Below, piece by piece: positions 1-27,270 of a stretch of DNA of 27,270 nucleotides. Within the stretch, counting starts at the first letter, position 1. Every line of letters begins with the position of its first letter. This DNA is from a virus. Under the pieces are notes generated by a model. That model did no database searches. It was not told the DNA's origin and saw only the letters and a program-made list of their open reading frames with translations. The translations under genes were made by a program, and so were the position numbers. The stretch is from the IMG/VR virus record IMGVR_UViG_3300030328_002043, positions 1 to 27,270 of that record; one strand, given 5' to 3'.

Positions 1-1187
1 CTCTTATAACATTGTCGAACTAAATATGCAGCCTGTTCTACGTTTTTTGCAGTAACAATGAACCTTTTATCTTTATCATTAATACTTGGGGCTTCAGCCA
101 CCGCACATAATACTGCTAGTTTTTGTATGTGTTTTAGTATTCTGTTAATGAAGGTTTCAACCGCAGTAAAAACCTCTGGTCTGCTATGTTCAATATACTG
201 TTCCATTAGAATACATTCTCTTAACAGAGCGTCTTTTGCTCTTGGTGATATTCTAATCACTTTCATAGGGTCTTGACCCACATCATCATATCGTTCTTTA
301 ACTGCATCGTATATTTTGGCTAGAGCAGTAGCATACTTTAATTTGGGTGCTTCTCTTTCTGTTATAGTACCAAAATCACTAATTAGTTGCCTTCTCATAT
401 TCTTCTGTATATCTTGAGGAACTTCCCAGATAAATGTCAAAAGTCTTTGCAGTACACCTTTTTCAGTAATAACTGAAGTAAGTGTCTTTGGTATATATGA
501 TGTAGCATAAATAGACCTCTTACATTTACATTCAATAGGCTCATCACCCTTTTTTAACTTCTTAGATATAATCCAAGTTTCTCCATGAAGTGTATTCATA
601 AACGTGTTAAGATATACAATCGCATTTTCTTTGTGTTGAGATTGCTTGAATATACCAGAATACTCAAACTCATCCCATACCGCTAAACCTTCTCCATCTA
701 ACTGTCCTGGTACTTGTACCACAACATCAACAGTTCTTGTTCTACCATCTTCATCTTCTACTTCTTCCTTCTGTTCTTCAAAAGAACCAATCAATGCCGC
801 ATCGGTATAATCGGTTATGTCGAACAGGTCAAACTCAGTTCCGTGTTTTTCATTAACCAATCTAAACGCTTCTTTTACAATAGGCAGATACCAATTGGTT
901 AAGGTTGATTTACCTGTACCCGATGTTTGTAGCCATAGAAACTGCAATCTAGTATCGTCAATATTTGCTCCGCTAGGTATTGCTATCATGTCTTTAACTA
1001 ATTGTCCAACCATGCAAAAGAACGATAGCGTTGCAGGTGTGTAATTATAATTCGATGCTTTAACTGCATCTGCGGTATAACTGACCGCAACAGCAGGTAA
1101 TGTTACTTTAGTAACTTCTTCCTGCATACCATTATCTATAAAATTATAGTATAGTTCGTCTTCATCCATTATTCTTCTCATATTCAT
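1..1187 (-). CDS. DUF3987-like P-loop ATPase, putative replicative helicase (partial)
   Basis: The reading frame is open from ATG at 1187 to the left edge (at least 395 residues), so the C terminus is missing. A Walker A motif, SGTGKST, lies at residues 89-95 and a Walker B-like WDEFE at 171-175. After these come a conserved-looking block (LNTFMNTLHGETW) and a region with an arginine-rich LQRLLTF segment. This order resembles DUF3987-type ATPases found beside or fused to viral primases, so a replicative helicase role is inferred. The start overlaps the stop of the Hef-like nuclease in an ATGA junction, and the primase is one gene further upstream. Superfamily 3 or another AAA+ helicase remains possible. 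The ATPase call is firm; the family is moderate. Confidence 0.65.
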   Translation of the reverse strand, partial: MNMRRIMDEDELYYNFIDNGMQEEVTKVTLPAVAVSYTADAVKASNYNYTPATLSFFCMVGQLVKDMIAIPSGANIDDTRLQFLWLQTSGTGKSTLTNWYLPIVKEAFRLVNEKHGTEFDLFDITDYTDAALIGSFEEQKEEVEDEDGRTRTVDVVVQVPGQLDGEGLAVWDEFEYSGIFKQSQHKENAIVYLNTFMNTLHGETWIISKKLKKGDEPIECKCKRSIYATSYIPKTLTSVITEKGVLQRLLTFIWEVPQDIQKNMRRQLISDFGTITEREAPKLKYATALAKIYDAVKERYDDVGQDPMKVIRISPRAKDALLRECILMEQYIEHSRPEVFTAVETFINRILKHIQKLAVLCAVAEAPSINDKDKRFIVTAKNVEQAAYLVRQCYK

Positions 1188-1861
1188 ATTATCACTTTAT
1201 CCTCACTATTTAGTACATCTAAGATGCGTTCTGCTGTTTTTATTCCTATTCCTTCTATTTTTGTTATTTCTTCTATTTCTGCTTCGCCTATTTCCATTAG
1301 TGAACCAAACTCATCAATTAATTGTTGAGCCTTCATCTCACTTATTCCTTTAATTGTTGCCAACAAGTTTAATCTCAAATCATCTGTTGTTATTCTTTTT
1401 AGCAAACTTGGTTTAATTACTGTTCTATTAATTGGTCTCATCTTACAAATAGTAGTCATTATTCTTGCTGCTTTACGTGGCCCTTCTACCCAGAATACCT
1501 TTACATCAGTATCTAAACTAATTTTACCAATAGCCCCATAGAACTTATTAGCAATTAATTGTTCAGTCATATTAATATTAACATACTTTGGGTAATTCAT
1601 TGCTTCGTGTAATGAACCATGTATAATTAAGAAACAATGTTCGTAATGCCTATCCATATTATCTAGTTGATTCCATAATCTTTTATTAATTACAGACTGT
1701 AAAAAATCAACAGTTGATTTAGCCTCAAAACAAACATCTTGAAAAACATAATCTCCTATTTCTAACCATTGTTTTTCTGTCATTAGATTAAGTTTAATCG
1801 CTTCATCTCTTACAGCACTATACAATACTGAGTTTTCTCTACTATCAATTATCAATTTCAT
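1184..1861 (-). CDS. XPF/Hef-type structure-specific nuclease
   Basis: A 225-residue protein with an ERCC4-type nuclease fold followed by tandem helix-hairpin-helix motifs. Visible catalytic elements are DSRE at residues 6-9, GDY at 36-38 and EAK at 46-48. The family motif is normally ERKxxxD, so the Arg is replaced by Ala here. The C-terminal part has two HhH units (LATIKGISEMKAQQLI and ITKIEGIGIKTAERIL), which bind branched DNA in the family. There is no helicase domain, so it matches the nuclease half of archaeal Hef. Such enzymes cut forks and flaps during replication restart or recombination. Its first 17 nt overlap the end of the primase gene. Confidence 0.9.
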   Translation of the reverse strand: MKLIIDSRENSVLYSAVRDEAIKLNLMTEKQWLEIGDYVFQDVCFEAKSTVDFLQSVINKRLWNQLDNMDRHYEHCFLIIHGSLHEAMNYPKYVNINMTEQLIANKFYGAIGKISLDTDVKVFWVEGPRKAARIMTTICKMRPINRTVIKPSLLKRITTDDLRLNLLATIKGISEMKAQQLIDEFGSLMEIGEAEIEEITKIEGIGIKTAERILDVLNSEDKVII

Positions 1862-2852
1862 CTGGATACCTCCAACATTTACCTATGCAATAACCTTGAG
1901 GAACAAGTATAGATTTACAACTAGGTGCATGATATCCTTTTGATACCATCCATCTAACATTTTTGAGAGTTACGTTTTCATCCCAATCTAACCAAACACC
2001 ATCATGTGCCACAATTGATTTAATCTCATTCATTATGATTTGAATAATAGTCTCTTGTTTATCAGGAGTTACTTCCCTTTCACCTATTGCTAATATATCT
2101 CTATACCATTGTACAAGATATACTCTAGCGTAATGTCCTGGATTTTCTACCATGATTGAGTTATACAAACACGGTAATATAGGTAATTCACCAGGAGGTT
2201 TAGGTGCTACTACTTCTACATCAGAAGTTTTCATTGGTTTAACTTTGTCCCATATCATAGGTTTAGTACCATAGATAGTAGTAGAATGATTCCCTGTCTT
2301 TGCTTTGTCTAAGATAAAATCTAATCCTTTAGTTACATCTTGAATAGTCAAAGGAATACAGAAATAAAGCCCTTCACTACTAAGATTGACAGTATTAGGA
2401 ATACGCCTAAGCCTATTGGTTTGTACGCCCGTTCTATCCAACGTAGGACAGTCAGTTGCCAATCTGGAAAAACTACTCTGGATGCTTCTGATATCATTTA
2501 CGATGTTCCCCATTACTATCATATGAAACCCCTTTCCGCTAAAGTACATTTTAAAGACAATTTCTTCGTCTAATAAAATATTAATAACGTGTTTAAAGTC
2601 ATTCCATGCTGATGTTAACGGTTCACCGTGAGCATCAAAATCTAAAAACATTCTGTCTTTAATGCAAGTAGAGTCAACCTTTGCTGTTTCAGCATATTCT
2701 TCAAAATCATATACTGTTGTATAGCAATTCATCTTACCATTGAATGAGTTAACCCAAACAAGAAACTCTTGTTTATTCCTCACTATCACTCGCTTCATTT
2801 GTGGAGCGTCCTTTAGATGACTGCCCGCCCAAACTTCTCTCGGAAACTTCAT
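1845..2852 (-). CDS. Archaeo-eukaryotic primase, PriS-PriL fusion
   Basis: A 335-residue protein that appears to join the catalytic and Fe-S parts of archaeal primase. The PriS-like part has the metal-binding DFD at residues 71-73, the SGKGFH motif and an RRIPNTVN segment typical of AEP primases. The C-terminal part has four cysteines at 228, 312, 322 and 326 in PriL-CTD-like contexts (LPCLY, APSCK, GYCIGKC), consistent with a 4Fe-4S cluster. It would make RNA/DNA primers for the viral PolB. The start at 2852 has a GAGGT ribosome-binding sequence about 8 nt upstream and overlaps the previous gene by 80 nt. A later Met at residue 19 is the alternative start. AEP assignment is firm; the PriL fusion is probable. 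Confidence 0.88.
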   Translation of the reverse strand: MKFPREVWAGSHLKDAPQMKRVIVRNKQEFLVWVNSFNGKMNCYTTVYDFEEYAETAKVDSTCIKDRMFLDFDAHGEPLTSAWNDFKHVINILLDEEIVFKMYFSGKGFHMIVMGNIVNDIRSIQSSFSRLATDCPTLDRTGVQTNRLRRIPNTVNLSSEGLYFCIPLTIQDVTKGLDFILDKAKTGNHSTTIYGTKPMIWDKVKPMKTSDVEVVAPKPPGELPILPCLYNSIMVENPGHYARVYLVQWYRDILAIGEREVTPDKQETIIQIIMNEIKSIVAHDGVWLDWDENVTLKNVRWMVSKGYHAPSCKSILVPQGYCIGKCWRYPDEIDN

Positions 2853-3147
2853 TTTTATCTACCTCATTTTTATTAAAAACTATTTTTGCTGATGATAATT
2901 CATCTTTAACAACATCAGCAACCATTACTCTTAGTTCTGCCATTATCGTTTTTGTGTATAATTCACCAAAGAACGTCATTTCTTCAGCAAAAACTTCTAC
3001 ATCCCATACTAATTTTAATTTATCTTTTGTAGGGATTCTATCATAGACAGTTTGAGTTAACGATTCAACTGTCTTTGATACATTTGCTATTTCTGTAAAT
3101 GTCCAAACTCTTGTATTTAATTCATCTCTTACTATTTTTTCTATCAT
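2773..3147 (-). CDS. Unknown protein between Fe-S nuclease and primase
   Basis: About 124 residues from the ATG at 3147, chosen because it makes an ATGA overlap with the nuclease stop; an ATG 6 nt earlier is also in frame. The N-terminal two thirds look helical and mixed in charge. The last 30 residues are a low-complexity Lys/Glu/Ser/Asn tail ending in Asp-Ser-Glu-Glu. This tail is the part that overlaps the primase gene by 80 nt in another frame, so its composition may be constrained by that overlap. I recognise no family. Its place between a recombination nuclease and the primase suggests a replication accessory role, which is only inference. Confidence 0.7.
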   Translation of the reverse strand: MIEKIVRDELNTRVWTFTEIANVSKTVESLTQTVYDRIPTKDKLKLVWDVEVFAEEMTFFGELYTKTIMAELRVMVADVVKDELSSAKIVFNKNEVDKNEVSERSLGGQSSKGRSTNEASDSEE

Positions 3148-4022
3148 AACCATTCACTCTCCTGTGCAGCAGGACATATACTGTAATAACTACAATGTTG
3201 ACATGTTCTGTAAAAATACTTTGCTTCAAAGTCCTTTCTTTCGTAAGCATATATCATTTTACATATACCATTCATTACAGCATTATAACTACTTTTCTTT
3301 ACTGATTCTACATGTATGTAATTTGATGCAGGATAATACCAACCCCAATTAGTAATAGGTATATTACTATCAATATTAGCATTGGCTAAACTTTCATTAG
3401 TAGCATTTTCTATTAAAATCTTATAGAACGCCATCTCTTTTCTCATCATAGTTGTTTTGTAGTCTTTCCATGCACCAGTCTTCAACTCAAGTGGTATATA
3501 TTTATCATCTTGAATAAACATTCTATCTACTATTCCTTGAAGATGTACGGTATAATCCCTTTCTAAAACGAACTTGGGGTTAAAGGCATGAGGTATGGTT
3601 ATCTCAGCATCTAACATTGATTCATTTACAACAGGCAGATACTCATCTAGTTTATCCTCTTCCTTAGATTGAAGAAATCTATCTGCTTCAAAGGTTGAAA
3701 TAATCTTATACATGTCATTATATCCATCTATCGGATGTAGGCTTAAATTATATTCTACCAATTCATCATAAGATAGATTTTCTGCTTTCTTTACATCAAA
3801 CTCGTTAAAGAAATCTTCTCTGCTATTATGTACTGCTGTACCTTTTGCCATAGCCTCAGTTGATGCTTGAGGCAACCTATGAATATAGTTATACTCATAT
3901 TTCTTAGGACACCATTGAAATGTACCGAAAGAAGATTTCGTTATCTTTAGTATAGGTTCGTTCATATCGTTATAGTTTTCTGGATACCATTTGTAGGTAT
4001 ACTCTCTTAATTCATCTGTCAT
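3144..4022 (-). CDS. PD-(D/E)XK nuclease with Fe-S cluster (Cas4/AddB/RecB-like)
   Basis: About 292 residues from ATG 4022, which is preceded by GGTGG; an in-frame ATG at 4037 lacks such a site. The nuclease core shows GIVDRMF followed by LELKTG, the D...ExK signature of RecB-type nucleases. One cysteine near the N terminus (Cys38, in WCPKKYEY) and three at the C terminus (Cys274, Cys277, Cys283; CxxC-x5-C) reproduce the 4Fe-4S pattern of Cas4 and AddB. The family resects DNA ends with 5'-3' or bidirectional exonuclease activity. No CRISPR array or cas1/cas2 is near, so a replication-recombination role is likelier than spacer acquisition. It directly follows the polymerase C-terminal gene. 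Confidence 0.85.
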   Translation of the reverse strand: MTDELREYTYKWYPENYNDMNEPILKITKSSFGTFQWCPKKYEYNYIHRLPQASTEAMAKGTAVHNSREDFFNEFDVKKAENLSYDELVEYNLSLHPIDGYNDMYKIISTFEADRFLQSKEEDKLDEYLPVVNESMLDAEITIPHAFNPKFVLERDYTVHLQGIVDRMFIQDDKYIPLELKTGAWKDYKTTMMRKEMAFYKILIENATNESLANANIDSNIPITNWGWYYPASNYIHVESVKKSSYNAVMNGICKMIYAYERKDFEAKYFYRTCQHCSYYSICPAAQESEWL

Positions 4023-4027
4023 TTTTA

Positions 4028-4933
4028 TTACCACCATTCATCTAAGTTTGTTTGATTTACATCTTTTCTAATTAAAGATAAATCCCATCCCATTGCATTG
4101 TAAATCGGTTCTGCTTTTTTAATTATAGAATCTGAATAATGTCTATAATCAGGGGTATGATTCGGCATAGCATCCTTTGTAGGGGCTGCTATGTAAGTAG
4201 GTCTTTTGTGTACTCCTGTTATTGGGTTAATGTATTTGGTTCTCATAGGGTCATCTTGTACTCTAACATAGAAGTATGAATCTTCAATTGGATTTTGGAA
4301 TGTTTGATTCCACCAAACTACTCCTTCAACTCCAGAACCAATAGTAGGTTGTTTACCTTCCATAGTTTTTAGGTTTAATTCTGAACCACATTTACCACAA
4401 AAGGATGTACTAAACTCTTTATGTCTTTCAAGAGCATCATTGATTGAATACTCTTTATTACAATCATTACATTTGTATTGAAATCTTTCAGGTCTAAATC
4501 TACTTCTGTTTGTGATTTCATCTGTTGATATATTACCATTCAATACTCTATTATATTCATCTTTAAGATATGCTGTGATGCTTTCTTCGCTCTCTCTATT
4601 AACCCAACGATTTAGAACTTCTAACTGTATGGTCTTTGCTAATGTAGTAACAGCCACTCTCTTAGCAGAAAAGCCTGTCATAACAAACTCATGTTCATCT
4701 AACCATTTACCGTCTTTCCAAGAAATCAAACCTGCATTTCTATTCTTAGTACAACCAACACCTAGAGTTTCATAATACTTTTCAAACTCTAAAGTTACAG
4801 GGTGTTCATCTAATTCAAGAAGATTAGGAAACATACTTCTAACATGATTGTTAAGTAATGCTAATGTTTCTTCTGCTCTTTCCATTGGCATCTGAACGTA
4901 AATAGAATCTGTGTGTCCATAAACTACTCTCAT
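4028..4933 (-). CDS. Family B DNA polymerase, C-terminal subunit (motif C, thumb, PIP box)
   Basis: A 301-residue protein carrying the part of PolB missing from the gene at 5314-6978. It opens with polymerase motif C as YGHTDS (residues 5-10): the first Asp of the usual YxDTDS is His, the second is kept. A four-Cys zinc site (CNDC and CGKC) sits in the middle, in what should be the thumb region. The last eight residues, QTNLDEWW, fit a PCNA-interacting peptide (QxxLxx-aromatic-aromatic), as in archaeal PolB enzymes, and the virus encodes its own PCNA. The start overlaps the upstream stop as ATGA. It should assemble with the large fragment to form an active enzyme, as known for split PolB in Methanothermobacter. 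Confidence 0.93.
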   Translation of the reverse strand: MRVVYGHTDSIYVQMPMERAEETLALLNNHVRSMFPNLLELDEHPVTLEFEKYYETLGVGCTKNRNAGLISWKDGKWLDEHEFVMTGFSAKRVAVTTLAKTIQLEVLNRWVNRESEESITAYLKDEYNRVLNGNISTDEITNRSRFRPERFQYKCNDCNKEYSINDALERHKEFSTSFCGKCGSELNLKTMEGKQPTIGSGVEGVVWWNQTFQNPIEDSYFYVRVQDDPMRTKYINPITGVHKRPTYIAAPTKDAMPNHTPDYRHYSDSIIKKAEPIYNAMGWDLSLIRKDVNQTNLDEWW

Positions 4934-5145
4934 ATTGAAAACTCCTTTACTTCTTTCTTAGTAAATAACTTAATTACTTTCTTCTTTTCATTCCATTTAG
5001 TTACAACCACAGAACCTTTTCTAGCACCATTTTCATAATGTGTTTCACCAACAACGGTAACAGGTATATATTGTTCTCTCCATACCATGTATCCAGAATG
5101 GCCTATATCATAATGAAAATCTTCTCTCCACTCCTTTATATTCAT
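4930..5145 (-). CDS. Unknown 71-residue protein between the polymerase halves
   Basis: Starts at ATG 5145, which forms an ATGA overlap with the preceding micro-gene and has AGGTGGAG just upstream. A GTG three codons earlier is less likely. The sequence is rich in Trp, Tyr and His at the N terminus, then alternates charged and beta-branched residues (GSVVVTKW, KKVIKLFT), suggesting a small beta-rich fold. No family is recognised. Its stop overlaps the start of the polymerase C-terminal gene, so the two are translationally coupled. That coupling suggests a protein made in step with the polymerase, possibly an assembly or accessory subunit. Confidence 0.75.
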   Translation of the reverse strand: MNIKEWREDFHYDIGHSGYMVWREQYIPVTVVGETHYENGARKGSVVVTKWNEKKKVIKLFTKKEVKEFSI

Positions 5146-5234
5146 TTTCTCCACCTACTACTATTGAATCTACCAATTACAGTAGATATTTTACCTATTA
5201 AATAGATAGCGTATATTGCTATTCTTCGCCTCAT
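5142..5234 (-). CDS. 30-residue basic hydrophobic micro-protein
   Basis: A short frame joined by ATGA overlaps at both ends: its ATG shares bases with the stop of the 28-residue zinc protein, and its TGA shares bases with the next start. The product begins MRRR, has a hydrophobic stretch (IAIYAIYLIGKI) and ends basic (SSRWRK). It could insert in a membrane or simply be a coupling frame that carries ribosomes between genes. The exact double overlap is the main evidence that it is translated; no homology is recognised. Confidence 0.5.
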   Translation of the reverse strand: MRRRIAIYAIYLIGKISTVIGRFNSSRWRK

Positions 5235-5317
5235 TTACAATCACCACACTTATATCTTCTATCTAAGCCAAATGGATGTATTTTACCACACCATCTACAT
5301 TGTCTTCTATTTCTCAT
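5231..5317 (-). CDS. 28-residue zinc-ribbon micro-protein
   Basis: ATG 5317 overlaps the stop of the polymerase N-terminal gene as ATGA, and its own stop overlaps the next micro-gene in the same way. The product has four cysteines as CRWC and CGDC separated by 15 residues, the pattern of a minimal zinc ribbon, with a basic N terminus (MRNRRQ). Such a peptide could bind nucleic acid or a protein partner. It lies exactly where PolB motif C would otherwise continue. The paired CxxC motifs in a frame this short argue for a real product. Confidence 0.65.
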   Translation of the reverse strand: MRNRRQCRWCGKIHPFGLDRRYKCGDCK

Positions 5318-6978
5318 TGTAATTCCCTCACTTTAAATGCAGCATATCTAATTGCTTCTCTAGCACTAGCAGTAATACTTGCAGCAATATCTACATCAGC
5401 CCAACCAAATCCTTGATATGCTGTAATACCATAGAATGAAGCCATCAGTCGTTTAACTGCCAATTGATTACTATTCCATTTAATTTGTTCATCTTTAGTT
5501 TCTGCTTGTCGCATCTTTGCTTTATATTCATCTCTTAGTTCTTTAAGTTCCAAAACTGCTTTCGGTAATAAACCAAGTTTATCTGTTTTGAAATAACGCA
5601 TATCTTCTTTTGTAACATCACTGAAATCTCTTGGTGTTAATATATTAACAGCAAACTCTGTTGGTTCATTCGATTTAGTTTCCCAAGAAATATTTCTTGC
5701 TATCATCATTGATGGATACAGTTGTGCAAAATCAAATGCGGCAACTCCAATATGAAGTCCGTTTGTTCCTTCTGATAATGGGTCGTAAATCATTGCTCCT
5801 TCATAATTCACACGCTCACCTTTTTCTCCCGTAGGGGCTTTCCACCATGCGTTACGCATAAAGTATATCCCGCCCATATTACTTGCGTAGAAACACGCTT
5901 CAAAGGGTGCTTTTAGCAATCTTTGTAGGGCAATCACAGATTCAGAAGTATTCATTCTGTCATCTATCTGAACTAGCAATTCTACATCCACCTTAGCATA
6001 GTCAAGATATCTTTGAGTATCTTCTAACCATCCTCTTTGAAAGAAATCATTCTTGTCTGGGAACTTTTCACTAACTAATTTCTTAGTACCTAGAACTAAT
6101 TCTGAAACATAATCCAATGCTAGTGAAGGTAATTGACCTCGTTGAGAATCATTCCATTGTCTTTCAAAGGCTAAGTCCAAATTAAGAACTAATCTTCCAC
6201 GAATAGGTTGTTCTATTGGAGAATACTTCTCCACAACTTTTGATAGTTTAATTCCTTCACCTGATTTAAAATATACTCCTTTAACATCTTGATGTGGAGA
6301 TATACAACGTGGGTCAATATGATTTGCGTTTAGTCTTTCTAGTAACTTAGGTAAATCGAACTTAGAACCGAACCATGAAATTAACATATCAGGGTCTTTA
6401 TTCATAATATCATCAACAAATGCAGATAACATAGAATGTTCATTTTTGAAATATTCTAGATGTCCTTCAACAACTCGAACTTCGTTTGATGGAGTCCACC
6501 ATAATACATTACATACACCTTCATAACTATCATAATATGAAATACAAGTAATTGCACCATCATGTTCTCCACCCTGTTGCCATTCTAAATCCCAATAAAA
6601 CTTCCTAAGATTATATTCTGGCATGTCATGTATATTATCAATAGCATATCTGTACGAATATGCTACATCTGCCTCATAGGTTTTATCAAATAGATTCTTT
6701 AATGTTTTACCATAGAAAGGTTTGGGAGGAGACCATGTAACTTTAGTCAACTTTTTGTTTTCCAAAGAAACATAGTCCCCTTCGCTATAACTCACATCAA
6801 TAGTAAAACTACTACCGTGTTCTTTAACAGTCATCTTCTTGATTTTATTAGCACTTTGCTCAACAAAGAAGTAAGGTGGTGCTTCATCATAAGACACTTC
6901 CTTCTCCATTCTATTATTATTCTCATCTCGCCATCTAAGGCTAATTAAATTATTTTTATCTACTGTGCTTATTATCAT
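5314..6978 (-). CDS. Family B DNA polymerase, N-terminal subunit (exonuclease, palm, fingers)
   Basis: About 554 residues from ATG 6978. The 3'-5' exonuclease is intact: Exo I DLE (130-132), Exo II KFD (206-208), Exo III YAKVD (327-331). Polymerase motif A is DFAQLYPS (416-423) and motif B is KRLMASFYG (509-517), where Ala replaces the usual Asn. The protein stops after the helix that precedes motif C (REAIRYAAFKVRELQ), and the next polymerase residues begin the gene at 4933, so nothing of the core is lost. No intein splice motif is seen at the break. It follows PCNA with a one-base gap. A GTG at 6987 is a weaker alternative start. It acts as the viral replicative polymerase together with the downstream fragment. 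Confidence 0.95.
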   Translation of the reverse strand: MIISTVDKNNLISLRWRDENNNRMEKEVSYDEAPPYFFVEQSANKIKKMTVKEHGSSFTIDVSYSEGDYVSLENKKLTKVTWSPPKPFYGKTLKNLFDKTYEADVAYSYRYAIDNIHDMPEYNLRKFYWDLEWQQGGEHDGAITCISYYDSYEGVCNVLWWTPSNEVRVVEGHLEYFKNEHSMLSAFVDDIMNKDPDMLISWFGSKFDLPKLLERLNANHIDPRCISPHQDVKGVYFKSGEGIKLSKVVEKYSPIEQPIRGRLVLNLDLAFERQWNDSQRGQLPSLALDYVSELVLGTKKLVSEKFPDKNDFFQRGWLEDTQRYLDYAKVDVELLVQIDDRMNTSESVIALQRLLKAPFEACFYASNMGGIYFMRNAWWKAPTGEKGERVNYEGAMIYDPLSEGTNGLHIGVAAFDFAQLYPSMMIARNISWETKSNEPTEFAVNILTPRDFSDVTKEDMRYFKTDKLGLLPKAVLELKELRDEYKAKMRQAETKDEQIKWNSNQLAVKRLMASFYGITAYQGFGWADVDIAASITASAREAIRYAAFKVRELQ

Positions 6979-6979
6979 T

Positions 6980-7753
6980 TCAATCACTTCTAACGTATGG
7001 TGCTATCACCATCTTTCTATTATTACCAATTAACATAACAGGTAAATTGTTACCTGTTAATAATCGCATCTCATTGTTTGTACAAAACTTATCCAAAGGT
7101 GCAGAAAACGTAACGTTCGCTTCTGTATCATTAGATGTTAACAAAGACACTTCTACTTTACTAGTATCTGAACCACCACTACTTGATGACATTATTGTAA
7201 ACTCATTTGTTCCGCCTTCATTATCAATAGTATAGGTTGCTGTACCTGATAGAGTACAGAACTTAATTGCATCTTTCAAATCATTACCCATAAATGACAT
7301 ATGGCAAGGCAATAAAGTCTTACCAAATATAGCATCGCTACCAACTTCATAATTAAAAGACATAATCATAGTAATTAGATTCATGTTAGTATGTTCTAAC
7401 AGTCTTGGTAATTTAACTGTCTTAACTGACCCTTTAACTATTAATTCAGATTCTTTAATCTCTATGTTAAGATTATCACATTTAATGTTTTTAACATACT
7501 TCATTAATTTCTCTATATCAAATATAACCATTTCTTCTTTTAACGTAGGATTATACGCGATTGGTATCTTAACACTCAATGCTGTTTTATCGTTACCGTT
7601 TAGTAACTCTAACTCTTCACTTCTAATAACTGCTACGCAGGTATTACTGATAACATCAGTCTTAGAAGTAGTAGAGGACTTATATTTGCCTTTAAGCCAA
7701 ATTGCCTCTACTGCTTCTATAAATGATTTAGTGCTTACTTGTATTACATTCAT
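6980..7753 (-). CDS. PCNA-like DNA sliding clamp
   Basis: A 257-residue protein, close to the usual archaeal PCNA length. The C-terminal region (MRLLTGNNLPVMLIGNN then KMVIAPYVR) matches the closing strands of PCNA, where LAPR-type endings are typical, and FSAPLDKFC resembles the central part of the second domain. The start at 7753 is fixed by an ATGA overlap with the RecA-like gene and by GAGAGG upstream; the longer frame to 7789 is rejected. It should ring DNA and tether PolB, whose C-terminal subunit ends in a PIP-like peptide. The RFC small subunit at 10812 would load it. Sequence is divergent, but context supports the call. Confidence 0.85.
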   Translation of the reverse strand: MNVIQVSTKSFIEAVEAIWLKGKYKSSTTSKTDVISNTCVAVIRSEELELLNGNDKTALSVKIPIAYNPTLKEEMVIFDIEKLMKYVKNIKCDNLNIEIKESELIVKGSVKTVKLPRLLEHTNMNLITMIMSFNYEVGSDAIFGKTLLPCHMSFMGNDLKDAIKFCTLSGTATYTIDNEGGTNEFTIMSSSSGGSDTSKVEVSLLTSNDTEANVTFSAPLDKFCTNNEMRLLTGNNLPVMLIGNNRKMVIAPYVRSD

Positions 7754-8637
7754 AGTTTTCCCTCTCGTAGTTCTTGAATACCGTTCCATTTGTTTTCACC
7801 ATTAGTTGAAAATATAGTCCATTCATTTCCTACAAGGTCTGGGTTTGTTTTACTAGCATCTAGTTTAGCCACATAATTAGTTACATTAGGCTTAACTTCT
7901 TTTCTAATATGAATCATCTGAATGAACCTAGCAGGTGTTGATTTGTGCCAATCAGGTACATCACCAATAGGCGTAGGTACATTGATATTATCATATACAG
8001 GTTTCATGTGAGTAATTAAGAACCTATCACATTCCAAACTGCATACTAAATCCAATAGTCTATTATACACTCTATTTCTAATCTTCCAATCTAGTGTAGA
8101 CACTCTAACTGAATCAGTAGCGTGAACAATAGTTCCTTCTTTGGTTTGTTGTTTTACTAGTAGTTCTCTCAACACATCACTAGAACCCTCAAATGCTTTG
8201 TCTACACCATCTAATACGAAGGTGCAAATGCTTCCTGGTTCTTCCTTTAATGTTTCTTTCGCAAGTTGACAGAAACTATTTGCATTGGTAAAGGTTGCTT
8301 CCCAATTAGTAGAACCATCAGGTCTAATTTCAATAGGGTCAAAGATAACAATATTCTCATCTCTATCCCAACAGGAATCCCATGTTGGTTCTGCACCTCT
8401 ATCAAAATCTAAGATAAATATTTTCTTACCATCTTCTATTTGTTTTTCAGTTCTTGAGTCTAATACTAGACCTGTCTTTCCTGTCTTTGGGTTTCCTGTT
8501 ATAGAACATAGAAGATGACTTCTATCTCTATCTAACCTTGCTTGTATTTGTTGAAGTATCTTTGCCTTTTGTATGGCAAAATAATCTTCTTCTTTTTGTT
8601 CTTTTGCTTCACCTTTTTTATCTGTTGTCCAATCCAT
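7750..8637 (-). CDS. RecA-like P-loop ATPase (Sak4/RadA-like)
   Basis: A 295-residue protein with Walker A GNPKTGKT at residues 48-55 and a Walker B-like CTFVLDGVD strand in the middle. A LITHMKPVYD segment later in the chain resembles the beta strand that carries RecA-type motif residues. The length and motif order fit phage Sak4-type single-domain recombinases or short RadA paralogues, which act in strand annealing or exchange with an SSB partner. An RPA-like gene lies two genes upstream. The start at 8637 is chosen for its GGTG site; an in-frame GTG and ATG precede it. ATPase is firm; the recombinase role is probable. Confidence 0.75.
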   Translation of the reverse strand: MDWTTDKKGEAKEQKEEDYFAIQKAKILQQIQARLDRDRSHLLCSITGNPKTGKTGLVLDSRTEKQIEDGKKIFILDFDRGAEPTWDSCWDRDENIVIFDPIEIRPDGSTNWEATFTNANSFCQLAKETLKEEPGSICTFVLDGVDKAFEGSSDVLRELLVKQQTKEGTIVHATDSVRVSTLDWKIRNRVYNRLLDLVCSLECDRFLITHMKPVYDNINVPTPIGDVPDWHKSTPARFIQMIHIRKEVKPNVTNYVAKLDASKTNPDLVGNEWTIFSTNGENKWNGIQELREGKL

Positions 8638-8863
8638 TTTCATCACCTATTTTCATATTTATATTTTTTTGTGTCCATTCGTTTGTTATTTCTCTTACAT
8701 CAGTCTCGCTGACCTTTAATCTTATTTCTTTACCAGAAGGTAAATGTAACTTTAACCAATATTCATTGGTGTCTTCATTTAACCTAAAGGTAAGAAACTC
8801 TACGGTATCTAGTTCCACTACGAAACTAGAACCATGTATTATTCCATTACTTATTCTAAACAT
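8618..8863 (-). CDS. Unknown 81-residue beta-rich protein
   Basis: The start at 8863 has AAGGA nine bases upstream. The chain alternates hydrophobic and polar residues through its first 55 positions (SSFVVELDTVEFLTFRL, YWLKLHLP, EIRLKVS), which suggests a small beta barrel or sandwich, followed by a charged helical tail. I recognise no family. It is the first gene after the 77-base gap with two hairpins and overlaps the RecA-like gene by 20 nt, so it may begin a sub-operon with the RecA-like ATPase, PCNA and polymerase. Confidence 0.7.
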   Translation of the reverse strand: MFRISNGIIHGSSFVVELDTVEFLTFRLNEDTNEYWLKLHLPSGKEIRLKVSETDVREITNEWTQKNINMKIGDENGLDNR

Positions 8864-8940
8864 ATTATTTATTCCTTTATTTTAAGTGGGGGCTTTGCAC
8901 CCCCTCGTTGGTCACTACTACCAATAAGATACAATCATAC
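8864..8940 (-). promoter_or_regulatory. Intergenic region with two hairpins
   Basis: One of the two clear breaks in an otherwise gapless run. A perfect 5-bp G/C stem with a 7-nt loop lies at 8888-8904 (GGGGG...CCCCC), and a second inverted repeat, TTGGT...ACCAA, lies at 8908-8924. On the coding strand they follow the RPA-like stop and precede an AT-rich stretch (CTTAAAATA) about 20 nt before the next ATG, which could be a TATA-like element. No U-run follows the G/C stem, so a simple intrinsic terminator is not shown. The region may set different expression for the RPA-like gene and the PCNA-polymerase group. Confidence 0.5.
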
Positions 8941-10167
8941 TTAGAACCAATCTAAGTCTTCTTCTTCAGCAGCCTCAAATGGTTCTGCTACAACACCCAT
9001 ATTATGGATGCATAGTATGCCACTAAGGTTCAAAGAAACTTCCCTGAAACTACCATCTTCATTTTTACCTTGTGAAGTTCTACCTACAACAAGAACATTA
9101 GAATTAATTCCAAAGTCTAAATCTAGGTGTGCAGGTATCCAACAAGTAGTACCTGCCCAAGAACCATCATAACTGTAATCAGAATTAACATCTGTGATAG
9201 TAATTCTACGGCTACCCATTCTGTTGGGTGTCATATTCATACTAGTTACAGTACCATCAGTAATAACAAATCTTTCAGCATAATTTCTACTAGAAACATT
9301 TGTGTGATACATACCTATATCAATCAATGGGCTATAATTATCAATAGCATGTTCCATTGTATAGTTCTGCATATCAGTAACAGTTGGTTCTGGTAATCTA
9401 TCTTCTTCAGGTAAATCAGCATTCATCTTCAAACTATTTAGTGTACCGTCTTTGAACCCGTAGATTCTATTTGGGTTATTACTATCTTTGATTACTTCCA
9501 TTGATAGAAGTTTAAAGGTTCTTGGTGTAAAGTCCTTAGCAGAACTTCCCTTATATGAGAAGTAATACAGATTACTTTCACCATCTACTTCACCCAAAAA
9601 TACACCTTGCATTCTACTTTGGCTTGCAGGTAAAGGTTTACCATAGTTTGCATTCTTTCTTTCACCATATGCACGAATGTTATCTAATGGGATAACCCAT
9701 TGATTAACTTCAATCTCATGGTGGTTCTCTGGTAGTGAAGGTAGGTTCTTATCTTGTTGAGAACCTTCATACATTCTTGAAATCAAGTATGTACCATCAT
9801 CGTTCAAATATGCTTTAGCAACTCTACCATTGGTAAAAGTACCAGTAGGGTCTCGCTTATATTCTGCTACTATTTGTTCGTTAAGTCTAGCACCCATATC
9901 CATAGGTTCGTTAACTGAGATGAAGTATCCTACTGCATCTTTAATCAAACTGTTGCTGCTTCTTGTTGTTTCTTGTTGAGGTGCATCTTTGTATTGGTAT
10001 GCTCCACTGAACCATTGCCTGAATAATGAACGTGCTAATAGCATATCATTAACAGGGTCGAGGTTGTTAGCATCACATATTTCCATATACTTCGCTTCTA
10101 CCTCACTTACTTCCTTCTGCAACATTTCTGCTGCCTTATTTATTTCATTTCTTATTTTTTCTTCCAT
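8941..10167 (-). CDS. RPA-like single-stranded DNA-binding protein
   Basis: About 408 residues from ATG 10167, which has GGAAGT upstream; a TTG at 10194 is less likely. The N terminus is helical and charged. The C-terminal third looks like an OB fold: RRITITDVN, a strand with TTCWIPAH, then VLVVGRTSQGK and VSLNLSGILCI. The protein ends in an acidic tail with aromatic residues, EEEDLDWF, as in bacterial SSB and T7 gp2.5, where the tail recruits partners and lowers DNA affinity. No zinc motif is seen. RPA-like proteins coat ssDNA at viral forks; the nearby RecA-like ATPase and PCNA fit this. The OB call is by eye. Confidence 0.68.
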   Translation of the reverse strand: MEEKIRNEINKAAEMLQKEVSEVEAKYMEICDANNLDPVNDMLLARSLFRQWFSGAYQYKDAPQQETTRSSNSLIKDAVGYFISVNEPMDMGARLNEQIVAEYKRDPTGTFTNGRVAKAYLNDDGTYLISRMYEGSQQDKNLPSLPENHHEIEVNQWVIPLDNIRAYGERKNANYGKPLPASQSRMQGVFLGEVDGESNLYYFSYKGSSAKDFTPRTFKLLSMEVIKDSNNPNRIYGFKDGTLNSLKMNADLPEEDRLPEPTVTDMQNYTMEHAIDNYSPLIDIGMYHTNVSSRNYAERFVITDGTVTSMNMTPNRMGSRRITITDVNSDYSYDGSWAGTTCWIPAHLDLDFGINSNVLVVGRTSQGKNEDGSFREVSLNLSGILCIHNMGVVAEPFEAAEEEDLDWF

Positions 10168-10240
10168 TTTTATTACTTCCTTTTTTTCTTTCAAGCCATT
10201 TCTTTTTATTCTTTTTATACGATTCCCAACTCTGGCTCAT
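10145..10240 (-). CDS. 31-residue highly basic micro-protein
   Basis: A short frame in the gap between the 83-residue protein and the RPA-like gene. Its ATG at 10240 has GAGG about 10 nt upstream and begins one base after the previous stop (TGAAATG), the same junction seen before the polymerase gene. The product is mostly Lys, Arg and Asn with two Trp residues, and it overlaps the RPA-like start by 23 nt. It could bind nucleic acid, or serve mainly to couple translation into the RPA-like gene. Confidence 0.45.
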   Translation of the reverse strand: MSQSWESYKKNKKKWLERKKGSNKNGRKNKK

Positions 10241-10241
10241 T

Positions 10242-10493
10242 TCATTGTTCCTCGTTATATATACGCATCTCTACTTTACCATCCTTTGCAGATAGTGTAA
10301 GGTGTGCGAATGCGTATGTTTCTTCATCTAAATAAAATCTAACTAATGTATCACCATCAGCAGAATGTATTTTGATATCTTCACACCTTATGCTATATAC
10401 TGCATAGTCTTTACCACCTGGATAAACAGGTTCTTCTGTTTTTTTCATTTCATCATTATAGAATGCATCTGCATCCATTTCATTTTCAATCAT
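10242..10493 (-). CDS. Unknown 83-residue acidic protein
   Basis: The start has one of the strongest ribosome-binding sequences in the window (AAAGGAGG, then eight As and ATG), which suggests high expression. The N terminus is acidic and disordered-looking (MIENEMDADAF). The remainder appears to be beta strands (YAVYSIRCEDIKIHS, TLVRFYLDEE, KVEMRIYNE). No family is recognised. The start overlaps the previous stop by 8 nt in the ATGATTGA pattern found at other junctions. It lies between a small membrane protein and the RPA-like gene. Confidence 0.7.
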   Translation of the reverse strand: MIENEMDADAFYNDEMKKTEEPVYPGGKDYAVYSIRCEDIKIHSADGDTLVRFYLDEETYAFAHLTLSAKDGKVEMRIYNEEQ

Positions 10494-10725
10494 TTTTTTT
10501 CCTCCTTTCGTGTATGATTTCTAATACTGCTTCTGCTGAAATGACAATTCCTGCCAAAACCCAGAACGTATCAGAATCTACTTCTATTACTCCCATTGAG
10601 TTTAGTATAGGCAATATAATTAATGCCATACCTCCCAATAGAATTATTTCATACCTTAACATAAGGTGTTTGAAATCTTCTTTGTCTACTTTACCATCAT
10701 TGTTAAAATCAAATATTTTCTTCAT
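10486..10725 (-). CDS. Two-TM membrane protein with an N-terminal EF-hand loop
   Basis: A 79-residue protein. Residues 6-17 form a complete EF-hand calcium loop: Asp6, Asn8, Asp10-Gly11, Asp14 and Asp17 at positions 1, 3, 5-6, 9 and 12. Two hydrophobic segments follow, about residues 27-46 and 53-70, and a basic tail (HERRKKND). Size and topology fit a holin or small ion-sensitive membrane protein; the EF-hand suggests calcium control of membrane insertion or opening, which is inference. The start has TTAGGAGG upstream. The preceding micro-gene also encodes a single membrane segment, so the pair may work together. No lysis enzyme is recognised nearby. Confidence 0.72.
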   Translation of the reverse strand: MKKIFDFNNDGKVDKEDFKHLMLRYEIILLGGMALIILPILNSMGVIEVDSDTFWVLAGIVISAEAVLEIIHERRKKND

Positions 10726-10737
10726 TTTCTTTTCCTC

Positions 10738-10812
10738 CTAATAATACGGTTTATCTCTATTAACCCACCAATACAATATGACACTAAATATAAATAATAC
10801 TCCAATATCCAT
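10738..10812 (-). CDS. 24-residue single-TM micro-protein
   Basis: ATG 10812 shares its A with the TAA stop of the RFC gene (TAATG overlap). The product is one hydrophobic segment (about residues 3-17, GVLFIFSVILYWW) followed by a charged and tyrosine-rich end. Its stop lies just before the GGAGG site of the EF-hand membrane protein. Frame length, start coupling and hydrophobicity make a translated membrane peptide plausible, but it is too short to test by composition. Confidence 0.45.
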   Translation of the reverse strand: MDIGVLFIFSVILYWWVNRDKPYY

Positions 10813-11720
10813 TATATCATCTGCCCTATCATCCAAGAAGATAATATCTTTGGTGTCATATTATTACTTCTCCATTCAGCCTCACCAATAACTCGCAAAA
10901 ACTTAAACTTATGATTTGTTTCAAGTTCCATATCAATCACCGTTTCATGTAAGTTTTGACAAATTGTTTTCATATCTACCGATAAGTACACTAGGTTATG
11001 CATTTTATTGAGTGCTTTATTGTAATCTTTATTTAGAACATGTTGCATTATTTCTTTGTAAGGCTTCTGTGTTCTGTCTATTAGTATTTTTAATGGCGTG
11101 TTGCTGTTAATCGAGGCTTGTAATTCAGTAAGCCCCCTGCGTATATCACCCTGCAATCCACTAATAAAGGTGTCGAAATCTGCCGAATCTGGCATATTTT
11201 TACCTTCCATTTCTAAAACTTTTGTCAATATAAGTTTTATATCCGAGTCAGATAACGCAGTAAAGTGATAATTAGCACACCTTGATTGTAGAGGAGGTAT
11301 TATCTTATGTCTATGATTACAGGTAATAATAAATCTACAATTATGACTGTATCTTTCCATCACTCTTTTTAATGCATTTTGAGCATCGGGAGTCATACCA
11401 TCCATTTCGTCAAGCAATATGATTTTGTGTGGTACATCACCTATTTTCATAGACATTGCTATATCTTTTATTGTTGTTCTAACAACCTCTAGTTTTCTAT
11501 CATCCGATGCATTAATCTCAAAGAAGTTTGATTCCTTGTGTGGATATAATATCTTACCTGCAAGCACATGGGCTGCGGCAGTTTTTCCTACACCTGCTAC
11601 ACCGTACAAAATAAGATTGGGCATACCACGTTTTTTCCAATGTACTGCGTCAGCAACAAACTTATCTTGTCCTATTATTTCATTAAGTATTTTAGGTCTA
11701 TATTTTTCTGTCCATAACAT
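10812..11720 (-). CDS. rfcS: Replication factor C small subunit (clamp loader)
   Basis: A 302-residue AAA+ protein beginning MLWTEKYRP, the hallmark N terminus of RFC small subunits. Walker A is GVAGVGKT at 40-47, Walker B is LLDEMDGM, and the SRC motif carrying the trans-acting arginine is present (LQSRC). The helical collar follows. It loads the viral PCNA on primed DNA using ATP. Only this subunit is clearly RFC-like in the window; the ATPase at 12527, with a PIP-like tail, is a candidate large subunit. The start lies inside the end of the upstream gene (23-nt overlap), with GGAG upstream. Confidence 0.95.
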   Translation of the reverse strand: MLWTEKYRPKILNEIIGQDKFVADAVHWKKRGMPNLILYGVAGVGKTAAAHVLAGKILYPHKESNFFEINASDDRKLEVVRTTIKDIAMSMKIGDVPHKIILLDEMDGMTPDAQNALKRVMERYSHNCRFIITCNHRHKIIPPLQSRCANYHFTALSDSDIKLILTKVLEMEGKNMPDSADFDTFISGLQGDIRRGLTELQASINSNTPLKILIDRTQKPYKEIMQHVLNKDYNKALNKMHNLVYLSVDMKTICQNLHETVIDMELETNHKFKFLRVIGEAEWRSNNMTPKILSSWMIGQMI

Positions 11721-12264
11721 TTTTATTTCTCCTAATTTCTATTTCTTTCATTTTTATATTGTAATGGTTATTAGGCCACCATTCAGGCTCTTGTGTTTTC
11801 CATTCAGCAAACCACCACTTATCTTCAATGTAGTAGTTGCGATATTTTTCTACGGTTGACATATCATCAAAACCGTCTAGTTTTCTACAATTCATTTCTG
11901 GGCTTATAGCAACAACAAATGGTGTAAGTCCTTTATCTTGTAGTACACTCAATACATCTTGCCATGTATCTGCATAATCTTCTAGGGTAGTTTCTACTTT
12001 GTGTTTCTTACCATAACGCACAGTATATTCAGCACACAATGCTGCTGTATGTTCTAGTAAAAAGGTAAAGTTTTGCTTACTTAGTCTAGCCCATATAGTA
12101 CAAGGGTGATTTAACATTACTGGTCTATATGGACTATCGAAACCTAAATGGTCTGCAATGGTTGAAAGCATTTGCATACTTTCAGTTGGCATTTTTACTA
12201 CGTGCTTGTTTATCATAAGTTTAGCACATTCTGTTGGGTTTTCATCTAAAATAAATATATTCAT
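11698..12264 (-). CDS. Pyr_excise-like phage protein (pyrimidine dimer glycosylase family)
   Basis: A 188-residue protein whose opening (MNIFILDENP...INKHVVKM..ESMQMLST) is a pattern I know from many marine phage proteins assigned to the Pyr_excise family. Also visible are NHPCTIWAR, a helix rich in Leu/Glu, and a YRNYYIEDKWWFAEW end region. The founding member, T4 DenV, excises pyrimidine dimers, but whether these longer relatives keep that activity is not established. It could repair UV damage in viral DNA, fitting a surface-ocean host. The start has TTAGGAGG upstream and an ATGA overlap with the previous gene. Confidence 0.65.
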   Translation of the reverse strand: MNIFILDENPTECAKLMINKHVVKMPTESMQMLSTIADHLGFDSPYRPVMLNHPCTIWARLSKQNFTFLLEHTAALCAEYTVRYGKKHKVETTLEDYADTWQDVLSVLQDKGLTPFVVAISPEMNCRKLDGFDDMSTVEKYRNYYIEDKWWFAEWKTQEPEWWPNNHYNIKMKEIEIRRNKNVMDRKI

Positions 12265-12527
12265 TGTTTTTTCCTCCTAACTGGTATTCCATCAAATACC
12301 CAATCTCCTTCACCGAGACTTGTGAACATACCTGTATGTCTTAGTAACATAGGTAGTTGTCTACTATCAGTTTGGGTTTGTTTATGGGGTCTATTTGTTC
12401 CTGCTGCCTTTCTAGTGTTAAGAAAAACAACGCAATCTGTAATGTGAAAATGCTCACCTTCTTTCAAAGTATCAGCAAACTCATGTATTGCTATTATGCG
12501 ATAGATGTTTTTATTATGACCTGCCAT
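12261..12527 (-). CDS. Small wHTH-like protein
   Basis: An 88-residue basic protein. The pattern of two helices (IIAIHEFADTLKEG and a DSRQLPMLLRHTG recognition-like helix) followed by a short beta wing (DWVFDGIPV) resembles a winged helix-turn-helix, but I recognise no named family. Its ATG shares an A with the stop of the ATPase gene (TAATG), and AGGTGA lies upstream. It could be a DNA-binding regulator or an accessory protein of the ATPase. The role is unknown. Confidence 0.6.
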   Translation of the reverse strand: MAGHNKNIYRIIAIHEFADTLKEGEHFHITDCVVFLNTRKAAGTNRPHKQTQTDSRQLPMLLRHTGMFTSLGEGDWVFDGIPVRRKKQ

Positions 12528-13369
12528 TAAAAATCACCTAAAGTTAATTGTGAAGTGTCCGTCTTCACTATTTTTTTCTTAGTAGTTATGCCTACTTTTA
12601 CTCTGTCAATTTTATTGAGATTAGAATATATATAATTCTGAAACTCATCATCTTGTTTTAGTAAATCAATTAAATCATATTCTGATTTTCTTAGTCCTAT
12701 CTTTCTACATATACTTGGTCTTTTATCGTATAATCTTCTTTTAGGAAAGTTAATCTTTCCAGAGAAATAACCGTCATGTGAATAACCTAGTATCTCATAT
12801 AGATAATCACTAGACCATTTTCTTTTAATCTTAGCATCAATGTAAGATATCTTAGATATACCAACTACATCTTGTAGCCAAGTAAGAATCTGTTCATCAA
12901 ACGGCTTGTTATGTTTAAGATGTTTAACAACCATGTTTCTATCTCTGTTCTTAGCGAAATCATATGTTAAATCAAATATGCTTTTATCTAATTGATGAAC
13001 ATCTGGGGCTATATTTTTACAACCAGAAGAAAGCAGTTGCTCTCTTGCATGGTTTTTACTACCTGCCCTTTTTAGTTTACACATATTAAATAATGCTTTA
13101 GGGACATCCTTTTGATTTAACGATGTTAAAACTATCTTTCCTTTATATTCTAATAGAGTCTTTGTTATCAACTCTATGTTAGGTTTAAAGTGAACCTCTT
13201 CAATTAATATTCCTCTATCTCTAGGAATACTAAAGTTATCATCTATGTCATATTCGTCTGCATACAATATGATAGGGTTATCAGGTAGTAACTCCAACGC
13301 TTTGGTTGTTTTACCTGTACCTGTTTTACCCACTATCAATATTGCTCTATTTGTATTTATATTAATCAT
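12527..13369 (-). CDS. P-loop ATPase with C-terminal PIP-like peptide, candidate RFC-L-like subunit
   Basis: A 280-residue protein. Walker A is GKTGTGKT at residues 14-21, ILIEEVHF looks like a Walker B strand, and KIVLTSLNQ resembles a sensor 1 strand, so the N-terminal 110 residues form a small P-loop domain. The middle is helical and basic. The final residues, QLTLGDF (274-280), match the archaeal PIP box; archaeal RFC large subunits end in a similar peptide. Lying one operon segment from RFC small subunit, it may be a divergent clamp-loader large subunit or another PCNA-tethered ATPase. The start overlaps the previous stop by 8 nt and has GAGG upstream. Confidence 0.62.
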   Translation of the reverse strand: MININTNRAILIVGKTGTGKTTKALELLPDNPIILYADEYDIDDNFSIPRDRGILIEEVHFKPNIELITKTLLEYKGKIVLTSLNQKDVPKALFNMCKLKRAGSKNHAREQLLSSGCKNIAPDVHQLDKSIFDLTYDFAKNRDRNMVVKHLKHNKPFDEQILTWLQDVVGISKISYIDAKIKRKWSSDYLYEILGYSHDGYFSGKINFPKRRLYDKRPSICRKIGLRKSEYDLIDLLKQDDEFQNYIYSNLNKIDRVKVGITTKKKIVKTDTSQLTLGDF

Positions 13370-13580
13370 TTTTATTCCTCATTGCCATAATGTCTGTATA
13401 TTCAGCACCACAGTTCGGACATTCAATTTCCAAAAAGAAACATTTAGTTCCATTTGGTTCTAAAGAAACATTAGTAGAGAATATAATATATCTAAAATTA
13501 CATTCTTTACATCCATCTTTCAATGTATGTTCTACTGATTTCTCTAATAAAGAAATGTCCTCAGAAGTAAAGTCCATCAT
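13362..13580 (-). CDS. Small zinc-ribbon protein
   Basis: A 72-residue protein with CKEC (Cys24, Cys27) and CPNC (Cys54, Cys57), a zinc-ribbon arrangement, separated by a predicted beta hairpin. The N terminus is a short helix (EDISLLEKSVEHTL). Zinc ribbons of this size often bind nucleic acid or transcription partners, but nothing here identifies a target. The start at 13580 is fixed by an ATGA overlap and an AGGAG site. The C-terminal residues RNKND are encoded by the ribosome-binding region of the next gene. Confidence 0.75.
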   Translation of the reverse strand: MMDFTSEDISLLEKSVEHTLKDGCKECNFRYIIFSTNVSLEPNGTKCFFLEIECPNCGAEYTDIMAMRNKND

Positions 13581-13975
13581 ATCTCTCCTTTGATTTTAAA
13601 GATTTTATCTAATCCTTCAAGAGTATGATGTTCTCCCTTATCTACTATTATTGCTATCTTTCTAAAATTAAACCAATCACCTTTAGCGTCTGGTAAATGA
13701 TGAGGTACTAAGACAATTGTTTTATTTATATTGTCTTTACCACTTATAGTTAAGATAGGTCTTGGTCTACTTCTATGTTCTTGTTCTTTAACTTTACATT
13801 CTATACCTTTTTGTAAGAAAGTCCTTTGAATAGATAGTAAAAAGTCTAGGTTTCCACGAATGTTTATTCTCATTCTAACCCTATATCCTATTTGAATACT
13901 ATCAGAACGTGAGATATGCACTTCTGGTTTAGCAATAGATAGAAGCACACCTTGTAGTTGATTCGTACTAAACAT
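13577..13975 (-). CDS. LAGLIDADG-fold-like protein, possibly without endonuclease activity
   Basis: About 132 residues from ATG 13975; GTG 13984 is possible. The body resembles a single LAGLIDADG homing-endonuclease domain: basic strands (YRVRMRINIRG), then a helix (LLSIQRTFLQKGI), a PILTISGKDNI segment like the IxGxxNI element, DWFNFRKIAIIV, and an end like lteeGLekI (HTLEGLDKIFKIKG). The first helix, where the catalytic motif should sit, reads LQGVLLSIA, with no acidic residue. If the fold is right, the protein has lost cleavage and may act as a DNA binder. The fold call is moderate and rests on pattern only. Confidence 0.45.
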   Translation of the reverse strand: MFSTNQLQGVLLSIAKPEVHISRSDSIQIGYRVRMRINIRGNLDFLLSIQRTFLQKGIECKVKEQEHRSRPRPILTISGKDNINKTIVLVPHHLPDAKGDWFNFRKIAIIVDKGEHHTLEGLDKIFKIKGEI

Positions 13976-14336
13976 AACTATCACTACTCTTTGTTACTTT
14001 GGATTCTATCAAAGCATGTCTTACTCTTATTGTAGTAAGACCATCTGAAATATATTCAGACATTGCATTTAACTCTTTTATAATAACCTTAGATGATTCA
14101 TGGGGAAACATAAATGCTATTTTCCAACCTCTGTGAACTTGGAGCATTCGTGCTGTTTCTTCATCTATTTTTGATAGGTTGACAAACCACTTACCATCAT
14201 ACATAGATGAGATTCCTTTCTCTAAGACTAATAAATCTCGTTTTCCAGGTTGTGCATAAAACATGAAAGATATTACACTAACAGTTTCATATTTTTCAAG
14301 CAGCGAATCTAAATTAGTGTCTAAATCTTCAATCAT
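13968..14336 (-). CDS. Unknown 122-residue protein
   Basis: The start overlaps the previous stop by 8 nt (ATGATTGA) and has GAGGG upstream. The chain starts with an acidic helix (MIEDLDTNLDSLLEKY), then strands (VSVISFMFYA, RDLLVLEKG, WKIAFMFP) and a long helix ending in a basic TTIRVRHALIESK region. This alpha/beta layout is compact and looks folded, but I recognise no family. Position between a LAGLIDADG-like protein and a histone-fold candidate suggests a DNA-related role, which is weak inference. Confidence 0.7.
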   Translation of the reverse strand: MIEDLDTNLDSLLEKYETVSVISFMFYAQPGKRDLLVLEKGISSMYDGKWFVNLSKIDEETARMLQVHRGWKIAFMFPHESSKVIIKELNAMSEYISDGLTTIRVRHALIESKVTKSSDSYV

Positions 14337-14805
14337 TTCTTTCCCTCAAATATAATTTATATTCCTTTGCTGCTTCTACATGGTCTGGCCAATAACCATA
14401 ACCTTGATACATACTTAAATTGAATCCATACCAATGAGCAGAAGTTATTCTTTTATGTCCTAACTCTTTAGCATTCTTCTCAGCACAAATCGCTAATTGT
14501 GAAACGAAAGTTTCTAATTGTTCAGCAACGAAATAAGCCAAATCATGTGAGACAGGCAAATCTACTTCTTCCTTTATCACTTTCATAAAATGAAATCGAG
14601 TCATTTTCTTTCGGTTCATAGGTGGAGGCTTAGGAATTACCAATTGATTATTTTCATCAACATAGGGTACTAATTTCACATCCATTTTCTTGTAGCGACC
14701 CCGCTTATCTTCCCCGACCCTCTGTAAAAACGCCACGCTACCTTCGATTTTTACACAATTATAAGGTAATGCTTCAATCAATGTCATCTGTCCTTCTTTA
14801 ATCAT
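14329..14805 (-). CDS. Protein with a putative histone fold
   Basis: A 158-residue protein. Residues about 69-130 follow the archaeal histone pattern: helix 1 (FHFMKVIKEE), loop 1 with LPVS, a long central helix (HDLAYFVAEQLETFVSQL and on to AKELG), loop 2 (GHKRIT) and helix 3 (SAHWYGFNL). This compares with VSDDA...LE...A...A...GRKTV...DI in archaeal histones. The N-terminal 65 residues are extra and basic. It could wrap or bridge viral DNA, or use the fold for protein pairing as TAFs do. The start shares an A with the ligase stop (TAATG). A second candidate lies just upstream of the ligase. Confidence 0.55.
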   Translation of the reverse strand: MIKEGQMTLIEALPYNCVKIEGSVAFLQRVGEDKRGRYKKMDVKLVPYVDENNQLVIPKPPPMNRKKMTRFHFMKVIKEEVDLPVSHDLAYFVAEQLETFVSQLAICAEKNAKELGHKRITSAHWYGFNLSMYQGYGYWPDHVEAAKEYKLYLRERND

Positions 14806-16337
14806 TACATCATCTCTCTAACTGTATTTATCGTGTCAATGTCGGCAGGATACTTATCATGTCTTACTCTCATACTTCTTGGAAATCTTAAACCAATGTT
14901 ACCATCAGAATCATTTGTTACTAAATCACTAGTAACTTGTAAAACAATTCTAGGTAGAAAAAAGTATGTGTCATTATCATATCTATCAATGCTTTTTCTA
15001 AGTTCATTAGTTAACAATACAAGTTCATCATCAGAGAAACCTGTACCTACTTTACCAACGTTAACATAATCAGAACCATCTTTAACGGATATACCAAAAG
15101 AAGAAAATACATGTGTTCTATTACCCTTACCGTAATGACCCGATGTTATCACTACATCTAATTCAATACGTGGAGGTTTATACTTTAACCATCCCTTACT
15201 TCTTTTACCTGCATCATATGCCATAGAATTATCTTTAATCATTATACCTTCATAGCCCCAATCAATTGCTTTGTTATAAGCAGACATAATAGTGTCATCT
15301 TCAAATATATGAGTTTGATATTCCTTTGGTACTATTTCTTTTAAAGTAACTATTCTGTTTCTCAATGGTTCTTCTAACAATGTATTACCATTGTAATATA
15401 ATACATCAAAAACTGCAAGATTAACAGGACACTCTTGAACTGCTTCAGTCTTATTTTTCTTATGTACTCTTTTACCTAACATCTTATGTTCAGCAGGTGT
15501 ACCATCTCTATTAATAGGGTATATTTCAGTATCTAGTATCATGTTACCCTCAAACCCTTTGATGATTTCAACTACATCGGGATATTGGTCTGTTGCTAAC
15601 TTACCTTTACGGTTAAAGATAACAACATGGTCATAGTTCTTATGAATGATATATCTATTACCATCATATTTGATATCAATCATATAATCATCAGGCTTCT
15701 CATTTCCTTTCCTAGCCTTCGCTAACATAGGCAATACGAACTGTCCATGTACTAATTTACATTCTGGAGTGTTACCTGCTTCTAAATCTAAACATATTTG
15801 ATATAGTGAATTATATTGTCTGTATTTACTTAATTCGGAAATCCTTCTCATATAATGCCTTGCTAATGCTTTTTTAGGAACAGTAGTATGTACACCATTT
15901 CTAGGCTTGTGTAACCAATACCTTAGAAACCATTTCTTTTCTCTAGCACTCATTGATGTTAATGCTTCAGAAAATAACTCATATGAATTACTATTAATTC
16001 TTGAACAGTCAAGATTTAGTAACCTATGAAACTGTTGAATTGTAATTGAAGAATCTACTTCATTACCTTCATCCATTTCATAAACTGCTTCACCTATATC
16101 GCCCCATGTCTTGATGTATTCGTCTAACTCATCATCAAACACTTCTAACGCCTTAGCAACCCAAGTCTTTGCTCTAGTTTCACCTATATTGTTAATAGGA
16201 TAATCTAGTGCTAGAATCTTTATCACTAATGCTTTATCACTAAAGGCACTCAACGAACTATTCAAAATCTCTACTTGTTCTGTTGGTGTACTTCCTTCTA
16301 ATCTTTCATTCATTCTTGAAAATATACTTAATGTCAT
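14805..16337 (-). CDS. lig: ATP-dependent DNA ligase
   Basis: About 510 residues from ATG 16337, chosen because GAGGT lies 8 nt upstream; an ATG two codons earlier is too close. Motif I, KYDG, has the adenylated lysine near residue 223. Later motifs include DTEIY (III), YEGIMIKD (IV) and GWLKYKP (V), followed by an OB-fold domain with VGKVGTGF. An N-terminal helical DNA-binding region of about 200 residues precedes the nucleotidyltransferase domain, as in archaeal and eukaryotic ligases. It seals Okazaki-type nicks in viral DNA. Length is slightly below the usual archaeal 550-600. No C-terminal PIP box is seen. Confidence 0.96.
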   Translation of the reverse strand: MTLSIFSRMNERLEGSTPTEQVEILNSSLSAFSDKALVIKILALDYPINNIGETRAKTWVAKALEVFDDELDEYIKTWGDIGEAVYEMDEGNEVDSSITIQQFHRLLNLDCSRINSNSYELFSEALTSMSAREKKWFLRYWLHKPRNGVHTTVPKKALARHYMRRISELSKYRQYNSLYQICLDLEAGNTPECKLVHGQFVLPMLAKARKGNEKPDDYMIDIKYDGNRYIIHKNYDHVVIFNRKGKLATDQYPDVVEIIKGFEGNMILDTEIYPINRDGTPAEHKMLGKRVHKKNKTEAVQECPVNLAVFDVLYYNGNTLLEEPLRNRIVTLKEIVPKEYQTHIFEDDTIMSAYNKAIDWGYEGIMIKDNSMAYDAGKRSKGWLKYKPPRIELDVVITSGHYGKGNRTHVFSSFGISVKDGSDYVNVGKVGTGFSDDELVLLTNELRKSIDRYDNDTYFFLPRIVLQVTSDLVTNDSDGNIGLRFPRSMRVRHDKYPADIDTINTVREMM

Positions 16338-16575
16338 TATCATCTACCTCTATATTATTTTTAATTATTTCATTTGCCCATGCTATACTAACATGGTATC
16401 TATTAATGGCCTTATCGCCACTCTGCTCAAACTCATGTTGAATTGATTCACACAATGCGTTTAATTTTACTTCCATTATCTTACTCATTAGTTCGTAAAC
16501 ACCGTCACGTACATGAGTCTTTGAAGGAAGTTTTTGCTTAAACTTCTCTTTCAGTTTCCTTTGACTCACTACCAT
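16306..16575 (-). CDS. Small protein with a putative histone fold
   Basis: An 89-residue basic protein from ATG 16575; TTG 16584 is the alternative. The layout is a short basic helix, a loop (LPSKTHV), one long helix (about residues 22-52), a loop containing SGDKAIN and a final helix (RYHVSIAWANEI). This strand-helix-strand-helix order, with a central helix near 28 residues and a basic loop before helix 3, suggests a histone fold, though the residue match is weaker than for the protein at 14329. It overlaps both the PC4-like gene and the ligase. It may pair with the other candidate. Other helical DNA binders are possible. Confidence 0.45.
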   Translation of the reverse strand: MVVSQRKLKEKFKQKLPSKTHVRDGVYELMSKIMEVKLNALCESIQHEFEQSGDKAINRYHVSIAWANEIIKNNIEVDDNDIKYIFKNE

Positions 16576-16786
16576 ATTCACCAACTACCTTATGCAAAGC
16601 CCTTAGTAATGTCTTTGCTTCTTCCATATTTACTCTTAGTCCTTTACGTGTAATAGAACCATTGTTATACCAACGCATATCTACCACATCTATTTTCCAA
16701 TATTCGCCCGTTTTAACTACTAACTCTTGTGTAGCACTACGGGGTATTCTTGCTATTATCTTTTCATTATTCATATTATCATCCAT
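16538..16786 (-). CDS. PC4-like ssDNA-binding/transcription protein
   Basis: An 82-residue protein. After a disordered Asn/Asp-rich start, the segment from TGEYWKIDVVDMRWY to a basic turn (GSITRKGLRVNMEEA) and a final helix (LLRALHKVV) follows the PC4 pattern: four strands with an IDxRxY-like strand, a KGLxLxxEE turn and one helix that dimerises. PC4-like proteins bind ssDNA and act in transcription or replication; homologues are common in phages. The start overlaps the previous stop by 8 nt (ATGGATGA) and lacks an obvious ribosome-binding site, so it probably depends on coupling. Confidence 0.65.
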   Translation of the reverse strand: MDDNMNNEKIIARIPRSATQELVVKTGEYWKIDVVDMRWYNNGSITRKGLRVNMEEAKTLLRALHKVVGEYGSESKETEREV

Positions 16787-17201
16787 TTGTTTTAAAATCT
16801 TTTAATTCTTTATTATTGTAAAAGTATCTAGGTGAAGCGAACTCATCTAACCTATTGGCTATCCAAACTGCTCCACCTAGACTACTAATTTGAACAATCT
16901 CATATTGTCCAACGCCACCATCTTCTGCTTTATCTATAATCTCAAGAGTATTAACTTCGGGTACTAACCCTGTTACTCTTGTTAATTCAGATGCAATAAC
17001 ACTAAGGTTATCTGAAACATACTTGATAATGTGGCCTCTTTGAATTGGTACTTTAGCATCTACTGTAATCAATAATTTTCCTTCAAACTCACATACTTTA
17101 CAACCATTGCCCTTTCTACCTTCTTCTATCGAACAGATAGGACAAGGCACTTCAGCAGGTAAAGGTGCGGGAAATCTTATTGTTACAGCATTTTGCTTCA
17201 T
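16779..17201 (-). CDS. Zinc-binding protein of unknown function
   Basis: A 140-residue protein with a four-Cys knuckle near the N terminus (CPIC at 20-23 and CKVC at 34-37) spaced by ten mostly basic and Gly residues. The central part is alpha/beta (KLLITVDAKVPI, NLSVIASELTRV, NTLEIIDKA) and the C-terminal part is mixed. The two CxxC pairs suggest a rubredoxin-like or ribbon domain rather than a RING, which would need eight ligands. The start forms an ATGA overlap with the lipoprotein gene. No family is recognised. Confidence 0.7.
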   Translation of the reverse strand: MKQNAVTIRFPAPLPAEVPCPICSIEEGRKGNGCKVCEFEGKLLITVDAKVPIQRGHIIKYVSDNLSVIASELTRVTGLVPEVNTLEIIDKAEDGGVGQYEIVQISSLGGAVWIANRLDEFASPRYFYNNKELKDFKTNG

Positions 17202-17656
17202 TCTCTACCATCCCAAACCCTGTAAACAACTTCATATTCTACTGTAACATCGAATGGGAATGCAGCGAAGTGCAAATCAACATTACCAAAATCAGGTGCT
17301 AAACCATTCTGCATGTATATACCATTCTGTACAAAATAACCTTTCATATTAAAAGTATAATTATTGAACTTAACAGTATTATTAATAACTTCAAAACTTA
17401 AATGAGTTGCTGAATAATTAAAATCACTAACTTCAACTAAACCATAAGTAGTATTAGTTTCAATAGTAATTAATGGTGCATACAATAATGAAGTGTTATT
17501 ATCTACACTAGTTAATGTAAAGTTACCATTTAACTTTAGCCATGCTTTCTGGGGTGCGTCATCTTCACTATAAACATCATCGGGGTCTGGTATTGCATCA
17601 GCACAACCTGCTAATAACGTACAAACCATAAGTAATGCCATCATTTTAGTTCTCAT
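17198..17656 (-). CDS. Secreted lipoprotein with many N-glycosylation sequons
   Basis: A 152-residue protein with a signal peptide: MRTK, a hydrophobic core (MMALLMVCTL), then the lipobox LAGC with Cys18 as the likely lipidated residue. The mature part begins acidic and carries at least six Asn-x-Ser/Thr sequons (NFT, NNT, NTT, NYS, NNT, NYT) in a beta-rich chain. It should be anchored on the outside of the host membrane and be heavily glycosylated. Roles in superinfection exclusion or surface change are possible but not shown. The start overlaps the JAMM gene stop as ATGA. Confidence 0.82.
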   Translation of the reverse strand: MRTKMMALLMVCTLLAGCADAIPDPDDVYSEDDAPQKAWLKLNGNFTLTSVDNNTSLLYAPLITIETNTTYGLVEVSDFNYSATHLSFEVINNTVKFNNYTFNMKGYFVQNGIYMQNGLAPDFGNVDLHFAAFPFDVTVEYEVVYRVWDGRE

Positions 17657-18198
17657 TCTTCATCATCTCCTATTTCATTATCCCAACTATACTGAGTATA
17701 TTCGTGATAGTTATTACCATCAGCGTCATACCTGAAGTACACGCTTTGCTTCTCACCATTACCTATAACAGTAGCGGAATCAAGGAATCTTTCATACATG
17801 CCTAATGTATTCATATCAGTACCACTCCAGAATGCTGCTCCAAATGGATGTGTATGAATCCATTCTTTCAAAGGGAACTTCATACCTGCAAGACCTTCTT
17901 CTTGCCCACCAAAGGTAACATAACCTGGATTTCCAGCACTAATATGACACTTATCATTACCATCAATTACTACCTGAATCTCTCTAGGTTTATCGAAAGC
18001 AGTTATAGACATATCCCATATTGTTTTATGGAAATTATCTATTGTTTTCTTGAGTTGAGACCTGTGTATTAAACATACATCTTCATATCTAGATTCTATT
18101 ATTCTTTTCCAATCAGGAATCACTTCTTCAAAGTCATCTCCTCTATAATCAATCAGATTAGTTCTGCCCTCTTCATTCATTTCTTTACCGTGTATCAT
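17653..18198 (-). CDS. JAB1/MPN (JAMM) metallopeptidase
   Basis: About 181 residues from ATG 18198, which makes an ATGA overlap and has GGAG nine bases upstream; an ATG at 18213 is the other option. The zinc site is complete: His115-Thr-His117-Pro, Ser125 and Asp128 in the order HxHP-x6-S-x2-D. Family members cut after the diglycine of ubiquitin-like proteins, for maturation or deconjugation. Here the window also encodes a Ubl with residues beyond its Gly-Gly, a ThiF/E1-like enzyme and an E2-like protein. A 110-residue N-terminal part precedes the zinc site. Phage tail JAB proteins are the main alternative, but no tail gene is nearby. Confidence 0.9.
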   Translation of the reverse strand: MIHGKEMNEEGRTNLIDYRGDDFEEVIPDWKRIIESRYEDVCLIHRSQLKKTIDNFHKTIWDMSITAFDKPREIQVVIDGNDKCHISAGNPGYVTFGGQEEGLAGMKFPLKEWIHTHPFGAAFWSGTDMNTLGMYERFLDSATVIGNGEKQSVYFRYDADGNNYHEYTQYSWDNEIGDDEE

Positions 18199-18683
18199 AG
18201 TAATGAACTCCATACATAATATGCCATACCTACACTTGCTATTCCTAGTAATGCTAGTCTAAGAGCATAGTTTGATTCCTTAGCATCCGTTGATGAATTA
18301 GGTGCGACAGTATCTACCGCATTACTAATTTGTTCTTCTTTCAACTCTTCTCTAACTTCTTTTAATTTACCATTAGTCGCTGATAGTTCCGCTTCACTCT
18401 GCTCAATTATTTCAGATATCTTTTCACTAATTTCTTGTGCTGCTTGATGAGGAGTAATTGTTTCTTTAATTTCTCCAACTACTTCTTCTTTCATTTGTTG
18501 AACCTTTTCAACATAAGCATCACCTGTCAAATCCTTTGCAGGAGTTTCTTTAATCAACTTACGATACCTTGCAGCACAGGCTGCTTTACTTCTACCAAGT
18601 TCATCTGCTATGGAGTCTCTATGCTCCTTAACAGACCAACCTTGTACTATTTTTTCTTCTTCATCTTTTGTCCATTTTGCCAT
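18195..18683 (-). CDS. Tail-anchored protein with Myb/SANT-like DNA-binding domain
   Basis: About 162 residues from ATG 18683 with AGGTGA upstream. Residues 4-45 look like a Myb/SANT helix-turn-helix (KWTKDEEEKIVQGW, then DSIADELGRSKAACAARYRKL). A long Glu/Lys-rich coiled coil fills residues about 60-115. The last 24 residues form one membrane helix (LRLALLGIASVGMAYYVW) at the very C terminus. The layout suggests a tail-anchored protein with its DNA-binding head in the cytoplasm, which could tether viral DNA or a replication complex to the membrane. It sits between the E1-like and JAMM genes and may be a substrate or part of that pathway. Confidence 0.75.
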   Translation of the reverse strand: MAKWTKDEEEKIVQGWSVKEHRDSIADELGRSKAACAARYRKLIKETPAKDLTGDAYVEKVQQMKEEVVGEIKETITPHQAAQEISEKISEIIEQSEAELSATNGKLKEVREELKEEQISNAVDTVAPNSSTDAKESNYALRLALLGIASVGMAYYVWSSLL

Positions 18684-18692
18684 AATAATCAC

Positions 18693-19313
18693 CTATATGT
18701 TTACTATAATTTTGTCCTTCACTTCTTCACCATTAAACCAACGTTGCATCCATTGTGCCCCATATCCAGCAATCGCTACGTGAGTAAAGTGTAAATCCTC
18801 AGTATTTAAGGATTCATTAAAGTTCTCTCCTTGACAGGAGAAAGAACCTTCTGGGCCATTTAGTAGAGTTTCACTAAAACCACTATCTGCAAGATAACTA
18901 ATTAACGCACCATTTCTACCCTGTGCCCTTAAGTCTAACCATGCCTGTTTACAATCCTCACCAAAACCAAGAGAGTACAGTAATTTTCTAACTGCTAAGT
19001 TATCTGCACAACATACAATTAAATCAAAACCATCTAACTGTTTCTTGGTTAAGATGGGATATGATTTACCCCAATTTAAACCAACATCCATTGCATGATT
19101 AAGACAAGTAGTGTTAAGTCTCATTGCAGTTACCTTATCTAAACCGATATCACCATGTTTAAAGTTTTGATAACTGATGTTTTTCAAATCAACAGTATCA
19201 GGGTCGTGCATGTGAATCTCATACAACCCTGTCCTATGAAGAAGTGGTGTAAGGAAACTCCCTATACCTCCAACTCCAATTACTAGCACTTTTCTTTTCT
19301 TCATTATATTCAT
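18693..19313 (-). CDS. ThiF/E1-like adenylating enzyme
   Basis: A 206-residue Rossmann protein. GVGGIGS lies at residues 13-19, then DPDTVDLKNISYQNF with Asp37, Asp39, Asn45 and Gln49, a DIGLDK loop ending at Lys60, and CADNLAVR with Asp104 and Arg109. These match the ATP and Mg sites of the E1/ThiF/MoeB fold, which adenylates the C-terminal Gly of Ubl proteins. Cys160 (SFSCQGE) is the best candidate for the thioester cysteine. The paired CxxC zinc site of ThiF and MoeB is absent, and it is shorter than those enzymes. The start is an ATGA overlap with the TFB gene. Confidence 0.88.
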   Translation of the reverse strand: MNIMKKRKVLVIGVGGIGSFLTPLLHRTGLYEIHMHDPDTVDLKNISYQNFKHGDIGLDKVTAMRLNTTCLNHAMDVGLNWGKSYPILTKKQLDGFDLIVCCADNLAVRKLLYSLGFGEDCKQAWLDLRAQGRNGALISYLADSGFSETLLNGPEGSFSCQGENFNESLNTEDLHFTHVAIAGYGAQWMQRWFNGEEVKDKIIVNI

Positions 19314-20239
19314 TTTAATATTCCTCCATTTCTTATTCCAGAGACAAACTCTTCCACAGTCATATTCTTAAGATTAGACTTATTGATATTTAACATAGGA
19401 AAAACTTTTTTGGAAACTAAACGTTGTGCAACTGCTGAACAGTTACAAACGTCACATATTTCCTGTTGGGTAAACTCTGGCTTACCCTCTTCACGCAATA
19501 TAGAAGTCATCCATATTCCTGTCGCCATATAACTTCTTGAGAAGTGTACATCATTGGCAGTTACTAATTGATGTAGATACTCTACAACCGACCTACAATC
19601 ACTAGTGAACTCTCTACTAGCATTCAAGTCATTACATACTCTATCAATCCAAGATGATATAGGCATGTTTTGTAATATGTGAGATTTACCTAAGAATCTA
19701 GCAAAGTGTCTAGCACATTTAGAAACCTTATGGGCATCTTCATTATTTCTATCAGCAATTTCACTTATACTAATAGGTATTCCATATTCTCTTAGAGATA
19801 TAATTACAACACTACATGCCCTTAGAGTTAATGGAACTCCTGTAAACTTATTGTTAAGATACAGTTTACGATAATAACCGTGAACACTATCTTTCAAACT
19901 AGCATTAGGTAAATATGGTGAGAGTACCATATTACACTCTAACAGTCCTTTATTGATTGAAACATTCTTTTTATCTCTAAACCTCATCTGAGTTCTTTTA
20001 AGAGATGATAGAACTTTATTATTGGTTTTTCCTTCACCGATAAAAGAACCTAATGTTTTATCTGCTTCTTTAAGATAAATACCACTACCAAGATTATAGT
20101 GATGGTCTGTTGTTACTATGGTCTTACTAGTTTCTTCAAATATATTTGATACTTGAACATACCCACAATTAATACAGACATGTTCTCCCAATCTATCATC
20201 AATCTCAAAATCTAATCCTTCACATTCACTACACTTCAA
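19310..20239 (-). CDS. tfb: Transcription initiation factor TFB (TFIIB-like)
   Basis: About 309 residues. The start is probably TTG at 20239: it overlaps the previous TGA as TTGA, the same geometry as the ATGA junctions, and GGAGG lies 8 nt upstream. The zinc ribbon is Cys3, Cys6, Cys22, Cys25 (CSEC and CINC). Two cyclin-like repeats follow, the second with a helix-turn-helix region (FTQQEICDVCNCSAVAQRL) that would contact BRE DNA. A virus-encoded TFB could redirect host RNA polymerase to viral promoters, probably for a later gene class. It stands between the E2-like and E1-like genes. Confidence 0.9.
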   Translation of the reverse strand: MKCSECEGLDFEIDDRLGEHVCINCGYVQVSNIFEETSKTIVTTDHHYNLGSGIYLKEADKTLGSFIGEGKTNNKVLSSLKRTQMRFRDKKNVSINKGLLECNMVLSPYLPNASLKDSVHGYYRKLYLNNKFTGVPLTLRACSVVIISLREYGIPISISEIADRNNEDAHKVSKCARHFARFLGKSHILQNMPISSWIDRVCNDLNASREFTSDCRSVVEYLHQLVTANDVHFSRSYMATGIWMTSILREEGKPEFTQQEICDVCNCSAVAQRLVSKKVFPMLNINKSNLKNMTVEEFVSGIRNGGILK

Positions 20240-21582
20240 AGATGCTCCCTCCAATTATATGTTTCTTCATCTATCTCTGGTATTGGTATTGGATACCTAC
20301 TCTCCTTTTCACCAGATAAAACATCTTCATCTATGTGTCTACTAATAGTATGAACAAGTTTTACAGTTAGGCTATCATTCAATAAAGCCAATGCTCTTGC
20401 TGCAAACTGGTCTCCTAAACTAGAGTTAGAATGGATATTATCAATACATATTGAACCACTCCATTTATTTTCACTAGCCTTCCAAACATATACAGCAACT
20501 TTCTGAGTCGCACTACTATTTCTTCTGTCGAATAAAGCCCAATCACACATTTTTCCAGAAACCAACATAACCTTTTTACTTATTTCTCCATCCTTTACAT
20601 CAAATAGATTAATCCTGTCTGGATATTTAACAACTAAACTTTCCATTAATTCTTTTGCTCTATTTTCTACTAAGTCTTTAGTTCTATTTTGAACTAGAAA
20701 CTCTTTCATTAAATCTAATTGAGCATCAGTCGGTTCTTCACCCATACATCTAGTCCAAAGAGTTCTAGGGGAGCAATTCTTCCATCTACTAGACCTTTTA
20801 TGACCGAGATAAAATGTATTAATCATTGTATCTAAATCACTAACTTCTAGGCTACCCCATATACCATCAGATACTTCTATTGCTACTTCACTAGTTCCTA
20901 TTAATTGAGTATTTAATCTACAATCTACTTTGGCTCTTGTTGACATATCGAAGAAAAAATAAGGTAATCTATTTTCCAAGACATATGTTATGTTCTCTGG
21001 CAATTCTAACATACCCATGAGATAAGTAAGAAGTTTAACACCATCTTTTTCTGAACATGCTCTAAATAAGTAGCGTGATACAGAATACAAAAGATTGTTC
21101 TTCTTAACTCTTTGATTCATCAACTTGTAATATGTTTTACCTTTCTCAATTAAGATTACTCCCATTGGATTATGTTCAGGTAAAACTATTGCTAATTTAT
21201 ATGTTTCAGGTGCTTTCCACCAACCTCTTCTAGTACCAAGACCTAATATGTATTGAAGAATACCTTTTGCTTCTACTATAAGAGGCTCGCCTTTATGGTA
21301 TCCGCCTACATGTTTTACAGATATGCAGATGGTAGATTCCCTAACAATATCGCCATTGTGATTAGGAAACGCTCTATTAGTAACTACGTTATGTGCCCCT
21401 CCAAGATGTTGAGGATTGACAGTTCTATTGTAGTCGCTATTCAACATATTAATGGGATAAGTAGAATACAATTTGCATTTAGTTTCAACATATTGAGTCC
21501 TGTCATCAGAAGGAATATAAAATCTCACAATTAAATTGTATTTATTTTCATATGCATTTTCAAAACTATCTAAATTACTCAT
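20236..21582 (-). CDS. Large protein with an E2-like (UBC) N-terminal region
   Basis: A 448-residue protein from ATG 21582. Residues about 15-115 follow the E2 conjugating-enzyme pattern: strands (NLIVRFYIP, VETKCKLYS), a YPINML turn like YPxxPP, then FPNHNG...STICIS like HPNxxxxGxICL with Cys86 at the catalytic position, and EPLIVEAKGILQYILGLG like the W-P-x-L-x-I-x-x-I-L helix. About 330 residues follow with no family I recognise. The Ubl, E1-like and JAMM genes of the same strand support a conjugating role, but the E2 call rests on pattern and context. The start overlaps the previous stop by 8 nt. Confidence 0.5.
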   Translation of the reverse strand: MSNLDSFENAYENKYNLIVRFYIPSDDRTQYVETKCKLYSTYPINMLNSDYNRTVNPQHLGGAHNVVTNRAFPNHNGDIVRESTICISVKHVGGYHKGEPLIVEAKGILQYILGLGTRRGWWKAPETYKLAIVLPEHNPMGVILIEKGKTYYKLMNQRVKKNNLLYSVSRYLFRACSEKDGVKLLTYLMGMLELPENITYVLENRLPYFFFDMSTRAKVDCRLNTQLIGTSEVAIEVSDGIWGSLEVSDLDTMINTFYLGHKRSSRWKNCSPRTLWTRCMGEEPTDAQLDLMKEFLVQNRTKDLVENRAKELMESLVVKYPDRINLFDVKDGEISKKVMLVSGKMCDWALFDRRNSSATQKVAVYVWKASENKWSGSICIDNIHSNSSLGDQFAARALALLNDSLTVKLVHTISRHIDEDVLSGEKESRYPIPIPEIDEETYNWREHL

Positions 21583-21874
21583 TATCACCATCTCTTTTAT
21601 TGGTTATATATTGGTAATCACAACCTACTGATATAGCATAAACCAAAACAATATCTTTCTTTAATCTAGCAAATTGTCTCCAAGAATAATAGTCCTTACC
21701 TATCTTGGGTCTTTCTAATCCATTACCACGCCTTCTACCAAAACCATCTGCTTTGGTTCTCTTCCTATTATTTTCTCTCAGATATTGCTTTAACGCCTTT
21801 ATTATATCTGATTTGTGAATACTATTATATTCGATTTTTATTTCTTTCTTTTCATTTTCATTTTCTTCTTGCAT
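21575..21874 (-). CDS. Unknown small basic protein
   Basis: A 99-residue protein with a Glu/Lys-rich first 14 residues, a helix (KSDIIKALKQYLREN), a strongly basic Arg/Gly stretch (RKRTKADGFGRRRGNG) and a final alpha/beta part (LVYAISVGCDYQYI). The basic stretch suggests nucleic-acid binding. GAGG lies 8 nt before the ATG, and 37 nt overlap the end of the upstream gene. No family is recognised. It directly precedes the E2-like gene. Confidence 0.65.
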   Translation of the reverse strand: MQEENENEKKEIKIEYNSIHKSDIIKALKQYLRENNRKRTKADGFGRRRGNGLERPKIGKDYYSWRQFARLKKDIVLVYAISVGCDYQYITNKRDGDNE

Positions 21875-22323
21875 TTTAATTCCTCGTTAAAATCAACCTC
21901 TACAAATTGTACATCTTTAATGTAGTAACCATTGTCTAAGATTGCAGTAAACTTGTTCATTGGTACGATACTAACAAACTCAAGTTCTAATCTCTTTCTT
22001 CTTTCATTGTACCTGTATTTCCAGATTATATGTTTATTTCTCCATTTGGTACATTGAAACTTATTCCTCTTAGCCTTATTTTCTATATGGGCTGCTATCT
22101 TCAACACATCTTCTATTTCTGCATCTGGAACTCTCTCCATCAACCTTTCAATAAAGTGAGGTGTAAATACAGCCCAAAAGAAATGGAAACCATCTGCTTT
22201 GATTACTTTGTGATGTTCTGCATCAAACGGTTTGAACTCCGTACCGCAAGCCTGACAAATTAGTTTGCCTTTCATATTCAAATTAAACTTATTACTTCCA
22301 CATTTACAATCACTAAACTTCAT
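21838..22323 (-). CDS. Zinc-ribbon plus RelE/DUF4258-like protein
   Basis: A 161-residue protein. The N terminus is a zinc ribbon with CKCG (Cys6, Cys8) and CQAC (Cys23, Cys26). The rest resembles a RelE-type fold: TPHFIERLMER helix, EIEDVLKIAAH helix, then strands with HIIWKYRYNERRKRLELEFVSIVP. RelE-family toxins cut mRNA on the ribosome, but catalytic residues vary and cannot be judged here, and no antitoxin is obvious. It ends in a Lys/Met-rich tail that overlaps the next gene. GAGG lies 9 nt before the start, which overlaps the previous stop by 11 nt. Confidence 0.6.
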   Translation of the reverse strand: MKFSDCKCGSNKFNLNMKGKLICQACGTEFKPFDAEHHKVIKADGFHFFWAVFTPHFIERLMERVPDAEIEDVLKIAAHIENKAKRNKFQCTKWRNKHIIWKYRYNERRKRLELEFVSIVPMNKFTAILDNGYYIKDVQFVEVDFNEELKCKKKMKMKRKK

Positions 22324-22681
22324 TTTTATTCGCCTCTATATATTCTGATAATTCATATATTTCTATTATTTTTTCTTTTACAAGCAGAGCGTTGCTTTCC
22401 ATCAAATCAGATTTCATAATCATTATTCCTAATGCAATAAAAAATCTTTTTAGATACCATCTCTGAGATGTTTTGGTGGAGTTATATTCACCAACCTTTT
22501 TCAGTTCATTCAACTTCTCTAAGTAAACTGTTGCTATATGAGAAGCATCAAAGCAAGTCCAACCATATCGGGATACGGGAGTTATGGAGGTTGCACCCTC
22601 CAAAAACTCAACCATATATTTTTCCATAATAGATGCTTTATCTATCGTGTCAACTAAATCACATACGTGTTTATATTTCAC
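22313..22681 (-). CDS. Unknown helical protein
   Basis: About 122 residues if translation starts at GTG 22681, which has GGGTGG upstream and overlaps the RNR stop by 11 nt. The open frame runs on to 22732, but that part lies inside the RNR gene and is probably not used. The chain is mostly helical (VCDLVDTIDKASIMEKYMVEFL, IATVYLEKLNELKKV, LKRFFIALGIMIM, EKIIEIYELSEYIE). No family is recognised. Following RNR does not by itself indicate a nucleotide role. Confidence 0.65.
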   Translation of the reverse strand: MKYKHVCDLVDTIDKASIMEKYMVEFLEGATSITPVSRYGWTCFDASHIATVYLEKLNELKKVGEYNSTKTSQRWYLKRFFIALGIMIMKSDLMESNALLVKEKIIEIYELSEYIEANKNEV

Positions 22682-24599
22682 ATACACCACCCGCACAAGC
22701 AGGGTCAACACCGAAATTACTGTCATCGTCATATTCCATTATCTTAGTTAAATCAACTTCTTTCAAAACATCTAACATTCTATCATATGTTTCTTTATCA
22801 CATGATTCAAAAGGTGCTTGAACATACACACTCTCATCATTAGGGAAACAAGATAATCCATTGTAGAAATGTCTGTTGTTCCACATCCATTCACCTACCT
22901 CGAACCATTTATCTTTATCAATGTAAACTGTTGCAGATACATTGTGAGTATTTTGTCCATTGTTGTGTCCATGCTTGACCCAACCAACGGATGTTTCCTT
23001 TACTCTTTCTAAGAAATCAAATGTACTTTCATTTCTTTTAATTAACGCACCTTCGGGTGCTTTCTGTGGTATCTCTATAATCCTACCATCTGGATTGAAC
23101 TCATCATCTACAATAAGTTCTGGATGGTTTTGTGTTAGATAATCACATATTGCTTCTGTCTTACCTACTCTTATTCTTCTAATGTAATACTCATCGTGCC
23201 AAGCGTGAATACCTGATGATGAACCTAGAACCATAGAAGCAGTCCCAGATGGCTTAACACAAGTTACTCTTGATGCTGCATTTATCCCCAACATAGCAGC
23301 CCACTTAGCATTGACATCCTTAGCCATTAGAGCCGTTCCTGTAACGTCTAATCCCTTCAACCTATTAGATGCTAGTCCAGTCATTGAAACGCCTAGTAAC
23401 GCATCTTTTTCAGTAGTGGTTCTCCATATATCTCTAAGGTAATGGAAGTCTGTATAGGTGGCTTGCATTGTACCCAATATAGTCGCTGCTCTAACTCTAT
23501 TTTCTAAATCTTCTTGGTCTTCAACAGTAGAACTATTTACTTCGGTCAAATTACAAAATTGATAGGGTCTAAGAGCAATCTCACAACAAGGATTCGTTCC
23601 CCAATCTTTGTCGTTTGTTAGGTATATTCCTGGCTCACCAGAACCACCTGCTTCTACACGTTCCCACAATCCTTTGAAGAAAGATTTAGTTACTCTATGT
23701 CTTAGTAAAACAGCAGAATTATTCGCTCTAAATCTTTGTGAATTATCAACATAGAAATCACCTGCTTTACAGTTAATCATATGTTGGTCATCAGCACTAA
23801 ATAAACTGATTAATGCTGCTCGTCTATTACCACCTGCTGTAACAGCATCAGCAATATGACACATAATATCGTGACATTCTAGAGTTGTTAATCTTTCACC
23901 AGTATTCTTTGATTGAAGTATTCCTTCAACTTTAACCATACATTCACGCAATGGTGTTGCTCCTGGTGCTTTTCCACCTCTTGTTTTTAATCTAGTTCCT
24001 TTAGGTCTAATATCATCATAGATGAATCTTGGAGTTTGACTTAACTCACCTGTATAAGAACGGAATAGTTCTTTTACTGCATCAGCCCATCCAATTATAG
24101 AATCTTGAATTACAATCTTTCTAGTTCTATTCTTGTTTGGCAATACAATTTCTGGTAGTTGTTCTACATGATGTCTTTGAACAGAATAACCTACACCTGT
24201 TCCATTCATCAATAAAAACATACATTCGTGAAAACATTCTACTGAATCAACTGGCATGTATGCACAATTGTAGATAGAATTAGGGGATACTTCTATTGCC
24301 TTACCTGCATATTGCATTGAACGCATAGATGGAAGTATCTTGAATGTTCTAACGTAATTATTGTAAACATCTTTTAATTCTTCTTTCATTGCTCTTTTGC
24401 TTTCATCGCTACCATCAATAGAATCAATTTTTCTTAAGTGCATATCTAAGTTTCTGTCTACTATTTCATCCCAAGTTTCCTTTCTATATTCATGTGGAAG
24501 CCATTTAGCATACTTCATGTAAACCGTGATATCACTCATAATTTTGCTTGCTCTATTGTCATCGTCATCATCTTTTACTATACTTTTAAGTTCGTTCAT
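22671..24599 (-). CDS. nrdJ: Class II (adenosylcobalamin-dependent) ribonucleotide reductase
   Basis: A 642-residue reductase of the monomeric Lactobacillus RTPR type. Seen are PSMRSMQYAG, NGTGVGYSVQ, the NPCCEIALRPYQFCNLTE block with the radical and redox cysteines, CVKPSGTASM, and a C-terminal ACAGGVCEI that carries the shuttle cysteine pair. NCAYMP holds the partner cysteine. The family reduces ribonucleotides with a radical made from adenosylcobalamin, without oxygen and without a second subunit. The chain is about 100 residues shorter than the Lactobacillus enzyme. It supplies dNTPs for viral replication and implies that the host makes or imports B12. The start has AAGGTG upstream. Confidence 0.95.
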   Translation of the reverse strand: MNELKSIVKDDDDDNRASKIMSDITVYMKYAKWLPHEYRKETWDEIVDRNLDMHLRKIDSIDGSDESKRAMKEELKDVYNNYVRTFKILPSMRSMQYAGKAIEVSPNSIYNCAYMPVDSVECFHECMFLLMNGTGVGYSVQRHHVEQLPEIVLPNKNRTRKIVIQDSIIGWADAVKELFRSYTGELSQTPRFIYDDIRPKGTRLKTRGGKAPGATPLRECMVKVEGILQSKNTGERLTTLECHDIMCHIADAVTAGGNRRAALISLFSADDQHMINCKAGDFYVDNSQRFRANNSAVLLRHRVTKSFFKGLWERVEAGGSGEPGIYLTNDKDWGTNPCCEIALRPYQFCNLTEVNSSTVEDQEDLENRVRAATILGTMQATYTDFHYLRDIWRTTTEKDALLGVSMTGLASNRLKGLDVTGTALMAKDVNAKWAAMLGINAASRVTCVKPSGTASMVLGSSSGIHAWHDEYYIRRIRVGKTEAICDYLTQNHPELIVDDEFNPDGRIIEIPQKAPEGALIKRNESTFDFLERVKETSVGWVKHGHNNGQNTHNVSATVYIDKDKWFEVGEWMWNNRHFYNGLSCFPNDESVYVQAPFESCDKETYDRMLDVLKEVDLTKIMEYDDDSNFGVDPACAGGVCEI

Positions 24600-24600
24600 T

Positions 24601-24984
24601 TTAACACCTTATTGCTTTTCTATACGGCATCTCTGCTAGATTGGTGAATGCCGCACACCATTGACCGTTCTTTTTAACAGTCCATTGCTTCTCTACTTTG
24701 ATATCCCAATCTGGGAAAGTATCGAATGCTTTATTTCCATATTTATCATATAACTCAGAAAAGTCTGTGTAAGTCTTTCCTTTGTATTCTATTTCCATTT
24801 TGCCATCACATACGATAACAGCCTTTTTGCTGATAGCGAATACATGACCAGTAGGATAAAAGTCTGCTCTAACAACAGCCATATCCTTGTGAATCAAAAA
24901 ATCATTCTTAGCATTCCAACCAAATATATTCATTATATTTAGGAATGCATTTTTATCTATAAAATTAACATTGTCTTTAATCAT
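24601..24984 (-). CDS. Unknown protein before RNR
   Basis: About 127 residues from ATG 24984, which has GGGG 8 nt upstream. The longer frame to 25035 would start inside a hairpin and is not favoured. The chain is alpha/beta with many aromatic residues (NIMNIFGWNAKNDFLIH, DFYPTGHVFAI, KMEIEYKGKTY, DTFPDWDIKV, KQWTVKKNGQWCAAF). No family is recognised. It ends one base before the RNR start and could be co-regulated with it. Confidence 0.7.
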   Translation of the reverse strand: MIKDNVNFIDKNAFLNIMNIFGWNAKNDFLIHKDMAVVRADFYPTGHVFAISKKAVIVCDGKMEIEYKGKTYTDFSELYDKYGNKAFDTFPDWDIKVEKQWTVKKNGQWCAAFTNLAEMPYRKAIRC

Positions 24985-25002
24985 ATTAATACCCCAATGG
25001 GT

Positions 25003-25040
25003 GAGGGTGGGTAGTGAAGGCTTCATCTTACCCAACCCTC
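25003..25040 (-). promoter_or_regulatory. Strong imperfect hairpin after the Ubl gene
   Basis: A 38-nt inverted repeat with three paired blocks, GAGGGT/ACCCTC, GGTA/TACC and TGAA/TTCA, closed by a 3-nt loop and separated by small bulges. It begins 11 nt after the Ubl stop and lies before the ATG at 24984. A shorter pair (ACCC...GGGT) follows at once. No U-run follows on the coding strand, so it may be an RNA-processing or stability element, or a terminator of unusual type, rather than a typical intrinsic terminator. Confidence 0.65.
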
Positions 25041-25051
25041 GAATAACTCAC

Positions 25052-25258
25052 TTACTGAGTTCCGCCAACTATTGCTGGAATTAGGTCTACTGAAGTTACA
25101 GTATCCCAACTTACTTCTGATATCATTTCTCTTGATGTCAGTTCACCGTCAATGATTACCCAATGAGATGGGTGGTCATTAATTTGGTCTATCACCTGTG
25201 AACTAGTTTGGTTAACTAATTCAGTATGTCCAGATTCATTCATTATTGTCAATAACAT
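25052..25258 (-). CDS. Ubiquitin-like protein (ThiS/MoaD/SAMP type) with a Gly-Gly-Thr-Gln end
   Basis: A 68-residue protein with beta-grasp layout: a first hairpin (MLLTIMNESGHTELV), a helix (SQVIDQIN), a strand (WVIIDGELTS), then REMISEV and a final strand DLIPAIVGG. This parallels ThiS, which ends in VIAGG after an REQW-type segment and an xxILLF strand. The diglycine is Gly65-Gly66, followed by Thr67-Gln68, so the two last residues must be removed to expose the Gly carboxylate. The JAMM peptidase at 17653 could do this and the ThiF/E1-like enzyme at 18693 could activate it. It could act in protein conjugation or as a sulfur carrier. GAGG lies 8 nt before the start. Confidence 0.72.
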   Translation of the reverse strand: MLLTIMNESGHTELVNQTSSQVIDQINDHPSHWVIIDGELTSREMISEVSWDTVTSVDLIPAIVGGTQ

Positions 25259-25267
25259 TTTTATTCC

Positions 25268-25489
25268 TCAATTATTCTGTGTTTGCCTTGCTTCTAAAAG
25301 CCTTGCAGTTAACAAGTTAATAGTTTCTTCATACCTAGCGGCTAGAACGGTTAAGTTCTGATTCGCATTTAACAAGTTCTGGTAGCCTTCACTTACCTGA
25401 ACAAGATTGCTTGTCAATTCCTCATTCTTTTCACTAAGTAGTTTTACGTCATTTTCTAGTTCCTTTTTACTTCTTCCTTTTTCAGTCAT
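25268..25489 (-). CDS. Coiled-coil protein
   Basis: A 73-residue protein that is nearly one continuous amphipathic helix: a basic start (MTEKGRSKKELEND) followed by Leu/Val/Ile heptads (VKLLSEKNEELTSNLVQV, NLLNANQNLTVLAARYEETINLLTARLLEA). It should dimerise or bind another coiled coil. GGAGG lies upstream of the ATG. It ends nine bases before the Ubl start, so the two may be functionally linked, but no direct evidence shows that. Confidence 0.72.
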   Translation of the reverse strand: MTEKGRSKKELENDVKLLSEKNEELTSNLVQVSEGYQNLLNANQNLTVLAARYEETINLLTARLLEARQTQNN

Positions 25490-25494
25490 TTAAT

Positions 25495-26637
25495 TTACCT
25501 CCAATTTCCTTTCAGTTTTTTTATTTGCTCACTTGCTTGTTGTTTAGTAAGTTCGTCTATATCCCCCTCATATCCTAACCTTACTAAAAACTGCTTTTGC
25601 TTGTGAGTTGCCATTACCTTTCTGCTATCTCCATCTAATATATTCCAAAGAGTGGAGATTTGAGTTTCAGTTAGCGTGTGTCCTCTGAGCATTAAGTTCT
25701 TGACATTATTTAAGAAGTTTTCCTCCCAAGAGTTACTTCCTTGTTCTTTAACGAAAGGTTTTACACCATAAAAGTCGCATACGTTTCTAAAATGTTCTGA
25801 AAATTGTATGTTCTCTACTTCTTCAGCAACTTTTAATCTTCTTTTTATTTGCTGTTGTTTAATGGTTAACTGATTTTCATCATGTTTTTCTAAAACCTTT
25901 TTTCTTCTTTCAATAAAATCATCCTCTTTTTTGACAATTGCTTCAGCCTTATCTACATTAAAATAGAACATTAGTAGGTCATTCCATAGTTTTTCATTAG
26001 GATAACCTCTAGTTTCTATCTGTCTTTTAGCGTTCTCAGGATGATTCCATCTCCAAACAATGCTAGGCATTTTATATTCTGGTTCACCAAATTGGCCAGA
26101 GGATACCTTTCTAATATAGGTTCTATCTCTATACATTTTAAGACCTGAATCGAAATACCTTTTACCGTCCTTTCTAACATTAACACGTAAATCTAAGTCT
26201 TTTATTCTATCGAAGTATTCTGAAAACTGTTCACCATTTTCTCTCCACCATGCCTTTTTCTTTAGTGTCTCAACTCTAACAGTAATCCATTCTTCAATCA
26301 TTTCATCAGTTATCATTTCATCAGTAAGTGATGGATTTTCTTCTTTGATTGCTCTAAAGATTAAATAAGAATTAATATGGTCTGAACCAACACATTCTCT
26401 TACACCATTTTCCGTGTTAAGAATCTCAAAGTGATAAACTATGTCATGTCCACAAAGACATTTTCGTGAATGTTTAGCAGCCCAATCTGGCATAGCAGAT
26501 AATCCACTCCACCACACTTCTCCAGTAGCAATCCATTCGTGTTTTGCTTCATCATAGTTATCAGCAACAGATAATTCAACCATATTGTGTATGAGTTTCT
26601 TATCCCATCTACCTGTTCCTAATTCTCTTCTAGTCAT
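25495..26637 (-). CDS. Phage-type CxCG zinc protein with C-terminal KQxxFL helix domain
   Basis: A 380-residue protein. Near residues 59-95 is a CLCGHDIVYHF...NTENGVRECVGSDHI block, a CxCG...N...GxxxxVGSxxI pattern known from many uncharacterised phage proteins, though the usual second cysteine pair is incomplete. The middle is long, charged and helical. The last 35 residues (THKQKQFLVRLGYEGDIDELTKQQASEQIKKL) match a small helical motif often found at the ends of phage DNA-related proteins. The function is unknown; DNA binding is plausible. The start forms an ATGA overlap with a micro-gene. Confidence 0.72.
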   Translation of the reverse strand: MTRRELGTGRWDKKLIHNMVELSVADNYDEAKHEWIATGEVWWSGLSAMPDWAAKHSRKCLCGHDIVYHFEILNTENGVRECVGSDHINSYLIFRAIKEENPSLTDEMITDEMIEEWITVRVETLKKKAWWRENGEQFSEYFDRIKDLDLRVNVRKDGKRYFDSGLKMYRDRTYIRKVSSGQFGEPEYKMPSIVWRWNHPENAKRQIETRGYPNEKLWNDLLMFYFNVDKAEAIVKKEDDFIERRKKVLEKHDENQLTIKQQQIKRRLKVAEEVENIQFSEHFRNVCDFYGVKPFVKEQGSNSWEENFLNNVKNLMLRGHTLTETQISTLWNILDGDSRKVMATHKQKQFLVRLGYEGDIDELTKQQASEQIKKLKGNWR

Positions 26638-26723
26638 CTCATCACCACAGGTCTACATCTTCCCAATTCTTCATCATAATATTTGTACTCAGGTAATTCA
26701 GTATTACAACAAGGACACATCAT
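26634..26723 (-). CDS. 29-residue Cys-rich micro-protein
   Basis: Joined by ATGA overlaps to the genes on both sides. The product begins MMCPCC and has another Cys at residue 23, enough for a small metal site (CPCC...C), followed by a basic end (RPVVMR). It may be a truncated zinc knuckle. The double overlap supports translation; nothing more can be said. Confidence 0.5.
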   Translation of the reverse strand: MMCPCCNTELPEYKYYDEELGRCRPVVMR

Positions 26724-26890
26724 TCTTCTTCGCCTTCCACTTCTTCAAGCATAAGGTAAGCGAGTTGATACAATGTGTCTTTCTTGTCAGCAGAAAGATT
26801 GTGTTTCCCCATTATGTTATGTAGGGTTTTCCTATCTTCTTCACTAACTCTTCTTGCTATTTCCTTTATCAATTCGTAATCGTAATTCAT
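26720..26890 (-). CDS. 56-residue helical acidic-tailed protein
   Basis: Start and stop are both ATGA overlaps. The sequence is helical throughout (YELIKEIARRVSEEDRKTL, SADKKDTLYQLAYLMLEEV) and ends VEGEEE. The acidic tail is encoded by the ribosome-binding region of the next gene. No family is recognised; the size and helices could fit a small DNA- or protein-binding adaptor. Confidence 0.6.
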   Translation of the reverse strand: MNYDYELIKEIARRVSEEDRKTLHNIMGKHNLSADKKDTLYQLAYLMLEEVEGEEE

Positions 26891-27042
26891 TCTTCCTCAC
26901 CGATTCCTAATATTTTCATTCTTCTAATTTTATATTCTTCTTTAGTTCCGTCTAAGTGTTCTTGGTACTCTACACCATTCACAACTCTACGGTATTGATT
27001 TCTTGTGCATTCAAATCTTCTAAGATAATAATTATCGCTCAT
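26887..27042 (-). CDS. 51-residue basic protein
   Basis: Joined to both neighbours by ATGA overlaps. It is rich in Arg and Tyr (YYLRRFECTRNQYRRVV, YKIRRMKILG) and ends GIGEEE. The conserved-looking strand-turn (VVNGVEYQEHLDGTKEEYKIRRM) suggests a small beta-hairpin fold. The function is unknown. Confidence 0.6.
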   Translation of the reverse strand: MSDNYYLRRFECTRNQYRRVVNGVEYQEHLDGTKEEYKIRRMKILGIGEEE

Positions 27043-27197
27043 TCTTCCTCACCCATGTAATAGTCTATTCTTCTTAGCACCATCTCAAGAACTTCAATCC
27101 AAGTATTAACGTCATAATCCCAATCATCGTTGATTGACCTTGCTATCTCCGTGTTTAGTGTTGCTTGCATTTCATCTCGTAGTTTCTTCATTGTCAT
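27039..27197 (-). CDS. 52-residue helical protein
   Basis: The start is an ATGA overlap with the partial gene at the right edge, and the stop overlaps the next start. It is helical (MKKLRDEMQATLNTEIARSI, VNTWIEVLEMVLRRIDYYMG) with an acidic end, GEEE. The function is unknown. Confidence 0.6.
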   Translation of the reverse strand: MTMKKLRDEMQATLNTEIARSINDDWDYDVNTWIEVLEMVLRRIDYYMGEEE

Positions 27198-27270
27198 TCA
27201 ATCACCACCTTTTCATTGCATGCTCTACACATGTCTTTATTTCTGCTTATTATTTTTCCACATTCGCATT
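27194..27270 (-). CDS. Zinc-ribbon protein, C-terminal part (partial)
   Basis: The frame enters from the right edge and ends at 27194. The visible 24 residues begin CECGK and contain CRAC, a CxCG...CxxC zinc-ribbon pattern, with a short end (NEKVVIE). Only the last part of the protein is in the window, so the length and family cannot be judged. Its stop overlaps the next start as ATGA. Confidence 0.55.
   Translation of the reverse strand, partial: CECGKIISRNKDMCRACNEKVVIE

Follow-up and report, generated by a model that had tools for sequence, protein, structure and literature searches.

Ubiquitin-like (Ubl) protein systems as such are already known. What is new in the present case is the occurrence of such a set, made of a Ubl, an E1-like enzyme, a JAMM peptidase and a fourth protein, in archaeal viruses, together with a polyUbl counterpart in their probable hosts. 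Among the closest described systems are the bacterial polyUbl operons (Iyer 2006, table row 6e; PMC1779556) and the PRTRC cassette, in which a Ubl or tandem Ubl, an E1, a JAB peptidase and an E2-fold protein are encoded together. Some similarity to these systems is found at the level of the E1 (TIGR03736, 1e-11). However, in the locus studied here E1 and JAMM are separate genes, the set belongs to an archaeal virus and to an archaeal chromosome, and against PRTRC_B/Prok-E2_D the fourth protein scored within the range of the shuffles in a profile test. The Bil (BilABCD) and CBASS E1-E2-JAB systems obey the same Ubl/E1/E2/JAB logic, and several PADLOC E1-E2 profiles match the viral E1 (best 6.6e-12). 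These systems are known to defend bacteria against phages, whereas here it is marine archaeal viruses that carry the complete set among their core genes. None of the PADLOC profiles matches the fourth protein.

In archaea, the Haloferax SAMP/UbaA/HvJAMM1 system also associates a ThiS/MoaD-type Ubl ending in Gly-Gly with an E1 and a JAMM. It is nevertheless cellular, whereas the present case involves dedicated viral copies with variable tails, tandem host precursors and an additional Cys-domain protein. In Caldiarchaeum, the E2 is a canonical UBC protein. The E1/E2/RING/Ub operon of this organism (PMC5654768) is comparable in that an archaeon again encodes a Ubl cascade comprising an E1, an E2 and a protease of the JAMM type, but it is not viral.

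In tailed viruses, the phage TAPI/TAPK proteins combine a Ubl with a JAB domain (PMC1779556). However, they form a tail-assembly module without E1, whereas here an E1 is present and the genes are located within a replication block. In the cultured crAss-like phage crAss001 (gp75-gp79, L252:4253-9475), a ThiF E1 adjoins a JAMM-domain gene (gp76-gp77) and a B12 ribonucleotide reductase is encoded nearby, but the accessory proteins are larger and different, and the fourth protein is unmatched there. A literature search, with incomplete coverage of these viruses, did not find this gene set reported in magroviruses or in Marine Group II.

The four-gene block in a magrovirus-like virus

The window, that is the whole stretch of DNA that was analysed, corresponds to IMG/VR virus record IMGVR_UViG_3300030328_002043 and comprises 27,270 bases. 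Nearly all its long ORFs are carried by the minus strand. Pfam searches identified an ERCC4 nuclease, an RFC small subunit, an ATP-dependent ligase, a B12-type ribonucleotide reductase and a family B DNA polymerase (PolB) split over two ORFs. One further ORF is regarded as TFB-like because it matches the TFIIB zinc ribbon (E 2e-5) and a PHROG. According to ICTV, Aoguangviridae and the 'magroviruses' of Poseidoniales share a split PolB, TFB, RFC-S, PCNA and ligase, with genomes of 90-100 kb (PMC10768690). The split PolB, the RFC small subunit, the ATP ligase and the TFB-like ORF of the window fit this description of Magrovirales, as do the ~95 kb of the relatives of the window virus (PMC10768690). 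From this gene content, matched to the ICTV description only, we infer that the window derives from a magrovirus-like virus, of which it covers a part.

The four ORFs singled out by the initial annotation lie on the minus strand, at or near the positions that it gave. The first one (25052..25258) encodes a protein of 68 amino acids ending in AIVGG-TQ, in which a beta-grasp Ubl had been recognised. Although its HMM gave no meaningful match against the PDB, profile-profile comparison with archaeal ThiS/MoaD/SAMP proteins (hhalign) yielded a global score of 26.9 (100 shuffles reached 9.7 at most) and a local probability of 80. The protein was found in 87 virus clusters. Its Gly65-Gly66 pair (codons 25061..25066) is invariant in all 88 aligned sequences and is followed by a variable tail, Thr-Gln in the window, of 0 to 9 residues; 13 clusters stop exactly at Gly-Gly. 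Such a variable tail behind an invariant Gly-Gly is the pattern expected of a trimmed modifier. Altogether, the comparison strongly supports a ThiS/MoaD/SAMP-type beta-grasp protein and bears out the earlier reading.

The E1-like enzyme (206 amino acids, 18693..19313, minus strand) is strongly supported as a member of the ThiF family (Pfam, 4.5e-18), and ThiF/MoeB are its top curated families. It had been described as having intact ATP-site residues. This holds for the glycine loop, D37, D39, N45, Q49, K60 and D104, which are invariant (96/96 sequences), but not for the NxxRQ motif, where the canonical Arg is replaced by Tyr48 in 93 of the 96. R109, R129 and R133 are also invariant, as is Cys160 (SFSCQG, codon 18834..18836) in 96/96.

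The assignment of the 186-amino-acid protein (17653..18213, minus strand) to the JAMM metallopeptidases is likewise strongly supported by its sequence. In a profile search of the PDB, it resembled deubiquitinases, the top matches being for the most part AMSH/STAMBP and Rpn11. The HxHP...SxxD site (HTHPFG...SxTD, 17815..17856) is complete, as had been noticed, with E78, H120, H122, S130 and D133 invariant in the 96 sequences. The gene is retained in 16 of 16 large virus records. In one record (G375:C1:74774-75187), a TGA occurs within the JAMM frame.

Relatives were gathered by scanning with the alignments of three of the proteins (E1, Ubl and the fourth one), in records of up to ~100 kb and one of 185 kb, and were merged into 99 near-identical clusters. 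All four genes are present in 83 of them. The remaining 16 are fragments or split loci, cut at the end of the contig or of the locus; in one case, two loci of one contig (L061 and L134) were counted separately. Wherever the four genes are found together (194/194 loci), their order on one strand is Ubl, fourth protein, E1, JAMM. Thus, the survey of related viral genomes proposed by the initial annotation shows genes that travel together rather than being kept independently of one another. The module, made of a Ubl, an E1, a JAMM and a conserved partner with a Cys domain, belongs to the core genes of these marine archaeal viruses. It should be noted that the adjacent replication genes are likewise conserved, as a whole block around the four genes; co-occurrence in viruses alone is therefore not specific and is no proof of a functional link.

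Other genes are interspersed in the block. The TFB-like gene (19310-20254) is located between the fourth-protein and E1 genes, and a Myb-like protein, hydrophobic over a stretch at its C-terminus, is encoded between the E1 and JAMM genes (18195-18692). A further ORF (21838-22323) has a weak match to the T4 RegB endoribonuclease and a zinc-ribbon-like N-terminus.

The fourth protein and its invariant cysteine

The fourth component (20236..21591, minus strand) is a protein of 451 amino acids with 92 relatives, a candidate conjugating (E2-like) or adaptor protein. It had been proposed, as a 448-residue protein, to be E2-like because of a UBC-like FPNHNG...TICIS block, with Cys86 (89 in the 451-residue numbering) as the active site. 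This site is rejected, being wrong in position and in residue: the region is gapped and variable and its Cys is not conserved. Another candidate domain is found in the same protein. Cys382, in the motif GxICIDN (codon 20446..20448), is invariant over the 92 aligned sequences and is followed by the invariant residues D394, Q395, R399, N405 and D406. It closes a beta-meander within a C-terminal domain (residues 268-451, 20239..20790) modelled confidently by AlphaFold2 (mean pLDDT 92.7) as a helix, five strands, the Cys and a helix. Because of this other domain with its invariant Cys382, an E2-like role is possible.

The E2 question was addressed by structure and by profile comparisons. The model of the full-length protein (pLDDT 68) was uninformative in Foldseek and the C-terminal domain was used instead. 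Its comparison with the PDB gave no match at E<=0.001, E2s included; E2s accounted for 7 of the 50 top matches. An E2 fold is suggested, tentatively, for this domain. With hhalign, the score against Prok-E2_B was within those of the shuffles. However, in the same test, the accepted E2-like families Prok-E2_B and Prok-E2_D also fail to match each other, so that negative profile tests say little on E2 membership. A search for canonical E2s with UQ_con (PF00179) gave 0 matches in 398 genomes, hence no reference set. No HPN motif is present ahead of Cys382, where a variable insertion precedes GxICIDN. Cys382 strictly fits the right-hand part of the E2 signature, in the form that we take it to have, in 34 of the 92 sequences, that of the window included, as compared with 8 of 13,693 other cysteines.

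Cellular relatives were sought with a degenerate pattern, which gave three matches in bacterial MAGs and three distant ones in archaeal MAGs. The bacterial matches were discarded; their contigs also match the viral genes and seem to be viral ones that were binned wrongly. The archaeal ones led to phage modules. In a phage-like contig of a Methanomassiliicoccaceae MAG (L250:1194-4536), a 700-residue protein, a 72-residue protein ending in MGG, JAMM pieces and an E1 are encoded in a row. In a second contig (L249), a 702-residue protein related to the preceding one (3e-9) adjoins an E1. The two large proteins are collinear with the fourth protein (global profile alignment 26.0; maximum 15.1 in 60 shuffles).

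Protein conjugation as the best-supported function

As judged from these comparisons, protein conjugation is the best-supported function of the module. We would give a probability of about one half to a virus-encoded ubiquitin-like protein-conjugation pathway, for which we infer the catalytic steps, the E2-like role and the purpose. In a first step, the JAMM would cut the variable tail of the Ubl, leaving Gly-Gly exposed. The E1 would use ATP to adenylate the Ubl, which would then be bound as a thioester to Cys160. Cys382 of the fourth protein would take over the Ubl and hand it to lysine residues in proteins of the virus or of the host. Finally, the JAMM would also remove the Ubl from conjugates. 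The missing canonical Arg of the NxxRQ motif in the E1 counts against conjugation.

A pathway without E2, similar to that of the SAMPs, may also be envisaged. The E1 alone would support conjugation, the JAMM would reverse it, and the fourth protein would be an adaptor, a scaffold or the main substrate. An archaeal pair of Ubl and JAMM is indeed known, SAMP1 and HvJAMM1 of Haloferax (PMC4443979), and no significant E2 match was obtained for the fourth protein. Nevertheless, this possibility is rather unlikely in view of the invariance of Cys382 in 92 sequences and of the recurrence of the Cys domain beside E1 genes, in the phage contigs as well as in two host operons.

A related system in the probable hosts

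The host search covered 145 genomes belonging to the phylum of G002. Some E1 match at E<=0.001 is present in 126 of them. Among the matches listed, about 20 genomes have a near-full-length E1 match at E<=1e-24, and a JAMM gene adjoins such a host E1 in the loci inspected. With the Ubl profile, matches were obtained in 18 of 18 such genomes, mostly as two or three tandem units per ORF, and none in G002 and G489. In these tandem 'polyUbl' genes (L321-L340, e.g. G492:C1:111,202-111,666), most units end in a Gly-Gly motif. The Ubl of four sampled host genomes (L324, L326, L329 and L331) ends in LQAGK or LLAGQ, with AG and not GG, which counts against conjugation.

These genomes represent the probable host group of the viruses. 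Among them, G492 was the only one to be identified, as Marine Group II, through a match with zero mismatches to the 16S probe GII-554 of that group, the probe sequence being assumed correct. It also has a rhodopsin-like gene. In the E1-JAMM operon of G492, an ORF carries the C-terminal domain of the fourth protein and its Cys (E 7e-4, in 2.0 Mb; 0 matches in the reversed set). The Cys domain is found beside E1-JAMM in a second host locus (L316), where the frame looks broken. Virus and host sequences fall in separate groups of the E1 tree, which argues against recent exchange. The system of the probable hosts, a distant relative of the viral one, had not been described before; its tag is made as a row of repeats, like eukaryotic polyubiquitin.

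Since a homologous host system with a tandem-repeat Ubl exists, the viral set is most likely a parallel version, which would redirect, replace or outcompete that of the host in infection. The initial proposal that the virus may tag host or viral proteins, or block host tagging, is made more plausible by the homologous polyUbl/E1/JAMM system that the probable host lineage possesses. It is tempting to go further and to imagine a complete viral pathway of Ubl conjugation whose E2-like enzyme would be of a new class, parallel to the Marine Group II polyUbl system, both sides of the virus-host pair then tagging proteins; this extension is put forward tentatively. With a viral core module and a related set with polyubiquitin-like precursors in the probable hosts, the origin of polyubiquitin-like genes becomes directly testable with small expressible proteins, as does the part played by Ubl tagging in virus-host conflict outside eukaryotes.

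In another model, the Ubl would be a sulfur carrier, its thiocarboxylate feeding the modification of a tRNA, a cofactor or a nucleotide, and the JAMM would expose Gly-Gly or free the product. CysO/Mec+ and QbsE/QbsD are models for JAMM proteins acting in sulfur-carrier systems. The kinship of the Ubl with ThiS/MoaD, as well as the ThiF/MoeB affiliation of the E1, would agree with this function. However, searches of 15 large virus records for rhodanese, and of 16 for ATP_bind_3 and Aminotran_5 (cysteine desulfurase), gave no match, whereas the positive controls gave matches in 13 or 14 of 14 genomes. These results make pure sulfur transfer less likely, though a sulfur relay could operate via host enzymes. 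Moreover, the host G492 possesses a canonical E1 of the MoeB type as a separate gene, along with a gene for ThiS/MoaD, and tandem polyUbl precursors would be unusual for a carrier. We therefore regard a sulfur-carrier role as improbable.

Finally, the idea that the viral set does no tagging of its own and serves chiefly to jam or reverse the polyUbl system of the host, for instance by a JAMM stripping conjugates and a competing Ubl, would agree with the homologous host system and with the many deSAMPylases predicted on Borg elements (PMC12660748), but it appears very improbable, because a pure blocker needs neither an E1 with a full ATP site nor the fourth component and all of these are strongly constrained.

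Two observations on the host loci may be added to those on the polyUbl genes. Directly after the JAMM gene, the host operon carries a third small gene of ~75-97 codons (L313:6635-6925, L315:8439-8675 and equivalents), for which no function was found. In G583 (L322:1360-2640), two Ubl units are fused to the E1 in a single open frame, in the order Ubl-Ubl-E1.

Follow-up and report, generated by a model that had tools for sequence, protein, structure and literature searches.

Complete sets of a ubiquitin-like modifier (Ubl), an E1, an E2 and a JAB protease have already been described for bacteria and for some archaea. Nearest in kind to the viral locus described here are the Bil operons, the type 6d operons (which we take to be the PRTRC systems), the SAMP system and the CBASS E1-E2 proteins. 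The SAMP/UbaA/JAMM system of Haloferax is archaeal and combines a small modifier ending in GG with a single ThiF-type E1 and a JAMM protease; to our knowledge, it operates without an E2. In this organism, SAMP2 stimulates degradation of TBP2, a transcription factor, by the proteasome (PMC4895103). The bacterial ISG15-like system BilABCD comprises one Ubl, an E1, an E2 and a JAB whose action leaves the Ubl with a free C-terminal Gly; its own features are two Ubl domains in BilA, paired adenylation domains in BilD and a CEHH motif in BilB (PMC11354881). The type 6d operons of Iyer et al. 2006 likewise bring together a Ubl, a JAB, an E1-like protein and an E2-like protein lacking the classical His (PMC1779556).

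The window analyzed here, the entire IMG/VR virus record of 27,270 bases, encodes a 451-residue protein that we interpret, with a probability of roughly 0.7, as the conjugating, E2-like enzyme in a Ubl conjugation and deconjugation cassette carried by the virus. A sequence-only reading had suggested, at 20236-21582 and next to TFB, a possible E2 domain with a long unfamiliar region fused to it. The ORF is real, but it lies on the minus strand and starts three codons earlier, encoding 451 rather than 448 residues; the plus-strand frame contains 29 stops across 20236-21582. The idea of a fusion beside TFB survives with the order reversed and a different cysteine: approximately 300 residues with no assigned fold come first, followed by a probable UBC-like C-terminal domain (304-436) with an invariant C382. 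The adjoining TFB is indeed the next gene downstream (19310-20254), and to this neighborhood can be added E1, JAB and Ubl-like genes that the sequence-only reading had not named. The features of the protein are as follows.

20236..21591, minus strand: ORF of the E2-like protein, 451 aa from ATG, with an N-terminal part of ~300 residues and a C-terminal UBC-like domain
20284..20682, minus strand: likely UBC-like domain, residues 304-436, from the element order of the AF2 model and the VIA-align rows
20446..20448, minus strand: codon of C382, candidate active-site cysteine by conservation
21325..21327, minus strand: codon of Cys89 (Cys86 in the earlier numbering), not conserved in the 71-row alignment

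Relatives were found by neighbor scans from TFB and NrdJ, then with a 10-row alignment, and then by all-frame profile searches. E2-like homologues are present on at least 82 non-duplicate virus contigs, the window included (L115, L116, L121, L122, L126 and L129 were dropped as contigs already counted), and collapsing identical sequences reduced the 82 to 73 distinct ones, with the partial sequences L191 and L032 kept outside the 71-row alignment. Relatives represent the best 80 of 92 confirmed loci for the E2-like gene and the best 80 of 581 for NrdJ, so that further relatives exist in the collection beyond those counted. The presence of the E2-like gene is far beyond chance.

C382 is a cysteine in all 71 aligned sequences and in 73/73 distinct sequences of a second alignment, and it is the only invariant cysteine of the protein; C224 and C282 vary, being Cys in 15/71 and 1/71, respectively. 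The residue lies within a UBC-like motif, GxxCIDN, and D384, N385, G393, D394, Q395 and R399 around it are likewise invariant. We take the stretch GxICIDN...ALALLND to recall the E2 active site GxICLDIL...LL.DPN. An AF2 model from 71 sequences (pLDDT 86.0, pTM 0.64), used after a model from 4 sequences had been set aside (pLDDT 38.9), predicts a helix at 306-322 followed by strands at 327-334, 337-345, 349-355 and 365-371, a short strand at 376-381, C382, and helices at 392-404 and 406-412. The order helix, four strands, Cys and helix is that of UBC domains, with Cys at the E2 position; in the model, the conserved cysteine sits after strand 376-381 and before helix 392-404, as the E2/UBC superfamily requires. 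Matches in VIA-align clustered on model residues 304-436, and 38 of the 50 listed were E2/UEV chains (Z 3.7-4.6, 93-125 residues, rmsd 3.9-4.9); nine contained actin-capping protein or related complexes, at up to Z 4.8, and the rest were two kinetochore chains and one Mediator chain. Since all of these fall below Z 5, which is middling on the scale of VIA-align, and the model is long, the UBC fold of residues 304-436 is taken as likely rather than shown.

Other comparisons gave no assignment to a known family. No match to the 451-residue protein was found in Pfam, PHROGs or NCBIfam; PF00179 (UQ_con) matched 0 of 16 records, no E2 family occurred among 25 of the 31 Pfam families listed for the 71 members, the listed matches included none to Prok-E2 models, and the HPN motif is absent before C382. 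Foldseek against the PDB returned no match at E<=0.001, the first E2 appearing at rank 43, a negative that by itself rules out no family, and a viral structure library yielded only three orthologues at the same threshold. When a profile of residues 289-451 was aligned with UBE2D2, C382 fell on the active-site Cys with a weak score that 27/2000 shuffles equaled; for the N-terminal profile, 63/2000 shuffles scored as high, and the middle region (200-301) gave no score. The 451-residue protein is thus not classed as a canonical ubiquitin E2 (PF00179). It is probably a tag-transferring, E2-like enzyme with its active Cys near the opposite end from the one first proposed.

The neighboring genes supply candidates for the remaining activities of a conjugation pathway.

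19310..20254, minus strand: TFB-like transcription factor, flanked by the E2-like and E1 genes (match to Zn_Ribbon_TF at E 2.2e-5, which misses the Pfam cut-off)
18693..19313, minus strand: E1/ThiF-like activating enzyme, 206 aa (Pfam ThiF 4.5e-18; invariant residues)
18834-18836, minus strand: codon of C160 of the E1/ThiF-like protein, invariant
17653..18213, minus strand: JAB/JAMM metallopeptidase-like protein, 186 aa, with conserved E78, H120, H122, S130 and D133
17815-17856, minus strand: JAMM motif HTHPFGAAFWSGTD of the JAB protein
25052..25258, minus strand: candidate Ubl, 68 aa, ending ...PAIVGG-TQ, with the GG codons at 25061-25066

The E1-like protein scored 65.7 bits with PF00899, for which the cut-off is 28.1, and its GxGGxG, D37, D39, K60 and D104 are seen directly in 69/69 sequences; C160, invariant in 68/68, probably carries a thioester, as suggested by its position. 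Among solved structures, the E1 profile matched ThiF-type 9egc, Cap2, UBA5 and MoeB (2e-10 to 5e-10). In the JAB protein, the five conserved residues are present in 70/70 sequences and form the E plus H-x-H-x7-S-x2-D zinc motif. In the PDB, its profile matched AMSH-LP best (2.5e-5); it also matched 6fjv, an Rpn11-like protein of archaeal type, at 6e-4, and the Pfam Prok-JAB match was below the cut-off in 15/16 records. The two profiles were built from 34 of 69 E1 and 35 of 70 JAB sequences. Nearly all JAB proteins also end in an acidic EE/EEE tail.

In the 68-residue protein, the GG pair is invariant in 59/59 distinct sequences; nine stop exactly at GG and 50 continue for one to three variable residues, which is the expectation for a modifier with a clipped tail. 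Its N-terminal 25 residues can be aligned without gaps in register to ubiquitin 1-26, a weak likeness reached by 28-30 of 2000 shuffles. The protein has no meaningful sequence match in the PDB, and no Pfam Ubl model matches it. Identification of this protein as a Ubl modifier, drawn from sequence features, is supported but not proven, and the evidence for the E2 and ubiquitin folds is moderate.

The gene set and its arrangement can be read directly from the contigs. Across the 82 non-duplicate contigs analyzed, the cassette genes and TFB keep one order and strand, namely (380-aa gene)-Ubl-NrdJ-E2-TFB-E1-JAB-140-aa gene-ligase, although some loci have gained or lost genes. In 82/82 contigs, the E2-like gene is followed within 200 bases by TFB in the same orientation. 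E1 is found in 78/82, JAB in 77/82 and Ubl in 69/82, and the loci that lack any of them are all cut short, extending at most 3,711 bases on the upstream side of the E2-like ORF or 2,185 on the downstream side. NrdJ occurs in just 56/82 contigs, some of the others being truncated loci, and the RNR therefore looks dispensable as a partner. By contrast, in the DNA examined around the best 80 of 581 NrdJ loci, cassette genes occurred at just four, L035-L038, which match NrdJ most closely. Two further genes accompany the cassette in part of the contigs.

18195..18692, minus strand: Myb-like domain with a C-terminal hydrophobic segment, optional member (Pfam Myb 4.4e-4, below the cut-off)
16779..17201, minus strand: 140-aa protein with CPxC...CxxC, near JAB in 69/82 contigs

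The Myb-like protein has a helical stretch between its domain and the hydrophobic segment and lies between E1 and JAB in 43/82 contigs. The 140-residue protein has no Pfam match; it is a candidate partner, possibly zinc-binding and perhaps E3-like. A small predicted lipoprotein (17198-17656; LLAGC near the N terminus, by eye) adjoins JAB in 34/82 contigs.

Alternative roles for the 451-residue protein were weighed against this evidence. The sequence-only reading had located the E2 domain at the N terminus, with Cys86 as the active site, and the letters on which it drew do occur in this single protein (YP at 45-46, FPN at 75-77 and ICIS at 88-91). They are not conserved in relatives, however: residues 86-92 lack Cys in 60 of 70 aligned relatives and hold any Cys in only 10, and in the three contigs of a first scan (54-55% identity) V-[STN]-V-S stands in place of the ICIS strand, so that its Cys is unconserved even in close relatives. 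Residues 82-90 are modeled as a strand rather than an active-site loop (pLDDT 86), variation within the protein is greatest in its N-terminal block, and VIA-align listed no E2 match there, in a part that was barely tested. Because Cys86 is not conserved, an outcome that the sequence-only reading had itself named as refuting, an N-terminal E2 domain was given up and is now scarcely credible; the accompanying suggestion of an E2-E3 fusion found no sign of an E3 part. A different proposal keeps the C-terminal fold but makes it an inactive RWD/UBC scaffold, with transfer performed by E1 or by no enzyme, as in SAMP systems without E2. Consistent with this are the missing HPN motif, the two kinetochore chains among the VIA-align matches, which we take to be RWD domains, and the inactive E2/RWD proteins known in bacterial cassettes (PMC1779556). 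Invariance of C382 in 73/73 sequences, whereas other cysteines vary, argues against a scaffold and makes it improbable.

Other explanations reassign the whole gene set. If the GG protein were a ThiS-, MoaD- or QbsE-like thiocarboxylate carrier, charged by the ThiF-like enzyme and trimmed by JAB, the 451-residue protein would be a sulfur acceptor acting through C382. In QbsE- and CysO-type systems, a GG protein does occur together with a JAB, ThiF and MoeB are the best model matches of the E1, and ThiS matches 2/59 Ubl members very weakly (best 0.086). The UBC element order around C382 in the C-terminal model speaks against such a pathway, as does the lack of a rhodanese or CysM-like gene among the window proteins scanned (part of the ORFs), and we regard it as unlikely, although it is the alternative to which we give most weight. 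The 68-residue protein could also be a PinA-like protease inhibitor or another small protein, the genes merely traveling together, since PinA protease inhibitor (PF10465) weakly matched 15/59 members (best 7.9e-4); however, GG in 59/59 with zero to three variable residues after it, always on contigs with the E2-like gene, and the presence of E1 and JAB wherever the contig is long enough render this very improbable. Finally, the cassette may serve chiefly in counter-defense, blocking or mimicking an antiviral Ubl pathway of the host instead of modifying viral or transcription proteins. The E1 does resemble the E1 parts of defense E1-E2 proteins (PADLOC 6.6e-12), but the conserved position among replication and TFB genes is that of a core module, not of a variable accessory island, and a counter-defense role likewise seems unlikely.

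We favor a conjugation cassette with the 451-residue protein as its E2-like enzyme, for which we infer, by analogy with known systems, the following course of events. JAB would trim the short tail behind the GG of the Ubl and would later detach the Ubl from modified proteins. Adenylation of the GG end would fall to the ThiF-like E1, which would probably hold the Ubl as a thioester on C160, from which C382 in the UBC-like domain would take it and hand it to target proteins. The N-terminal ~300 residues may select the E1 or the targets, and tagging could lead to the host proteasome or to reversible control. TFB stands behind the E2-like gene in every contig and ahead of E1 in all those that have one, so the likeliest targets would be viral or host proteins of transcription or replication; with TFB embedded in the cluster, transcription control is our leading guess.

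The E2-like profile matched 0/3 of the haloarchaeal virus HVTV-1, crAss cr128_1 and Flavobacterium phage Fpv1, and tblastn against GenBank phages recovered neither an E2-like nor a JAB homologue. A first scan of genome contigs for cellular E2-like homologues found none; a second detected the protein on two GTDB MAG contigs labeled Maricaulis and Altibacter (L193, L194), which are probably viral contigs mis-binned into bacterial MAGs. The window encodes a split family-B DNA polymerase, an RFC small subunit, an ATP-dependent ligase, an ERCC4 nuclease and TFB, and the Aoguangviridae (magroviruses) are drawn with PolB-NTD/CTD, RFC-S, PCNA and TFB (PMC10768690). From this repertoire we infer a magrovirus-like archaeal tailed virus, probably marine, with a presumed archaeal host; the cassette probably belongs to magroviruses. 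The family-B DNA polymerase is divided over two ORFs at 4028-6987, and at 21838-22323 a zinc ribbon is joined to a weak match to T4 RegB-like endoribonuclease (Pfam 0.0041).

On a broader reading, one lineage of archaeal tailed viruses would have, among its core genes, a full and self-sufficient ubiquitin-type pathway for conjugation and deconjugation, with TFB-wired tagging to switch or degrade transcription or replication proteins and a new E2 family, defined jointly by a 300-residue N terminus with no assigned fold, a UBC-like end and a CIDN active site; this joint claim is advanced tentatively, at somewhat less than even odds. In the literature searched, no such set is described among the core genes of tailed viruses of archaea, and the passages searched in magrovirus-related papers (Philosof 2017 and Prabhu 2025 lying outside that search) make no mention of ubiquitin, ThiF or JAB for these viruses. 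If true, the reading would provide a compact four-protein system open to in vitro rebuilding, a new E2 family for tracing the origin of the conjugation machinery, and a function for a conserved uncharacterized gene of probably widespread marine viruses, and it would raise the question of which proteins an archaeal virus tags during infection.

Among viral systems, the Crassvirales (crAss001-like) have a block with JAB (Prok-JAB 6e-5) and ThiF (1.1e-17) beside a 435-residue protein and near replication genes, together with a gene whose N terminus looks Ubl-like by eye; unlike the cassette described here, it belongs to viruses of bacterial hosts. This arrangement recurs in Crassvirales and some Flavobacterium phages (L015:1611-5663, cr128_1, and L016-L024), where the conserved 435-residue protein bears YMHSHV...PCLGSGP and the Ubl-like gene (by eye) is nearby in most of L015-L024; in L024 (Flavobacterium), only ThiF and the 435-residue relative were identified. 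Homology of the E2-like protein to the 435-residue crAss protein, suggested by a local match by eye, was rejected at an hhalign probability of 0.14-0.15%, as was that of the Ubl to the crAss Ubl-like protein (0.5% and 0.1%). These phage genes are possibly a second, separate viral Ubl-type set. JAB and Ubl also occur together in tailed viruses as the lambda K and I type tail-assembly pair (PMC1779556); those are tail genes, whereas the present cassette lies among ligase, RFC, TFB and NrdJ and includes E1 and E2-like proteins. The Haloferax SAMP system is chromosomal, in contrast to the viral cassette. The type 6d operons are bacterial, and the His after their Cys is absolutely conserved (PMC1779556), whereas position 387 of the viral protein is His in only 29/71 sequences. 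Compared with BilABCD, the viral cassette has a single 68-residue Ubl, a 206-residue E1 and a CIDN motif in place of the defining peculiarities of Bil, and its E2 domain ends a 451-residue protein, encoded by a virus, with TFB inside the cluster.
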